Shown: piece after piece, positions 1-64,000 of the stretch
Position numbering within the stretch: the stretch's first letter is position 1
Layout: each line of letters begins with the position of its first letter
Made by a program: the position numbers and the translations under genes
The notes under the pieces: generated by a model
Told to the model about the DNA's origin: nothing
The model's input: the letters and a program-made list of their open reading frames with translations, nothing else
The model's database searches: none
Assembly: GCF_025751435.1 (NCBI RefSeq)
Contig: NZ_JAOWKY010000006.1
Span: 62,001-126,000 of the forward strand
Direction of reading: 5' to 3'
DNA from: Albidovulum marisflavi
GTDB lineage: Bacteria; Pseudomonadota; Alphaproteobacteria; Rhodobacterales; Rhodobacteraceae
DNA length: 64,000 bases

Positions 1-719
1 GGCGCAAATCCTACCGTCCCGCGCCGCTCGCCATCGGAACCAACACCGATCCCTACCAACCGATTGAGGCGCGCTATCGGATCATGCGCAGCGTGCTTCA
101 GGTCCTTTCCGACCGGAACCATCCGGTCGCGATCGTGACGAAAGGGGCATTGATCGAACGCGACATCGACATCCTGGCGCCGATGGCAGAGCGCGGTCTG
201 GTGCATGTCGGCGTTTCGGTCACGAGCCTGGATGCAGGACTGTCCCGCAGGCTTGAGCCGCGCGCACCCGTCCCGGACCGGCGTCTGGCCGCGATGGCGC
301 GACTTGCAGACGCGGGAATTCCGGTGCGGGTCATGATCGCACCGGTGATCCCCGTGCTGACGGAACCGGAAATCGAGCGAATTCTGACCGCCGCACGCGA
401 TTGCGGGGCCAAGGCGGCTTCGTGGATACTTCTGCGCCTGCCGCTGGAGGTCGCGCCCCTGTTCCGCGATTGGCTTGAAAGGCATGAGCCGGGGAGGGCG
501 GCGCATGTCATGAACCGTCTGCGCGACATGCGCGGCGGTGCGGATTACGATGCGGAATGGGGCAAGCGGATGCGCGGGCAGGGTGTTACGGCCCAGCTGA
601 TTGCGCGGCGATTCGAGCTCGCCGCCAAAAGGCTTGGGCTCGACGCGCCCTTGCCCGCGCCAAGGACCGACCTGTTCCGCCGGCCGCCCAAGGCGGGCGA
701 CCAGCTGTCCTTGTTCTGA
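1..719 (+). CDS. PA0069-family radical SAM protein (5' truncated by window)
   Basis: The gene enters the window already in frame (first complete codon at base 3), so only the C-terminal part, about 238 residues, is visible. The segment GTNTDPYQPIE near the left edge is typical of the PA0069 branch of radical SAM proteins, related to spore photoproduct lyase. The CxxxCxxC cluster that binds the 4Fe-4S centre should lie upstream of the window. The rest reads as a continuous SAM-barrel tail with motifs such as VTKGALIERD and APVIPVLTE. The substrate of this branch is not established. It converges on bmt with about 50 bp between stop codons. Confidence 0.8.
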   Translation, partial: RKSYRPAPLAIGTNTDPYQPIEARYRIMRSVLQVLSDRNHPVAIVTKGALIERDIDILAPMAERGLVHVGVSVTSLDAGLSRRLEPRAPVPDRRLAAMARLADAGIPVRVMIAPVIPVLTEPEIERILTAARDCGAKAASWILLRLPLEVAPLFRDWLERHEPGRAAHVMNRLRDMRGGADYDAEWGKRMRGQGVTAQLIARRFELAAKRLGLDAPLPAPRTDLFRRPPKAGDQLSLF

Positions 720-770
720 ACGCCACGTGACCGATCGGCCGGTCAGGAAGACGTCCCGGCGCGCACTCTG

Positions 771-1784
771 CTAGCCGCGCCGGCGCCCGCGCCGCTCGCG
801 GCCGGGGGCGGCATCGTCCCCGGTGCCGTCCGAGGCCGACGAGAAGCCGCCAAGCTTGTCCGCGATCTCATCCAAGGTCGGGCGGGGTCCGCGAGGCCGG
901 GTTTCCAGCGCCTGACGCATCGCCGCCAGATGGGCGGGCATGGTGCCGCAGCACCCGCCGATGATGGTTGCGCCCGCATCGCGGGCCAGAACGGCGTATT
1001 CGGCCATCAGTTCGGGCGTGCCGTCGTAGTGGATATGCCCGTCGTGATACTTCGGGATGCCTGCGTTGCCCTTGGCGATGACCGGCCGCTCGGGGCCCGC
1101 CGCGACGAACCCGAGGATCGTGCGCATCAGGTCTGCAGCACCCACGCCGCAGTTGGCGCCGAAGGCCAGCGGGGGATGGGCCAGCTTGTCGACCATCGCC
1201 ACCATCTGCGCCGAGGTCACGCCCATCATGGTGCGGCCAGCCGTGTCAAAGCTCATGGTGCCGCACCAAGGCATGCCAACCTTTTCAAAGGCTTCGGCGG
1301 CTGCCTTGAACTCCTCTGGCGCCGAGATCGTCTCTACCCAAAGCACGTCCGCGCCGGCATCCTTCAGCGCCTCGGCCTGCTCGTGGAAGATCTCCACCGC
1401 AAGCTCATGGGTCAGGGTTCCCATCGGCGCCATGATCTCTCCGGTCGGACCCATCGAGGCGGCGACGACAACGGGCCGTCCCGCGTTGGCCGCCACTTCG
1501 CCCGCAAGCTCGACGCCGGCGCGGTTGATTTCGCGCACACGTCCGGCGGCGCCGTGCAGTTTCAGCCGGCTTGCGTTCCCGCCGAAGGTGTTGGTCAGGA
1601 AAATGTCGGACCCGGCGTCCACTGCGCTTTTGTAGAGTTTGCGGATGTTGTCGGGCTGCTCGACGTTCCACATCTCGGGCGCTTCGCCCGAGGCGAGCCC
1701 CATGTTGAAGAGGTTTGTGCCGGTCGCGCCGTCCGCCATCAGCCAATCGCGCGTTTCAAGCAGGCGGGAGAGGAGATCGCTCAT
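771..1784 (-). CDS. bmt: Betaine-homocysteine S-methyltransferase (zinc-type)
   Basis: A 337-residue homocysteine S-methyltransferase-fold protein (PF02574). It probably transfers a methyl group from glycine betaine to homocysteine, giving methionine and dimethylglycine in the cytoplasm. The zinc-thiolate ligands are visible as GANC (C212) and GGCC (C278, C279). [11 protein letters not shown] near residue 16 is the family's N-terminal motif. The ATG starting [10 protein letters not shown] was chosen because the longer frame adds about 65 residues unlike the family. The end is odd: after the barrel there is a disordered Ser/Asp/Gly linker and the basic tail [10 protein letters not shown] similar tail ends the corrinoid activator in this window. 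The leader holds a 7-bp inverted repeat. Methyl-donor specificity is inferred from the family. Confidence 0.85.
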
Positions 1785-1868
1785 CAGGATGCCTTTCTGC
1801 ATTCGCCGCCCCATGCGAAGCGGTTTGGAAAAGGATGTGCCACGAAGGCGCGCGAGTTGCAAATTCAT

Positions 1869-1893
1869 CGTTTTCAGAAAGGTCTTGAAAACG
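1869..1893. repeat. Inverted repeat in the bmt leader
   Basis: Two 7-bp arms, CGTTTTC and GAAAACG, are separated by 11 nt, about 85 bp upstream of the bmt start. They could form an RNA hairpin in the bmt leader or be an operator. No match to a known SAM, SAH or SAM/SAH riboswitch was recognised by eye. Confidence 0.4.
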
Positions 1894-1968
1894 GTGCAAT
1901 CGGCGATCCAAGGGGGACAGGTGGCAGGGCAGCACAGCCGAACATTTCGCTTTTCGCGAAACGCAAAG

Positions 1969-1990
1969 AGCCGCGGCAACGGCCGCGGCT
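1969..1990 (-). terminator. Intrinsic terminator after the zeta-subunit gene
   Basis: A perfect 9-bp GC-rich stem with a 4-nt loop starts about 29 bp past the zeta gene stop. On the minus strand it is followed by CTTTGCGTTTC. It would separate the zeta transcript from bmt. Confidence 0.65.
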
Positions 1991-2018
1991 CCGATTGCAG
2001 GCCGAGTGTCGTGCGCGA

Positions 2019-2333
2019 TCAGACTTCGTTCATGATCTGGCGTTTGGCTTCTTCCATAAGCTCGAACATCTTCGCGCGGATCATCGGCTCTTCGGCGCGG
2101 TCGCCCAGATCGCCCGCGACCTTGCGGAACACGTCCTCGTCACCGGCTTCCTCGAAATCGGCCATGACGACTTCCTTGGCGTAGGCCGCGGCATCGTCGC
2201 CGGTCTTGCCCAGAAGGCCCGCGGCCCAGAGGCCCAAAAGCTTGTTGCGGCGGGCTTCGGCCTTGAACCGCAGTTCCTCATCATGGGCGAATTTGTTCTC
2301 GAAGGCGTTTTCGCGATCGTCGAAGGTGGTCAT
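2019..2333 (-). CDS. ATPase inhibitor subunit zeta (DUF1476)
   Basis: A 104-residue protein of the DUF1476 family (PF07345). In Paracoccus denitrificans this family was identified as the zeta subunit, which inhibits the F1Fo-ATPase in the way mitochondrial IF1 does. The N-terminus [20 protein letters not shown] is the inhibitory region of the family, followed by a mainly helical, acidic body. The start lies at the usual position; the open frame extends 34 codons upstream with no family similarity. It is divergent from purC, an arrangement common in alphaproteobacteria. A TTGCGG/CATATG promoter with a 17-bp spacer lies just upstream. Inhibition of ATP hydrolysis is family knowledge; nothing in the sequence contradicts it. 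Confidence 0.85.
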
Positions 2334-2366
2334 GGACGCCGTCCCCTGTGTGGTAATGTCTCTTTT

Positions 2367-2395
2367 CATATGCCCGCCGCGCGCCCGCGCCGCAA
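2367..2395 (-). promoter_or_regulatory. Candidate promoter of the zeta-subunit gene
   Basis: Reading the minus strand, -35 TTGCGG and -10 CATATG are separated by 17 bp, with the -10 box about 34 bp before the start codon. Confidence 0.45.
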
Positions 2396-2421
2396 GCCCC
2401 GGCGAAAGGTGAGCCTTTGCC

Positions 2422-2450
2422 TTGCGGGGCGGCACGCCATGTCCTATAGG
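2422..2450 (+). promoter_or_regulatory. Candidate purC promoter
   Basis: -35 TTGCGG, 17-bp spacer, -10 TATAGG, about 42 bp before the purC ATG. It is divergent from the zeta promoter, and the two -35 boxes are 26 bp apart. Confidence 0.5.
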
Positions 2451-2492
2451 GGCCGCAACACGGGGCTAGTCGTCCCGACGAACGGAGCTGCC

Positions 2493-3254
2493 ATGGCACG
2501 TCGCAAGAAAATCTACGAAGGCAAGGCCAAGATCCTGTACGAAGGCCCCGAACCGGGAACCTTCATCCAGTACTTCAAGGACGATGCCACTGCCTTCAAC
2601 GCGCAGAAGAAGGCGACGATCGAGGGCAAGGGCGTTCTGAACAATCGCCTGTCCGAGTACTTCATGACCGGACTGACCAACATCGGTGTGCCCAATCACT
2701 TTATCCGCCGCGTGAACATGCGCGAACAGCTGATCCGCCAGGTCGAGATTGTTCCGCTGGAAGTGATTGTGCGCAATTTCGCCGCCGGTTCGATCGCCAA
2801 GCGCCTTGGAATGGAAGAGGGCACCCCGCTTCCGCGTCCCATCGTCGAATACAGCTACAAGAACGACGCCCTTGGCGACCCGATGGTGAGCGAGGAATAC
2901 ATCATCGCATTCGGCTGGGCCACCCAGCAGGACCTGGACGACATCGTATCGCTCGCGCTCCGGGTGAACGATTTCCTGTCGGGAGTCTTCTACGGCGTGG
3001 GCATCAAGCTGATCGACTTCAAGATCGAGATCGGGCGCATCTGGGACGGCGATTTCATGCGGCTGATCGTCGCGGATGAGATCAGCCCAGACAGCTGCCG
3101 GCTTTGGGACATCAAGACGGGCGAGAAGCTCGACAAGGATGTGTTCCGCCGCGATTTGGGCAATCTGACCGACGCCTACTCCGAGGTTGCACGTCGTCTG
3201 GGCGTTTTGCCCGCGCAGACGACCCACCTGACCAAACCGACGCTGATCAACTGA
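2493..3254 (+). CDS. purC: SAICAR synthetase (phosphoribosylaminoimidazole-succinocarboxamide synthase)
   Basis: A 253-residue cytoplasmic enzyme that condenses CAIR with aspartate, using ATP, in step 8 of purine synthesis. Visible family motifs are [16 protein letters not shown] at the N-terminus, the signature [17 protein letters not shown] near residue 90 and [10 protein letters not shown] near 175. The ATG preceded by CGGAGCTGCC was chosen; the same frame stays open about 1.5 kb upstream over bmt, but that part is not coding. It heads a run with purS, an alcohol dehydrogenase and purQ. Length and motifs are normal for the family. Confidence 0.97.
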
Positions 3255-3268
3255 AAGGCCCGATCGCC

Positions 3269-3508
3269 ATGAAAGCCCGTGTCCATGTCATGCTCAAGGA
3301 TGGCGTTCTAGACCCGCAGGGCGAAGCGGTCAGGCACGCGCTTGGCACGCTCGGTTTTTCCGGCGTGGAGGCCGTGCGGCAGGGAAAGGTGATCGAGCTT
3401 GACCTGGCCTCGACCGACAAGGCCGCGGCCGAGGCCGAGGTCAAGGCGATGTGCGAAAAGCTGCTCGCCAACACCGTGATCGAAAAATACACGGTCGAGA
3501 TCGCCTGA
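3269..3508 (+). CDS. purS: Phosphoribosylformylglycinamidine synthase subunit PurS
   Basis: A 79-residue subunit of the three-part FGAM synthase (PurS-PurQ-PurL). PurS bridges the glutaminase PurQ and the synthetase PurL and helps channel ammonia. The typical opening MKARVHVMLKDGVLDPQG is present, along with the beta-alpha-beta pattern ending in NTVIEKYTVEIA. It lies 14 bp after purC and overlaps the next gene by one base (TGATG). PurL is not in the window. Unusually, purQ does not follow directly. Confidence 0.95.
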   Translation: MKARVHVMLKDGVLDPQGEAVRHALGTLGFSGVEAVRQGKVIELDLASTDKAAAEAEVKAMCEKLLANTVIEKYTVEIA

Positions 3509-4551
3509 TGCGCGCTGCGGTACTGACCGGGTTCCGCGCGCCTCTCGACATCCAGCACCTGTCCGATCCGGAATGTCCGGAGGACGGCGTCGTACTCTCC
3601 GTACTTGCCTGCGGCGTGTGCCGGTCCGACTGGCACAGCTGGACCGGGTCCGATCCGGACGTGATGTTGCCGCACGTTCCCGGTCACGAATATTGCGGCG
3701 TGGTCGAAGAGGTCGGCGCCCGCGTGAGCCGCTGGAAACGCGGCGACCGCGTGATCGCGCCCTTCATCCTGGCCTGCGGAACATGCCCTGCCTGCGCGGC
3801 GGGAAACCAGACGACATGCCCGACACAGATCATACCGGGCTTCACCCATCCGGGCGCGTTCGCGGAACGGATCGCGGTTGCGCGCGCCGATCACAACCTG
3901 ACCCGACTTCCCGAGACGATGGAACCCGCGCTTGCCGCGGCCTTGGGGTGCCGTGTGACGACGGCATGGCACGGGCTGACCGGCCGCGCGGCGCTGCAGC
4001 CCGGCGAATGGCTCGCCGTGTTCGGAACCGGTGGAATAGGGCTTTCGGCGCTGTTGCTGGCAAAGGCCATCGGCGCGCGTGTCGTCATGGTGGATGTCGT
4101 CGCCGAAAAACTTGATCACGCGATTGCCCATGGCGCGGACGCCGTGGTGAACGCGGCATCAAGTGATGCGCCGCAGGCGATCCGCGACATCACCGGTGGG
4201 GGCGCGCATGTCGCGGTTGAGGCGCTCGGGATTGAACAGACGACTGTAAGCGCTCTGAAATCGCTTCGTAAACTTGGCCGCATGGTGCAGATCGGAATGC
4301 CCGCCGGCAAGCATACCCAGATGAGCCTGCCGATGGACGCGGTCTATTCCGGCCAGCTTGCGCTTTTCGGCACGCGGGGCATGCCCTCTTGGCGCTATCC
4401 CAGCCTTCTGAACCTGATCGCGGGCGGCGGCGTCGACCTGTCCCCGCTTATCGCGCGGCGGGTGGCGTTGTCGGACGCGTCCGAAGAGCTCGCGGCCTTT
4501 GACGGGCCAACAGCGCCTGGCGTGGCCGTGATCACGGATTTTTCGCGCTAG
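3508..4551 (+). CDS. Zinc-dependent medium-chain alcohol dehydrogenase
   Basis: A 347-residue MDR-superfamily dehydrogenase. Catalytic zinc ligands are C38 in CGVCRSDWH and H60-E61 in PGHEYCG; the structural-zinc cysteines lie in CGTCPACAAGNQTTC. A Rossmann motif, FGTGGIGLSA, near residue 170 binds NAD(P). The substrate cannot be read from sequence; relatives are annotated as general alcohol dehydrogenases acting on small alcohols. Its ATG overlaps the purS stop as TGATG, so it is probably translated together with the purine genes. It sits between purS and purQ, which would otherwise be expected to be neighbours. Confidence 0.85.
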   Translation: MRAAVLTGFRAPLDIQHLSDPECPEDGVVLSVLACGVCRSDWHSWTGSDPDVMLPHVPGHEYCGVVEEVGARVSRWKRGDRVIAPFILACGTCPACAAGNQTTCPTQIIPGFTHPGAFAERIAVARADHNLTRLPETMEPALAAALGCRVTTAWHGLTGRAALQPGEWLAVFGTGGIGLSALLLAKAIGARVVMVDVVAEKLDHAIAHGADAVVNAASSDAPQAIRDITGGGAHVAVEALGIEQTTVSALKSLRKLGRMVQIGMPAGKHTQMSLPMDAVYSGQLALFGTRGMPSWRYPSLLNLIAGGGVDLSPLIARRVALSDASEELAAFDGPTAPGVAVITDFSR

Positions 4552-4668
4552 TGCGTCAATACGGCGCCACACGTCCCGCGGTTTTGGGTAAAGCGCCAAT
4601 CCGCCGCTGGAACCCGCGCCCGCTTTGAGGTAACAGCCACATCAACCCCGCAAGCCCGAGGAACGCCC

Positions 4669-5337
4669 ATGAAAGCCGCCGTCATCACCTTTCCCGGATC
4701 GAACTGTGACCGGGACCTTGCCATGGCCTTCGAAAAGGCCGGGGCAGAGGTTCTGCGCGTCTGGCACAAGGACGCGGATCTGCCCAAGGGCATTGACATC
4801 GTCGGCATCCCCGGCGGCTTTTCGTTCGGCGACTACCTGCGGTGCGGCGCGATCGCGGCCCAGTCACCGATCATGCGCGGTGTCGCGGACTTCGTGCATG
4901 GCGGCGGGTACGCCCTGGGGATCTGCAACGGCTTCCAGGTGCTGACCGAAACCGGGCTTCTGCCCGGCGCACTGATGCGAAATTCCGGTCTGAAGTTCGT
5001 GTGCAAGCCGGTCGATCTTCGGGTCGAGACTGCCGACAGTGCCTTCACCTCCGGCTGGTCAAAGGGCGACACCGTGCGGGTGCCGATCGCGCACCATGAC
5101 GGCAACTACACGATCGACGCAGAGGGGCTCGCGCGTCTTCGTGGCGAGGACCGCGTCGCGTTCACCTACGTCGAAAACCCCAATGGCGCGACAGCCGACA
5201 TCGCCGGGGTCCTTTCGGACAATCGCCGGGTACTGGGCATGATGCCGCACCCCGAGCGTGCGGTCGAAGAGGCGCACGGAACGACCGGCGGGTCGGTGCT
5301 TTTCCGCGCTCTTATGAGCACGATGGCGCTTGCCTGA
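4669..5337 (+). CDS. purQ: Phosphoribosylformylglycinamidine synthase, glutaminase subunit PurQ
   Basis: A 222-residue class I glutamine amidotransferase that supplies ammonia to PurL for FGAR to FGAM conversion. The nucleophile is C86 in ALGICNGFQ, and the His/Glu of the triad lie in MMPHPERAVEE near the C-terminus. The opening MKAAVITFPGSNCDRD is characteristic. A ribosome site GAGGAACGCCC precedes the ATG. It follows the alcohol dehydrogenase after about 117 bp in which no convincing promoter was seen, so read-through from purC is likely. Confidence 0.96.
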   Translation: MKAAVITFPGSNCDRDLAMAFEKAGAEVLRVWHKDADLPKGIDIVGIPGGFSFGDYLRCGAIAAQSPIMRGVADFVHGGGYALGICNGFQVLTETGLLPGALMRNSGLKFVCKPVDLRVETADSAFTSGWSKGDTVRVPIAHHDGNYTIDAEGLARLRGEDRVAFTYVENPNGATADIAGVLSDNRRVLGMMPHPERAVEEAHGTTGGSVLFRALMSTMALA

Positions 5338-5348
5338 ATTTGGCCTGC

Positions 5349-5377
5349 TTGAGGCGCAACCGGCCGAGGGCTAGAGT
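5349..5377 (+). promoter_or_regulatory. Candidate dctB promoter giving a leaderless mRNA
   Basis: -35 TTGAGG, 17-bp spacer, -10 TAGAGT. Only 6 nt separate the -10 box from the dctB ATG, so transcription should start at or next to the start codon. Confidence 0.5.
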
Positions 5378-5383
5378 TGCGCC

Positions 5384-7159
5384 ATGAGTGCCTTTGACCA
5401 AGATGAAAAACCGCGCGCCAAACCGCGCAGGATGGCTGCGCGTGGGCGTTGGATCCTGCGCGTCGTTGCGCTGTCCGTCATCCTGATCGCTTCGGCCGTC
5501 ATCTGGTACACCAACGCCTTCCTGACCGAGAGTTTCACGGAGTCGACACGCGGCAGGGCCGAGGTGCGGCTGGCTCTCTATACGGGGAACATTCTTACCG
5601 AGCTTCAGCGAACCTCGGTTGTGCCGCTGCTGCTGGCGCGCGACCCGTCGCTTTCGGGGTCGCTTATGGCGGGCGACTTCTCAATGACCTCGCAGAAGCT
5701 GATCTCGGCCCAGGCCGAAATCGGCGCGGCTTCGATCCAGTTGCTGGATATCGACGGGCGGACGGTCGCTGCGACCGACCGCAACAAGATCGGCATCAAC
5801 CTGGGCCAGAAGCCGCAGTTCGTGGATGCGCTTCGGGCCAAGGACACGATTTTCACCGTCGCAGCACGTGAATCCGGCGGCTATGACTTCACCTATTCCC
5901 GCGCGGTGCAGGTCGATGGCAAGACCGTCGGCGTGATCCTCGTGTCCGCCGAACTGTCGAAGTTCGAGCGCGGTTGGGGCGGTTTCGCAGACGCGGTCGC
6001 CGTGACCGACAGTTCCGGCATCGTGATCCTTGCGACCGAGCCTCGGTGGCGGGGCAAGCCACTTGAGGAGGCGCTGGCGCTGCGCCCCGCCCAAACCGCA
6101 ATCGGCCGCGCGGTCAGGGCAACCTTCGACTGGGCGAACTCCCCCCCGGATGCCTATGTCAAGGGTGAGGCCGTGATGCGCAACGAGGCGCGGGTGCCCT
6201 TTCGCGGCTGGCGCATCGTCAGCTTCACCACCTTCGATTCGATCCGGGAGCGGGTAAATGCCGTCCTGTCGCTCGAAATCATGGGATTTGCCCTGCTTCT
6301 GGCCGCCGCGTTCTGGTTCCTGTCGCGTCAGGCGCGCAACGAAACCGCGGTCTTCCGGCGGGAATCAGCGGAATTGCGCCAGCTCAACGCGAGGCTGCAG
6401 CGGGAAATCGCCGAGCGCGAAAAGGTCCAGAAGGACCTGGCCGTGGCCGAACAGACGCTTGCCCAGTCCTCCAAGCTGGCCGCCCTTGGCGAGATGTCGG
6501 CAGCGGTAAGCCACGAGTTGAACCAGCCGCTTGCCGCGATGAAGACCTATCTGGCGGGCGCCCGGCTGCTTTTGCAGCGCAGGCGCGCGGAAGAGGCGCT
6601 GTCATCGTTCCAGCGCATCGACGATCTGATCGAAAGGATGGGGGCGATCACCCGGCAGCTGAAAAGCTACGCTCGCAAGGGCGGAGAGGCGTTTGAGCCA
6701 ATAGACGTTCGTGCTTCGGTGTCCTCGGCGCTTTCGATGATGGAGCCGACCCTGCGCTCGGGCAAGGTCCGCATCACCCATACCTTGCCGCGCGGGCCGG
6801 TTATGGTGATGGCCGATCGCATCCGTCTGGAACAGGTGCTGATCAATCTCCTGCGCAACGCCGTCGACGCGACGAAGGACGTGGCGGAGCCTCAGGTCGA
6901 GATCCTTCTGACCGCCGGGGAAACGGCGACTCTTTCGGTGCGCGACAACGGTCATGGCATCACCGAGTTGGACAATCTCTTCGAGCCTTTCTACACGACG
7001 AAGAAGCCCGGAGACGGTGTCGGGCTGGGTCTTGCCATTTCTTCCGGGATCGTGAACGACCTTGGCGGACGGCTGACGGCGCGGAACGCGCCGGGCGGGG
7101 GGGCTGTATTCGAGGTTCAACTCCCCATATTGCAGGATAGGACCCGCGCTGCGGAGTGA
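5384..7159 (+). CDS. dctB: C4-dicarboxylate sensor histidine kinase DctB-like
   Basis: A 591-residue membrane kinase. TM1 spans about residues 24-44, a periplasmic PDC/PAS-type sensor about 45-295, and TM2 about 303-322. A coiled linker then leads to the HisKA domain with H377 in AVSHELNQPLAAMK. The HATPase domain shows the N-box (INLLRNAVDA), G1 (DNGHGI) and G2 (GVGLGLAIS). Family members sense succinate, malate or fumarate and phosphorylate DctD to induce dicarboxylate uptake. No transporter gene is nearby, so the ligand is inferred. It lies 7 bp before the regulator gene. The GAGGG element near the start is poorly placed as a ribosome site, in keeping with a leaderless start. Confidence 0.85.
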   Translation: MSAFDQDEKPRAKPRRMAARGRWILRVVALSVILIASAVIWYTNAFLTESFTESTRGRAEVRLALYTGNILTELQRTSVVPLLLARDPSLSGSLMAGDFSMTSQKLISAQAEIGAASIQLLDIDGRTVAATDRNKIGINLGQKPQFVDALRAKDTIFTVAARESGGYDFTYSRAVQVDGKTVGVILVSAELSKFERGWGGFADAVAVTDSSGIVILATEPRWRGKPLEEALALRPAQTAIGRAVRATFDWANSPPDAYVKGEAVMRNEARVPFRGWRIVSFTTFDSIRERVNAVLSLEIMGFALLLAAAFWFLSRQARNETAVFRRESAELRQLNARLQREIAEREKVQKDLAVAEQTLAQSSKLAALGEMSAAVSHELNQPLAAMKTYLAGARLLLQRRRAEEALSSFQRIDDLIERMGAITRQLKSYARKGGEAFEPIDVRASVSSALSMMEPTLRSGKVRITHTLPRGPVMVMADRIRLEQVLINLLRNAVDATKDVAEPQVEILLTAGETATLSVRDNGHGITELDNLFEPFYTTKKPGDGVGLGLAISSGIVNDLGGRLTARNAPGGGAVFEVQLPILQDRTRAAE

Positions 7160-7166
7160 GGTGAAC

Positions 7167-8498
7167 ATGGCCCGCATGATGAAGATCGCGATCGTCGATG
7201 ATGAACAGGACATGCGCCAGTCGATCAGCCAGTGGCTGGCACTGTCGGGATTCGACACCGAAACCTATCCGTCTGCCGAAGAGGCGTTGAAGGCGATCGG
7301 GCCCGACTGGCCTGGCGTCGTCGTGTCGGACATCAAGATGCCCGGCATGGACGGCATGGCGTTCCTGAAGCGGCTGATGAGTGTCGACAGCGGTCTTCCC
7401 GTGATCATGATCACCGGCCACGGCGACGTGCCCATGGCGGTCGAGGCGATGCGCGTCGGCGCCTACGATTTTCTGGAAAAGCCCTTCAACCCCGACCGCA
7501 TGACCGAGCTTGCCAAGCGCGCTACCCAGGCGCGTCGCATGACGCTGGACAACCGGGCGCTCAGGCGGGAACTGGCGGACGGCTCGACGCTGATGAAGAA
7601 GCTCATCGGAAATTCCCCGGCGATGGAGCGCCTGCGCGAGGACATACTGGACCTTGGGCAGGCGGACGGCCATGTGCTGATCGACGGGGAAACCGGCACG
7701 GGCAAGACGCTGGTGGCGCACGCGCTGCACGCCGTCGGGCCGCGCGCCGGCAAGAAGTTCGTGGTCGTCAGCTGCGCCGCCTATGCCGAGGACATGCTGG
7801 GCAAGCGCCTGTTCGGTCCGATGGACGAAGGCGGACAGATCCCGCTGGTTGAAGAGGCCCGCGGCGGTACGCTGGTCCTGGAGGACGTCGAGGCGCTCAG
7901 CCATCCGCTGCAATCGCGGTTGCTGACCTTCATCAACGACCAGGGGACGCCCGCCGAAACGCGCATCATCGCGATCTGCAACGACCACGAGCAGGGCCGC
8001 ACGGTCGAGGACGCCCTGCGCCCCGACCTTTACTACCGGCTGGCCGCGCTCAAGATCATGCTGCCGCCGTTGCGGTCGCGGGGCGAGGACATCCTCGTGC
8101 TGTTCACGCGGCTGTCGGAGCAGTTCTCGGAAGAGTACGGCTGCGATGCGCCTCAGGTGACCGCGCAAGAGGCCGCGCAGCTGTTGCAGGCGCCGTGGCC
8201 GGGCAATGTTCGCCAGCTGATCAACGTTGCCGAACGCGCCGTTCTGCAAAACCGTCGTGGAACCGGCTCGATCGCATCGCTCCTGATGTCCGAGAACGAG
8301 GACGCGGGCCAGACCATGACGACCGAGGGCAAGCCGCTGAAGGAATACGTCGAAAGCTTTGAGAAGATGCTGATCGACAACACGATGCGACGCCACCGCG
8401 GATCGATCACCGCGGTCATGGAAGAGCTGTGCCTGCCGCGCCGGACCTTGAACGAAAAGATGGCCAAGTACGGGCTTCAGCGTCAGGACTACCTCTAA
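7167..8498 (+). CDS. dctD: DctD-like NtrC-family response regulator lacking the GAFTGA loop
   Basis: About 443 residues: receiver domain (acidic pocket DDE at 11-13, phosphoacceptor D55, Lys in EKPFNP), AAA+ domain (Walker A GETGTGKT at 174-181, DLYYRLAALKI, LPPLRSRGEDI) and a Fis-type helix-turn-helix at the end (SITAVMEELCLPRRTLNEKM). Where sigma-54 activators carry GAFTGA after the ELFG motif, this protein reads RLFGPMDEGGQIPLVEEA, so the sigma-54 contact loop is missing. The Walker B region is also altered (LVLEDVE). ATG 7167 was preferred to GTG 7161 for ribosome-site spacing. It probably works with DctB, but may act on the housekeeping RNA polymerase, as Rhodobacter capsulatus NtrC does. 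Confidence 0.82.
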   Translation: MARMMKIAIVDDEQDMRQSISQWLALSGFDTETYPSAEEALKAIGPDWPGVVVSDIKMPGMDGMAFLKRLMSVDSGLPVIMITGHGDVPMAVEAMRVGAYDFLEKPFNPDRMTELAKRATQARRMTLDNRALRRELADGSTLMKKLIGNSPAMERLREDILDLGQADGHVLIDGETGTGKTLVAHALHAVGPRAGKKFVVVSCAAYAEDMLGKRLFGPMDEGGQIPLVEEARGGTLVLEDVEALSHPLQSRLLTFINDQGTPAETRIIAICNDHEQGRTVEDALRPDLYYRLAALKIMLPPLRSRGEDILVLFTRLSEQFSEEYGCDAPQVTAQEAAQLLQAPWPGNVRQLINVAERAVLQNRRGTGSIASLLMSENEDAGQTMTTEGKPLKEYVESFEKMLIDNTMRRHRGSITAVMEELCLPRRTLNEKMAKYGLQRQDYL

Positions 8499-8606
8499 GA
8501 CGCCCTCCAAAACGCGCGTGTCGCTTGTGTGGGGGCGGGGACACCGCTCCGATGCGTCATGCGATCGCGTCGCGGTCGGGTGCCGCAGGGCCGCGCATTT
8601 TCGCCA

Positions 8607-8636
8607 TTGTGTTTGCGCCTCCAACCCCGCTAATGT
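8607..8636 (+). promoter_or_regulatory. Candidate rne promoter
   Basis: -35 TTGTGT, 18-bp spacer, -10 TAATGT, about 330 bp before the rne start. If used, it gives a leader of roughly 325 nt. Neither box is a strong match. Confidence 0.35.
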
Positions 8637-8642
8637 TGTCCA

Positions 8643-8966
8643 CAGCCGGTACGGTGCGCGCCTTGCGCCCGTCGGCGTGACGAATTCTCTGCCCGGTTCC
8701 GCTTGGGACCCCGGCAGGTGACATTGGCCGAAAGGCCGATCAAACACCCCGCAGGCCGACAAGGCGCGGGGGTAAGCAAAGGGTGCCCCTCGGGGCAGTC
8801 AGGACAGAAACGCGATGCTGCGAGACGTAAGAAGAAACGAGATGGCAGGCGAAGGATCGCCAGCCAGCGCCGTTCTTTCGCCGTCCGGCACCGCCACAGC
8901 ACAACATGCCCCCAACCGTTCCCGCCCGCCTGGACGGGCGCGGTCAGGTGCATGCGGAACCCATTC
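8643..8966 (+). promoter_or_regulatory. Long hairpin-rich 5' leader of rne
   Basis: The 468-bp gap between dctD and rne holds no credible gene, but its rne-proximal part contains a series of stable hairpins. These are GGTTCC/GGGACC (8695-8710), a 7-bp stem with a GAAA loop (8722-8739), TGCCC/GGGCA (8784-8797), a 10-nt arm hairpin with one A-A mismatch and an AGGA loop (8843-8866), and CGCCCG/CGGGCG (8923-8940). The last ends 26 nt before ATG. Enterobacterial rne has a comparable long leader through which RNase E autoregulates; the same role here is inference. Confidence 0.5.
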
Positions 8967-11735
8967 ATGGCCAAGAAAATGCTCATCGATGCCACCCACG
9001 CGGAAGAGACCCGCGTCGTGGTGGTGGACGGAAACAAGGTCGAGGAATTCGACTTTGAAACAGTCAACAAACGCCAGCTAGCCGGGAACATCTATCTCGC
9101 GAAGGTAACGCGCGTCGAACCGTCGCTTCAGGCGGCATTCGTTGACTACGGCGGAAACCGTCATGGTTTCCTGGCGTTCTCGGAAATCCACCCCGACTAC
9201 TACCAGATCCCGGTGGCGGACCGTCAGGCCCTGCTGGCCGAGGAAAAGGCTTACGCCGAGGCGATGGACGCCGAGGAGAACGGCCGTTCGCGCCGCCGCC
9301 GCTCGGACCGCAAGGCCGAAGCCGCGCGTCAGTCCGACCCGGTCGTGACCAGCGAGGACATCCCGGGCATGTCGATCGTCGACCTGTCCGATGAGGAAGC
9401 CCCGGTCGAAGTGGTCGAAGTGTCCGCGGAACAGGACAGCGGCACCGAGATGCCAGAGGCCACACCGGCAGAGGAGCTTGAGGCATCGGAGCAATCGGAT
9501 GCTGAGAGCCACGACACGCCGGACAGCGACGCGCAGGAAGAACCCTATGTCGCGGCGGATCATGCTGCCGACGCCGACCCGGAAATTGAATCGGTCGCCG
9601 AAGAAGACGTGGCCGAGGAAATCCGGCAACCGCGCAAGCCTCGTCCGCGCAAGTACAAGATCCAGGAAGTGATCAAGGTCCGGCAGATCATGCTGGTTCA
9701 GGTCGTCAAGGAAGAGCGCGGCAACAAGGGCGCGGCCCTGACGACCTACCTGAGCCTTGCCGGCCGCTACTGCGTGCTGATGCCCAACACCGCGCGCGGT
9801 GGCGGCATTTCCCGCAAGATCACCAACGCCGCGGACCGCAAGAAGCTCAAGGAGATCGCGACCGAGATCGACGTGCCGGAGGGCATGGGGCTGATCATCC
9901 GGACGGCTGGCAGCCAGCGCACCAAGACCGAGATCAAGCGCGACTACGAATACCTGATGCGCCTGTGGGAGCAGATCCGCGACCTGACGCTGAAGTCGAT
10001 CGCACCCGCGCCGATCTATGAGGAAGGCGACCTGATCAAGCGCTCGATCCGTGACCTTTACAACAAGGACATCGACGAGGTTCTGGTCGAGGGTGACAAG
10101 GGCTATCGCGCGGCCAAGGACTTCATGAAGATGATCATGCCGTCCCACGCCAAGAACGTGAAGCACTACGCCGAGGCGATGCCGCTTTTCGCGCGCTACC
10201 AGGTCGAAAGCTACCTCGCGGGGATGTTCAACCCGGTCGTGCAGCTGAAGTCGGGCGGCTACATTGTCATCGGCGTGACCGAGGCGCTGGTCGCGGTCGA
10301 CGTGAACTCCGGCCGTGCGACCAAGGAAGGCTCGATCGAGGACACCGCGCTAAAGACCAACCTCGAGGCGGCGGACGAGGTGGCCCGCCAGCTGCGCCTC
10401 CGCGACCTTGCCGGCCTGATCGTGATCGACTTCATCGACATGGAAGAGCGCAAGAACAACGCCGCCGTCGAGAAGCGCCTGAAGGAACGTCTGAAAACCG
10501 ATCGTGCCCGCATCCAGGTGGGTCGGATTTCGGGCTTCGGCCTGCTGGAAATGAGCCGTCAGCGCCTGCGTCCCGGCATGCTGGAATCGACGACCCAGCC
10601 CTGCGCGCACTGCCACGGCACCGGGATCATCCGGTCCGACGACAGCCTTGCGCTTCAGATCCTGCGGCAGCTTGAGGAAGAGGGCACGCGCAAGCGTTCG
10701 CGAGAGGTGCTGCTGAAGGCGCCAGTCGCTGTTGTCAACTTCCTGATGAACCAGAAGCGGGAACACATCGCCCAGATCGAGGCGCGCTACGGGCTTTCCG
10801 TTCGCGTCGAGGCCGATCCGTCGCTGGTCAGCCCGGATTACGTGATCGAGAAATTCAAAACCGCGACCCGGTTCGTGCCCGAGGTTCAAACGCCGGTGGT
10901 TTCGGCCGATGCGTCCCTGATGCCCGAGATCGAGGACGAGGAAGAAGAACTCGAACTCGCCGTTGAAGAAAGCGAAGAGGAAGAGACCTCGGCCGCCGCT
11001 CCTCAGGCTGCAGAGGGTGAGCCGGGCCGCAAGAAAAAGCGCCGCCGTCGGCGTCGCCGCAAGGGCGGCAACGGCGAGGCGCGTGCGGTCGAGGCGGAAG
11101 CGGCGGATGCCGGTGACAGTGATGGTGAAGCAGAGCCGGGTGATGTGACGGAAGCCGCCGGGTCCGCAGAGGCTGAAGCGCCTGCCGAGGAGCCCGCGGT
11201 GGCCGAAAAGCCCAAGTCCCGGCGCGGACGCGGAAAGAAGGCGGCCAAGGCCGCGCCAGTGGCGCCCGAAGCCCCGGTGGCGACCGAGGAAGTGGCCGAA
11301 GCTTCCGCTGACGCGCCTGCGGAAGAGGCCGAGAAAGCGCCGGCCAAGCGCAAGCGTACCCGCGGAGCGAAAGCCGCGGCGCCAGGCGAAGTGGCCGAAG
11401 AAGCCGCAGCTGCCGAAGAGGAGCCCAAGCCCGCCCGCACACGCAAGCCGCGCGCCAAAGCCAAGGCGCCCGCGCAACCGGAACCTGCCGCCGAAGCCGA
11501 GGCTCAGCCGGCAGCGGAACCCGAGGCCCCGGCGCAGCCCGAAACCTTGGCCCAACCGGAACCGCAAGCCGCCGAACAGCCGGAACCGGCCGAACATGTA
11601 TCTCCGCATTCGCAGCCCGCAATGGAGCCGGCCACCGTGGATGCGGGCCTTCAGCCTGACCCGGAAGAGGCCGAGGCCGTGACCTCTGACCCGGACAAGC
11701 CCAAACGGCGTGGCTGGTGGTCACTGGGCCGCTGA
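8967..11735 (+). CDS. rne: Ribonuclease E/G
   Basis: A 922-residue endoribonuclease, the core of RNA decay and rRNA/tRNA processing. The S1 domain is split by an acidic, low-complexity insert (about residues 85-225) before RKYKIQEVIKV, as in other alphaproteobacterial enzymes. Catalytic acidic residues are D445 (VDVNSGR) and D488 (VIDFIDMEER). The zinc-link CxxC is C546/C549 in PCAHCHGTG. From about residue 640 the tail is Ala/Glu/Lys/Arg/Pro-rich with basic blocks (KKKRRRRRRRKGG), expected to scaffold a degradosome and bind RNA. The start MAKKMLIDATHAEE was chosen; an in-frame ATG 15 bp upstream is possible. The frame also stays open across part of the leader. Confidence 0.95.
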   Translation: MAKKMLIDATHAEETRVVVVDGNKVEEFDFETVNKRQLAGNIYLAKVTRVEPSLQAAFVDYGGNRHGFLAFSEIHPDYYQIPVADRQALLAEEKAYAEAMDAEENGRSRRRRSDRKAEAARQSDPVVTSEDIPGMSIVDLSDEEAPVEVVEVSAEQDSGTEMPEATPAEELEASEQSDAESHDTPDSDAQEEPYVAADHAADADPEIESVAEEDVAEEIRQPRKPRPRKYKIQEVIKVRQIMLVQVVKEERGNKGAALTTYLSLAGRYCVLMPNTARGGGISRKITNAADRKKLKEIATEIDVPEGMGLIIRTAGSQRTKTEIKRDYEYLMRLWEQIRDLTLKSIAPAPIYEEGDLIKRSIRDLYNKDIDEVLVEGDKGYRAAKDFMKMIMPSHAKNVKHYAEAMPLFARYQVESYLAGMFNPVVQLKSGGYIVIGVTEALVAVDVNSGRATKEGSIEDTALKTNLEAADEVARQLRLRDLAGLIVIDFIDMEERKNNAAVEKRLKERLKTDRARIQVGRISGFGLLEMSRQRLRPGMLESTTQPCAHCHGTGIIRSDDSLALQILRQLEEEGTRKRSREVLLKAPVAVVNFLMNQKREHIAQIEARYGLSVRVEADPSLVSPDYVIEKFKTATRFVPEVQTPVVSADASLMPEIEDEEEELELAVEESEEEETSAAAPQAAEGEPGRKKKRRRRRRRKGGNGEARAVEAEAADAGDSDGEAEPGDVTEAAGSAEAEAPAEEPAVAEKPKSRRGRGKKAAKAAPVAPEAPVATEEVAEASADAPAEEAEKAPAKRKRTRGAKAAAPGEVAEEAAAAEEEPKPARTRKPRAKAKAPAQPEPAAEAEAQPAAEPEAPAQPETLAQPEPQAAEQPEPAEHVSPHSQPAMEPATVDAGLQPDPEEAEAVTSDPDKPKRRGWWSLGR

Positions 11736-11744
11736 TGACAAGAC

Positions 11745-11771
11745 AAGCGCCGGGCTGATCGCCCGGCGCTT
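11745..11771 (+). terminator. Terminator after rne
   Basis: A perfect 11-bp stem with a TGATC loop begins 10 bp after the rne stop. The following T tract is short, so it is strong in hairpin but weak in U-run. Confidence 0.6.
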
Positions 11772-11818
11772 TGCACTTCAGGCCACGCGCATGTGACAAT
11801 CGGTGCTCTTTCGCGCTC

Positions 11819-11847
11819 GTGACCTTGGCTGCGGGCTGCGCTATGGA
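11819..11847 (+). promoter_or_regulatory. Candidate ccdA promoter, 6 nt before ATG
   Basis: -35 GTGACC, 17-bp spacer, -10 TATGGA, then six bases (AAGACC) and the start codon. The spacing matches the dctB and ABC-F cases, but GGAAAG could also act as a ribosome site if transcription starts further upstream. Confidence 0.35.
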
Positions 11848-11853
11848 AAGACC

Positions 11854-12606
11854 ATGTTCGACCCAAGTTTCCTCACCGGCGGGTTTCCACTGGCCGCCCT
11901 TGTCGCGCTGATCGCGGGCGTGTTTTCCTTTGTCAGCCCCTGCGTGCTGCCGATCGTGCCGTCCTACCTAGCCTATATGGCCGGAATCGGCATGGGCGAC
12001 ATGGCGGGCGAGTCACGGGCGCGGCGGTCCGCCCTGCTGGCGGCGGTGTTCTTTGTCCTCGGGCTGTCGACCGTCTTTTTGCTGCTCGGCGTGGCGGCCT
12101 CGGCGTTGGGGCGCTTCCTGCTACAGAACCAGGACTGGTTCGCAACGGTGGCGGGCATCGTGGTTATGGTCTTCGGGGCGCACTTCATCGGCATCTTCCG
12201 CATCCCCTTCCTGGACCGGGATGCGCGGATCGACGTGGGCGACCGGGGTGGCAGCGCCTTCGGAGCCTATGTGCTGGGCCTGGCCTTCGCCTTCGGCTGG
12301 ACCCCTTGCATCGGGCCCCAGCTGGGCATGATCCTGACCCTTGCGGCAGAGGACGCCAGCCTGACGCGCGGTGCGGCCCTGCTTGCAGTCTATGCGTTGG
12401 GCCTTGGCATCCCCTTTATTCTGGTCGCCGCCTTCTTCCCGCGCCTCAAGGGGTTCATGGCCTTTCTGAAGCGGCATCTGGATCGAATCGAGAAGATCAT
12501 GGGCCTGTTGCTGTGGACGATTGGCCTGCTGATGGCGACCGGCAGCTTCAGCGCGTTTTCCTACTGGCTTCTGGAAACCTTCCCGGCGCTCGGCGGGGTG
12601 GGCTAG
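11854..12606 (+). CDS. ccdA: Cytochrome c biogenesis / thiol-disulfide transporter CcdA
   Basis: A 250-residue inner-membrane protein with about six hydrophobic segments. The two conserved redox cysteines are C30 in VSPCVLPIVPSY and C152 in GWTPCIGP, the CcdA/DsbD-beta pattern. It carries reducing power from cytoplasmic thioredoxin to periplasmic thiol proteins, mainly for cytochrome c maturation. The frame is open 17 codons upstream, but MFDPSFLTGG matches the family start. It stands alone between rne and rplU, with its own candidate promoter. Confidence 0.9.
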   Translation: MFDPSFLTGGFPLAALVALIAGVFSFVSPCVLPIVPSYLAYMAGIGMGDMAGESRARRSALLAAVFFVLGLSTVFLLLGVAASALGRFLLQNQDWFATVAGIVVMVFGAHFIGIFRIPFLDRDARIDVGDRGGSAFGAYVLGLAFAFGWTPCIGPQLGMILTLAAEDASLTRGAALLAVYALGLGIPFILVAAFFPRLKGFMAFLKRHLDRIEKIMGLLLWTIGLLMATGSFSAFSYWLLETFPALGGVG

Positions 12607-12624
12607 GGACACTGGCCCTTCCGC

Positions 12625-12653
12625 TTGACATTCGTGGTCCGATTGTCGATAAG
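12625..12653 (+). promoter_or_regulatory. rplU-rpmA promoter
   Basis: A consensus -35 TTGACA, 17-bp spacer and -10 GATAAG, about 145 bp before rplU. It is the best -35 in the window and fits a strongly expressed ribosomal-protein operon. Confidence 0.65.
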
Positions 12654-12798
12654 CCCGCATCCCGCCGGGTAAAACGCCCGGTCGGGTTCCATATTGATGC
12701 AATGACGCTTCCGAGAGGAGGCGCGCTGTCCGAGGCGGCATAGGGCCGGCAACACCCGAAAGGGGGCCACAGGGCGCGGAAACGAAAAGGAAAGACCC

Positions 12799-13239
12799 AT
12801 GTTCGCGGTCCTCAAGACCGGTGGCAAACAGTACAAGGTCCAGGCGGGCGACGTCCTGCGCGTGGAACTTCTGGCCGCCAACGCCGGTGACAAGATCCAA
12901 TTCAACGAAGTGCTGATGATCGGCGGCGACGCGCCCGTTCTGGGCAGCCCGCTGGTTGAGGGTGCGGCCGTGCAGGCCGAAGTCATCGACCAGATCAAGG
13001 CCGACAAGGTCATCACCTTCTGGAAGCGCCGCCGCAAGCATTCGTCGCAGCGCACCCGTGGCCATCGTCAGAAGCTGACGCTGGTTCGCGTGACCGACAT
13101 CCTCGCCTCGGGCGCGGAAAAGTCGGGCGTTGCAGCAGCGACCGGCACCTACGCCGCCCGCGTCGCGGCACACAATGCCGAAGCCAAGCCCGCCGAAGCC
13201 CCCAAGGCCAAGCGCGCGTCGAAAAAAGCCGAAGCGTAA
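12799..13239 (+). CDS. rplU: 50S ribosomal protein L21
   Basis: A 146-residue large-subunit protein. The first ~103 residues are the standard L21 fold (MFAVLKTGGKQYKVQAGD, then WKRRRKHSSQRTRGHRQ, which contacts 23S rRNA). A further ~40 residues form an Ala/Lys-rich tail ending KAKRASKKAEA, absent from the usual short bacterial form. A good ribosome site AAAGGAAAGACCC precedes the ATG. It is cotranscribed with rpmA 13 bp downstream. Confidence 0.97.
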   Translation: MFAVLKTGGKQYKVQAGDVLRVELLAANAGDKIQFNEVLMIGGDAPVLGSPLVEGAAVQAEVIDQIKADKVITFWKRRRKHSSQRTRGHRQKLTLVRVTDILASGAEKSGVAAATGTYAARVAAHNAEAKPAEAPKAKRASKKAEA

Positions 13240-13252
13240 GGAGTAACACCCC

Positions 13253-13522
13253 ATGGCACACAAGAAAGCAGGCGGTTCCTCCCGCAACGGCCGCGACTCC
13301 GCGGGTCGTCGTCTTGGCGTGAAACTGTTCGGCGGCCAGTCGGCCCAACCGGGCGCCATCATCGTGCGTCAGCGCGGCACCACCTGGTGGCCGGGCGAAG
13401 GCGTCGGCATGGGCCGTGACCACACGATCTATGCGACCGTCGATGGCCGCGTGACGTTCAAGCAAGGCCTCAAGGGCCGCACGTTTATTTCGGTTCTTCC
13501 CGTGTCGGAGGCTGCCGAGTAA
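13253..13522 (+). CDS. rpmA: 50S ribosomal protein L27
   Basis: An 89-residue protein whose N-terminal arm, [16 protein letters not shown], reaches the peptidyl-transferase centre. It starts directly with the mature arm, so no Firmicutes-type cleavable extension is present. The globular part shows LGVKLFGGQ and [18 protein letters not shown] strong ribosome site AAGGAGTAACACCCC precedes it. Two hairpins end the operon. Confidence 0.98.
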
Positions 13523-13528
13523 GCCGAA

Positions 13529-13586
13529 CATTTACAATCGGTTTGTAAATGGGGGATCGGCCGTAAGGCCGGTCCCTTTCTCGTTT
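13529..13586 (+). terminator. Double hairpin terminating rplU-rpmA
   Basis: The first hairpin has an AT-rich 9-bp stem (CATTTACAA/TTGTAAATG, 13529-13551). Two bases later a 9-bp stem with one G-T pair and a GTAA loop (13554-13575) is followed by CTTTCTCGTTTT, a classical intrinsic terminator. Confidence 0.8.
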
Positions 13587-13809
13587 TGCTGGGGGTGTCC
13601 ATCTTGGGCAGCGTATGTGACAGATTTCCGGACCGCAAAATGCGTTCTGAGCAAGGCAGGGGATTGTTCCCGCCATGCATACGCCCCATTTTGAAGATAC
13701 CGTCAGGGCAGGAAAGCATAGTTGAGGGGCGGTCAAGGCACATCTTCGGATGCAGGGAAGCCATCGGGTTGATACCACGCCTTGTTGTTGGCAGTGGAGG
13801 AGGGAAAGC

Positions 13810-14349
13810 ATGATTCAGGAACAGATCGGGCTTCTGCCGGTGATCCGAGCGGAACGATTCGTGCTGCGTCCGCTGCGGCTTTCCGATGTGGGACTGATCG
13901 CCTTCTACACGTCCGACAAGCGGGTCGCCGAGGCCACGCGCGTGATCCCGCATCCTCTGCCGGACGGGGCCACCGAAGCCTATGTGACGCGGTGCCTGAC
14001 CGATGGCTGCGGCGAGGACATCTGGGTCATGGATGGGTCGGAACAGGGTCTGGACGAAGTTCTGGGCATTGTCAGCCTGACCCCCATGGATCGCAGCCAG
14101 AGCGAGATCGTCTATTGGGTCGCCCCGGCGTTCTGGAATACGGGACTGGCATCCGAGGCCGTCAACGCGATTGTCGCGGCCAATCCTCATCAGGCGCGGA
14201 CACTGTTCGCAGAAGTGTTCCAGGACAATCCAGGCTCTGCCCGCGTGCTTACCAACAGCGGTTTCGAATACCTGGGCGATGCCGAGACGTTCTGCGTCGC
14301 GCGTAACAGCATGGTCCCGACGTGGACTTATGTCCGTAAGATGTCCTGA
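13810..14349 (+). CDS. GNAT-family N-acetyltransferase (RimJ/RimL-like)
   Basis: A 179-residue acetyltransferase of the GNAT superfamily. ERFVLRPLRLSDVGL opens it as in RimJ/RimL-type enzymes. VYWVAPAFWNTGLASEAVNAIV marks the region around the acetyl-CoA site, and NPGSARVLTNSGFEYLGD is the typical C-terminal motif. Acetyl-CoA use is family knowledge; the acceptor is unknown. The ATG after GGAGGAGGGAAAGC was chosen over a longer open frame. It lies between rpmA and obgE, which are often adjacent elsewhere. The 234 bp before it holds the rpmA terminator and no clear promoter. Confidence 0.8.
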   Translation: MIQEQIGLLPVIRAERFVLRPLRLSDVGLIAFYTSDKRVAEATRVIPHPLPDGATEAYVTRCLTDGCGEDIWVMDGSEQGLDEVLGIVSLTPMDRSQSEIVYWVAPAFWNTGLASEAVNAIVAANPHQARTLFAEVFQDNPGSARVLTNSGFEYLGDAETFCVARNSMVPTWTYVRKMS

Positions 14350-14368
14350 GGCGCCACGGTGTGGCGTC
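14350..14368 (+). terminator. Probable terminator after the GNAT gene
   Basis: An 8-bp stem (one G-T pair) with a GGT loop starts at the last base of the stop codon and is followed by ACCTTTCC. It is only moderately convincing because the U-run is interrupted. Confidence 0.45.
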
Positions 14369-14431
14369 ACCTTTCCTCATTGCCATCGCGCCAGCGGCAG
14401 CCCTTGAGAAACTGGCAAGGAAAAGAGTTGG

Positions 14432-14460
14432 TTGACCTTGCCCGCGGCGCGGGGTTTGAT
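14432..14460 (+). promoter_or_regulatory. Candidate promoter of the ATP-grasp/methyltransferase pair
   Basis: -35 TTGACC, 17-bp spacer, -10 TTTGAT, 41 bp before the ATP-grasp-like gene. Together with the hairpin upstream it makes these two genes a separate unit. Confidence 0.45.
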
Positions 14461-14501
14461 CCGTTTGCATTACCGGGTGCCGGCTGAACAAGGGTCGGAT
14501 T

Positions 14502-15604
14502 ATGCCCGCCGGCGCGGTCGAAGTCACGGAGGGCTGGGTGACCATTCAGGGTGGCAAGGGCAGGGGCCTTGTCTTTGAATCCGTGCCGGAGAACGGCCAT
14601 GTCCGCGTCCGCATCGACGAGTCGGGCAAGCCCAAGTACCTTTGGCCCAACCGAACGCTTCTCAGCGACGAGGCGCTGGACAAGCTGCGCAAACGTGGCA
14701 CGTTCTTCTTTTATCCGCCGCCCCGGCCGGTCGAACAGCGCGGCCTTTCCTGGATCGTGAACATCTGCGCCGATGCGGATGAATACCGCGGCGGGCTTCT
14801 GGGCCTGGACGCGGCCTTCGGAACGGCGTTGCCCATTTTCAACCATCCGCGCGCGGTGGCAATGACCCGGCGCGACCTGTCCGCCGCGCGTCTTGATGGG
14901 ATCGAGGGGCTGATCGTGCCCCGGTGCAGACGCTTCATGGCAGATGAAACCGACAGCTTTCAGAAGGCCTTCAAGGAGGGCGAGTTCCGCTACCCGGTTC
15001 TGGTTCGCCCTGCCGCGTCGCAGACCGGCCGGGACCTGGTCCGCATCGATACGCCTTTCGACTGGCCGAAGGTCTACCAGACGCACTGGTATGGCAAACC
15101 TCACTTCATGACCCAGTTTCACGATACCTATGGGCCGGAAGGCTTCCTCAAGCTGCGCGCGGGATGGTTCGGCGGCCGGATGCAGATCCACTCGATCAAG
15201 CAATCGCAGCATTGGCGCGTCAATCACGAAACCGGAGAGACACCGCCCGACATCTTCGCTCCCCGCGAGGCCGAGCTGGTGGACAAGCTTCTGGCCGAGG
15301 GTGTGCTGGCCAGCGTGATGGAGCAGATCGGGTCGCTGAGCGGGATGGATCTGATCGGCGCGGACCTGGGCATCTTGCCCGATGGCCGGCTGGTCCTGTT
15401 CGAGGCGAATGCCGCGATGACCATGATTCAGCCCCTGTCCTACTTCAAGACGACGATCGCCAAGGACCGCTTTCGCCGGTTGCACGGCCCGGTCAGGGAA
15501 GCCGTCAACGCTGCCGTGGACGACTTTCTTGCGCAGGTCGCGAAGGGCGAACGCGGACCATCAGCGACCTTGCCAAGCGTTGCCGAAACCTTTGACAGGG
15601 CGCC

Positions 15605-15608
<4 letters not shown>
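14502..15608 (+). CDS. ATP-grasp-like protein of unknown substrate
   Basis: A 368-residue protein not recognised as a named enzyme. Several stretches fit an ATP-grasp ligase: NHPRAVAMTRRDLSAARLDG, the strand FRYPVLVRPAASQTGRDLVRID, and the metal-binding end GADLGILPDGRLVLFEANAA with the D/E/N pattern. ATP-grasp enzymes join a carboxylate to an amine or thiol through an acyl phosphate; RimK belongs to the same fold. No TPR or extra domain is visible, and the first ~90 residues are unassigned. Its stop overlaps the next start (ATGA), so it is translationally coupled to a methyltransferase. Fold assignment is moderately secure; the reaction is not known. Confidence 0.6.
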
Positions 15609-18622
<3,014 letters not shown>

Positions 18623-18681
18623 GGCGCTCAACCGGGCCAGGTTCCGGCGGCGACGATCTGACCGAGTAGAAAGGGTATCCT

Positions 18682-19935
18682 GTGAGGGACGCGGACGACA
18701 TCGTGGCGCTGATGGACGATATTGGCGCGAAGGCCAGGGCAGCGGCGGCAGAGCTTGCCTTCGCTTCGGCCAGTGCGCGCAAGGCGGCGCTGGAAGCTGC
18801 CGCGGATGCGGTCGCGGCCTCGGAGGCCCGGATCATGGCAGCCAACGCCGAAGACCTGGCTTACGGCCGGGAAAAAGGGCTGAGCCCCGCGATGATGGAC
18901 CGGCTCTTGCTGGATGGCGCACGCATCGCGGCCATCGTCAATGGCCTTAGAGCCGTCGCCGCGCAGAAGGACCCGGTGGGTGAGGTCATCGCCGAATGGG
19001 ACATGCCCTCGGGCCTGCACATCCGCAGGGTGCGCACGCCCTTGGGCGTGATCGGCGTCATCTATGAAAGTCGGCCCAATGTGACGGCTGACGCGGGCGC
19101 GCTGTGCCTGAAATCCGGCAACGCGGTCATCTTGCGGGGTGGCTCTGAAAGCTTTCACTCAAGCCGCGCGATTCATGGCTGTCTGGTCCAGGGATTGCGG
19201 TCGGCTGGACTGCCGGAAGCGGCCATCCAGCTTGTCCCGACGCGTGACCGCGCGGCCGTGACCCAGATGCTGCGTGCGGTCGGAACGATCGACGTGATCG
19301 TGCCGCGTGGCGGCAAGGGTTTGGTCGGGCTTGTCCAGACCGAGGCGCGGGTTCCCGTGTTCGCGCACCTCGAGGGGATTTGCCATGTCTATGTCGACAA
19401 GGCCGCCGATCCCGAAAAGGCGCGCAGGGTCGTGCTGAACGCCAAGACCCGGCGCACGGGCATCTGCGGCGCTGCGGAGTGCCTGCTGGTCCACCGCGAC
19501 GTGGCAGAGACCCTTGGGCAGCAGATCGTCGATGACCTGATTGCGGCGGGCGTCGAAGTGCGTGCCGAGGGGCTTCGCGGTTCAAGTGCAGCGAACTCGG
19601 ACGATTTCGGGCGCGAGTTCCTGGACATGATCATCGCGGCCCGCGTCGTTGACGACGTTGACGCAGCGATTGCGCACATTCGGCACTACGGGTCGTCGCA
19701 CACTGAAGCGATCCTGACCGAGGACGATGCCACGGCCGAACGCTTTTTTGCCCGGCTCGACAGCGCGATCCTCATGCGCAACGCCTCGACCCAGTTCGCC
19801 GACGGCGGCGAATTCGGAATGGGTGCAGAGATCGGGATCGCGACGGGCAAGATGCACGCCCGCGGGCCTGTCGGCGCCGAGCAATTGACAAGCTTCAAAT
19901 ACCTTGTCGAGGGGCAGGGAACGGTTCGTTCCTGA
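18682..19935 (+). CDS. proA: Gamma-glutamyl phosphate reductase
   Basis: A 417-residue NADPH-dependent enzyme reducing glutamyl-5-phosphate to the semialdehyde, the second step of proline synthesis. The catalytic cysteine is C262 in [31 protein letters not shown] and the end [19 protein letters not shown] are family signatures. A GTG start is used: it gives the normal length and has AAGGGTATCCT in front, whereas the next ATG would remove about ten residues. It is cotranscribed with proB. Confidence 0.96.
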
Positions 19936-19949
19936 TCGCCAAGCGTTGC

Positions 19950-20540
19950 TCAGAAGCGGATGTCGATCCGGTTTTCATCGCGCGTGAACCTCAGCTGACG
20001 GCCCATCGCACTTGCCTCGGTGGGGGCCAATGCGAACTGGACCTGGGACGGAGATACGGGCGCGGTCCCGCCCTCCATGCGCTCCCAGAGGCCCGCGTCG
20101 AACCTGAGACGGGCAGTCTGTGCGGTGATGCGCCAGTCTTGCCCGTCCCGCGTGATTGTTACGTCGCCGCCAAACGGCATCGCGGTTTCGCAGCATTGCA
20201 GCAGAAGGAACGCAAGCTTGACCAGGTCGCGCGGCTGATCGCCGACTGGCTGCCAGTCGAAGAAAAGCCGCCCACCGCGTCCAAGGTCGGCCAGTATCGC
20301 AAGAATTTCGGAATGTGACACGGGTTGGCTTGATGATGTGGCGCCGAATGCGATGCGGAAGAAGCGGATGCGCGCGTTGGCCGCACTCACACTTTCCGCG
20401 ATCAGCGCGACTTCTGGTCCCGCGGCGCCGGACATCGACAAAAGTTCGACACCATTGCCGATCGCGCCGATCGGGCTGATAAGGTCGTGGCAGATGCGCG
20501 AGCCGATCAGAGCTGCAAGTTCGGCCGTGTCATTCGGCAT
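19950..20540 (-). CDS. chpT: ChpT-family histidine phosphotransferase
   Basis: A 196-residue protein of the alphaproteobacterial ChpT family. In Caulobacter ChpT takes phosphate from the hybrid kinase CckA and passes it to CtrA and CpdR, controlling cell-cycle progression or, in Rhodobacteraceae, motility and gene transfer agents. The conserved helix SRICHDLISPIGAIGNGVEL carries the phosphorylated H18. The C-terminal half resembles a degenerate ATPase-like domain without nucleotide motifs, as in the family. Its start codon is only 20 bp from that of the divergent DUF3553 gene. It converges tail to tail with proA. Confidence 0.85.
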   Translation of the reverse strand: MPNDTAELAALIGSRICHDLISPIGAIGNGVELLSMSGAAGPEVALIAESVSAANARIRFFRIAFGATSSSQPVSHSEILAILADLGRGGRLFFDWQPVGDQPRDLVKLAFLLLQCCETAMPFGGDVTITRDGQDWRITAQTARLRFDAGLWERMEGGTAPVSPSQVQFALAPTEASAMGRQLRFTRDENRIDIRF

Positions 20541-20560
20541 ATGGGAACCTCGGAGGTGGC

Positions 20561-20749
20561 ATGAAGGGACTGAACGCGATGCTTGAGCCGGGGATGATGG
20601 TGAAAAACCCCGCGGCGCCCGACTGGGGCCTTGGGCAGGTGCAGTCGCGGATCGGAAACCGGATCACCGTGAACTTCGAACATGCCGGCAAAGTGGTCAT
20701 CGATGGGCTGCAGGTGGCACTGGAGCCGGTTTTCGGAGAACATAGTTGA
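20561..20749 (+). CDS. DUF3553 small protein
   Basis: A 62-residue protein of the DUF3553 family (PF12073). It has a short SH3-like beta pattern (PGMMVKNPAAPDWGLGQVQS, then NRITVNFEHAGKVVIDG) resembling small beta-barrels such as CarD-type or KOW domains. No function is established. GGAGGTGGC lies directly before the ATG; a second in-frame ATG six codons later would also retain the domain. It is head to head with chpT with almost no space for a promoter. Confidence 0.75.
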   Translation: MKGLNAMLEPGMMVKNPAAPDWGLGQVQSRIGNRITVNFEHAGKVVIDGLQVALEPVFGEHS

Positions 20750-20818
20750 GGAAAGGTTAAACCCGCAAGATTTAGCAGTCAGTGCTTGCAGTGAGACATC
20801 CTGCCCTACATGATTTCG

Positions 20819-20847
20819 TTGCAAAAGTTGTGCACAGTGCCTAGATC
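20819..20847 (+). promoter_or_regulatory. Candidate olsBA promoter
   Basis: -35 TTGCAA, 17-bp spacer, -10 TAGATC, 22 bp before the GTG start of olsB. A second candidate (TTGCAG, 17 bp, CATGAT) overlaps about 33 bp upstream. No PHO box was recognised. Confidence 0.35.
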
Positions 20848-20869
20848 GCGAACACCCGAAGGAGCAACT

Positions 20870-21670
20870 GTGCTGGACCGGCCGATGATCCCTGACAATT
20901 CGCCTTTCTGCATCCGCCTTGCCGAAAGCGAGCAGGACTGTCTTGCTGCGCAGCGCCTGCGCTATTCCGTCTTCGTCAGGGAACTGGGCGGTGATGGCCC
21001 GTTGGTGGACCACGTCGGCAGGTTCGAACGGGACGAGTTCGACCCTGTGAACGATCACCTGATCCTGGTCGACAATCGCCGCGACGCCGCAGCCTTGGAC
21101 CACGTCGTTGCTGTCTACCGGCTGTTTCCCGGCGAGCGCGCCTCGGATTTCGGGCGTTTCTACTGCGACGCCGAATACGATCTGACGAAGCTGAGGAACT
21201 GCGGGCGCCGCCTTCTGGAACTTGGGCGGTCTTGCGTTCACCCCGACTACCGCACCGGATCGGCGATGTTCCTGCTTTGGAACGGGCTGTCCGAATACGT
21301 TCTGGAGCGCGGAATCGACGTCATGTTCGGTGTCGCAAGCTTTCACGGTACGGATATCGAGCCGCTGAAAACGCCACTTTCCTGGCTGCACCATCATCAC
21401 CTTGCACCCGAGCCCCTGCGCGTTCGTGCGATCGAGGAGCATTTCCAGCCCATGGATCTTCTTCCCGCCGAAGCCCTGGACAAGCGCGCCGCCCTTGCGG
21501 CCATGCCCGCGCTGATGAAGGCCTATCTGCGGCTAGGCGGCTTCGTGGGCGAGGGGGCTTTCGTCGACCACGCCTTCAATACCACCGACGTCATGCTTCT
21601 GATGGACACCGCGGCGATGAGCGCCAAGCACAAAGGCTTCTACGTCCGCAAGTTCGAGGCGAAGGTTTGA
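20870..21670 (+). CDS. olsB: L-ornithine N-alpha-acyltransferase OlsB
   Basis: A 266-residue GNAT-like acyltransferase. It makes lyso-ornithine lipid from ornithine and 3-hydroxyacyl-ACP, the first step towards this phosphorus-free membrane lipid. Family motifs include LRYSVFVRELGG, FDPVNDHLILVDN, LELGRSCVHPDYR and GVASFHGTD. The GTG start was chosen because AAGGAG sits six bases before it; ATG 20885 is the alternative and the frame is open 20 codons upstream. Its stop overlaps the olsA start, so the two are coupled. Confidence 0.9.
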   Translation: MLDRPMIPDNSPFCIRLAESEQDCLAAQRLRYSVFVRELGGDGPLVDHVGRFERDEFDPVNDHLILVDNRRDAAALDHVVAVYRLFPGERASDFGRFYCDAEYDLTKLRNCGRRLLELGRSCVHPDYRTGSAMFLLWNGLSEYVLERGIDVMFGVASFHGTDIEPLKTPLSWLHHHHLAPEPLRVRAIEEHFQPMDLLPAEALDKRAALAAMPALMKAYLRLGGFVGEGAFVDHAFNTTDVMLLMDTAAMSAKHKGFYVRKFEAKV

Positions 21671-22518
21671 CCACTTGGAATGCGGACGAACCGCATGACC
21701 GCGTCCGCATAGGCCCCTTGGGCTGGGCGGTGGCGGGTCTTCGCGGGGTGACGCTTGGCGTGGTGACCTACGGGTCCCTCATGCTGCTGCTTGCCTTGCG
21801 CCTTGTCGAGGTGCCGGTCTTTCGTGACCGGCGGCCGTTCACCCCTTACGTCACGCAGTTCGTCTGCCGGTCTGCCTTTGTCATCATGGGAATCCGCTAC
21901 AGGATTCACGGACAGCCCATGCGAAAAAAGGGTGCTGTCGTGTCGAACCACGCATCGTGGCTTGATATCTTTACCCTGAACGCTTGCCAGCGGATCTACT
22001 TCGTGTCCAAGTCCGAGGTCGCGAAGTGGCCTGCGATCGGGTGGCTTGCGCGCGCGACGGGCACTGTCTTCATCGCGCGCGATCCCCGGCAGGCGAAGGA
22101 CCAGCAGCGCGTCTTCGAAGAACGCCTGCGTGCCGGCCACAGGCTTGTGTTCTTTCCCGAAGGCACGTCCACCGACGGCCTGCGGGTGCTGCCCTTCAAG
22201 CCGACCCTGTTCCAGGCGTTCTACACGCACGGCCTGGATCACACCATGCACATCCAGCCGGTGTCGGTCGTCTATCACGCCCCGGTTGGTCAGAAGCCAC
22301 GGTTCTACGGGTGGTGGGGCGACATGGAGTTCGGCCCCCATTTCATCAAGGCGCTGGCCCCCCTGCGTCAGGGCAGGGTCGAGGTGATCTTTCACGATCC
22401 CGTCGCGGTTGACGCCTTTCCGTCCCGCAAAGAGCTGGCGCAGTACTGCGAAGAGGTCGTCCGCCAGGGGCTGGAGTCCCGTCTGGGTCCGACCGCCAAT
22501 CGAACGGATCGGGCCTAA
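21667..22518 (+). CDS. olsA: Lyso-ornithine lipid O-acyltransferase OlsA
   Basis: A 283-residue PlsC-family acyltransferase that adds the second acyl chain to complete ornithine lipid at the inner membrane. One hydrophobic segment lies near residues 20-45. The acyltransferase motifs are NHASWLDIF (HX4D) and FFPEGTSTDG. No in-frame ATG or GTG precedes the conserved region; TTG in the overlap TTGA with the olsB stop has GAAGG before it and is taken as the start. Its 3' end overlaps the convergent ThiE-like gene by four bases. Confidence 0.88.
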   Translation: MTTWNADEPHDRVRIGPLGWAVAGLRGVTLGVVTYGSLMLLLALRLVEVPVFRDRRPFTPYVTQFVCRSAFVIMGIRYRIHGQPMRKKGAVVSNHASWLDIFTLNACQRIYFVSKSEVAKWPAIGWLARATGTVFIARDPRQAKDQQRVFEERLRAGHRLVFFPEGTSTDGLRVLPFKPTLFQAFYTHGLDHTMHIQPVSVVYHAPVGQKPRFYGWWGDMEFGPHFIKALAPLRQGRVEVIFHDPVAVDAFPSRKELAQYCEEVVRQGLESRLGPTANRTDRA

Positions 22519-23135
22519 AGGATCGGGGCGAACAGGGCGCGCGCCGCCTGTGCCGGGTCCTCGGAGTTCCAGATCTCGTCGCCGAAGGCGAAGAAATCGG
22601 TGACAGGCGCCAGGCTTTCCACAAGCCCCAGCGTCAGGCCGCCCTCGGCGATCACCGGTACTTCGATCATCGCGGACCACCATTCGAACAGCTCGTGTTC
22701 CGCGGCGCCATCCGTGCCAAGCGTGACCGAGCCGACAGGACCAAAGGCCACATAGTCTGCACCGGCCTCGCCCGCGTTGATGCCTTCGTGGCGGGTATTG
22801 CCGCAGTAGGACCCGACGATGGCGTCCGGGCCAAGCGCCTTGCGTGCCGTGCGGATCGAGCGCGCGCCATCGTTCAGGTGAACACCGTCCAGGCCATGAC
22901 GTTCGGCGATCTGGACATGGGTCTCGATCACGGCCGGGATATCGCGTTCGTGGGCGACAAGACGGACCGCATCGGCGGCCCGCGCGATCCGGTCTTCGTC
23001 GCGGGTGGACAGCGAAATCCTCAGGCAGGCCGTCTCGACCGCGTCAAGCACCGAGGACAGCGCGTCCGAGAAGGTTTCGAGGTCGATCTCTGCCGGGGTG
23101 ATCAGGCAAAGTTGCGGGCGGTCATTGTCCGACAT
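22515..23135 (-). CDS. Thiamine-phosphate synthase / TenI-family protein
   Basis: A 206-residue TIM-barrel protein of the ThiE/TenI superfamily. The phosphate-binding and active-site region is seen in GLDGVHLNDGARSIRTAR, GADYVAFGPVG and VPVIAEGGLT. ThiE joins HMP-pyrophosphate and thiazole phosphate to make thiamine phosphate; TenI-like members aromatise the thiazole instead. Several canonical ThiE residues are not obvious here (VHLGQ is VHLND, and the thiazole loop is short), so ThiE activity is uncertain. No thi genes are nearby. It converges on olsA and is divergent from trmJ. Confidence 0.7.
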   Translation of the reverse strand: MSDNDRPQLCLITPAEIDLETFSDALSSVLDAVETACLRISLSTRDEDRIARAADAVRLVAHERDIPAVIETHVQIAERHGLDGVHLNDGARSIRTARKALGPDAIVGSYCGNTRHEGINAGEAGADYVAFGPVGSVTLGTDGAAEHELFEWWSAMIEVPVIAEGGLTLGLVESLAPVTDFFAFGDEIWNSEDPAQAARALFAPIL

Positions 23136-23216
23136 GCCGGGCTCCGAAGGGTTGGTTTCCGTTGGGCATTAGCCCAGATCGCGGGCGAAGTCCAAGGACC
23201 CGTTTGGCGGGCGTTC

Positions 23217-23245
23217 TTGTCACGGGCGGGCCAAGATCGTATCAG
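23217..23245 (+). promoter_or_regulatory. Candidate trmJ promoter
   Basis: -35 TTGTCA, 17-bp spacer, -10 TATCAG, 24 bp before the trmJ ATG. Confidence 0.55.
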
Positions 23246-23269
23246 GCCCGAAACCCGCAGGATCCGCAG

Positions 23270-24007
23270 ATGACAGAAGCCCAACCCGCCTTCGTTCTTG
23301 TCCGACCCCAGATGGGGGAAAACATCGGCGCGGCCGCGCGCGCCATGCTGAACTTCGGGCTGAACCGGATGCGTCTGGTCGATCCGCGGGATGGCTGGCC
23401 CAATCCGCGTGCGGTCGCGATGGCCTCGGGTGCGGCGGGCAAGGTGCTGGACAACGCCGGGGTCTTCGCGACCCTGCCCGAAGCGATTTCCGACTGCGCC
23501 TATGTCTTTGCCACGACCGCGCGGTCGCGTGACCTGACCAAGCCCGTGATGACCCCTGAGCGCGCGATGGAGCACGCCCGCGCGCTGATCGCGTCGGGCC
23601 AGAAGGTCGCAGTTTTGTTCGGCCCCGAACGCACGGGTCTGGAGAATCCCGACATCGTGCGGGCGAACGCGATCATATCGATCCCGGTCAATCCCGACTT
23701 CGCCTCGCTGAACCTGGGGCAGGCGGTGCTGCTGTGCGCCTACGAATGGCTGCGCCAGGGCGACACCCGCCCCGCCGAGGTGCTTGAGCTTGCCGGGACC
23801 GAGCTTGCGCCCGTGATCGAGATCGAACGCCTTGGCGATCATTTCGAAGAACGGCTGGAGCATGCGGGCTTCTTCTTTCCCGCCACCAAGGCGGAGGGGA
23901 TGAGGCTGAACCTCAGGAACCTGTGGAGCCGAATGCCCCTGACGCGCGCCGACGTCCAGACGCTTCACGGCGCGCTGCGGCAGATCGTGCGCAAGCGCGA
24001 TGGCTAG
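23270..24007 (+). CDS. trmJ: tRNA (cytidine/uridine-2'-O-)-methyltransferase TrmJ
   Basis: A 245-residue SPOUT-class RNA methyltransferase, expected to modify the 2'-OH of position 32 in the tRNA anticodon loop. The knotted SAM site shows the three typical motifs: RPQMGENIGAAARAMLNFG (N-terminal), VLFGPERTGLENPDI and SIPVNPDFASLNLGQAV. The C-terminal helical region matches TrmJ length. The ATG after GCAGGATCCGCAG gives the normal start; the longer open frame upstream is not conserved. It is divergent from the ThiE-like gene. Confidence 0.88.
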   Translation: MTEAQPAFVLVRPQMGENIGAAARAMLNFGLNRMRLVDPRDGWPNPRAVAMASGAAGKVLDNAGVFATLPEAISDCAYVFATTARSRDLTKPVMTPERAMEHARALIASGQKVAVLFGPERTGLENPDIVRANAIISIPVNPDFASLNLGQAVLLCAYEWLRQGDTRPAEVLELAGTELAPVIEIERLGDHFEERLEHAGFFFPATKAEGMRLNLRNLWSRMPLTRADVQTLHGALRQIVRKRDG

Positions 24008-24021
24008 ACGGGCCGCACCTC

Positions 24022-24050
24022 TTGAAGCCGCCCGCCGGCGCGCCTAGTGT
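24022..24050 (+). promoter_or_regulatory. Candidate ctaA promoter
   Basis: -35 TTGAAG, 17-bp spacer, -10 TAGTGT, 22 bp before the ctaA ATG. Confidence 0.4.
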
Positions 24051-24072
24051 CCCGCCGATCAAGGAGCAGGAC

Positions 24073-25227
24073 ATGGCCGGTCAAAGAAAGCTATTCGAAG
24101 AAGTCGCATCGGAAACCAAGGCCGCGGCAACGCCGAAGGGCGGCATGATCGACGCGGGCAAGCGCGGCTCGCGCGGCGCGGTCAGGGCGTGGCTCTTGAT
24201 CCTTTTCGCGCTGGTCGTCGCGATGATCGCGGTGGGCGGGCTGACGCGGCTGACCGACAGCGGGCTGTCGATCACCGAGTGGCGCCCGGTGACCGGCGCG
24301 CTGCCCCCGATGACCGAAGCCGACTGGCAGGATGAGTTCGCAAAGTATCAGCAAAGCCCCGAATACCAGCTTCAGAACAGCCATATGGACCTGGCGGCCT
24401 TCAAGACGATTTTCTGGTGGGAATGGGGCCACAGACAGCTTGGCCGCGTGATCGGACTGGTCTGGGGGCTGGGCTTCGTCCTGTTCTGGGCGACCAGTCG
24501 CATTCCGGCCGGTTGGACGGGCCGCCTGCTTGGGCTGGGCGCCCTTGGCGGGCTGCAGGGTGCGATCGGCTGGTGGATGGTGGCGTCGGGCCTGACAGGA
24601 AGTGTGGTCGACGTCGCGTCCTACCGGCTTGCCACGCACCTGGGCCTTGCGTTCGCGATCCTCGGCCTGATCGCCTGGTATGTCCTTTCGCTGTCGCGAC
24701 CCGAGGCGCAATTGATGCAGGCGCGCCGTTCACGCGAGCCGAAGCTCTTCTCGATGTCGACGGGCCTGATGCATCTAGCCTTCGTGCAGATCCTCCTTGG
24801 TGCGCTGGTGGCGGGGATCGACGCAGGCCGCGCCTTCCCGACCTGGCCGCTGATGGGCGAGAGCTTCTTTCCCGCCGACGCCTTCTACGTTCCTGGTGGC
24901 GGTGGCGCCTGGCGCGCCTTCTTCGAAAACCCGGGGCTTGTGCAGTTCGTGCATCGCATGGTGGCCTATCTTGCGCTGATCTTCGGTGCGGTCGTCTGGT
25001 GGCGGGGCAGGGGGTCTGCCCATCCGCTGACCAAGGGCGCGTTCGATCTTGTCGGCGCGGTCCTTGTTGCTCAGGTCGTCTTGGGTATCGTGACCGTCCT
25101 TCACTCGGCCCCGCTGGGCCTTGGCCTTGCGCACCAGTTGGGCGCGGTAGCGCTTTGGGTCGCGGTGATCCGTGCCCGCCATCGTGCGCAGTATCCCATC
25201 GTCCAATCGGTCCGGGGAACGAAATGA
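24073..25227 (+). CDS. ctaA: Heme A synthase
   Basis: A 384-residue inner-membrane enzyme with eight predicted membrane segments, oxidising heme O to heme A for aa3-type cytochrome c oxidase. GGLTRLTDSGLSITEWRP follows the first segment. Conserved histidines are visible in WEWGHRQLGRVIG, ATHLGLA, QFVHRMVAY and LAHQLGAV. It belongs to the longer alphaproteobacterial/mitochondrial (COX15-like) type. The first ~40 residues form a polar cytoplasmic extension. Its stop overlaps the carboxypeptidase start as ATGA. Confidence 0.94.
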   Translation: MAGQRKLFEEVASETKAAATPKGGMIDAGKRGSRGAVRAWLLILFALVVAMIAVGGLTRLTDSGLSITEWRPVTGALPPMTEADWQDEFAKYQQSPEYQLQNSHMDLAAFKTIFWWEWGHRQLGRVIGLVWGLGFVLFWATSRIPAGWTGRLLGLGALGGLQGAIGWWMVASGLTGSVVDVASYRLATHLGLAFAILGLIAWYVLSLSRPEAQLMQARRSREPKLFSMSTGLMHLAFVQILLGALVAGIDAGRAFPTWPLMGESFFPADAFYVPGGGGAWRAFFENPGLVQFVHRMVAYLALIFGAVVWWRGRGSAHPLTKGAFDLVGAVLVAQVVLGIVTVLHSAPLGLGLAHQLGAVALWVAVIRARHRAQYPIVQSVRGTK

Positions 25228-26708
25228 CCGCATTTGCCGAACTCATGGCCTATCAGCGCGAAACCGAGGCGTTGGGGCAGATCGCCGGCCGGCTGGGCTG
25301 GGATCAGGAAACCATGATGCCGCTTGGGGCTGCCGAACAGCGCAGCGAGGAAATGGCGGCGATCGAGGGTGTCTTGCACGCGCGCCGCACCGACCCTCGG
25401 GTGGGTGATTGGCTGGCCGGCGCGCAGGCCCCGGACGCCGCGGGACAGCGTTCGCTTGCGCTGATATCGCGCGCCTACGGGCGGAACGCCTGCATTCCGG
25501 GCAGGCTTGCCGCGGAAATCGCGCGGGTGACCAGCATGGCTCAGGGCATCTGGGCCGAGGCGCGGGCAAGAAACGATGTCGCCCATTTCCTGCCGACCCT
25601 TGAAAGGGTGGTAAGCCTGAAGCGGGAAGCCGGGCAGGCGCTGGCGGCCGGTGGCTTCGGCGGGGGGGATGTCTACGACGCGCTTCTGGACGATTACGAA
25701 CCCGGCGCGACGGGCGCGGGAATCGCCGCGATCTTCGGCCGGATGCGCCCCCGGCTTGTTGCGCTGCGCGAGGCGCTTCTGGGCGCGCGTCATGTGCCCG
25801 AACCCCTGTCCCACAAGTTCGACAAGGCCGGACAGCTTGCGCTGGCGCGAGAGCTTGCATCGGCCTTCGGCTATGACTGGAACCGTGGCCGGCTGGACAC
25901 GGCCGTGCACCCGTTTTCCTCGGGTTCGGGCAACGACGCGCGCATCACCACGCGCGTTTCCGAAACCGATCCCTTCAACTGCTTCTATTCGACGATCCAC
26001 GAGGTCGGGCACGCGGCCTACGAGCTTGGGATCGACCAGGCTTACCTGCTGACCCCGCTTGGAGCAGGCGTGTCGATGGGTGTCCACGAGAGCCAAAGCC
26101 GGATCTATGAAAACCAGCTGGGCCGTTCTCGCGCGTTCACCGGCTGGCTGTTCGAGCGGATGAGGGAAACCTTTGGCGATTTCGGCGTGCATGACGCCGA
26201 TACGTTCTACCGCACCGTCAACCGCGTGCAGCCCGGCTTTGTCCGGACCGAGGCGGATGAGGTGCACTACAACCTGCACATCATGATGCGCTTCGACCTT
26301 GAGAGGCAGCTGATGTCGGGCGCGCTTGCCGTCAGTGATCTGCAAGAGGCCTGGAACGCGCGTTTCCATGCCGACTTCGGCGTCAAGGTCGACAAGCCGG
26401 CGCATGGCATGCTGCAGGACGTGCATTGGTCGGTCGGCCTTTTCGGCTACTTCCCGACCTATGCCCTTGGGAACGTCTATGCCGGATGCTTGAACAAGGC
26501 CCTGCGGGCGAACGTTCCCGATCTTGACGCGGCGCTTGCCCAGGGCGATGCCGCGCCCGCCACCGACTGGCTGCGGGAAAATCTGCAGCGCCACGGGGGC
26601 CTGTATGAACCCGCCGAGGTCGTTGCGCGTGCCTGTGGCTTTGCGCCGGACGAGGGGCCGCTGCTGGACTATCTGGAAGCGAAGTTCCAGGCCCTTTACG
26701 GGCTTTGA
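25224..26708 (+). CDS. Carboxypeptidase M32 (Taq-type)
   Basis: A 494-residue M32 metallocarboxypeptidase. The zinc motif is HEVGH at residues 259-263, with VSMGVHESQSRIYENQLGRS as the downstream glutamate region, plus DPFNCFYSTIHE and GVKVDKPAHGMLQDVHWS. It removes C-terminal residues from peptides in the cytoplasm. The ATG overlaps the ctaA stop, giving translational coupling, though no functional link to heme is known. The frame is open far upstream through ctaA but that part is a shadow. Confidence 0.93.
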   Translation: MTAFAELMAYQRETEALGQIAGRLGWDQETMMPLGAAEQRSEEMAAIEGVLHARRTDPRVGDWLAGAQAPDAAGQRSLALISRAYGRNACIPGRLAAEIARVTSMAQGIWAEARARNDVAHFLPTLERVVSLKREAGQALAAGGFGGGDVYDALLDDYEPGATGAGIAAIFGRMRPRLVALREALLGARHVPEPLSHKFDKAGQLALARELASAFGYDWNRGRLDTAVHPFSSGSGNDARITTRVSETDPFNCFYSTIHEVGHAAYELGIDQAYLLTPLGAGVSMGVHESQSRIYENQLGRSRAFTGWLFERMRETFGDFGVHDADTFYRTVNRVQPGFVRTEADEVHYNLHIMMRFDLERQLMSGALAVSDLQEAWNARFHADFGVKVDKPAHGMLQDVHWSVGLFGYFPTYALGNVYAGCLNKALRANVPDLDAALAQGDAAPATDWLRENLQRHGGLYEPAEVVARACGFAPDEGPLLDYLEAKFQALYGL

Positions 26709-26711
26709 CCG

Positions 26712-27890
26712 ATGTCGCGCGATGAAAGCCGCGGTGTCTGGATCCTTGCGATAGGCCAGACCGCGGGCTTCGCGTCGCTGATCTACATGTTCGGGGCGAT
26801 CATCCTCGCGCTTGAGGACGGCAGCGGGTGGAGCCGGGCCCAGCTTGCGCTTGGCCCGACGCTCGCACTGCTGACGCAGGCCGCGCTTGCGCCGTTTTCG
26901 GGGCGGCTGGTGGATGGCGGGCATGGCGGCCGGCTTCTGGGTGGCGCGGCGCTTCTGGGGGCGGTTTGCCTGGCGCTGCTGTCGCAGGTGGGGCATCTGT
27001 CGGCGTGGTACGCGCTCTGGATCGTGATCGGCGCGGCGCAGGCGGCAAGCCTGTACGAAACCTGTTTTTCCTTCCTGCTGCGCCGCTTGGGGCCGGAAGC
27101 GCGACGCGGGATCATCCGTGTCACTCTGGTGGCGGGTCTGGCCTCAAGCTTCGCATTCCCGATCGGAGCATGGGCCGGCGAGGTTCTGGGTTGGCGCGGC
27201 GCCATCCTGCTGTTCGCGGGCGTGCAGCTTCTGATCACCTTGCCCGCCAACCTGCTTGGCGTCCGGTTGCTTCGGCGTGGCGAAAGGCGCGGGGTAAACC
27301 GGACCGAAGTGCATGCAGGCAGAGTGCGCGCTGCGCTGCGCCGGCCAGAGTTCTGGGCACTTGCGACCTATTTCGGGCTCATGATGGGAAACCACATGAT
27401 GCTGACGACCTATGCCCTGCCGATCCTGACCGATCGCGGTGCGGCCCATGCTCTGGCCGTTCTTGTCGCGTCCGCCGTCGGGCCGATGCAGGTGGCGGGC
27501 CGCCTGATCCTGACACTGCCGGGGCTGCGCGCGGGAACTGGAACCATCGCACGCGCCATCGCACTGGGGATGAGCGCCGCAAGCCTCGCCTTGCTGGTGG
27601 CCACGGGTAATCCATGGCTTTTCGCGATCTACGCGGTGGGGCAGGGCGCCTCGATCGGGGTGCAGTCGATCCTGCGTCCGCTGATCACGGCCGAGGCGTT
27701 GGGGCAGGAAAACTTCGGCGCAATCAGCGGGGCCCTGGCCATGGCGCCGCTGGCGGCGGGGGCTGTCGCGCCGTTTCTGGGCGCGCTTCTGATCGGCGCG
27801 GGGGGTGTTTCGCTGCTGCTGGCGGTCACGCTGAGCTTGGCGCTTCTGGCCTTCGCGATCGCGTTTTGGCTCAGAACGCGCGGGATCTGA
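26712..27890 (+). CDS. MFS transporter
   Basis: A 392-residue membrane protein with about 12 hydrophobic segments and two-fold MFS organisation. The loop after segment 2 reads SGRLVDGGHGGRLLG, a form of the MFS loop motif. The central cytoplasmic loop is basic (RLLRRGERRGVNRTE). The substrate is not recognisable. It follows the carboxypeptidase by 3 bp and is likely the last gene of the ctaA unit. Its stop faces that of the enoyl-CoA hydratase-like gene with only three bases between. Confidence 0.85.
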   Translation: MSRDESRGVWILAIGQTAGFASLIYMFGAIILALEDGSGWSRAQLALGPTLALLTQAALAPFSGRLVDGGHGGRLLGGAALLGAVCLALLSQVGHLSAWYALWIVIGAAQAASLYETCFSFLLRRLGPEARRGIIRVTLVAGLASSFAFPIGAWAGEVLGWRGAILLFAGVQLLITLPANLLGVRLLRRGERRGVNRTEVHAGRVRAALRRPEFWALATYFGLMMGNHMMLTTYALPILTDRGAAHALAVLVASAVGPMQVAGRLILTLPGLRAGTGTIARAIALGMSAASLALLVATGNPWLFAIYAVGQGASIGVQSILRPLITAEALGQENFGAISGALAMAPLAAGAVAPFLGALLIGAGGVSLLLAVTLSLALLAFAIAFWLRTRGI

Positions 27891-27893
27891 ACC

Positions 27894-28682
27894 CTATGAC
27901 CAGTCCGGCTTGCGCTTTTCGATGAAGGCGCTGATCCCTTCCTCGGTGTCGCGCCAGAGCATGTTTTCGACCATGACCGCGGCGGCGTGATCGTAGGCAT
28001 CGGCGCGCGTCATCTCGATCTGGTCGTAGAAGGCGCGCTTGCCGATCTTGACCGCCGCCGACAGTTTGCCGGCCACGGTTTTGGCCAGAGCCCATGTTTC
28101 CTGGGCCAGCGCTTCGTGCGAGACGACGCGGTTCACAAGCCCGACCTCGGCCGCGCGGGCGGCGTCGATGAACTGGCCGGTCGTCAGCATCTCGAACGCG
28201 ACCTTGCGCGGCACGTTGCGCGAAAGCGCCACCATCGGGGTCGAGCAGAACAGCCCGATGTTGACGCCGTTCACGCCAAACCGCGTGCCTTCGGCTGCCA
28301 CCGCCATGTCGCATGAGGCGACCAGCTGGCATCCCGCGGCGGTCGCGATGCCATGGACTTCGGCAATGACGGGCTGAGGCAGAACGGGGATCATCTGCAT
28401 CACGTCAGAACAACGGGCGAACAGGTCGGCAAAGTAGGCGCGGCCCTTGTCCTCGGCCTGGCGTCCGGCCTGCATCTCCTTCAGGTCGTGGCCCGCGCAA
28501 AACGCCTTGCCGGCGCCCTTCAGGATCACGACGCGCGTTCCACGATCTTGCGCCAAAGTCGCGAACGCATCCTTGAGTGCCGCCAGCATCGCGTCGGAAA
28601 GTGCGTTCAGGCTGCCGGGATTGTTCAGCGTCAGCGTGGCGATCCCGTCCCGGTCATCGCGCAGAAGGATGGCGTCGGTCAT
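27894..28682 (-). CDS. Enoyl-CoA hydratase/isomerase-family protein
   Basis: A 262-residue crotonase-fold protein. The oxyanion-hole regions are AFCAGHDLKEMQ and TAAGCQLVASCDMAVA; NIGLFCSTPMVALSRNV follows where catalytic acids normally lie. The IGLFCSTP form resembles the ECHDC3-like subgroup, in which the classical glutamate pair is not conserved. Hydratase activity should therefore not be assumed. The ATG preceded on its strand by AAAGGGAATGACAAG was chosen; the open frame extends 75 codons upstream over the divergent gene. Confidence 0.82.
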   Translation of the reverse strand: MTDAILLRDDRDGIATLTLNNPGSLNALSDAMLAALKDAFATLAQDRGTRVVILKGAGKAFCAGHDLKEMQAGRQAEDKGRAYFADLFARCSDVMQMIPVLPQPVIAEVHGIATAAGCQLVASCDMAVAAEGTRFGVNGVNIGLFCSTPMVALSRNVPRKVAFEMLTTGQFIDAARAAEVGLVNRVVSHEALAQETWALAKTVAGKLSAAVKIGKRAFYDQIEMTRADAYDHAAAVMVENMLWRDTEEGISAFIEKRKPDWS

Positions 28683-28737
28683 CTTGTCATTCCCTTTTGT
28701 TCGCGCAACCTTAGGCCGCGATTTGGCAGGAGGGAAG

Positions 28738-29160
28738 ATGCAGGCGGTGATGAATGCGGAGGAGCTGTCCAGCTTCATGATGCGGGAGTTTCCCCAGGTG
28801 AGCGGCGACTTCGCGATCGAGCAACTGACTGAAGACGGGATCGTCATGCGCCTGAAGGTCGCCGAGCGGCATCTGCGGCCGGGCGGCACGGTGTCGGGGC
28901 CGAACATCTTCGCGCTGGCCGATGTGGCGGTCTATCTGGCCATCCTGTCCCGGATCGGGCCCGTGGCGCTTGCCGTCACGACCAGCGGCGGCATCGACTT
29001 CCTGCGCAAGCCCGAGGCTGGCCGCGACCTGATCTGCGAAGCGCGCCTGCTGAAACTGGGCCGCGTGCTTGCGGTGGGGGATGTCCTGATCCGCTCGGAC
29101 GGGCTGTCAGACCTGGTCGCGCGCGCTAACATGACCTATTCCATTCCGCCCAGTCGGTAG
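28738..29160 (+). CDS. PaaI-type hotdog-fold thioesterase
   Basis: A 140-residue acyl-CoA thioesterase-like protein. The single hotdog domain shows RHLRPGGTVSGPNIFALADVA, which includes the active-site helix, and the central strand pattern AVTTSGGIDFLRKP. Such enzymes hydrolyse aryl- or short acyl-CoA esters. A strong ribosome site GGAGGGAAG is adjacent to the ATG. It is divergent from the enoyl-CoA hydratase-like gene with 55 bp between starts, suggesting related acyl-CoA roles. Confidence 0.8.
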   Translation: MQAVMNAEELSSFMMREFPQVSGDFAIEQLTEDGIVMRLKVAERHLRPGGTVSGPNIFALADVAVYLAILSRIGPVALAVTTSGGIDFLRKPEAGRDLICEARLLKLGRVLAVGDVLIRSDGLSDLVARANMTYSIPPSR

Positions 29161-29178
29161 AACGGATCGAAATTGTGG

Positions 29179-29200
29179 GGTATTTTTATACCTATTTTTT
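29179..29200 (+). terminator. Weak AT-rich terminator before rplM
   Basis: A short stem GGTAT/ATACC with a TTTT loop is followed by TATTTTTT, 18 bp after the thioesterase stop. The surrounding 60 bp is unusually AT-rich for this genome and could instead be part of the rplM control region. Confidence 0.4.
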
Positions 29201-29333
29201 AACACATTGAAATAGAACACATTTTCCAGAAGTGTGACCCTTGACGTGGCGCGAGCTTTGACGGAAAAGCCCGCATCGAATTCTGGAAGGTCCGCTCGGG
29301 CGTTCCGAATGATCCCGAACCAAAGGGCTGACA

Positions 29334-29798
29334 ATGAAAACCTATACCGCGAAACCGGCGGAGATCGAGAAGAAGTGGATCCTGATCGACGCTGAAGGCG
29401 TCGTTCTGGGCCGTCTTGCCGTGATCGTCGCCAACCGTCTGCGTGGCAAGCACAAGGCCACCTTCACGCCGCACATGGACATGGGCGACAACGTGATCGT
29501 CATCAACGCCGACAAGGTGCAGATGACCGGCAACAAGCGTGCCGACAAGCGCTACTACTGGCACACAGGCCACCCGGGCGGGATCAAGTTCCGAACCGCC
29601 GAGCAGGTGCTTGACGGCGCCCACCCCGAACGCGTGGTGATCAAGGCCGTCGAGCGCATGATCTCGCGCAACCGCCTTGGCCGTCAGCAGATGTCGAACC
29701 TGCGCGTCTACGCAGGCGCCGCGCATCCGCATGAAGCCCAGCAGCCTGAAGTTCTCGACGTCAAGTCGATGAGCCCGAAGAACACCCGGAGCGCGTAA
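29334..29798 (+). CDS. rplM: 50S ribosomal protein L13
   Basis: A 154-residue early-assembly protein of the large subunit. [40 protein letters not shown] and [20 protein letters not shown] are family blocks. It overshoots the E. coli length by about ten residues at the C-terminus. AAAGGGCTGACA precedes the ATG. The 173-bp upstream region holds an AT-rich island and TTGACG elements but no clear paired -10 box. It is one base from rpsI. Confidence 0.98.
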
Positions 29799-29799
29799 G

Positions 29800-30294
29800 A
29801 TGGCCGACGAAATCAAATCCCTCGACGACCTGAAGTCCGCGGTTGCCGGCAAGCCGGCCGCGACGGCCGCTGCCGAAGAAGCCCCGCGTGAGCCCGTTCG
29901 TGACGCGCTTGGCCGTTCCTACGCGACCGGCAAGCGCAAGGACGCGGTTGCCCGCGTCTGGATCAAGCCGGGCTCCGGCAAGGTCACCGTGAACGGCAAG
30001 GAAATGGCCCAGTACTTCGCCCGTCCGGTGCTTCAGATGATCCTGAAACAGCCGTTCCAGGTCGCGAATGTCGAAGGCCAGTTCGACGTGATGGCGACCG
30101 TGGCTGGTGGCGGCCTTTCGGGTCAGGCCGGTGCGGTCAAGCACGGCATCTCGAAGGCGCTGCAGCTGTACGAACCCTCGCTCCGTGGCGCGCTCAAGGC
30201 CGCCGGCTTCCTGACCCGCGACTCGCGCGTGGTCGAACGGAAGAAGTACGGCAAGGCGAAGGCCCGTCGCTCGTTCCAGTTCTCCAAGCGCTAA
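29800..30294 (+). CDS. rpsI: 30S ribosomal protein S9
   Basis: A 164-residue small-subunit protein whose C-terminal tail [11 protein letters not shown] reaches the P-site tRNA. The core starts at [20 protein letters not shown], near residue 45. The first ~40 residues are an acidic/alanine-rich extension found in many alphaproteobacterial S9 proteins and absent from E. coli. It forms a two-gene operon with rplM and ends at a strong terminator. Confidence 0.98.
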
Positions 30295-30316
30295 GCTTTC
30301 GGGACAGCAGAAATGC

Positions 30317-30350
30317 AAAACGGCCGCGGGTTTCCGCGGCCGTTTTCCTT
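30317..30350. terminator. Bidirectional terminator between rpsI and a class V aminotransferase gene
   Basis: A perfect 9-bp stem CGGCCGCGG/CCGCGGCCG with a GTTT loop is flanked by AAAA on the left and TTTTCCTT on the right, so it can end transcription from both sides of this convergent pair. Confidence 0.85.
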
Positions 30351-30360
30351 TGGCCGGGTC

Positions 30361-31611
30361 TCAGCCCGCGACCTCTTCCACCGCATCCAGAAAGCGGGCC
30401 ACCTCTGCGGGGCTGTTGTAGTGGCAGATCGATGCGCGCACGCAGGACTCCATGCCTAGCGGGGCAAGGATGTTGCCGCAGTAGTGATCGTTAAGTCGAA
30501 TATGCGTGCGGATGCCGCGCGCGTTCAGGTGGGCGACCAGATCGCGCGCCGGAACGGCGTCCAGGGTGAAGGACACCACGCCTTCGCGTCCTTCGCCCTG
30601 CCCGCCGATAAGCGTCACGCCCGGCATGTCGGCCAACCCGCGCCGGTTGCCCTCGCCCTTGAGGATCGCGCCCATCAGCGCGGATTCGTGATCGTGGATG
30701 GCGGCCGCCGCCGACTCGATCCGCGCGCGGGGTGTGTCGCCGCCGCCCGTGATGCCGCCCAGCCAGTCGAAATAGGCCACGACATCCGAGAAGGTCGCAT
30801 AGGCGCCCGCATCGCGCGTGCCCTGTTCCCAGTTGCGGGGTGAGCCTCCGACCACGCTTTCCTTGGTGAAGCCGGTCAGGCGATCCGACGCCCAACCAAG
30901 ACCGTAGCCGTGGCGCGAAAATACCTTGTAGGGCGATATGGCATAGCCGTCGATTCCGTAGCCGGCGATGTCGATGTTGCCATGGCTTGCATGCTGGATG
31001 CCATCGACGATGATCAGGCAGTCCGGCGCGGCCTTGCGGATCATCGCGGCGATGCGGGCGACGTCGACCGCCATGCCAGTCACGGGCGAGGTCTGGACGA
31101 TGGTGGCCACGCGAAGGTCCGGCGTCAGCTTTTCGGCGTAGGCCTCTGGCGTGACGGTTCCCGTCGCGTCGTCATGCGCGACAAGGATGTGCGGGCGTCC
31201 AGTGACCTCGGCCCATCGCGCCATGGCGCTGCGCGAGGCGGGGTGCTCAAGCGTCGATCCAAGCATGGCGCCATCGTCTTCGGCCCCAAGCGCGGCGGTA
31301 CGGATCAGGCGGAAAAGAACCTCCGTGCCGCTTTCGCCGACGAAGATCTCGCCCTCGGGGGCATTCAGGAACAAGCGGGCGTCGGCCTTACCCTTGGCGA
31401 TCGCCGCCATCAGCGCGCGCGACGCGGCATTGTCGCGCCCCTGGTTGTCGGGATAGCCCGCATAGGCGGCCGAGGTCTCGATCACCGACTTCAGCCGAAG
31501 CGCACCGCCCGCGTTTTCGAAGAAGACGCGAGGCCCCTCGAACGGGCAGGTTTCGACATGCGCGAAGCGGGCGCGGATCGCGTCCAGGTGCGGCATAAGC
31601 GGGCTTTGCAT
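30361..31611 (-). CDS. Class V aminotransferase / cysteine desulfurase-like protein
   Basis: A 416-residue PLP enzyme of the NifS/CsdA-type class V family. The cofactor lysine lies in AISPYKVFSRHGYGLGWAS, and the aspartate before it in IIVDGIQHASHGNIDI. The N-terminal FFENAGGALRLKSVIE is typical. A mobile loop with the catalytic cysteine of true cysteine desulfurases is not evident, so the activity may be another C-N or C-S lyase reaction. ATG at MQSPLMPHLDAI was selected; 29 further open codons upstream lack similarity. A divergent promoter (TTGACC, 17 bp, TGTTAT) precedes it. Confidence 0.78.
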   Translation of the reverse strand: MQSPLMPHLDAIRARFAHVETCPFEGPRVFFENAGGALRLKSVIETSAAYAGYPDNQGRDNAASRALMAAIAKGKADARLFLNAPEGEIFVGESGTEVLFRLIRTAALGAEDDGAMLGSTLEHPASRSAMARWAEVTGRPHILVAHDDATGTVTPEAYAEKLTPDLRVATIVQTSPVTGMAVDVARIAAMIRKAAPDCLIIVDGIQHASHGNIDIAGYGIDGYAISPYKVFSRHGYGLGWASDRLTGFTKESVVGGSPRNWEQGTRDAGAYATFSDVVAYFDWLGGITGGGDTPRARIESAAAAIHDHESALMGAILKGEGNRRGLADMPGVTLIGGQGEGREGVVSFTLDAVPARDLVAHLNARGIRTHIRLNDHYCGNILAPLGMESCVRASICHYNSPAEVARFLDAVEEVAG

Positions 31612-31657
31612 CGTGCTGAGTCTCCGGTGGTGTCGAGTCGTCCCGTCGGACGGGCCG

Positions 31658-31686
31658 ATAACATGGGGCGCGAACGGCAAGGTCAA
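31658..31686 (-). promoter_or_regulatory. Candidate promoter of the class V aminotransferase gene
   Basis: On the minus strand, -35 TTGACC and -10 TGTTAT with a 17-bp spacer, 46 bp before the start codon and divergent from the tRNA promoter. Confidence 0.45.
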
Positions 31687-31739
31687 GCGCGCGTCCACGA
31701 GCGTCTGGAAATTCCTTTGTGAAATCGTGCCAGGGCCGC

Positions 31740-31768
31740 TTGACGGGGGGGCGCGGGATGCATATTAC
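31740..31768 (+). promoter_or_regulatory. tRNA-Asp promoter
   Basis: -35 TTGACG, 17-bp spacer, -10 TATTAC, about 40 bp before the first tRNA-Asp. Confidence 0.6.
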
Positions 31769-31807
31769 GCATCCCACGCTCGGGCGGCGATCCGGGCGGG
31801 TGGACAC

Positions 31808-31884
31808 GCGGTTGTAGCTCAGTCGGTTAGAGTACCGGCCTGTCACGCCGGGGGTCGCGGGTTCGAGCCCCGTCAACCGCGCCA
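31808..31884 (+). tRNA. tRNA-Asp (GTC), copy 1
   Basis: A 77-nt cloverleaf including the encoded CCA. The acceptor stem GCGGTTG pairs with CAACCGC, the D arm contains AGCTCAGTCGGTTAGAGT, and the anticodon loop CTGTCAC presents GTC (Asp, decoding GAC/GAT). The T arm is GCGGGTTCGAGCCCCGT and the discriminator base is G, as required for Asp. Confidence 0.97.
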
Positions 31885-31913
31885 CCATCCGGATCGCCCG
31901 AGAGCTGACCAGC

Positions 31914-31990
31914 GCGGTTGTAGCTCAGTCGGTTAGAGTACCGGCCTGTCACGCCGGGGGTCGCGGGTTCGAGCCCCGTCAACCGCGCCA
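31914..31990 (+). tRNA. tRNA-Asp (GTC), copy 2
   Basis: Identical base for base to the first copy and separated from it by 29 nt, so both are probably processed from one precursor. CCA is encoded. A T-rich stretch (CTTTTCCTTCCTT) follows immediately and may aid termination. Confidence 0.97.
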
Positions 31991-32094
31991 CTTTTCCTTC
32001 CTTGTCGGATGTTGTCGCCGCAAGGCGCGCGCTTTCGCCTCAGTGCGGGAAGCGTGCCGTTCGGCTATCAGGTCGCAAAGCGACGGAGCGATGC

Positions 32095-32316
32095 ATGGAA
32101 TTGCTGGACAAGATCCCTGTGAACATCGCGATTCTGGCGGCGCTGACGCTGGGCCTTGCCCCCTTCGTGCCCGAGCCGCACATCTGGGAAAAGCTGAAGA
32201 TGTTGGCGGCGGGAACGCTGACGCGGCCGATCGACATTTTCGACCTGCTGCTTCACGCGGCGCCCTGGCTGGTGCTGATCGCCAAGCTTGTGCGGGTGGC
32301 CCTGGCGCGCAGCTAA
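32095..32316 (+). CDS. Small hydrophobic protein of unknown function
   Basis: A 73-residue protein, not recognised. It has two hydrophobic stretches (IPVNIAILAALTLGLAPFV near the start and LLHAAPWLVLIAKLVRVAL at the end) around the central amphipathic part EPHIWEKLKMLAAGTLTRP, so it is probably a small membrane protein. ACGGAGCGATGC lies before the ATG; an upstream open frame of 31 codons has no hydrophobic pattern. Similar 70-75 residue proteins occur in Rhodobacteraceae without known function. Its 3' end overlaps the convergent GNAT gene by four bases. Confidence 0.6.
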   Translation: MELLDKIPVNIAILAALTLGLAPFVPEPHIWEKLKMLAAGTLTRPIDIFDLLLHAAPWLVLIAKLVRVALARS

Positions 32317-32780
32317 CCCGTCAGATCGGCACGATAGCGAATGTGGCCATCGGGGCTTGCGAATCTGTCGTAGAGCTTGCGTGCCGTGACATTCGTTTCC
32401 TCGGTCATCCAGTAGATGCGGGTGCAGCCCCTCGCGCGGCCGATATCCACAAGATCCCCGATCAGCGCACGCCCGATCCCCCCGCCGCGGGCAGCGGGGG
32501 TGACGAACAGATCCTCCAGGTAAAGGTCGCCGGTGGCCACCCAACTGGAATCATGGACCTGCCACAGCGTGAACCCCGTCGGCGCCCCGTCCAGTTCCGC
32601 CAGCCTGAGCGACATGGGGTGTGCGGGGTCCATGATCCGCGCCCATGTGCGTGATGTCACGGAGTCAGGAAGGTCCTTGTCGTAGAATGTCAGAAACTCT
32701 GACCAGAGCCGCCGCCAGCCTGCCTCGTCCGCGGCGACTGCGTCTCGAATCACTAGCCCTTCGGGCAGGTCGGGTTTCAT
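32313..32780 (-). CDS. GNAT-family N-acetyltransferase
   Basis: A 155-residue GNAT enzyme. YLEDLFVTPAARGGGIGRALI is the acetyl-CoA pyrophosphate-binding motif A, and NVTARKLYDRFA is motif B. The acceptor is unknown; similar proteins acetylate small amines or amino-acid derivatives. Its ATG overlaps the stop of the M20 peptidase gene (ATGA), so the two are coupled. Confidence 0.8.
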   Translation of the reverse strand: MKPDLPEGLVIRDAVAADEAGWRRLWSEFLTFYDKDLPDSVTSRTWARIMDPAHPMSLRLAELDGAPTGFTLWQVHDSSWVATGDLYLEDLFVTPAARGGGIGRALIGDLVDIGRARGCTRIYWMTEETNVTARKLYDRFASPDGHIRYRADLTG

Positions 32781-34150
32781 TTCGCGATCCGGTCCAGAAT
32801 GCGGGCCCAGCTGCGAATCCCGTGATGGAAGCTCGACAGGTCGTATTTCTCGTTCGGAGAGTGGATCTGGTCATCGTCCTTTCCGAACCCGATCAGCATC
32901 GCGTCCATGCCAAGGATGGATTTGAAATAGCCCGCGATCGGGATCGATCCACCCGCGCCGACGAAGGCGGCGGGGCTGCCCCATTCCTCGCTCAAGGCGG
33001 CGCGGGCCGCTTCGAACGCGGGATTGTCGATTTCCATGACAGAGGCGGGGCTGCCGTCGGGGTCGGTCCAGACCAGTTCGCAATCGGCGGGCAGCTGCGT
33101 CTCGATCCAGCCGCGGAATGCGGGCAGGATCTTGTCCGGGTCCTGCCGTGACACAAGCCGGAACGAGACCTTCGCATGGGCTTCGGCAGGCAGAACGGTC
33201 TTGAAGCCCGCCCCGGTATAGCCCCCCCAGATCCCGTTCACCTCTGCTGTCGGGCGTGACCAGATCATCTCCAGCGGTGTTCTTCCGTCCTCTCCTGCGG
33301 GAACGGACAGGCCCACGTCGCCAAGGAACGTCCCGTGATCGAACGCCAGAGACTGCCACTGCGACCGGATCACCTCTGGCAACTCGTCCACATCGTCGTA
33401 GAAGCCCGGCACCTGGACGCGTCCGTGGTCGTCGTGCAATCCCCCCAGGATCCGTGTCAGAACATGGATCGGGTTGCGGGCCAGACCGCCATACATTCCC
33501 GAATGCAGGTCGCGGCTGGCGGCGCGGATGGTGAACTCGATCCTGGCCAGTCCCCGCAACATGGTCGTGATCGCGGGGCGCGCGGATTCGAACAGGCCGG
33601 TGTCGCAGATCAGGGCCAACCCCGCCGAAAGTTCATCGCTGTTGTCCTTGAGGAACGGGACAAGCGAGGGGGAACCCGATTCTTCCTCCCCCTCAAGCAG
33701 GATGGTCAGGCGGCAGGGCAGGGTGCCATGAACCGTCTTCCAGGCGCGGCAGGCCTCGATGAAGGTCATCAGCTGCCCCTTGTCGTCGGACGATCCGCGC
33801 GCACGGATGACCTTGCCCTTGGGGGTATCTTCGATCGCCGGATCAAAAGGATCGCGGTGCCACAGGTCCAGCGGATCGACGGGTTGCACGTCATAGTGAC
33901 CGTAGAAAAGCAGATGCGGGCCGCCTTCACCGCCATGTGCCACGACCATAGGATGGCCGGGCGTGGCGCGGGCGGATGCCTCGAAGCCCAGCGACTTCAG
34001 GTCTTCCACCAACCAGTCGGCGGCCTTGGCGCAATCGCCCCGGAAAGCCGGATCGGTTGATATGGACGGGATCCTCAAAAGGCTGAAAAGCCGGTCGAGT
34101 GCTTCGGGAAGGGTCTCGTCAATCCGGGACAGGACGGCGTCAAGGCTCAT
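32777..34150 (-). CDS. M20-family dipeptidase/metallopeptidase
   Basis: A 457-residue di-zinc peptidase of the M20 family, close to bacterial dipeptidases and CNDP-like carnosinases. Metal ligands lie in LLFYGHYDVQPVD (His and Asp), ARGSSDDKGQ (bridging Asp), EGEEESGSPS (catalytic and metal Glu) and, near the end, DDQIHSPNEKYD (His). The lid/dimerisation domain occupies roughly residues 190-350. No signal peptide is seen, so it is cytoplasmic. ATG at MSLDAVLSRID was selected over an open frame 48 codons longer. It lies upstream of, and coupled to, the GNAT gene. Confidence 0.88.
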   Translation of the reverse strand: MSLDAVLSRIDETLPEALDRLFSLLRIPSISTDPAFRGDCAKAADWLVEDLKSLGFEASARATPGHPMVVAHGGEGGPHLLFYGHYDVQPVDPLDLWHRDPFDPAIEDTPKGKVIRARGSSDDKGQLMTFIEACRAWKTVHGTLPCRLTILLEGEEESGSPSLVPFLKDNSDELSAGLALICDTGLFESARPAITTMLRGLARIEFTIRAASRDLHSGMYGGLARNPIHVLTRILGGLHDDHGRVQVPGFYDDVDELPEVIRSQWQSLAFDHGTFLGDVGLSVPAGEDGRTPLEMIWSRPTAEVNGIWGGYTGAGFKTVLPAEAHAKVSFRLVSRQDPDKILPAFRGWIETQLPADCELVWTDPDGSPASVMEIDNPAFEAARAALSEEWGSPAAFVGAGGSIPIAGYFKSILGMDAMLIGFGKDDDQIHSPNEKYDLSSFHHGIRSWARILDRIAK

Positions 34151-34280
34151 GGTCGGCTCCTGGGAACATCGGCGCGGGCAGGGTATCAGGCGCCCGTGCC
34201 TTGTCCAGATTCCGCGGCACTTGGGCGTGTTCGGATGAAAACGCCCTGCGCGGCAAATTGTACACTCGCCACGGGGCGCT

Positions 34281-34294
34281 TTGACCTTTATCAA
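34281..34294 (+). promoter_or_regulatory. FNR/FnrL-type binding site upstream of hemA
   Basis: TTGAC-CTTT-ATCAA, a full-consensus FNR palindrome. Its centre is about 40 bp before the expected transcription start set by the -10 box CATAAT (34315-34320), the position used by class II FNR activation. In Rhodobacter sphaeroides hemA is a known FnrL target. Confidence 0.8.
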
Positions 34295-34314
34295 TGCCGC
34301 ACGCGAACACCGGC

Positions 34315-34320
34315 CATAAT
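34315..34320 (+). promoter_or_regulatory. hemA -10 element
   Basis: CATAAT, five of six matches to consensus, without a good -35 hexamer at the right distance (CAATGC). This is what an FNR-dependent promoter would look like. Confidence 0.55.
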
Positions 34321-34356
34321 AAGGCTGGGAACGGGACGGCGCCTGAGGAGACGGAA

Positions 34357-35580
34357 ATGGATTTCAACGCACAGCTCGACGCGGCGCTCAAGCGGCTGCA
34401 CGATGAAGGCCGCTATCGCACCTTCATCGACATCGAACGTCGTCGGGGCCATTTTCCCAAGGCGCTGTGGAACAAGGCCGACGGGTCGCAGCGGGAGATC
34501 ACCGTCTGGTGCGGCAACGACTATCTTGGAATGGGGCAGCATCCCGTCGTTCTGAATGCCATGCACGAGGCGATCGACGCGACAGGCGCGGGGTCGGGCG
34601 GCACGCGCAACATCTCTGGCACAACCGTGTACCACAAGCGGCTTGAGGCCGAGATCGCGGATCTGCACCGCAAGGAAGCGGCGCTGCTGTTCACATCAGC
34701 CTATATCGCCAACGATGCGACGCTGTCGACGCTGCCGAAACTTTTCCCCGGCCTGATCATCTATTCGGACGAATTGAACCACGCCTCGATGATCGAGGGG
34801 ATCAGGCGCAACGGCGGCGCGAAGCGAATCTTCCGCCACAACGACCTTGCCCATCTTCGGGCGTTGCTTGAGGCTGACGATCCGGCTGCCCCGAAGCTGA
34901 TCGCCTTCGAGTCCATCTACTCGATGGACGGTGACATCAGCCCGATGAAGGCGATCTGCGACATCGCCCTGGAATTCGGCGCGCTGACCTACCTGGATGA
35001 GGTTCACGCCGTCGGCATGTATGGCCCGCGGGGCGCTGGTGTCGCCGAGAAGCTGGGGCTTATGGGCCGGATCGACATCATCAACGCCACGCTGGCAAAG
35101 GCCTATGGCGTCATGGGCGGATATATCGCGGCGTCGGCCAAGATGGTCGATGCGATCCGTTCCTATGCCCCGGGCTTCATCTTCACGACCTCGCTTCCGC
35201 CGGCGGTTGCGGCGGGGGCGGCGGCTTCGGTCCATTACCTGAAGACCGGACAGGAGTTGCGCGACCAGCAGCAGGAAAACGCCCGCGTCCTGAAATCGCG
35301 GCTCAAGGCGCTTGGCCTGCCGATCATCGACCACGGAACCCATATCGTGCCGGTCCATGTGGGCGATCCGGTGCACTGCAAGAAGATCTCCGACATGCTG
35401 CTGGAACACTACGGAATCTATGTGCAGCCGATCAATTTCCCGACCGTTCCGCGCGGGACCGAGCGTCTGCGCTTCACGCCCTCTCCGGTCCATGCGCCCG
35501 AGGACATCGACAGACTGGTCAAGGCGATGGATGCGCTGTGGTCGCATTGCGCGTTGAACCGCCAACAACTCAGCGCATAA
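34357..35580 (+). CDS. hemA: 5-aminolevulinate synthase
   Basis: A 407-residue PLP enzyme condensing glycine with succinyl-CoA to ALA, the entry to heme, B12 and, where present, bacteriochlorophyll. The Schiff-base lysine is K248 in [15 protein letters not shown], the same number as in Rhodobacter Hem[22 protein letters not shown] is the glycine-rich loop region (shown in part) and [15 protein letters not shown] binds the cofactor. GAGGAGACGGAA precedes the ATG; an in-frame upstream ATG lies beyond the -10 box and was rejected. A weak hairpin, GGCGG/CCGCC, follows the stop. Confidence 0.96.
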
Positions 35581-35692
35581 GGCTTCGGCGGTCGCAATCC
35601 GCCTTGCTCTGTGTTATGAAATCCTGAATACGGCTGAAAGCTATGACCCGAATCGTCGGGCATGATGGGGATAAAGGTCCAGGGGCAGGGGC

Positions 35693-36916
35693 ATGATCGG
35701 GCGGAGGTTTCATCCTTCGACGCAGGGCGCGGACAAACCCAAAGGGTTTGACGACTATGATCTGCGCCTTGGCGACGTGATGCGCGGAGAGCGCGCGACG
35801 CTTGCCAAATCTCTTCTGGACGTTCAGCGCGAACTCAAGATCAAGGCCAGCTATATCGCGGCGATCGAAAACGCCGACGCTTCGGCGTTCGAAACGCCGG
35901 GCTTTGTCGCGGGCTACGTCCGTTCCTACGCGCGCTATCTTGGGATCGACCCGGAATGGGCCTACGCGAAGTTTTGCGTCGAGGCGAATTTTGCCGTTCA
36001 TCACGGCATGTCGCCCGCGGCTTCGGGCCCCAAGGTGCGCCCGCAGCGCGAGCGCCTTGAAGGATCCGATGCAATCGCCGCGCCCTCGGTCCCGTTTGCC
36101 CCGAGAGGGGAAGCGATCCTTTCCAACATCCAGCCGGGCGCGCTTGGTTCGATAACCGTGCTGCTCGCCCTCATCGCCGGCATCGGCTATGGCGGCTGGT
36201 CGCTTCTACAGGAGGTGCAGCGCGTGCAGCTGGCACCTGTCGAACAGGCGCCCGGCATCGTGGCAGAGCTTGACCCGCTGGCGACGGCAGGTGCGGCGGG
36301 TTCAGATCAGTCGATGATGTCCGACATGGATGTCGCGGGGCTGTCCGCCAACGATGGGCCGACATCGCCGGAAATCTATGACCGCCTTTACCGACCCCAG
36401 GCGCTCGAAATGCCCGTCCTGGTGGCACGCGACGGCCCGATCGCAGCGATAGACCCGCGAACCTCCGGCGCCTTGGCCGAGGTTGCCACGGGGGCGGAAC
36501 TCGCACCCACCGGCTCCATTCCTGCACTGGGTGAGACCCCTGTTCAGGTCGTCGCCGATGTCGCGCCGGGGGTCGAGATCCTAGCCGTGCGCCCGTCTTG
36601 GGTGCGGGTATCCGCCGCGGATGGCACGGTCCTGTTCGAAAAGATCCTCGATGCGGGTGAGCGTTACGCGGTCCCGATGATGGAGGAAGCGCCGTTGCTG
36701 AGGGCCGGCAACTCCGGTTCTGTCTACTTCGCCGTCGCGGGCCAGACCTACGGACCGGCAGCGGAGGGCGCGCAGGTGGTCAAGAACCTGGCGCTGACCC
36801 CGGAATCGTTGACCGGGGCCTTTGCCGTGGCAGACCTGTCGCAGGATGCCGATCTTGCGCGGTTCGTTGCCGTCGCCTCGGCCAGCGTGGTGGAAGTTCC
36901 GGTCGCGGATCAGTAG
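35693..36916 (+). CDS. RodZ-like helix-turn-helix membrane protein
   Basis: A 407-residue protein with the RodZ architecture. A cytoplasmic HTH_25 domain (about 26-100, with DVMRGERATLAKSLLDVQREL and FVAGYVRSYARYLGID) is followed by a linker, one membrane span (about 152-172), a low-complexity periplasmic linker and a DUF4115-like domain (about 295-390, SWVRVSAADGTVLFEKILDAG). RodZ links MreB to the elongasome and sets rod width. It sits directly before ispG, as rodZ does in E. coli. A weak promoter-like pair (TTGCTC, 17 bp, AATACG) is upstream. Confidence 0.8.
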   Translation: MIGRRFHPSTQGADKPKGFDDYDLRLGDVMRGERATLAKSLLDVQRELKIKASYIAAIENADASAFETPGFVAGYVRSYARYLGIDPEWAYAKFCVEANFAVHHGMSPAASGPKVRPQRERLEGSDAIAAPSVPFAPRGEAILSNIQPGALGSITVLLALIAGIGYGGWSLLQEVQRVQLAPVEQAPGIVAELDPLATAGAAGSDQSMMSDMDVAGLSANDGPTSPEIYDRLYRPQALEMPVLVARDGPIAAIDPRTSGALAEVATGAELAPTGSIPALGETPVQVVADVAPGVEILAVRPSWVRVSAADGTVLFEKILDAGERYAVPMMEEAPLLRAGNSGSVYFAVAGQTYGPAAEGAQVVKNLALTPESLTGAFAVADLSQDADLARFVAVASASVVEVPVADQ

Positions 36917-36922
36917 CCCGCA

Positions 36923-36951
36923 TTGCCCTCTGGCGGTCAACGCACTATCTA
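36923..36951 (+). promoter_or_regulatory. Candidate ispG promoter
   Basis: -35 TTGCCC, 17-bp spacer, -10 TATCTA, 32 bp before the ispG start. Confidence 0.4.
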
Positions 36952-36983
36952 GGCGCTGACCCCGAAGGGATGCGAGGCCGCAC

Positions 36984-38114
36984 ATGTCTTCCGATCACCT
37001 GAACCACGTTCGCCCCTGGCGAAACATCTACCGCCGGAAGTCGCGACAGATCATGGTTGGCAATGTCGCCGTTGGTGGCGATGCGCCGATATCCGTTCAG
37101 ACGATGACGAACACCCTCACCTCGGACGTGCGGGCCACGGTCGAGCAGGTTCAACGCGCCGCGGCCGCGGGGGCGGATATCGTGCGCGTGTCGACCCCGG
37201 ACGAAGCATCGACCCGCGCCCTGCGTGAAATCGTGGCGGAAAGCCCGGTCCCCATCGTCGCCGACATCCATTTCCACTATCGCCGCGCGATCGAGGCAGC
37301 CGAGGCGGGCGCAGCCTGTCTGCGCATCAATCCCGGCAACATCGGCTCTGCCGCGCGCGTGAAAGAGGTCGTGAAGGCTGCACGCGATCATGGCTGTTCG
37401 ATCCGGATCGGAGTGAACGCGGGCTCGCTTGAGCGGCATCTGCTGGAAAAATACGGGGAACCGTGCCCCGAGGCGATGGTCGAAAGTGGCCTGGACCATA
37501 TCAAGCTGCTGCAGGACAACGATTTCCACGAATTCAAGATCAGCGTGAAAGCGTCCGATGTCTTCCTGTCCGCCGCAGCCTATCAGCAGTTGGCGGAGGT
37601 TACGGACGCGCCGATCCATCTGGGCATAACCGAAGCCGGTGGGCTTGTTTCGGGGACCGTCAAATCCGCGATCGGGCTTGGAAACCTGCTTTGGATGGGT
37701 ATCGGCGACACGATCCGCGTCTCTTTGTCGGCGGACCCGGTGGAAGAGGTGAAGGTCGGATACGAGATCCTGAAATCGCTGGGCCTGCGCCATCGTGGGG
37801 TCACGATCATCTCGTGTCCGTCCTGCGCGCGGCAGGGCTTCGACGTCATCAAGACGGTGTCCGCGCTTGAGGACCGTCTGGCGCATGTGACGACCTCGAT
37901 GAGCCTATCGATCATCGGCTGCGTCGTGAATGGCCCGGGCGAGGCGCTGATGACCGATATCGGTTTCACCGGCGGCGGCGCAGGTTCCGGCATGGTCTAT
38001 CTGGCGGGCAAGCAAAGCCACAAGCTGTCGAACGAGCAGATGATCGACCATATCGTCGAGCTTGTCGAAAAGCGCGCCGAGGAGCTTGAGGCGGCAAAGG
38101 CTGCGGCCGAGTAG
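36984..38114 (+). CDS. ispG: 4-hydroxy-3-methylbut-2-enyl diphosphate synthase (IspG/GcpE)
   Basis: A 376-residue 4Fe-4S enzyme converting ME-cPP to HMBPP in the MEP isoprenoid pathway. Cluster cysteines are C278 and C281 (CPSC) and C313 ([10 protein letters not shown]), with the fourth ligand E320. The N-terminal TIM barrel shows TMTNTLTSD and RINPGNIGS. The extra loop domain of the plant/Chlamydia form is absent. ATGs and length fit the bacterial enzyme. It follows the RodZ-like gene by 67 bp. Confidence 0.96.
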
Positions 38115-38158
38115 CTGCCCTACGCTCAAGTATTTGCAGCGGTGGCGTTGCGGGGCCG

Positions 38159-38187
38159 TTGACGCCCTGCGGGCCACCGGTTAGCTG
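38159..38187 (+). promoter_or_regulatory. Candidate ABC-F promoter giving a leaderless mRNA
   Basis: -35 TTGACG, 17-bp spacer, -10 TAGCTG, then exactly 6 nt to the ATG. No purine-rich ribosome site lies before the start. Confidence 0.5.
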
Positions 38188-38193
38188 AGCGCC

Positions 38194-40008
38194 ATGGCAC
38201 GCGCACCTCTTCTTCAGCTTTCCGGCATCTCTCTCACCTTTGGTGGAAACCCCGTTTTCGACGGTCTGGACCTCGTGGTCCAGGCGGGCGACCGAGTGGC
38301 CTTGGTGGGGCGCAACGGCTCGGGCAAGTCGACGCTGATGAAGGTCATGGCGGGACTGGTCGAACCCGACCAGGGCGTGCGGACCGTGCCGCCCGGCGTC
38401 AGCGTGGGCTACATGGAGCAGGAACCCGACCTGTCGGCGTTCGCCACGCTTGGCGAATTCGCGGCCTCGGGACTGCCGGAGGGGGAAGACTACCGTGTTT
38501 CCGTCGTGGCCGAGGGGTTGCGTTTCGATCCCCAGACACCGATCGCGGCGGCCTCGGGAGGAGAGCGGCGCCGTGCTGCGCTGGCCAAGCTGCTGGCCGA
38601 AGCGCCGGAGCTCATGCTTCTGGACGAACCGACCAACCACCTGGATATTCAGGCGATCCGGTGGCTTGAGGACCAGTTGCGCGAAACCCGCGCGGCCTAT
38701 GTTATCATCAGCCACGATCGCGCCTTTTTGCGCGCGCTGACGAAGGCCACCTTGTGGATCGACCGGGGCGCGGTGCGGCGCAACGAAAAGGGCTTCGAGG
38801 CGTTCGAGGACTGGCGCGAAACTGTGTGGGCGGAAGAGGATGTTGCGCGGCACAAGCTTGAGCGCAAGATCAAGTCCGAGGCAAAGTGGGCGGTCGAGGG
38901 GATTTCGGCGCGCCGAAAGCGAAACCAGGGTCGCGTCCGCGCGCTGCAGGCGCTGCGGGCAGAGCGCGCGGCGATGATCCGGCGTCAGGGCACCGCCGAC
39001 ATGGCGTTGGAGACCGGTCAGGTTTCCGGGCGCCTGGTCATCGAGGCAAAAGGAATTTCAAAGCAGTACGGTGAAAAGCTGATCCTGCGTCCGTTCGACC
39101 TGACGGTGCTGCGGGGCGACCGGGTGGCCTTCGTCGGGCCGAACGGGGTCGGCAAGACCACCCTGCTCAAGATGCTGACCGGAGAGATTGCGCCCGACAC
39201 GGGCACGGTCCGTCACGGCACCAACCTCCAGATCGCCGTTTTCGACCAAGCCCGCGCTGCGCTTGATTTCAATATGTCGCTTTGGGACGGGCTGGTGAAC
39301 GATCCCGAGATGTCGGTGTCCGGCCGGTCCGACCAGGTGATGGTGCGCGGGACGCCCAAGCACGTCGTTGCCTACCTCAAGGACTTCCTGTTCGACGAAG
39401 CGCAGGCGCGTGCCCCCATCGGGTCACTGTCGGGCGGAGAGCGCGCGCGGCTGCTTCTGGCGCGCATCATGGCCAAGCCGTCGAACCTGCTGATACTCGA
39501 CGAGCCGACGAACGATCTTGATGTCGAGACGCTGGATCTTCTGCAGGATATCCTTGGCGAATATGACGGGACTGTTCTGCTGGTCAGCCACGACCGCGAC
39601 TTCATCGACCGGGTTGCGACCACGACCGTCGCGATGGAAGGCGGCGGGCGGGCTGTGGTCTATGCCGGTGGATGGACCGACTATCAGGCCCAACGGGCGG
39701 AACAGGCGCCGGAGCGCGCCGCGCCCAAGGCATCGCCAAAGTCGGTTCCGGCTGCTGAGGAAAAGGTCAGGAAAGCCGCGCAAGGCCTTACGTTCACTGA
39801 AAAACATCGGCTTGAGTCGCTTCCGGACGTAATTGAAAAGCTGGAAGCCGAAATTCGCAAGCTGACGGATTTCCTGTCGGACCCCGATCTGTTCCAGAAA
39901 TCACCCGATAAGTTCCGCAAGGCATCCCAAGGCCTGGCTGAACGACAGGCCGCCTTGACGGCGGCCGAGGAGGAATGGTTGTTGCTGGAAGAAAAAGCAG
40001 GCGCGTGA
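38194..40008 (+). CDS. ABC-F family ATPase (Uup-like)
   Basis: A 604-residue soluble protein with two ABC domains and no membrane part. Domain 1 has GRNGSGKST, ASGGERRRAAL and LMLLDEPTNHLD; domain 2 has GPNGVGKTT, LSGGERARLLLA and LLILDEPTNDLD. The linker between them (about 215-285) is the helical P-site-interacting region of ABC-F factors. A C-terminal coiled coil (about 530-600) favours the Uup subgroup. These proteins act on ribosomes with particular tRNA or assembly states. It probably has its own leaderless promoter. Confidence 0.9.
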   Translation: MARAPLLQLSGISLTFGGNPVFDGLDLVVQAGDRVALVGRNGSGKSTLMKVMAGLVEPDQGVRTVPPGVSVGYMEQEPDLSAFATLGEFAASGLPEGEDYRVSVVAEGLRFDPQTPIAAASGGERRRAALAKLLAEAPELMLLDEPTNHLDIQAIRWLEDQLRETRAAYVIISHDRAFLRALTKATLWIDRGAVRRNEKGFEAFEDWRETVWAEEDVARHKLERKIKSEAKWAVEGISARRKRNQGRVRALQALRAERAAMIRRQGTADMALETGQVSGRLVIEAKGISKQYGEKLILRPFDLTVLRGDRVAFVGPNGVGKTTLLKMLTGEIAPDTGTVRHGTNLQIAVFDQARAALDFNMSLWDGLVNDPEMSVSGRSDQVMVRGTPKHVVAYLKDFLFDEAQARAPIGSLSGGERARLLLARIMAKPSNLLILDEPTNDLDVETLDLLQDILGEYDGTVLLVSHDRDFIDRVATTTVAMEGGGRAVVYAGGWTDYQAQRAEQAPERAAPKASPKSVPAAEEKVRKAAQGLTFTEKHRLESLPDVIEKLEAEIRKLTDFLSDPDLFQKSPDKFRKASQGLAERQAALTAAEEEWLLLEEKAGA

Positions 40009-40069
40009 AACGGCGCTCGCCCTGCGCCGGTGCTGGTCGGCGCTTGATCTCAATCAGGAAGGAGCCTTG

Positions 40070-41020
40070 ATGTCCGTTCCCGTCATTCTTGCGATCGATG
40101 TCGAACCTGATGAGCGCGTCGTGCGCAAGACGCGCGAAGGCTGGCCCGGCTTTCCGATGCTGGTCGAGTTGTTGATGGACCGTCGCGCCCGGCTTCAGGA
40201 TGCAACAGGAAGGCCGGTTTTCTTCAACTGGTATCTGCGGCTCGACCCGCAGATCGAGATCGCCTTCGGTGACGCCGGTTGGGTCTTCGACCGCTATGGC
40301 GAACTGATCGACCGCGTCTGTTCGGCCGGCGACAGCCTCGGACTGCATGTGCACACTTGGCGGCCTGTTCGTCGGTTCTTTCGCAACACCTGGCTTGCCG
40401 ACTTTGAAGATGCCGAGTGGATCCGGCATTGCCTTACGCTAGGGCTCGAAACGTTCCGCAAACGCACGGGGGCGTTTCCCGCGACGATGTCCTTCGGCGA
40501 CAATTTCATGCACGAAAGCGCCCTGCAAGTCATGAACGAGTGCGGCATCAGGGCGGATTTCTCGATGAACCCGGGCATGAAGCCACGCAAGGCGTTGGGA
40601 AAGGGCGAGCTGAGCGCCGGCATGCTGCCCGACTACCAGTCCACGCCGCGGCACCCGTTCAAGCCCTCGTCGGCCGACTTTCGCGTTCCCGGCAAGACCA
40701 ACAACGCGTTCTGGGAGGTGCCCGTCACCTCTGGCATCGTCGGCAAGGACAAGGACGGCAGTGACCGCTGGGTGAAGCTGCTGTGGGGCACCAATCCGGA
40801 CTGGGTAGGTGGTATCACAAGGCAGGCGCTGTCAAGGCCATCGCCCTACCTGTTTGCAGAGTGCCGCACCGATGTCCTGACCCATCCCAAGACGCGGGAA
40901 CGTTTCCTGTGGGCGCTTGATCACTATGAAAGCCTAGCCCGCGAAGGCGATCTGGAGTTCATGCGCCTCGAGTCCTTCTGCGACCGGCTCGAGCAGGAGG
41001 CGATGGTCGTTTCCGCATGA
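40070..41020 (+). CDS. Polysaccharide deacetylase-like protein
   Basis: A 316-residue protein resembling the NodB/glycoside-hydrolase-deacetylase superfamily. AIDVEPDE could supply the metal-binding Asp, LGLHVHTW the histidine pair, and FGDNFMHESALQ, GIRADFSMNPG the later barrel strands. There is no signal peptide, so it is predicted to be cytoplasmic. Substrate and activity are unknown. AAGGAGCCTTG precedes the ATG; a TTG one codon earlier is possible. It overlaps the RgpF-like gene by four bases, so the pair probably works on the same surface glycan. Confidence 0.65.
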   Translation: MSVPVILAIDVEPDERVVRKTREGWPGFPMLVELLMDRRARLQDATGRPVFFNWYLRLDPQIEIAFGDAGWVFDRYGELIDRVCSAGDSLGLHVHTWRPVRRFFRNTWLADFEDAEWIRHCLTLGLETFRKRTGAFPATMSFGDNFMHESALQVMNECGIRADFSMNPGMKPRKALGKGELSAGMLPDYQSTPRHPFKPSSADFRVPGKTNNAFWEVPVTSGIVGKDKDGSDRWVKLLWGTNPDWVGGITRQALSRPSPYLFAECRTDVLTHPKTRERFLWALDHYESLAREGDLEFMRLESFCDRLEQEAMVVSA

Positions 41021-42060
41021 CGCCTCTCTGGAAGATCCGGCGAGAGTTGACGCGGATCTGGCGTCAACTGGTGTTTCTGCCGATGCACCCGGTCGAACAG
41101 GCATGGTTTCGGCTGCATCCCATGTTGTTTCCGGGCGTGTGCAGGGTTCACCAAGGCGACCAGCGGCCGGCGAAGGACATCGCGGTCTTTCTGATCCACC
41201 AGCCGCGGGGACTGCAGGAAACGGTGATCGCCACCTGTCGTCATCTGGGCGCAAGTGGATATGCCGTGCATCTGGTATCGAACGCGCGCCTTGAACCGCA
41301 CTCTGTTCAACGCCTACGGCCCCTATGCAGCCGCATCATCGAACGCCCAAACCACGGCTACGACTTTGGCGGATACAGGGCCGCGATCCTTCGGCTGCTG
41401 GAGGAGGGAACGACACCGGAAAACCTGCTGCTGCTGAACGACTCTGTCTGGTTTCCGGCGCTGAAGGGCTGCGATCTTCTTGATCGGCTGCGCCAATTGG
41501 AGGCGGACGTCACGGGGCCGGTTCATTATCGACACCGCACGGCACGGCGTTCGCACCTCCAGTCATACATGGTGAATTTTTCTGCGCGCGCGTTTCAAAG
41601 CGAGGCATTCCGGGACTTCTGGACCGGGTACGCGATGTCCAACAACAAGGTCCGCACGATCCGCAACGGAGAGATGCGCCTGACCCACGCCCTTCGCGAG
41701 GCGGGGCTAGGCATAGGCGCGGTCCATGAAGCCCATGTGGACCCTGACTTGCGCCGATTGTCCTGCGGCGATCGGACGGATCTGCCGAGGTTGGCGCAGG
41801 CCACCGAATTGGCGTCCGAGGCAGGGTTTGATCCCGGCCGGTGGTCCGACGGGGGCGAGGATCGGAACGGGGGGTCCACATACCTCTTGTCGCAGCACCC
41901 CCGAATGACCTTTGGTTTTCTTGGTTTCCCGATCCTCAAGAAGGATCGCACTGCAATCTACCGCGCGCAGCGCGCGGCCCTTCTGGGCCCCGCAGCATCC
42001 GATCTGCGCGACATGATGGAGCCAGAGGTTCTGGCCGCCGTACGGGACTGGGACGGCTGA
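41017..42060 (+). CDS. Rhamnan-synthesis RgpF-family protein
   Basis: A 347-residue protein of the RgpF family (PF05045), glycosyltransferase-like proteins of rhamnose-glucan and O-antigen assembly. The defining stretches are HGYDFGGYRAAI and LLLLNDSVWFP, with VTGPVHYRHRTARRSHLQSY downstream. There is no membrane segment. Its start overlaps the deacetylase-like gene (ATGA). No other sugar-transfer gene is next to it, so the glycan it helps to build is unknown. Confidence 0.8.
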   Translation: MTPLWKIRRELTRIWRQLVFLPMHPVEQAWFRLHPMLFPGVCRVHQGDQRPAKDIAVFLIHQPRGLQETVIATCRHLGASGYAVHLVSNARLEPHSVQRLRPLCSRIIERPNHGYDFGGYRAAILRLLEEGTTPENLLLLNDSVWFPALKGCDLLDRLRQLEADVTGPVHYRHRTARRSHLQSYMVNFSARAFQSEAFRDFWTGYAMSNNKVRTIRNGEMRLTHALREAGLGIGAVHEAHVDPDLRRLSCGDRTDLPRLAQATELASEAGFDPGRWSDGGEDRNGGSTYLLSQHPRMTFGFLGFPILKKDRTAIYRAQRAALLGPAASDLRDMMEPEVLAAVRDWDG

Positions 42061-42146
42061 GCGGCGGCGTCGAAAGCTGGACTGGAATCGCTGTCTCGAA
42101 TGTCGCTAGTTTGCGCGTCACAGGTGCCGCAGGACAGGAGGACCTT

Positions 42147-43232
42147 GTGTCAGGGCCGCTGAGAGGACTAAGGATCATCGAGATAGCCGGTCTGGGCCCC
42201 ACGCCCTTTGCCGCGATGACGCTGGCAGACATGGGGGCAGAGGTCCTGAGGATCGAACGACCCGGAAGCGCGCACATCTTCGGCCTGAACTACGAGGTGC
42301 TAAACCGGGGGCGGGGATTTGTAACCCTTGATCTTAAGGACGCGGACGGTCGGGCCATGGCGCGGCGGCTGATCCATCGCGCGGATGGGCTTGTCGAAGG
42401 ACTGCGCCCGGGCGTGATGGAGCGGCTGGGGCTTGGCCCGGACGACTTTCCGGACAACCCGCGTCTTGTCTATGGCCGCATGACCGGGTGGGGACAGGCG
42501 GGGCCGCTTTCGCAGACCGCCGGCCACGATATCAACTACATCGCGCTGACCGGGGCGCTGCATGCGATTGGAACGGAGGAACGGCCTGTGCCGCCTCTGA
42601 ACCTGCTGGGCGATTTCGGCGGTGGTGGGATCTACCTTGCGTTCGGCATGGTGTGCGCGCTGTTCGAGGCTGCACGCTCGGGTCGGGGGCAGGTCGTCGA
42701 TGCCGCGATCACGGACGGAGTGGCGCATCTGTCGGCAATGATCCGAACGCTGCTGGCGGGCGATGCCTGGGCCGGTGGGCGCGGGCGGAACCTGCTGGAC
42801 GGCGGAGCGCCCTACTACGGTACGTATCGATGCAAATGCGGGGGCTTCGTCGCGCTTGGCGCCATCGAGGAAAAGTTCTGGATGTCGTTCCTGACCATCG
42901 CCGGGCTTGATCCGGCTTCGCTGCCCGATCGCCACGATCCGGAGAAGTGGTCCGACCTGCGCGCCTTGCTTGAGGCGCGTTTCATCTCGCGCACGCGCGA
43001 CGAATGGGCGGCGCTTGCAGAGGGCAGCGATGCCTGCCTGACCCCAGTACTTGATCTGGCAGAGGCGCCCGGCCACCCACACAACGTTTCACGCGAGACC
43101 TTCGTAAGCCACGAAGGTGTGACACAGCCCGCGCCCGCTCCCCGACTTTCGCGGACGCCGGGTGAGATTGCCGAGGGATCGCAAAAACGATCCCTCGATC
43201 CCGAACAGGTCCTGGCAAAGTGGGGGGCGTGA
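42147..43232 (+). CDS. Alpha-methylacyl-CoA racemase-like CaiB/BaiF protein
   Basis: A 361-residue member of the class III CoA-transferase fold that looks like the racemase branch. H127 in AGHDINYIALTGAL, D156 in LNLLGDFGGGG and E241 correspond in position and context to the catalytic residues of mycobacterial alpha-methylacyl-CoA racemase. It would epimerise 2-methylacyl-CoA thioesters in branched-lipid or sterol breakdown. The GTG start is set by AGGAGG six bases upstream; no ATG fits. It converges with the corrinoid activator gene, ten bases apart. Confidence 0.85.
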   Translation: MSGPLRGLRIIEIAGLGPTPFAAMTLADMGAEVLRIERPGSAHIFGLNYEVLNRGRGFVTLDLKDADGRAMARRLIHRADGLVEGLRPGVMERLGLGPDDFPDNPRLVYGRMTGWGQAGPLSQTAGHDINYIALTGALHAIGTEERPVPPLNLLGDFGGGGIYLAFGMVCALFEAARSGRGQVVDAAITDGVAHLSAMIRTLLAGDAWAGGRGRNLLDGGAPYYGTYRCKCGGFVALGAIEEKFWMSFLTIAGLDPASLPDRHDPEKWSDLRALLEARFISRTRDEWAALAEGSDACLTPVLDLAEAPGHPHNVSRETFVSHEGVTQPAPAPRLSRTPGEIAEGSQKRSLDPEQVLAKWGA

Positions 43233-43242
43233 CGGTCGGGCG

Positions 43243-45285
43243 TCAGCCACGCCGCCGCCTGCGCCCGCCCTCGGTCCCGCCGCCCGATCCGCCGGTGTTG
43301 AAGCTGACATCGGGCAGGGTGACCACCTTCGAAAGCTCCGGGAAGGTGTCGACTGCGTGCGGCATCGCGTTCGCGGCGACGAAGTGTTCCTGGAAGCGCG
43401 GCTCGATCGCGGTTTCGACCTTGTGGATGCGCTTGACCTCGTCCTCGATCGCGGCGCGGGAGCCGACGTTGCACAGCGCGATGCGCGCGCCCGTTCCGGC
43501 CGCGTTCCCGGCCGAGGTTACCTTGTCCAGCGGCACGTCGGGGATCATCCCCAGAACCATCGCGTGCTTGGGGCTGATATGCGCCCCGAACGCGCCGGCA
43601 AGGACGACGCGGTCGACCTTGTCGATCCGCAGTTCGTCCATCAGCAGGCGCGCGCCGGCGTAAAGCGCGGACTTCGCAAGCTGGATCGCGCGGATGTCGC
43701 CCTGGGTGACGCTGATCAGGGGGCCGCCAGTGGCGGTCCCGTCATGCAGGACGTAGGCGTTGGTGCGCCCGGTGGCCACGCAACGCGGCGTGCCCGTCTG
43801 TTCGGCCGAACCGATCAGCCCGCCAGCATCGACGATGCCCGCCATGCGCATTTCGGCGACGACCTCGATGATGCCGGAGCCGCAGATCCCCGTGATCCCG
43901 GTGCCGGTGGTGGCGGCGGAAAAGCCCGGATCGTCCGACCACAGGTCGCTGCCGATCACGCGGAACCGCGGTTCCTTGGTGACGGGATCGATCTCGACCC
44001 GTTCGATTGCGCCCGGCGCGGCCCGCTGGCCGGCACTGATCTGCGCGCCCTCGAACGCGGGACCGGTGGGCGACGAGCAGGCCAGAACCCGGTCCTTGTT
44101 GCCGCAAAGGATTTCCGCGTTCGTGCCGACGTCCACGATCAGCACCATGTCCTCGGACTTGTTCGGCTCTTCCGACAGCGCGACGGCGGCGCAGTCCGCG
44201 CCGACGTGCCCGGCGATGCAGGGCAGTATGTAGACGCGCGCATGATCGTGGATCGCGCCCAACTCAAGTTCGCTGGCGGACAGGGACAGGCTTTCCGACG
44301 TGGCCAGCGCGAAGGGCGCCTGGCCAAGTTCGACCGGGTCGATGCCCAGAAGAAGGTGGTGCATGACCGGGTTGCACACAAAGACCGCCTCGACGATCTG
44401 GCGCGGGTCGATGCTGGCTTCGGTTGCGATGGCCTGGGCAAGGCCGTTCAGCGCATGGCGCACGGCCGAGGTCATCTCCCTGTCGCCGCCCGGGTTCATC
44501 ATCGCGTAGCTGACCCGGCTCATCAGATCCTCGCCGAAGCGGATCTGCGGGTTCATGAGGCCCGAGGAGGCAAGAACATTGCCGTTGCGCAGGTCGCACA
44601 GATGCGCGGCGATTGTGGTCGAGCCAAGATCGATCGCCAGGCCGTACAGCCGGCCTTCCCAGTAGCCCGGCCAGATGTCGATGATGCGGGGCCTGCCGCG
44701 ATGGTCCTTGTGAATGGCGACGGTGACCTTCCATTCGCCCTTGCGCAGGATCGGTTGCAGCCGGCCCAGAAGGACGGCGTCGGCCTCAAGCCCCTCGATC
44801 TGCCACTGTTCGCGCAGCGCGTCGGACAGGCGCTGAAAGTCGCCCGAAGGTTCGTGCATGTCGGGCTCTGAAACCTCGACGTAATAGGCGTGGGTGGCCG
44901 GATCCATCGTGATGTCGCGCTGTGTCGCGGACTTGCGGATGACCTGGCGGTGAACCTGGCTTTCCGGGGGCACGTCGATGACGATGTCTTCCATGATCTT
45001 GGCCTGACATCCCAGGCGCCGACCTTCCTTTAGCCCGCGGATGCGGTCGTAGCGCGCCTCGACCTCGTTCCATTCGGAAAGCGCGCCCTGGCTCACGGTG
45101 ACGCCGTGCTTGGGGAATTCGCCATATCCCGGCGTGATCTGGCACTTGGAGCAGATGCCGCGCCCGCCGCAAACCGAATCGAGGTCGACCCCCAGCTGAC
45201 GCGCAGCCGTCAGGACGGGCGTGCCTACGGGGAAGCGACCACGCTTGCCCGATGGGGTGAAGATCACAAGCGGCTGGTCGGTCAT
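43243..45285 (-). CDS. Ferredoxin-ASKHA corrinoid activation protein (DUF4445, RACo/RamA-like)
   Basis: A 680-residue protein. The N-terminal 2Fe-2S domain has C39, C45, C48 (VCGGRGICSKCQ) and C93 (RRLGCQAK). A linker leads to the ASKHA-type DUF4445 domain (LYGLAIDLGSTTIAAHLCD, VLIVDVGTNAEI, GTGITGICGSGIIEVV, VLAGAFGAHI). Relatives use ATP and electrons to reduce inactive Co(II) corrinoid proteins of methyltransferase systems. The corrinoid protein and methyltransferase it serves are not nearby. Its C-terminus is a glycine-rich stretch ending GGRRRRRG, matching the tail on Bmt. It is last in a minus-strand row after a CoA-transferase. Confidence 0.85.
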   Translation of the reverse strand: MTDQPLVIFTPSGKRGRFPVGTPVLTAARQLGVDLDSVCGGRGICSKCQITPGYGEFPKHGVTVSQGALSEWNEVEARYDRIRGLKEGRRLGCQAKIMEDIVIDVPPESQVHRQVIRKSATQRDITMDPATHAYYVEVSEPDMHEPSGDFQRLSDALREQWQIEGLEADAVLLGRLQPILRKGEWKVTVAIHKDHRGRPRIIDIWPGYWEGRLYGLAIDLGSTTIAAHLCDLRNGNVLASSGLMNPQIRFGEDLMSRVSYAMMNPGGDREMTSAVRHALNGLAQAIATEASIDPRQIVEAVFVCNPVMHHLLLGIDPVELGQAPFALATSESLSLSASELELGAIHDHARVYILPCIAGHVGADCAAVALSEEPNKSEDMVLIVDVGTNAEILCGNKDRVLACSSPTGPAFEGAQISAGQRAAPGAIERVEIDPVTKEPRFRVIGSDLWSDDPGFSAATTGTGITGICGSGIIEVVAEMRMAGIVDAGGLIGSAEQTGTPRCVATGRTNAYVLHDGTATGGPLISVTQGDIRAIQLAKSALYAGARLLMDELRIDKVDRVVLAGAFGAHISPKHAMVLGMIPDVPLDKVTSAGNAAGTGARIALCNVGSRAAIEDEVKRIHKVETAIEPRFQEHFVAANAMPHAVDTFPELSKVVTLPDVSFNTGGSGGGTEGGRRRRRG

Positions 45286-45319
45286 AGGGAAACTCCGGGT
45301 GTTCCTGATGCGCGGTGCT

Positions 45320-45347
45320 ACCATAGGCAAGGAACCGGCGGCGGCAA
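45320..45347 (-). promoter_or_regulatory. Candidate promoter of the corrinoid activator gene
   Basis: On the minus strand, -35 TTGCCG, 16-bp spacer, -10 TATGGT, 34 bp before the start codon. Confidence 0.45.
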
Positions 45348-45370
45348 GGTCCGTTCGCGGCGCGTCAAGG

Positions 45371-46546
45371 TCAGCGTGCGTCAGGCGCGCGGAATTCCCG
45401 CTCTGACAGCCATCGCAGGATGGCGTCGCGGTCCCCGTCAAGGCTGGGCGAGGGCTTGCGCGCCGAGGGTTCGGCAATGCCCGTCATCTTGACGGGATTA
45501 CCCGCCGCAACGAAGGTGGGCCGTCCCTCTGGCGCGCTAACCGGCAAGACCATGTTGCGCGCCAAGACCTGCGGATCGGCCAATGCCTCGGCCATGTTCT
45601 GGACGCGGCCCGTCGGCACACCGTGTGCCTCAAGCGTCTCGATCCAGTGTGACCGGGGCAGCGTCAGTGTGACCATCTCGATCAGACGCTTGAGAAGATG
45701 GACGTTTTCGCAACGATCCGCGTTGGTGGCAAAGCGCGGGTCGGCGGCAAGCTCGGGCTGGCCCAGTGCCGCGCACAGCCGCGCGAAGATCGCGTCGTTC
45801 CCTGCGGCGATCACGAAGAATCCGTCCGAAGCGCGATAGGTCGAAAAAGGTGTGATCGTGGGATGTCGTGCACCTGTCGGGCCGGGCGGTTTGCCCGTGG
45901 CGGTGGTTATGGCAATCGCGTGTTCCTGGATCACGATCTGCGCATCCAGCATCGAGATATCCACCTTGGCGCCCTTGCCTGTGCGGTCGCGTGCCAACAG
46001 CGCGGCCAGGACGCCCTGCACCAGGTACATCCCGGCCACGATGTCGCCGATGGAAGCGCCGACCCGGACCGGACTGCCGCCTTCCTCGCCGGTGATGGAC
46101 ATGACGCCGCCGCGCGCCTGCACAACCATGTCATAGGCTGGCTTGCCCGCCTCGGGGCCCGTGTGGCCGAAGCCCGAGACCGCCCCGTAGATCAGCGATG
46201 GGAAGCGTGCGGACAGCTCGGCCCAGCCATATCCCAGCCCCTCCATCGCGCCGGGACGAAAATTCTCCAGGATCACGTCGGCCTGACCCAGCAGGCGTTC
46301 GAAGACGGCCCGGTCGGCTTGGGATTTGAGATCCAGCGCGATCGACTTCTTGCCGTGGTTGAGCGCGGCGAAATAGGCGCTTTCCCCGTCCTTGAACGGG
46401 GGGAAGGCGCGCGTGTCGTCGCCGCTTCCGGGGCGTTCGACCTTGATCACCGTCGCGCCGAAATCGGCAAGCTGGGTTGATGCGTAGGGCCCGGCAAGCA
46501 CATGCGTCAGGTCGATGACGACGATTCCGTCAAGCGGCGCGTGCAT
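45371..46546 (-). CDS. Class III CoA-transferase (CaiB/BaiF family)
   Basis: A 391-residue CoA-transferase. The expected catalytic aspartate is D139 in KPAYDMVVQARGG. VLAGPYASTQLADFGATVIKVE is the N-terminal CoA-binding block (shown in part), and VILENFRPGAMEGLGYG is diagnostic. The transfer uses an acyl-CoA donor and a free acid such as oxalate, succinate, carnitine or an aromatic acid; the substrate is unknown. GGAGGATTTC precedes the ATG. It lies between dsbA-like and corrinoid activator genes on the same strand. Confidence 0.87.
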   Translation of the reverse strand: MHAPLDGIVVIDLTHVLAGPYASTQLADFGATVIKVERPGSGDDTRAFPPFKDGESAYFAALNHGKKSIALDLKSQADRAVFERLLGQADVILENFRPGAMEGLGYGWAELSARFPSLIYGAVSGFGHTGPEAGKPAYDMVVQARGGVMSITGEEGGSPVRVGASIGDIVAGMYLVQGVLAALLARDRTGKGAKVDISMLDAQIVIQEHAIAITTATGKPPGPTGARHPTITPFSTYRASDGFFVIAAGNDAIFARLCAALGQPELAADPRFATNADRCENVHLLKRLIEMVTLTLPRSHWIETLEAHGVPTGRVQNMAEALADPQVLARNMVLPVSAPEGRPTFVAAGNPVKMTGIAEPSARKPSPSLDGDRDAILRWLSEREFRAPDAR

Positions 46547-46637
46547 GAAATCCTCCGTATCGGCTGGCTCGAACCTAGCCCCGGCCAGCTGTTACGCCAT
46601 GATCCAGATCAGTCGCGCGGCGACCGGGCCAACGTGA

Positions 46638-47378
46638 TTAGCCACGCTCCTCGGAGACAATTCCCTGCATTGCCTCTAGCGGCGCGTAGCCCCGCAGAAG
46701 CTGATCCCCGATGACGAACGAGGGCGTTCCCGCAATCTGCAGCCTTTGCGCAAGAAGGTGGTTGTCCTCGATGATCTTCGTGACCTCGGCATCGTTCATG
46801 CGGGCGACGATGGAATCAGAATCCAGCCCGAGGTCGTCGGCGAAACTGCGCAGGGACGCCTCCGTCACGTCGCCACGGAAACTTTCGTAAAAGCCGGCGC
46901 TGATCTTGGCATAGGCCTCGTCGCCCGCGACAAGGCGCGCCGCGATCGCAAAACGCGACGCAAGCGTCGACTGTTCCCCCAGGATCGGGAACTCCTTGAT
47001 GATGAAACGGATGTTGCCGTCCGACGCGATCAGCTCGGCCACCGCGCCGTGCGCCTTGCGGCAATAACCGCAGCGGTAGTCAAGAAACTCGACCACCGTG
47101 ATGTCGCCCTCGGGATTGCCGCCGACAAAGCTGTAGCCGTCGTTGAAGATGTCATCCGCATTCGCCGCGACAAGCGCCTTGTCGCCCTCGGCCTGGGCCT
47201 GGGCGTTGCGCTGTTCCAGTTCGTTGATGACCTCGACCAGAACTTCGGGATTGGCCAGCAGGTAGCTGCGCACCTCGGCGCCGAAAGCCTCGCGTTCGGC
47301 ATCCGACATGGCCGAGATGTCGAAGGCAAGGGCAGGTTGGGCGGCCAAGAGGGCGCAGGCGAAGGCAAGGCGTTTCAT
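46638..47378 (-). CDS. DsbA-family thiol:disulfide oxidoreductase, periplasmic
   Basis: A 246-residue exported protein. The signal peptide MKRLAFACALLAAQPALA is followed by a helical segment and a thioredoxin fold with the active site C103-G-Y-C106 and the cis-proline loop AGTPSFVIG. The CGYC form and the N-terminal helical region resemble the ScsC/BdbD-like DsbA group, which may act as an oxidase or isomerase. It is divergent from the aminotransferase gene. Confidence 0.88.
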   Translation of the reverse strand: MKRLAFACALLAAQPALAFDISAMSDAEREAFGAEVRSYLLANPEVLVEVINELEQRNAQAQAEGDKALVAANADDIFNDGYSFVGGNPEGDITVVEFLDYRCGYCRKAHGAVAELIASDGNIRFIIKEFPILGEQSTLASRFAIAARLVAGDEAYAKISAGFYESFRGDVTEASLRSFADDLGLDSDSIVARMNDAEVTKIIEDNHLLAQRLQIAGTPSFVIGDQLLRGYAPLEAMQGIVSEERG

Positions 47379-47551
47379 CGGGTCTTCCTGTCGTCGGGCC
47401 ATCTGGCCGGTTGTGGATGCCACGCATGACACAAGCCAGCCGACGCGCAAGGGGACTTTACGCCGCGGACGGGACCGGGCCATTGACCTTGACTGCCCGG
47501 GCTGGAATGTACGGGCATTATAAACTTGGCGGCCACAATAGGGACGTTTTC

Positions 47552-48694
47552 ATGCGGGCTTCAAGACGGGGATCGGTCGATCCCTTCATTGTGATGGATG
47601 TTCTTGAGGCCGCACGCGCGGCGGAAGCTGGCGGACGTCACATCATCCACATGGAAATCGGGCAGCCTTCGACGCCCGCGCCATTGGCAGCGCGGCGCGC
47701 GCTGGCCGATGCGATGGAGGCCGATGCGTTGGGATACACCGTAGCGCTAGGCGTGCCTGCATTGCGCGCGCGCATCGCGCGGCTCTATCGGGACTGGTAC
47801 GGCGTCGATCTGGACCCGGCGCGGGTGGTTGTAACGTCGGGGTCGTCCGGGGCATTCCTTCTGGCCTTCACGGCGCTGTTCGACGCGAGCGAGAAGGTCG
47901 CCATGGGTGAGCCCGGCTATCCCTCATACCGGCAGATCCTGAAGGCGCTGTCGCTGCAACCCGTCGGGATTCCGACGCGGCTTGAGGACCGCTACCAACC
48001 CCGCGCCGAGGATCTTCCCGATGATGTCGCCGGGCTGATCGTCGCGTCTCCCGCGAACCCGTCGGGCACGATGCTTTCCAAGCCCGCGCTGGAACGCCTG
48101 ATAGCCGCCGCGCATTCGCGTGGCATCGCCTTCGTGTCGGACGAGATCTACCACGGACTGCAGTACGAGGGCCGCGCGGTGTCGGCGCTGGAAGTCAGCG
48201 ACGACGTCTATGTGGTCAATTCCTTCTCAAAGTACTTTTCCATGACCGGTTGGCGTGTCGGCTGGATGGTCGTGCCGCAGGACCATATCCGCCTGGTCGA
48301 GCGTCTGGCGCAGAACATGTTCATCTGCCCTCCTCATGCGAGCCAGGTCGCGGCCCTTGCCGCGCTGGATTGCATCGATGAGCTTGAGGCCAATCGCGCA
48401 GCCTACGCCAAGAACCGAAGGCTGATGCTTGAAGGGTTGCCGAAGGTCGGTTTCACCCGGATCGCGCCACCCGACGGCGCCTTCTACATCTATGCCGATG
48501 TGTCGGACCTGACCCGGGACAGTCGAGTGCTGGCGGCCGAGATCCTTGAGGGGGCGGGGGTCGCCGTCACTCCGGGGCTCGATTTTGATCCGGTTCGGGG
48601 CGCGCATACCTTGCGCTTTTCCTATGCAGGCGCCACCGCGGACATCCGCGAGGGGCTGGACCGACTCGAACGGTTCATGGCCCGTCGCGGCTGA
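47552..48694 (+). CDS. Class I/II pyridoxal-phosphate aminotransferase
   Basis: A 380-residue fold-type I aminotransferase close to the aspartate/aromatic-type enzymes. The PLP lysine is K227 in NSFSKYFSMTGWRVGW; other landmarks are HMEIGQPSTPAP, GYTVALGVPALRARIA, ASPANPSGTMLS and SDEIYHGLQYEG. The exact amino acid pair is not determinable. ATG at MRASRRGSVDP was chosen as the family start; 47 more codons are open upstream. The 173-bp divergent region with dsbA holds TTGACCTTGACT and TATAAA, but not at promoter spacing. Confidence 0.86.
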   Translation: MRASRRGSVDPFIVMDVLEAARAAEAGGRHIIHMEIGQPSTPAPLAARRALADAMEADALGYTVALGVPALRARIARLYRDWYGVDLDPARVVVTSGSSGAFLLAFTALFDASEKVAMGEPGYPSYRQILKALSLQPVGIPTRLEDRYQPRAEDLPDDVAGLIVASPANPSGTMLSKPALERLIAAAHSRGIAFVSDEIYHGLQYEGRAVSALEVSDDVYVVNSFSKYFSMTGWRVGWMVVPQDHIRLVERLAQNMFICPPHASQVAALAALDCIDELEANRAAYAKNRRLMLEGLPKVGFTRIAPPDGAFYIYADVSDLTRDSRVLAAEILEGAGVAVTPGLDFDPVRGAHTLRFSYAGATADIREGLDRLERFMARRG

Positions 48695-48745
48695 GATTGC
48701 GTGGCGCCGCCGGAGCGCTATGATCAAGCGAAAACGGCGGGCAGG

Positions 48746-49966
48746 ATGCGTCGACTTCTGGGAATGCTATTTGCGGCGCTGATGCTGGCGCCGATGACCG
48801 GCGGCCTTGTTGCGGGCGAGCTGACGGCTCTTGCCCGGCTGGATCCGACGGCATCATCGGTCGCAGACAGTGCAGAGGGGCTGGGCATCGATCTGACGAT
48901 CGACCAGCCCGTGCCATACCGTGTCTTCTTCCTTGCTGATCCGCCGCGCGTCGTCGTCGACTTCCGCGAAGTCGAATTCGCCGCCGCCAGCCCAGCGGCG
49001 CTTGACCGCAGCGCGCGCGTGCGCTGGCTTGGCTTCGGGCCCTACCGCGAAGGCTGGTCGCGGCTGGTGGCAGAACTTGACGGACCCTACAGACTGCAAA
49101 GTGCGGCAGAACCCAGAGTGGGCGGCGGCGCGCGCATATCACTCAGGCTTGTTCCAACCTCGGCTGAGGATTTCGCCGCCAGCGCGGGCGCGCCGGAAGA
49201 TCCCGACTGGGCGGTGCCGGAAGCCGCGCCGGTCGAACTGCCCAAGCGGCGGCAGGACGGTTCCCGGCCGCTGGTCGTGGTGCTTGATCCCGGCCACGGC
49301 GGGCTGGATCCGGGGGCCGAGGCCGGCAATCTGCGAGAGGCGCATCTGACGTTGTCGTTCGCGCGGGAACTGGCCGAGGTGTTGCGCCGTGACGGCATGA
49401 TCGTCGAATTGACGCGGGGCGACGACAGTTTCGTTCCGCTTGAATCCCGGATCTCGATCGCAAGGGCTGCGGGGGCGGATCTGTTCCTGTCGCTTCATGC
49501 CGACGCGCTTGAGGAAGGGATCGCAACCGGTGCCACGATCTACAAGCTGGCCCTTGACGCCAGCGAGCGCGCGGCCGGTCTTTTGGCCGAACGCCACGAC
49601 CGTGCCGATCTTCTGGCAGGGGTCGACCTTGTGAACCAGGACGACGTGCTGGCGACGGTCCTGATGGACATGACCCGCCTTGAAACGACGCCGCGGACCG
49701 ACCGCCTCGCCGCAAGACTTGCCGAGGCGATCGCCGGGGCAGGCATCCGGCTGCATCGCCACCCCGTCCAGGAGGCCGCGTTTTCCGTGCTGAAGGCCCC
49801 GGACATTCCTTCGGTCCTGCTCGAGTTGGGCTTCATGTCCTCTCCCGCGGACCGCGAGCGTCTGGTGGATCCCGTGTGGCGCGCCGCCATGGCCGAGGCG
49901 ATCCGTGCCGCCATCGCCGAGTGGGCCGCCCAGGACGCTGCAGAGGCGCGCCTGGTCCGAAAGTGA
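48746..49966 (+). CDS. N-acetylmuramoyl-L-alanine amidase (AMIN + Amidase_3)
   Basis: A 406-residue periplasmic amidase that cuts the bond between MurNAc and the stem peptide, needed to separate daughter cells. It has a signal peptide (about residues 1-24), an AMIN domain (about 45-135), a linker and the Amidase_3 domain from about 175. Zinc ligands and the catalytic Glu are seen in LDPGHGGLDPG, REAHLTLSFA, FLSLHADA and LLELGFMSS. ATG at MRRLLGMLFAAL was selected because it starts the signal peptide. It is followed by mrcA, a common partner order. Confidence 0.92.
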   Translation: MRRLLGMLFAALMLAPMTGGLVAGELTALARLDPTASSVADSAEGLGIDLTIDQPVPYRVFFLADPPRVVVDFREVEFAAASPAALDRSARVRWLGFGPYREGWSRLVAELDGPYRLQSAAEPRVGGGARISLRLVPTSAEDFAASAGAPEDPDWAVPEAAPVELPKRRQDGSRPLVVVLDPGHGGLDPGAEAGNLREAHLTLSFARELAEVLRRDGMIVELTRGDDSFVPLESRISIARAAGADLFLSLHADALEEGIATGATIYKLALDASERAAGLLAERHDRADLLAGVDLVNQDDVLATVLMDMTRLETTPRTDRLAARLAEAIAGAGIRLHRHPVQEAAFSVLKAPDIPSVLLELGFMSSPADRERLVDPVWRAAMAEAIRAAIAEWAAQDAAEARLVRK

Positions 49967-49999
49967 CCCGGCAGCATTCCGCCACCTCGGGAAGTTGTT

Positions 50000-50028
50000 T
50001 TGACCCCGTACCTGCGAGGATGTATAGA
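50000..50028 (+). promoter_or_regulatory. mrcA promoter
   Basis: -35 TTGACC (5/6), 17-bp spacer, -10 TATAGA, 26 bp before the GTG start. Confidence 0.6.
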
Positions 50029-50054
50029 ATGGCGAGTTTTTCGAAGGGCTACGC

Positions 50055-52607
50055 GTGATCCGATTTCTGTTTTCCACTGTCGGGGGTCTGTTCAGCTGGA
50101 TCATCACCGGCTTGTTCTTTGGCGCCCTGACCCTGGGCGCCGTGTTCTGGTTCTATGGGCGCGATCTGCCCAACCACGAACAGCTGACGCAGTACACGCC
50201 CAAGACCATCAGCCGCATCTATTCCGGCGAAGGACGCATCATCGACGAATTCGCCGATGAACGGCGCATCTACGTTTCGATCGAAGAGGTTCCTGATCTT
50301 GTCAAACGCGCCTTCATCTCGGCCGAAGACAAGAATTTCTATACGCATCAGGGCTTTGATACGCGCGGCATCGCCGCTGCCGTGTGGGAGGCTGTCAGAT
50401 CCCGTGGCAAGAACGTGCGCGGCGCCTCGACCATTCCGCAGCAGGTTGCCAAGAACTTCCTTCTGTCGGGCGACAAGACGGTCGAGCGAAAGATCAAGGA
50501 ACTGATCCTGTCCACGCGGCTGGTCGAGACCCTGTCACGCGACAAGATCCTGGAGCTTTACCTGAATGAGATCTTCCTTGGCCAGAACAGCTACGGCGTT
50601 TCGGCCGCGGCTCAGACCTACTTCAACAAGACACTGAGCGAACTTGCCCCGCACGAGGCCGCGACCCTCGCCGCGATGCCCAAGGAACCGTCGAATTTCC
50701 ACCCGGTGCGAAATCGTGACCGGCTTCTCGAGCGGCGCAACTATGTGCTCAGAGAGATGTGGCAAAACGGCTACCTTGATGAATCCACCTATCGGGCCGA
50801 GAAGGACCAACCGCTCAGATCCGTCCAGAACGGGGATTTCCCGGCATTCCGCGAGGCTTTGCCGCCGCGCGACTATTTCACCGACGAGATCCGCCGACAG
50901 CTCTCGAAAAGCTTCGGAGAGGAAGAGTTCTTTTCCGGCGGCCTTTCGATTCGCGCGACTGTTGATCCCGCCATGCAGAAGGAAGCCGCCGCTGCATTGC
51001 AGGAGGCGCTGGAAAGCTTCGACCGCAAGCAGGGCATCTGGCGCGGAACAGGCAGGACGCTGACGACCCAGGAAATCGAGGACGAGGACAGCTGGCGCAC
51101 TGCACTCGCCCTGGTTGATGTGCCGCGCGACATTCCGGGATGGCATCCGGCGGTGGTGCTTTCGGTTGGCGACAACGCCGCGCGGATCGGCATCGAGGGC
51201 GTCAAGGACGACGCGGACGGCCATTGGATCCCGGCCGAGGACGTGACCTGGGCGCGCAAGCGCCAGTCGGACGGAAAGCTGGGCGCGAAGGCCAAGGTCG
51301 CCGGTGACCTGGTTTCGACGGGCGACGTCGTCATGGTACAAGAGCTTCTGAACGAGGACGGCAGCTTTGCGCGCTGGTCGCTGCGCCAGGTTCCGGTGGT
51401 TCAGGGCGGCTTCATGGCGATGGACGTCAACACGGGTCGCGTCATCGCCATGCAGGGCGGCTTTTCCTATCAGTCATCGGTCTTCAACCGCGCGACGCAG
51501 GCGCAGCGGCAGCCGGGTTCGTCCTTCAAGCCCTTCGTTTATGCCGCCGCTCTGGATTCCGGCTTCACGCCCGCCACGATCGTTGTCGATGCGCCGATCG
51601 AGGTCGACACACCGCAGGGTCTTTGGCGTCCCAAGAACGCGTCGAACAAGTACTATGGCCTGACGCCTCTGCGCACCGGTATCGAACAGTCGCGCAACCT
51701 GATGACGGTTCGCGTGGCCCAGGAGATCGGGATGGAGACCGTGGCAGGCTACGCGGAACGCTTCGGCGTCTACGATCACCTGCAGCCCTTCCTGGCCAAC
51801 GCGCTTGGGTCGCAGGAAACCACGCTTTACAAGATGGTTGCCGCCTATGCGATGTTCGCCAATGGCGGCGAACGCGTGGAGCCGACGCTTGTCGATCGAG
51901 TCCAGGATCGCTGGGGGCGCACGGTTTACCGCCACGATCAGCGCAGCTGCCTCGATTGCGACAAGCAAAGCCTGCCTGCGGGGCGGGCGCCCGCGATCCG
52001 GTCGGACCGCGAAAGGGTGATGGACGCGATCACCGCCTATCAGTTGACCTCGATGCTGCAGGGCGTGGTGACGCGCGGCTCGGGCTCGGGCGTGCGGCTT
52101 CCGGTTCCGGTCGCCGGCAAGACCGGTACGACGAACGACGCCAAGGATGTCTGGTTCATCGGTTTCACCTCGAACATCGTGGCGGGCTGCTACATGGGCT
52201 ATGACCAGCCCCGTACGCTGGGGGCGGGGGCCTATGGCGGCACGCTTTGCGTTCCGGTGTTCAACGCCTTCATGAAGAAAGCCGTCGAAAAGTTCGGCGG
52301 ATCGCAGTTCAAGGTTCCGCCCGGCGGCCACTTCATGAACATCGACCGCTATACCGGCGAACAATTGCCACCGGATGTTTCGGGGGACTTCGTGCAGGCC
52401 GAATACTTCCGCGACGGGGTCGTACCGATCTTCGGTCTTGGTGCATTGGTCGACGGCGGCTTCGGTGTGACGCAGAACCTGCCGCTGTTTGCGCGCGGTG
52501 AAACCGAAGACGAAACCGGCACCGCGGTCACGACATCCACGGGTGAAACCGTGGTCATTCCCAACAAGGCAGACTTCGGAACCTTGAATTCGGGCGGACT
52601 GTACTGA
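50055..52607 (+). CDS. mrcA: Penicillin-binding protein 1A, bifunctional
   Basis: An 850-residue class A PBP that polymerises and cross-links peptidoglycan. One membrane anchor lies at about residues 10-34. The GT51 domain has its catalytic glutamate E91 in AEDKNFYTHQGFD, and the block ASTIPQQVAKN. A PBP1A-type OB-like insert separates it from the transpeptidase with S489 (SSFK), SRN (IEQSRNLM) and KTGTTND. The C-terminal ~100 residues are proline/threonine-rich. It starts with GTG after CGAAGGGCTACGC. Its own promoter lies upstream. Confidence 0.96.
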   Translation: MIRFLFSTVGGLFSWIITGLFFGALTLGAVFWFYGRDLPNHEQLTQYTPKTISRIYSGEGRIIDEFADERRIYVSIEEVPDLVKRAFISAEDKNFYTHQGFDTRGIAAAVWEAVRSRGKNVRGASTIPQQVAKNFLLSGDKTVERKIKELILSTRLVETLSRDKILELYLNEIFLGQNSYGVSAAAQTYFNKTLSELAPHEAATLAAMPKEPSNFHPVRNRDRLLERRNYVLREMWQNGYLDESTYRAEKDQPLRSVQNGDFPAFREALPPRDYFTDEIRRQLSKSFGEEEFFSGGLSIRATVDPAMQKEAAAALQEALESFDRKQGIWRGTGRTLTTQEIEDEDSWRTALALVDVPRDIPGWHPAVVLSVGDNAARIGIEGVKDDADGHWIPAEDVTWARKRQSDGKLGAKAKVAGDLVSTGDVVMVQELLNEDGSFARWSLRQVPVVQGGFMAMDVNTGRVIAMQGGFSYQSSVFNRATQAQRQPGSSFKPFVYAAALDSGFTPATIVVDAPIEVDTPQGLWRPKNASNKYYGLTPLRTGIEQSRNLMTVRVAQEIGMETVAGYAERFGVYDHLQPFLANALGSQETTLYKMVAAYAMFANGGERVEPTLVDRVQDRWGRTVYRHDQRSCLDCDKQSLPAGRAPAIRSDRERVMDAITAYQLTSMLQGVVTRGSGSGVRLPVPVAGKTGTTNDAKDVWFIGFTSNIVAGCYMGYDQPRTLGAGAYGGTLCVPVFNAFMKKAVEKFGGSQFKVPPGGHFMNIDRYTGEQLPPDVSGDFVQAEYFRDGVVPIFGLGALVDGGFGVTQNLPLFARGETEDETGTAVTTSTGETVVIPNKADFGTLNSGGLY

Positions 52608-52699
52608 CAATGAGGGGAACAAGCCGGCGCCGGCCGCCCTTGCCCGGGCGAGGCGCCTCGGCTATCACCCGTGCCGATACGTGAAGGAAGGAACGGCCG

Positions 52700-53827
52700 A
52701 TGCGCGCCGAAACGCAGAATACTGTCGAAGCGATCAAGAAGTCGTTGAAGCTTCTGGGCCAGCGGATGGATTGGGAAACCGCCCCACACCGCCTGGAAGA
52801 ATTCAATGCGATGATCGAGGACGGCGACCTCTGGTCGGACCCTGCGCGCGCCCAGAAGCTGATGCGCGATCGGCAGATGCTGATGGATGCGGTGGAAACC
52901 TACCGCAAGATCGATCGCGACCTTACAGACAACGTCGATCTGATCGAACTGGGCGAGATGGAGGACGACGCCGAGATCGTCTCCGAGGCGGAAGCCAGCC
53001 TGAAGTCGCTGCGGGAATTCGCCGCCGCCAAGGAGCTTGAAGCGCTGCTGGACGGAGAGGCGGACGGCAACGACACCTTCCTTGAAATCAACGCAGGCGC
53101 GGGCGGCACGGAAAGCTGCGACTGGGCGTCGATGCTTGCGCGGATGTATGTCCGCTGGGCCGAGAAGAAGGGCTACAAGGTTGAACTGATCTCGGAAAAT
53201 CCGGGCGAAGAAGCTGGTATCCGTTCCGCCGCCTACAAGATTTCCGGCCCCAACGCCTATGGCTGGCTCAAGTCGGAATCCGGCGTGCACCGGCTGGTTC
53301 GCATTTCGCCCTATGACAGCGCGGCGCGCCGACACACGTCTTTTTCCTCGGTCTGGGTCTATCCCGTTGTCGACGACAACATCGAGATCACGATCCCCGA
53401 CAATGAAATCCGTATCGACACTTACCGGTCGTCGGGCGCGGGTGGTCAGCACGTCAACACCACGGACTCGGCCGTCCGGATCACACACCTGCCGACCGGC
53501 ATTGTCGTGACCTCGTCCGAAAAGTCCCAGCACCAGAACCGCGCCAACGCCATGGCCGCGCTGAAATCGCGGCTCTACCAGCTGGAGCTGGACAAGCGGA
53601 ACGCCGAGATCAACGCCCAGCATGCCGCCAAGGGCGAGGCGGGCTGGGGCAACCAGATCCGCAGCTATGTGCTTCAGCCCTACCAGATGGTGAAGGACCT
53701 GCGTACGAGCTGCGAGACATCTGACACCCAAGGTGTTCTGGATGGCGATCTGGATGCCTTCATGGCCGCGACCCTTGCCATGGACGTCGCGGGCAAGAGC
53801 CGGGCGGAGGCGCAGGCCGACGGCTGA
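52700..53827 (+). CDS. prfB: Peptide chain release factor 2
   Basis: A 375-residue release factor reading UGA and UAA. The catalytic GGQ is G248-G249-Q250 in SSGAGGQHVNTTDSAVR. The codon-recognition tripeptide, SPF in E. coli, is SPY here (S203-P204-Y205, HRLVRISPYDSAARRH); the same variant is remembered from other alphaproteobacteria. There is no programmed +1 frameshift site: the frame runs unbroken from MRAETQNTVEAIKKSL. AAGGAAGGAACGGCC precedes the ATG. Confidence 0.96.
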   Translation: MRAETQNTVEAIKKSLKLLGQRMDWETAPHRLEEFNAMIEDGDLWSDPARAQKLMRDRQMLMDAVETYRKIDRDLTDNVDLIELGEMEDDAEIVSEAEASLKSLREFAAAKELEALLDGEADGNDTFLEINAGAGGTESCDWASMLARMYVRWAEKKGYKVELISENPGEEAGIRSAAYKISGPNAYGWLKSESGVHRLVRISPYDSAARRHTSFSSVWVYPVVDDNIEITIPDNEIRIDTYRSSGAGGQHVNTTDSAVRITHLPTGIVVTSSEKSQHQNRANAMAALKSRLYQLELDKRNAEINAQHAAKGEAGWGNQIRSYVLQPYQMVKDLRTSCETSDTQGVLDGDLDAFMAATLAMDVAGKSRAEAQADG

Positions 53828-53846
53828 TCGCCCCCAAATCCGGCGC

Positions 53847-53876
53847 TTGTCAGATGGGCCGGGTCTGTCTTAGCCT
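53847..53876 (+). promoter_or_regulatory. Candidate promoter of the DUF2189 gene
   Basis: -35 TTGTCA, 18-bp spacer, -10 TAGCCT, 28 bp before the ATG. Confidence 0.4.
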
Positions 53877-53904
53877 TCCCTTCGCGTGCGAGGGAGGAGT
53901 GCAC

Positions 53905-54684
53905 ATGATGGACGTTACCGCGGGTCCCGATCCATTGCCCGAGATCCGTTCCGCGAAGATGGATGATATCGCCGATGTGTTGAAGGCGGGATGGCGCGAT
54001 TTCCTGCGCACGCCGCTGTTCGGGCTGTTCTTCAGCGCGGTCTACGTCGCCGGGGGAATGATGCTCTGGCGCATCTACTCAGCCGCAGGACAGGAATGGT
54101 GGATCGCCCCGCTTGCGGTCGGGTTTCCCCTGATCGGTCCTTTCGCGGCGGTCGGCCTTTACGAGATCAGCCGCCAGCTTGAGGCGGGAGCGAAACCGAC
54201 GTGGAAAGCGGTCCTGGGGGTCGTCTTTGCCCAGAAGGACCGACAGATCCCGGCGATGGCGGCGGTCATCATCGTCTTTTTCCTGTTTTGGGTCTTCGTC
54301 GCGCATGCGTTGTTTGCGCTTTTCGTGGGGCTGCGCGCCTTCAGCGGCTCCATGAGCCTGTTCGAGGTGTTCCTGCAAGGAAGCGGGCCGATCATGCTTC
54401 TGATCGGGACGGTGGTCGGGGCGGCGTTTTCCACCGTGCTCTTTTCTATCTCGGTCGTCGGTCTGCCGCTATTGCTGGAGCGCGAGGTCGATTTCGTGAC
54501 CGCGATGATCCACTCGGTTCAGGCGACCCTTGCCAACCTTCGCGTGATGGCCGCCTGGGGCGCTGTCATCGCGGGAGCGCTGTTCCTTGGAATGCTTCCG
54601 ATGTTCCTGGGGCTGCTGATCGTTCTGCCCGTGCTGGGTCATTCAAGCTGGCACATGTACCGCCGCCTTGTGCAGACGCAGTGA
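53905..54684 (+). CDS. DUF2189 integral membrane protein
   Basis: A 259-residue protein with about six hydrophobic segments (WRDFLRTPLFGLFFSAVYVAG, PLAVGFPLIGPFAAVGLYEI and others). This matches DUF2189, a family of inner-membrane proteins in proteobacteria without assigned function, sometimes near cytochrome oxidase genes. GAGGGAGGAGTGCAC precedes the first of two adjacent ATGs. It converges on the bactofilin gene, with a terminator between them. Confidence 0.8.
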   Translation: MMDVTAGPDPLPEIRSAKMDDIADVLKAGWRDFLRTPLFGLFFSAVYVAGGMMLWRIYSAAGQEWWIAPLAVGFPLIGPFAAVGLYEISRQLEAGAKPTWKAVLGVVFAQKDRQIPAMAAVIIVFFLFWVFVAHALFALFVGLRAFSGSMSLFEVFLQGSGPIMLLIGTVVGAAFSTVLFSISVVGLPLLLEREVDFVTAMIHSVQATLANLRVMAAWGAVIAGALFLGMLPMFLGLLIVLPVLGHSSWHMYRRLVQTQ

Positions 54685-54688
54685 AAAG

Positions 54689-54712
54689 AAAAGGGGCGCC
54701 TGATGGCGCCCC
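54689..54712 (-). terminator. Intrinsic terminator after the bactofilin gene
   Basis: A perfect 8-bp stem GGGGCGCC/GGCGCCCC with a 4-nt loop is followed on the minus strand by TTTTCTTTT. The plus side has no U-run, so it mainly serves the bactofilin operon. Confidence 0.75.
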
Positions 54713-54736
54713 GGAACCTAACCGACCGCTTGCGGC

Positions 54737-55231
54737 TTACTTCGCCGCGACGGGCGCCGCCTTGGCTGCGCCGGAGCCGCCCGAGATCGGGTCGTCCTGC
54801 CGCTGGACAGAGCCTTCGAAATGCGCGCCGCTTTCGATGGCGATGGTCTTGTGGATGATGTCGCCTTCGACCCGGGCCGTGGCGGTCAGGCGCACCTTCA
54901 GCCCGCGCACGCGACCGACGACGCGGCCGTTGACCACGATGTCATCCGCGACGATCTCGCCCTTGATGGTCGCGCTTTCGCCCACGGTGAGCAGGTGCGC
55001 GCGGATGTCGCCTTCGACCGTGCCCTCGACCTGGATGTCGCCCGTGGTCTTGAGGTTTCCGACCACGGTCAGATCCGCGGACAGGATGCTTGCCGGGGGT
55101 TTCGCCTTGGGCGCGGAGGTTGTGAATTCGTAGGCCGGCTTTGTGGCAGCCGCTGGCTCGCTCGGCCGCGGGGCTTCGCTATCCGGGCCGGTTTTCGTGC
55201 CAGGCTCATTGATCCTGCTTTTAGAAAACAT
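54737..55231 (-). CDS. Bactofilin
   Basis: A 164-residue cytoskeletal protein of the bactofilin family, which polymerises into membrane-associated filaments and positions wall enzymes. The N-terminal ~45 residues are disordered and proline-rich. The right-handed beta-helix core (about 48-145) shows the repeating hydrophobic pattern LTVVGNLKTTGDIQVEGTVE and GRVVGRVRGLKVRLTATARV. The tail is Ala/Lys-rich. Its ATG lies within the end of the LytM peptidase gene (11-base overlap), so the two are tightly coupled. Confidence 0.92.
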   Translation of the reverse strand: MFSKSRINEPGTKTGPDSEAPRPSEPAAATKPAYEFTTSAPKAKPPASILSADLTVVGNLKTTGDIQVEGTVEGDIRAHLLTVGESATIKGEIVADDIVVNGRVVGRVRGLKVRLTATARVEGDIIHKTIAIESGAHFEGSVQRQDDPISGGSGAAKAAPVAAK

Positions 55232-56546
55232 TTTTTCCTGCCTTGATGTAGGTCATCGGATTTACCGCCTTACCGTTCACGCGCACTTCGTAGTGCAAAT
55301 GCGTCCCGGTCGAGCGACCAGTATTCCCCATAGCACCGATCTTTTCCCCGCGCGAGACTTTTTGGCCCTTCTTTACGTTGATGGCCGAAAGGTGCCCGTA
55401 CCGGGTTTCAAGCCCGAAGCTGTGGCGGATCGTGACCAGGTTGCCGTATCCGCTTTCAGGTCCGGCGTGCACGACAACGCCATCCGCAGTGGAGTAGATC
55501 GGGCTGCCATGAGCCCCTGCAAGATCGGCGCCCTCGTGCATCCGTCCCCACCTGCGCCCGAAGGGTGAAGTGAAGCGGAAGGAGGTGTTGAGCGGCATCG
55601 CGAAGGGAAGTTTCTCGGCTGCGATCCGGTACATGTTCATCCTGTCCAGGCCGTCCAGGATCGCGTTGGCCCGCGCATGGTCAGCGATGGCGCCAGCGTT
55701 TGTCTCGTCTTCGGGCAGCGGAGGCAGGAGCGGGCCGATGGGGCCGCCCTGGCCGGAATAGCCTTGCCGGATCTGATCGATAAGGTCGTCCGGATCCATC
55801 CCAGCGGCCGTGAACATCTTGTCAAGCGGCTCCATCGAAACGGTGACCGCATCCTCAAGTCGCGAGAAGATTTCGGCATGACGCTCTTCCAGCAAGCGCA
55901 TCTCGTAGGCCACGGTCTGGGTTTCCTGCCGGGCGCTGTCGGCGACGTCCGCCATGCTGTCGCGCTCCTTGGCGGTTTGGTCCAGAGCGGCGGTCAGGAA
56001 GGAAAGCGCGCCGGAAACGTCCTCGATGTCAGGCGTTTCGCTTGCCGTCTTGGCTTCGCCCGTCTTTGTCAGTTGCGCGACCTGCATCCGGGCCGCGTCG
56101 CGTTCCTTCATCGTGGACTTGAGCGTGGACTGGATCACGCCGATCCCGGTTTCCAACTCGTTGCGGCGCTCTTCCGAGGTCAGAAGGGCAGCCTGCATCT
56201 GCGAAACCTGCCCAAGGGCGATGGCGAAGCGTTCCTGCGCCGCCGCGGCTTCGGCGGCCCGTAGGTCACGCTCGCGCGACATCTCGTCCAGCCGGCGTTC
56301 ATAGGTCGCCTGCTTCTGCTGCGCCTGTTCGCGACTGCCGCCCGCACCGATCGACTCCATCACGACGATCGAGGTGGCCACCACGGTCCAGGCCAGCAGC
56401 AAGGCTATGCCCGAAAGGACGACGGCCTGCGTCACCGGCTTCAGCCGAATGAACCGCGTTTCGGTGTCGGATTTCAGGAACAGGCGCTGTTCCGGTAGGC
56501 GGCGTTCAAGAAACGCGTGAACGCGATGTGCAAGTCGTGCCGGCAA
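55221..56546 (-). CDS. M23/LytM-domain peptidase, membrane-anchored
   Basis: A 441-residue protein with a short cytoplasmic part, one membrane span (about 38-62), a long coiled coil (about 70-240) and a C-terminal LytM domain. Zinc motifs are MHEGADLAG (HxxxD) and THLHYEV (HxH), with GYGNLVTIRH between them, so it should be an active endopeptidase for peptidoglycan cross-links. No ATG or GTG fits; TTG with TGAGGACG before it is taken as start. In other species such bactofilin-LytM pairs shape the cell wall locally. A TTGCGG/TAATCC promoter is upstream. Confidence 0.88.
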   Translation of the reverse strand: MPARLAHRVHAFLERRLPEQRLFLKSDTETRFIRLKPVTQAVVLSGIALLLAWTVVATSIVVMESIGAGGSREQAQQKQATYERRLDEMSRERDLRAAEAAAAQERFAIALGQVSQMQAALLTSEERRNELETGIGVIQSTLKSTMKERDAARMQVAQLTKTGEAKTASETPDIEDVSGALSFLTAALDQTAKERDSMADVADSARQETQTVAYEMRLLEERHAEIFSRLEDAVTVSMEPLDKMFTAAGMDPDDLIDQIRQGYSGQGGPIGPLLPPLPEDETNAGAIADHARANAILDGLDRMNMYRIAAEKLPFAMPLNTSFRFTSPFGRRWGRMHEGADLAGAHGSPIYSTADGVVVHAGPESGYGNLVTIRHSFGLETRYGHLSAINVKKGQKVSRGEKIGAMGNTGRSTGTHLHYEVRVNGKAVNPMTYIKAGKNVF

Positions 56547-56612
56547 GCGGTTCGTCCTCAGTTCAGCAGCATCCCCAGTGTTCCGCCCCTTCAGGGTCTG
56601 GAAGCGAGTGAG

Positions 56613-56641
56613 GGATTAGCAATCCGTTCCCGATGCCGCAA
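56613..56641 (-). promoter_or_regulatory. Candidate promoter of the LytM-bactofilin operon
   Basis: On the minus strand, -35 TTGCGG, 17-bp spacer, -10 TAATCC, about 67 bp before the TTG start. Confidence 0.4.
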
Positions 56642-56689
56642 CACTTTTGCGCGACTGATATATGACGGTGGCAGGAAGACGCCGACGGC

Positions 56690-57529
56690 TCAGGGCGCAT
56701 CGGGCCGGAACGCAGGAGGATAGTCCTCTGCGAGTGGCCAGTAGAAGTCGGGTGGCAAGCCGGCTTCGGCCCGTTTCTCTTCGTTGAACGGAGGTTTCAG
56801 AGCGCCGTGGAAAAAGCGCCGGACCAGCGCGTGGAACGTGTCCTTGGGATCAAGATTGTCGCGCCCGCACAGGAAGTTGAACCACTTGGCGCCGTAGGCG
56901 ACGTGGCCCACCTCTTCTGCATAGATGGTTTCGAGCGCGGCGGTGGCCGCAGGGTCCTGTGCCTTGCGGAAGATGTCGATCATGCCGGGCGTGACGTCAA
57001 GCCCGCGTGCCTCAAGCACCATTGGAACCACCGCAAGACGCCCCAGCAGGTCGTCGGCGGTGTCCTCGGCGGCGCGCCACATGCCGGCATGGGCGGGAAG
57101 CGCGCCATAGTGACTGCCCATGTCTTCAAGACAGTCGCACAGAAGATTGAAATGTTTGGATTCTTCGTCCGCCGCCTTTACCCAGTCGTCGTAGAACCCC
57201 ATTGGCATCGACACATGAGCGAAGCGCGCGATTATGTCCCAGTGCAGATCGACGGCGTTGAGTTCGATATGCGCAAGGGCGTGAAGAAGCGCGATCCTCC
57301 CATGCGGCGATCCGGGCCGGCGGCGCGGCACCTCGCGCGGCGGCAAAAGCTCTGGCCGGTCCGGGCGCGCGGGCCTGTCGGGCGGCGTCGCCCGGCCGAT
57401 CGGAAACGCCTGGCCCGCCTTGCGCGCGGCGAACCAGTCCGCGGCATGTGCGTGCGACAGCGCGGTCTTGGTCCGCCCGTCGGCGGTGCGCAACACCTCA
57501 TCGGCGCGCTCGGCCAGGCTTTTCGTCAT
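56690..57529 (-). CDS. DUF455 ferritin-like protein
   Basis: A 279-residue protein of the DUF455 family (PF04305), a ferritin-like four-helix bundle. Probable diiron ligands are in HIELNAVDLHWD, DEESKHFNLL and EEVGHVAYGAKW, where Glu and ExxH pairs recur. No reaction is known; the fold suggests an oxidase or hydroxylase. The N-terminal 80 residues are helical and proline/arginine-rich. The ATG follows GGGGGATGTG; an adjacent GTG is an alternative. It lies 67 bp after the peroxiredoxin gene. Confidence 0.85.
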   Translation of the reverse strand: MTKSLAERADEVLRTADGRTKTALSHAHAADWFAARKAGQAFPIGRATPPDRPARPDRPELLPPREVPRRRPGSPHGRIALLHALAHIELNAVDLHWDIIARFAHVSMPMGFYDDWVKAADEESKHFNLLCDCLEDMGSHYGALPAHAGMWRAAEDTADDLLGRLAVVPMVLEARGLDVTPGMIDIFRKAQDPAATAALETIYAEEVGHVAYGAKWFNFLCGRDNLDPKDTFHALVRRFFHGALKPPFNEEKRAEAGLPPDFYWPLAEDYPPAFRPDAP

Positions 57530-57596
57530 CACATCCCCCGCGGTTCCGATGCCGAGGGGATGCCAGAGCGGATCGGCGCCCGCAAGGTGCCCTGCG

Positions 57597-58058
57597 TCAA
57601 AGTGCCCTGGCCGCCGCCAGAACGTCCTCGGCGTGTCCGGCGACTTTCACCTTGGGCCAGACCTTGGCGATGCGCCCATCCGCTCCGATCAGGAACGTCG
57701 CGCGCTCGATGCCCATGTAACTGCGCCCGTACATGGTCTTCTGAACCCAGACGCCGTAGCGTTCGCAGGTATCGCCTTCGGCGTCCGAGGCAAGGATGAT
57801 CCCCAGACCGTGCTTGCGACAGAACTTGTCGTGGGCTGCGACACTGTCCTTGGAAACGCCGATCACGGTCACGCCCGCAGCTTCGAAATCAGGGGACAGA
57901 CGGGTAAAATCCATCGCTTCGGTGGTGCAGCCAGCGGTGTCGTCCTTCGGATAGAAGTAGAGGACGACAGGCTTGCCCGCATGGTCGGCAAGTGAAATCT
58001 TGCCGCCACCATCGCGTGGCAGGTCAAAAGCGGGGGCGACGTCGCCGGTTTCAAGCAT
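57597..58058 (-). CDS. bcp: Thioredoxin-dependent peroxiredoxin (Bcp/PrxQ type)
   Basis: A 153-residue peroxiredoxin that reduces hydroperoxides. The peroxidatic cysteine is C44 in KDDTAGCTTEAMDF. The resolving cysteine, often five residues later in Bcp, is replaced by methionine (M49), so the protein may be of 1-Cys type or use another cysteine (C80 in KFCRKHG or C97 in DTCERYG). GKPVVLYFYPKDDT and the end region are typical. It is divergent from the AsmA-like gene and may be coexpressed with DUF455. Confidence 0.92.
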   Translation of the reverse strand: MLETGDVAPAFDLPRDGGGKISLADHAGKPVVLYFYPKDDTAGCTTEAMDFTRLSPDFEAAGVTVIGVSKDSVAAHDKFCRKHGLGIILASDAEGDTCERYGVWVQKTMYGRSYMGIERATFLIGADGRIAKVWPKVKVAGHAEDVLAAARAL

Positions 58059-58150
58059 TTTTGCAATCCTTTGCCGGTGGATACCACTATATGTTTTAAT
58101 CGCTGCCCGGCGAAGTTAAAGGGGGGCAGCAAGGGGGCTGCCAGGCGGAA

Positions 58151-61100
58151 ATGAGCAAAGCAAAAAGCAAACCGGTCAGACGGCATCTGCGCTGGTCTGC
58201 GCGTGCGCTGCTGTTTCTGCTTGTAACCGTCATGGTCTTCGGCGGTGCGATCCTCGCGCTTGGTCTGTCCGGCCAGCGCATCGCCGCGCCCGGCTGGGTG
58301 GTCGCGGCGATCGAGGATCGCGCGAACACCGGCCTTGCCGGCCGTGCTTCGGTCCGGCTCGGATCGGTCGAGGCCGTGGTCGAGGCGGGCTTCGTGCCGC
58401 GCATCCGTGTCGTCGATGTCGAGCTGTTTTCCTCTCGCGGGCGGCAGCTGGCCACCTTGAGGAGCGTCGGCGCAAGCTTCTGGCCGCGCCCGCTTCTTGA
58501 GGGCGTCATCCAGCCGCGCAGCCTGCGCCTGACCGGCGCGCGGCTGGCGCTCAGGCGCACGGCCGAGGGCAGTTTCGACATTTCATTGCCAGAGGCGGAT
58601 GTGGCGTCGGGCAATGCGCTTAGCCCTGCGCAGATCCTGGACGAGGTCGATCGCGCCTTTGGCCTGCCCGCGCTGCGCGGGATCGAGAGGGTCGAGGTCA
58701 AGGACCTGTCGATCAACTTCGATGACCAGCGCGCAGGTCAGTCCTGGACCATCGCGGACGGGCGCATGTCGCTGACCCAGCATGCCGCGCGACTGGCGTA
58801 TGACGTGAATTTCTCGGTCGAGGGGCCGGGTGGAAGGCCGGCGCAGGTGGAGCTGTCGCTTTCGACCGAAAAGGCCAATTCCGAAGCCGGTATCATCGCG
58901 CGCATCACCGGCGTTTCGGCGCAGGACCTTGCCGCGCAGTCGCCCGCGCTGTCGTGGCTTTCCGCGCTTGAAGCCCCGATCTCGGGCGCTCTGCGTACGG
59001 GGATCGACCGCAACGGCGTGGTTCAGGTCATGCAGGCAGAGCTTGACATAGGTGCCGGCGCCGTGAAGCCGCGCCCGGATGTCGCGCCGCTTCCCTTCGA
59101 CAAGGCACGCGTGGCAATGTCCTACACGCCCGCGCACGCGCAGCTTGATTTTACAGATATCGCCATCGAAAGCCCCTCGCTTACCGCGACCGGCGACGCC
59201 AAAGCCTGGCTTGAGGGGATGGAGCGCGGCTTCCCCCGATCCCTGGCGGTGCAGGTTCACATGAGCCGCTTGGCCGGAAACCCCGAGGGCATCTTCGCCG
59301 CGCCCCTGGTGTTTGAAAACGGGCTGATGGATTTCAAGTTGTTGCTTGATCCGTTCCGCGTGACGCTGGGTCAGCTGACTCTGTTCGACCAGGGCCAACG
59401 GATCACCGCGACAGGAACGGCCGAAGCGGCTGCCGAAGGCTGGAACGTCGCGGTGGACGCCGAGATGGCGCAGCTTGGCGCGCGACGGCTGGTAGAGCTT
59501 TGGCCGATAGCCTTCGCCAACAAGACTCGATCCTGGTTGTCGGACAACCTGCTTGCGGGCGAGGCCTTCAACGCGCATGCCGCGCTGCGGATCAAGCCCG
59601 ATCAGGAGCCCGTGTTCAACCTGGGGTTCGAGTTCCGCGAAGCCCAGGCGCGGTTCCTGAAAACCATGCCGCCGATCGCCGGGGGCGCGGGATATGGCAC
59701 GCTGGACAACACGCGATTTTCGCTTGTGGTCGAAAAGGGCAGCGTTCGCCCGCCCGAGGGTGGAGACATATCGATCGCCGGATCGGTCATGCGCGTCGAC
59801 GATATCCGGGTGAAGCCCGCGACCGGGATATTCGATCTGAAGACCCAATCCAGCCTGACGGCGGTGCTTTCGCTTCTGGACCAGAAGCCGCTTGAAGTGA
59901 TGAAGAAGGCCGAGCGCGGGGTCGACCTGGCTTCGGCGCAGGCGCAGGCGGAACTGCGCATGGAGATTCCCTTTCTCAAGCATCTGTCGATTTCCGACAT
60001 CACGTATGATGCGCGCGCCCAACTTCGGGACGTTCGGTCTGACCGGGTTGTGGCGGGAAAGGAACTGTCGGCTGATCGGCTCTACGTCACTGCCAACAAG
60101 GCCGGCGTCGCTGTTTCGGGTGCGGGAACCCTGTCGGGCGCACGGTTCGACGTGACCTGGCGCCAGAGATCATCAGCCGAGGAAAATGGCCAGAGTTCCG
60201 TCTCCGGGACGGTCGAGCTTTCGCCCACGTTCCTGAAGGCCTTCGGGCTGAATCTGCCGCAGGATGCCTTCGCGGGGCGAGGCAGCGGTGAGATCGCGCT
60301 GGACCTGAACAAGGGGGCACCGACCCGCTATCGACTGACTTCGGGATTGGCCGGAATATCCATGTCCCTGCCTTCGGTGGGATGGTCAAAGTCGCCCGAC
60401 GCACAGGGACGTCTGGACGTGTCCGGTGTACTGGGCAGCCCAACGACGGTCGAAGCGCTGGAGCTTGAGGCATCGGGCCTTGCGCTGACGGGCGATGTAA
60501 CGATGGCGCAGGATGGCGGCATGGAAAGCGCGCGCTTCCAGAAAGTTTCCCTGGGTGGCTGGTTCGACGGCTCGCTTGAGTTGCTGGGGCGCGGCAAGGG
60601 CCTGGCGCCGGCGATCGTGGTCACCTCGGGGACGGCTGACCTGACGCGGGCCGAGCTTGGTGGCAACGGAACGGAGGGTGACGGAAGGGGCGGCGGAGCA
60701 TCGGGACCGGTGTCGGTATCCCTCGATCAGTTGCAGGTGACCGAGGGGATCCGGCTGACCCGTTTTCGCGGTGACTTCACGGATGAGGGCGGCCTTTCGG
60801 GTCGCTTCACCGGCCTTGTGAACGGGGAGGCGCCTGTTACGGGCGCCATGGTGCCGTTCGGGGGGCGCTCTGGCTTTCGCGTCAGGTCCGACGATGCGGG
60901 CAGCACCATGCGCGCCGCTGGTGTATTCACCAAGGCGCGGGGTGGCACGCTTGACCTCGTGCTGCAGCCGACGGGCGAAAAGGGATACTTCTCCGGTACG
61001 GTCGAGATGTCGGGGATAAGGGTCGTGGACGCCCCGGTGCTGGCCGGGCTTCTGGATGCCGTGTCTGTCGTCGGCCTGATCGACCAGCTCAATGGGCCGG

Positions 61101-61441
61101 GTATCATGTTCAACAAGGCGTCGGGGCGCTTCCGCATGACCCCGGACGCGGTCGAGATCGTCGAAGGCGCGGCGACCGGCGCTTCGATGGGCATATCTGT
61201 TGCCGGCGTATACCGCTCCGACACCAAGGAGATGGACTTGCAGGGAACCATATCGCCGGTTTACCTGCTGAACGGAATCGGGCGGATCGTTTCGAAGAAG
61301 GGCGAGGGGCTTTTCGGCTTCAACTACACGATGAGGGGACCCACATCCGCGCCGCGCATCCGGGTCAATCCGCTTTCCATCCTGACCCCGGGCATGTTCA
61401 GGGAACTTTTCCGTTCAGATCCGCCGACGATAGAAGAATGA
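58151..61441 (+). CDS. AsmA-like / YhdP-type envelope protein (DUF3971)
   Basis: A 1096-residue protein with an N-terminal membrane anchor (about 17-40) and a very long periplasmic part rich in beta-strands. The C-terminal section ([57 protein letters not shown]) matches the AsmA_2/DUF3971 ends of YhdP-type proteins. These are thought to form hydrophobic grooves that carry phospholipids between the inner and outer membranes. The ATG follows GGCGGAA. It overlaps queA by four bases. Confidence 0.83.
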
Positions 61442-62484
61442 AACTGACAGACTTCGATTTCGACCTTCCCGAGGCGCTGATAGCGACCCGCCCCGCAAAT
61501 CCGCGAACGTCTGCGCGACTTCTTGTGGCAGAGGACGACGCGATCGCGGACAGGCATGTCTGTGACCTGGTCGATCTGCTGCGCACAGGGGACCGGCTGG
61601 TTCTGAACGATACGCGCGTGATCCCCGCGCGACTTTCCGGCACGCGGTCCCGCGAAACGGGGCAGGGCACCGCGGTCGCGAGGATAGAGGCGACACTACT
61701 TGAGCCGAAGGCGGGGGGCACCTGGGTCGCGCTTGTCAAACCTCTTCGAAAGCTGAAGGAAGGGGAGGAGATCCGCTTTTCCGATCGCCTGTCGGCGCGC
61801 GTCGCAAGCATCGCCGAAGGTCAGGCCGAATTGGCCTTCAACCTGCAAGGGGAGGACTTCGACGCGGCTCTGGCAGAGGCTGGGGATATGCCCCTGCCAC
61901 CCTACATCGCTTCGCTGAGGGCACCCGACGCCCGCGACAAGACCGACTATCAGACGGTCTGGGCGCGCCATTCGGGCGCGGTGGCGGCACCCACCGCATC
62001 GCTGCACTTCGACGAGGCGCTTCTGCAGGCGCTTGCGGCCAAAGGCATCAACTTTACCCATGTGACGCTGCATGTGGGCGCGGGCACCTTCCTTCCGGTT
62101 AAGGTCGAGGACGTGACGACCCACCGGATGCACGCGGAGTGGGGCGAAGTAACCGCGAAGGCGGCGGAGGAGATCAACGCCACCAAGGCTGCCGGGGGCA
62201 GGGTGATCCCTGTCGGCACCACGGCGCTGCGCCTGATCGAGACGGCCGCGCGTTCCGGGCGGGTGGAGCCTTGGCGCGGCCCCACGGATATCTTCATCTA
62301 TCCCGGTTTCCGGTTCCATGTGACGGACGCGCTGATGACGAACTTCCACCTGCCCAAGTCCACGCTTCTGATGCTTGTCTCGGCGTTGATGGGCATGGAG
62401 CGGATGCGCAGGGTCTATGCCCATGCCGTCGCTTCGGGTTATCGTTTCTTTTCATACGGGGATGCGTCCCTTCTGATTCCGTAA
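61438..62484 (+). CDS. queA: S-adenosylmethionine:tRNA ribosyltransferase-isomerase
   Basis: A 348-residue enzyme that transfers and isomerises the ribosyl part of SAM onto preQ1-tRNA, giving epoxyqueuosine at position 34. Since tRNA-Asp (GUC) is a queuosine target, both copies in this window should be substrates. Landmarks are [51 protein letters not shown] and [19 protein letters not shown]. The start overlaps the AsmA-like stop (ATGA). Confidence 0.96.
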
Positions 62485-62646
62485 GAGCCGGGGGTGCCGC
62501 CATGACCGATCTTCCGCTCGAGCCCGCCTTGGCGGGGCCTATTGCCGAAGTCATTTCCACGTCGGCGCGCAATCGTGGCTTGCGCCCTGTCGCGTGCCGC
62601 CTCGGTCGCTTAACTCCGCTAGCGTTCGATCCTGTTCCGGCCCGGC

Positions 62647-62675
62647 TTGCGTCGCGGTCAAATCCATCCCATTAG
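62647..62675 (+). promoter_or_regulatory. Candidate promoter of the terminal MFS gene
   Basis: -35 TTGCGT, 17-bp spacer, -10 CATTAG, giving a start near 62682 and an ~87-nt leader. Confidence 0.35.
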
Positions 62676-62681
62676 CCGCTG

Positions 62682-62768
62682 CAATTGCGGGCGGACGGTG
62701 TCGCCGCCCCTCTGAACAAGAAGCGGTCCTGGGGCCGTCCGCGGCGAAAGAAGAATACCGGAGATAAC
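62682..62768 (+). promoter_or_regulatory. Structured leader of the terminal MFS gene
   Basis: GCGGACGG (62691-62698) can pair with CCGTCCGC (62735-62742), extended by CCCC/GGGG inside. Alternatively GGGCGG (62689-62694) can pair with CCGCCC (62704-62709), which would break the first stem. The ribosome site GGAGATAAC follows the stem by about 17 nt. No known riboswitch family was recognised. The other ~200 bp after queA show nothing else convincing. Confidence 0.4.
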
Positions 62769-64000
62769 ATGCTGACCGTGCTTCGCAATTCCTGGGCCCT
62801 GCTGTTGGGTATGATGCTCCTGATGATCGGAAACGGTGTGCAGGGCACCTTGCTGGGTATCCGCGGCTCGATCGAGGGATTCAGCACCACACAGATGTCC
62901 TACGTGATGTCGGCCTACTTCCTGGGCTTCCTGTTCGGGTCGCGCATGACCCCCGACATGATCAGGCGGGTCGGCCATGTCAGGGTCTTTGCCGCTCTGG
63001 GGTCGATGATCTCGGCTGTGCTGGTGGCGTTCGCGGCCGCGCCGGACTGGATGATCTGGGTGGTTCTCCGCGTGCTGATCGGGTTTTCCTTCTCGGGCGT
63101 GTACATCACCGCCGAAAGCTGGCTGAACAACGCCTCTTCCAACGAGACGCGCGGGCAGGCGCTATCGCTATACATGATCATGCAGATGCTCGGAATCATC
63201 GCGTCGCAGGCGCTTTTGAACGTTGGCGATCCTTCGGGTTATTTCCTGTTCGTCATCCCCTCGATCCTCGTCTCGGTCGCCTTCACCCCGATCCTGCTGT
63301 CCGCAAGCAAGGCGCCGGCGTTCGAACTGACGAAGCCGCTGAGCTTTGTCGGTCTTTATCGAACCTCTCCGCTGGGCTGCGTCGGCATCTTCATACTGGG
63401 CGGGGTCTTTTCCGCACAGTTCGGGATGGCGTCGGTCTGGGGCTCCGCAGTCGGCTTGAGCGTTCGGGACCTGTCGATCTTTGTCGCCAGCATCTACATC
63501 GGCGGGCTGGTCGCGCAGTATCCGATCGGATGGATGTCGGACCGAATGGACCGGAGAAAGCTGGTCTTCGCGTTGTCGGCCTTCGGCGCCGTCGCAACCG
63601 GGATCCCCTTCGTGATCGACGCCAGCTACATCGTCCTTGTGCTGATAGGCGCGCTCATGGGCGGCGTGTCCAACCCACTTTACTCTTTGCTTGTAGCCTA
63701 CACGAATGACTTCCTGGATCCGTCGGACATGGCCGCGGCTTCTGCCGGGCTGATCTTCATCAACGGCGTGGGCGCGATCGGCGGTCCGATCCTGACTGGC
63801 TGGATCATGGCGCAACTGGGCCCGGACGCGTTCTTCCTGTTCATCTCGGTCCTGTTCGGCGCCATGGCGGCCTACGCAGCGTGGCGCATGACGCGCCGTG
63901 CAGCGCCTGCGGCCGATCAGACGGGCGCATTCACTCCGCTGGCGCCGACAGCATCCGCCGTGGCCATCGAGGCGGCGATCGAGGCGCGCGCCGAGCCCCA
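62769..64000 (+). CDS. MFS transporter, YcaD-like (3' truncated by window)
   Basis: The visible 410 codons form a membrane protein with about 12 hydrophobic segments, then the start of a polar tail (AAPAADQTGAFTPLAPTA); the stop lies beyond the window. GSRMTPDMIRRVGHVRVFA is the loop after segment 2, and GWMSDRMDRRKLVF is the repeated MFS loop motif in the second half. RVLIGFSFSGVYITAESWLN is characteristic of the YcaD-type subgroup. The substrate is unknown. The ATG follows CCGGAGATAAC. Confidence 0.85.
   Translation, partial: MLTVLRNSWALLLGMMLLMIGNGVQGTLLGIRGSIEGFSTTQMSYVMSAYFLGFLFGSRMTPDMIRRVGHVRVFAALGSMISAVLVAFAAAPDWMIWVVLRVLIGFSFSGVYITAESWLNNASSNETRGQALSLYMIMQMLGIIASQALLNVGDPSGYFLFVIPSILVSVAFTPILLSASKAPAFELTKPLSFVGLYRTSPLGCVGIFILGGVFSAQFGMASVWGSAVGLSVRDLSIFVASIYIGGLVAQYPIGWMSDRMDRRKLVFALSAFGAVATGIPFVIDASYIVLVLIGALMGGVSNPLYSLLVAYTNDFLDPSDMAAASAGLIFINGVGAIGGPILTGWIMAQLGPDAFFLFISVLFGAMAAYAAWRMTRRAAPAADQTGAFTPLAPTASAVAIEAAIEARAEP

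Follow-up and report, generated by a model that had tools for sequence, protein, structure and literature searches.

Why should a homocysteine methyltransferase and a corrinoid activator, encoded far apart on one contig, end in the same kind of arginine-rich tail? The question arises in a stretch of 64,000 nt from Albidovulum marisflavi (GCF_025751435.1, NZ_JAOWKY010000006.1, positions 62,001 to 126,000, forward strand), which we call the window and which belongs to a 3.8 Mb genome with 64% GC. The features concerned are the following.

1784-771, minus strand: mtgE ("bmt"), homocysteine module of a split methionine synthase, 337 aa (PF02574, NCBIfam PRK07534)
800-774, minus strand: arginine-rich C-terminal tag RERRGRRRG of MtgE (from the translation)
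801-854, minus strand, approximate limits: Ser/Gly/Asp-rich linker from the MtgE fold to the tag (AlphaFold2 pLDDT, linker divergence)
45285-43243, minus strand: corrinoid reactivase, RamA/RACo-like (ferredoxin and ASKHA, DUF4445 type), 680 aa (PF14574, PF17651, PF17650)
43246-43269, minus strand: arginine-rich C-terminal tag GGRRRRRG of the reactivase (72 of 73 orthologues retain the arginine block)
84-719, plus strand: part of a radical-SAM gene that starts left of the window and lies between mtgE and mtgC (PF04055), an untagged control

The earlier note on this DNA had read the two C-termini as RERRGRRRG and GGRRRRRG, each after a Gly/Ser/Asp-rich stretch, and both readings hold at their positions. 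The mtgE stop codon is TAG, and the reactivase ends with NTGGSGGGTEGGRRRRRG before a TGA stop. Such endings are otherwise rare in the window, as had been claimed: no other gene called there reaches five arginines in ten residues. The two-protein pair was an undercount; both tails are real, but MtgD, encoded on contig C2, is tagged as well. The reactivase gene is flanked on both sides by genes outside methyl transfer (42215-46546), and these two neighbours look like CoA-transferases.

Identity of the tagged enzymes

MtgE consists of a single PF02574 domain whose nearest solved homologue is the homocysteine module of MetH (1q7m, E = 1.8e-37). The solved betaine-homocysteine methyltransferases (BHMT) matched with E = 1.4e-13 (1umy) and 5.2e-11 (1lt7). 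The NCBIfam equivalog PRK07534, a model that also spans the tail, labels the protein betaine--homocysteine methyltransferase; by the structure matches MtgE lies closer to the MetH module than to solved BHMT. On these structure matches and on the genetics reported in PMC5764234 and PMC12478193, the name "Bmt" in the sense of betaine-homocysteine methyltransferase, as used before, is probably a misnomer.

The gene order here, from profile matches, is mtgE, radical SAM, mtgC and DUF1638, with mtgC just outside the window, and the matching order is found in Phaeobacter inhibens (PGA1_c13370 to c13340; PMC5764234). Mutant fitness in Phaeobacter assigns the methyltransferase, the corrinoid protein and a pterin-binding protein to a split methionine synthase, whose B12 is likely reactivated by a DUF4445 protein and a DUF1638 protein, the latter co-fit with the pathway and counted as a member of it (PMC5764234). 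The names MtgE, MtgC and MtgD for the modules come from PMC12478193, which reports that in Ruegeria pomeroyi mtgC and mtgD are both required for methionine synthesis and for growth on glycine betaine, and that two MttB-type proteins are more abundant on betaine. Methionine prototrophy is reported to need the split synthase in both Phaeobacter and Ruegeria (PMC5764234, PMC12478193), and, by the published genetics of these relatives, MtgC is common to methionine synthesis and betaine demethylation.

The synthase is likewise split in the present genome: PF02574, PF00809 and the B12-binding cap and domain lie in separate proteins. MtgD, the methyl-THF:corrinoid module (PF00809), ends with AAAGRGGRGGRRARA (also given as GRGGRGGRRARA). 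The reactivase carries the linker, middle and C-terminal ASKHA domains of RACo and aligns with RACo 3zyy over residues 8-650 (E = 4.8e-86), while the match to the AcsV model stops at residue 648. By sequence it is a RamA/RACo-like corrinoid activator, with a putative role in the ATP-driven reduction of Co(II) corrinoid.

The genome holds eleven MTTB matches, ten of them full length. A search for MtgC gave one match, and PF02310 returned the same small corrinoid protein and two long frames, which look like acyl-CoA mutases. The genome thus has ten full-length MttB-type methyltransferases for the one small corrinoid protein found in it, and all ten may use MtgC.

Conservation of the tails

Orthologues were collected from 190 genomes sampled evenly across the class Alphaproteobacteria, from 398 genomes of the phylum and from fetched stretches. 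MtgC occurs at at least 70% identity in 35 of the 190 class-survey genomes. The reactivase occurs at at least 50% identity in 36 genomes, which span 28 families; MtgC is also present in 34 of these genomes, and the sole MtgC genome without a reactivase (G127) is 74% complete.

A tail was scored as at least four arginines in ten residues in the region beyond the fold. By this measure 72 of 73 reactivases have kept it, as have 45 of 45 MtgD proteins (one frameshifted second copy, L162, set aside) and 27 of 29 MtgE proteins, together 144 of the 147 evaluated orthologues, counts that contain close relatives and whose rows are not independent. The reactivase rows comprise all 37 places at at least 49% identity and all 36 new ones. 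Of the 31 MtgE places, 29 went into the count (L111 is truncated by its contig and G077 was left out), and G077 was also left out of the 37 MtgD places. Open frames, and duplicates as judged by the last 120 residues, were dropped, and the MeTr protein of L368, below the score cut in this count, was read from a separate stretch. Three truncated true orthologues that had been sorted as "divergent" (L333, L023 and L028) are tailed too. The comparison across orthologues proposed in the earlier note therefore finds the tails kept in close and distant orthologues alike.

Some variation exists within this pattern. About nine rhizobial reactivases, which resemble one another, have looser tails of 4-5 arginines, two MtgE tails are weak (L110 and L112), and in a few cases (L063, L145 and L146) the arginine block is followed by further residues. 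In G061, MtgE (L109) lacks the block, though the reactivase and MtgD of the same genome have one. In the metagenome-assembled genome G084 (L081 and L106), MtgE and the reactivase end early, before the tag, and the MtgD tail is kept; a similar repeated word (translated GISGSLT / PLALVGV) follows both shortened genes. The locus L162 (G185:C88) contains two MtgD-like frames that share their start, and the end of the second looks frameshifted; a recent duplication or an assembly error may lie behind this. Outside the class, L360 (G263:C1:48000-67500) holds MttB, MtgC, MtgD and the reactivase together, with the tags and the acidic end, and this suggests that the set was acquired by transfer.

Two arginines are invariant in all 20 aligned MtgE orthologues, which were chosen for tails and full length. 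Mean pairwise identity in the MtgE alignment falls to 0.25 over the linker, while the fold reaches 0.56 and the arginine block 0.63. The AlphaFold2 model of MtgE is confident to residue 310, and its pLDDT lies below 50 from residue 316 (316-336). The tag is thus a conserved short element outside the fold and is predicted to be disordered, as modelled for MtgE only.

Could such tails be functionless, the result of drift in composition or of frameshifts at the 3' ends of GC-rich genes? The 64% GC of the host and the mostly GC-rich arginine codons would suit this origin. However, all three tails persist in a genome of 32-34% GC (G062), where MtgE uses mostly AGA and the others mixed arginine codons, and GC drift is rejected as their cause. 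The 144 of 147 tagged orthologues, set against only 7 of 1206 neighbouring genes that reach five arginines in ten, speak further against a functionless origin, which we consider extremely improbable.

Restriction of the tag to one methyl-transfer system

The background in this genome was taken from 60 stretches of 20 kb and the window, 1.26 Mb or about a third of the genome, with 1106 crudely called genes. At least five arginines in some ten of the last 25 residues occur in 16 of these 1106 genes, the activator among them, and at least six in none; mtgE, with six, is absent from the 1106 because the crude caller lost it to an antisense ORF. The caller, which relies on the codon statistics of this genome, misses genes, and in 80 named loci it called MtgE in 50 and MtgC in 76. 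In these loci, five or more arginines in ten of the last 25 residues are found in 48 of 50 MtgE proteins, 26 of 26 reactivases and 6 of 22 MtgD proteins, in none of 76 MtgC proteins and in the 7 of 1206 other genes. With at least four in ten, the counts are 22/22 for MtgD, 1/76 for MtgC and 64/1206 for other genes. An equal frequency on unrelated proteins, which the earlier note had regarded as fatal to a special role, is not what these samples contain: the tail is rare there. Strict DNA patterns for RRRRG followed by a stop were also tried on the genome and gave six places, all short frames of 10-43 residues not taken for genes, and none with TAG; they could not find the tails, because the tails use other codons or residues.

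Several neighbours in the same loci are untagged. DUF1638 proteins reach five arginines in ten in 0 of 73 cases and four in 6 of 73 (80 named loci), none of 39 radical-SAM homologues reaches four in ten, and the MetF-like neighbour of mtgD has no tag. The statement that both tailed proteins belong to one-carbon metabolism can accordingly be sharpened: the tag goes with one methyl-transfer system but not with one-carbon enzymes generally, the MetF-like, DUF1638 and radical-SAM proteins being untagged.

Enzymes of the same families that stand beside other corrinoid proteins served as controls. All four divergent reactivases (30-35% identity) and all four divergent MeTr proteins (G187, G081, G125 and G364) have at most three arginines in ten, so that on these eight controls the C-terminal tag goes with MtgC, with one MeTr protein (L152) having a basic end, KAWRTKQRETKRAAR. 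Some arginine also lies upstream of the fold in L155 and L156, MttB-like proteins that partner other corrinoid proteins. Three genomes from the window's family that have no reactivase also lack MtgC and contain MetH-like frames of 910-1277 aa. MttB occurs in 35 of 35 class-survey genomes with MtgC and in 5 of 155 without it, and the latter five (G007, G064, G071, G077 and G176) are drafts of 68-95% completeness. These observations support a tag confined, within the samples examined, to enzymes that need contact with MtgC.

The composition of the tails also allows a different target. Whole tails contain 18-25% arginine and 2.6-3.9% lysine, figures that cover entire tails, as the densest windows, chosen by arginine, would be biased. 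Gly/Arg-rich blocks with little lysine resemble RGG boxes, which makes RNA a putative partner, and a background protein with an arginine-rich end (L196) looks like a ribosomal protein. By composition, then, the tags may bind another polyanion, such as RNA, lipid head groups or polyphosphate, and so gather the enzymes, the acidity of MtgC being unrelated. Against this stand the untagged neighbours in the same loci, and MtgC itself, which all the enzymes must meet and which is untagged (0/76 at five or more) and opposite in charge. We regard another polyanion as an unlikely partner; RNA, DNA or membrane, the targets raised in the earlier note, are kept among the candidates.

N-termini of the MttB proteins

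All ten full-length MttB proteins of this genome, judged by eye, start with an arginine-rich segment, for example MSDVGEGRRARGGGAARRAERTAVR. As the gene caller picked wrong starts for some MttB proteins, the count was made ahead of the fold and allowed lenient starts. At least four arginines in ten were found in 9 of the 10 proteins of this genome, in 26 of 29 from the class survey and in 28 of 29 from the named loci, 63 of 68 in total under this rule; four of the five misses still look arginine-rich, and the fifth (L296) has only GGGRRNR. Since 78 of 1106 background genes of this genome reach four arginines in ten within the first 45 residues, the N-terminal tag is by count less distinctive than the C-terminal one.

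Many MttB N-termini (L007-L016, L223-L251 and L369-L388) share a pattern like R-R-G-R-G-G-x-x-A-R-R-A-x-R, which is more regular than the C-terminal tags and may form a helix. Among 20 members taken from a divergent MttB group, also judged by eye, 12 have a GGR..R..R.AP-like start, and most of the others have another basic cluster.

The acidic N-terminus of MtgC

The N-terminus of MtgC follows roughly the pattern M..DDLDL..L.D.ELV.QMHDDLYDGL.EEI. Its first 34 residues carry a charge of -9 to -17 (mean -13.1, n = 36), and the same 34 residues in related corrinoid proteins carry -3 to -9 (mean -5.8, n = 9, with unverified starts). A charge of -10 or lower in the first 34 residues is found in 71 of 76 MtgC proteins and 2 of 1093 other genes of the named loci.

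AlphaFold2 predicts a confident helix at residues 13-25. In the alignment with 1y80, the nearest solved relative, the match starts near residue 20 and 1y80 has only five residues before it, so that the MtgC N-terminus is about 15 residues longer; MttC in 7xcn aligns with MtgC from residue 14. The start of the cap domain (PF02607, from residue 20) falls within the acidic helix, so that the helix may be conserved for other reasons. A fusion of MtgC with a client was considered for the single long MtgC frame of the first locus set (L033) and rejected, as the extra part is only an open upstream frame.

The acidic N-terminus of MtgC is the likely receptor of the arginine tags. Alternatively, the tags could bind a common third protein, DUF1638 or some other scaffold, with MtgC joining separately. 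In favour of DUF1638, 73 of its genes were called across the 80 loci, each of the 14 loci with all five components called contains one, and the protein is co-fit with the pathway (PMC5764234). It has no comparable acidic segment, however, its most acidic 34-mer averaging -5.8, like other genes, and we consider a third-protein receptor quite improbable.

Proposed docking on MtgC

We propose that the tails are electrostatic docking tags by which exchangeable clients are held to MtgC, the corrinoid protein they would share, a reading that we favor because of the tags themselves, their conservation, their specificity and the opposite charge of MtgC, and to which we assign a probability of about 0.6. 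With the methionine synthase split, the small MtgC would have to meet MtgE, MtgD, the MttB-type demethylases and the reactivase in turn. Tags are present on all four of these client classes. Each client would offer an arginine block outside its fold, at the N-terminus in MttB and, in the other three, at the C-terminus behind a flexible linker. This block would bind, in a weak and exchangeable manner, to the acidic N-terminal segment of MtgC and to its first helix. The clients would thus be kept near the cobalamin, the role played by the linkers in one-chain MetH, and methyl transfer may be helped in this way. Besides the exceptions and the cap-domain overlap given above, two points weigh against docking on MtgC: arginine with little lysine also suits phosphate-bearing partners, and DUF1638, a member of the pathway, is untagged.

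The idea of a docking tag, already put forward in the earlier note, thus survives in a wider form, in which one methyl-transfer system shares the tag, MtgD and the MttB N-termini are included, and MtgC is the putative receptor. A more far-reaching version, a transferable code of arginine tag and acidic hub by which MtgC serves about 13 clients through a common tag instead of the covalent links found in MetH, seems to us an even bet. These clients would be the homocysteine module, the folate module, the reactivase and ten MttB-type demethylases, and further ones may exist, the tag background covering about a third of the genome. If the code is real, the tag alone would mark a client of MtgC, and other methyltransferases could be fitted with it. 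One could then also predict from sequence which uncharacterised MttB proteins use MtgC, in a system described as a major oceanic route of N-osmolyte demethylation (PMC12478193).

Comparison with known systems

The enzyme system itself is published. The split synthase and MtgBCDE glycine-betaine demethylase of Phaeobacter and Ruegeria comprise the same kinds of enzymes, the order DUF1638 - mtgC - radical SAM - mtgE and a shared corrinoid protein (PMC5764234, PMC12478193). For the tags we found no report among the matches listed in the open-licence literature, as far as titles and the starts of abstracts go. The main text of PMC12478193 contains "arginine" and "tail" zero times, and in the text of PMC5764234 that was available "tail" occurs zero times and "arginine" only in biosynthesis or references.

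RACo 3zyy ends at its fold, whereas the window reactivase runs about 30 residues further and carries the tag there; MeTr structures stop at most a few residues past the fold. The solved MttB-type proteins, with their corrinoid complex (4yyc, 2qne, 9yce and 7xcn), share the MttB fold. The closest, 4yyc, aligns through the arginine-rich segment, and the alignments of 2qne and 9yce start at query residues 34 and 36, past this segment, with 18 and 2 residues preceding in the structures.

Modular corrinoid methyltransferases pose the question of how a single small B12 protein meets its many partners one after another, and a conserved tag on the partners with an oppositely charged segment on the shuttle makes this question testable by tail deletion and binding. 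One-chain MetH holds homologous homocysteine, folate and B12 modules in a single chain, whereas here they are separate proteins, the former two tagged; the reactivation domain of MetH belongs to another family than the reactivase of the split system (PMC5764234). Polyketide synthase docking domains and peripheral subunit-binding domains are, like the proposed tags, terminal elements that bring modules to a shared carrier. Those elements are mostly folded domains or helical pairs, in contrast to the disordered arginine block facing an acidic segment that is proposed here.
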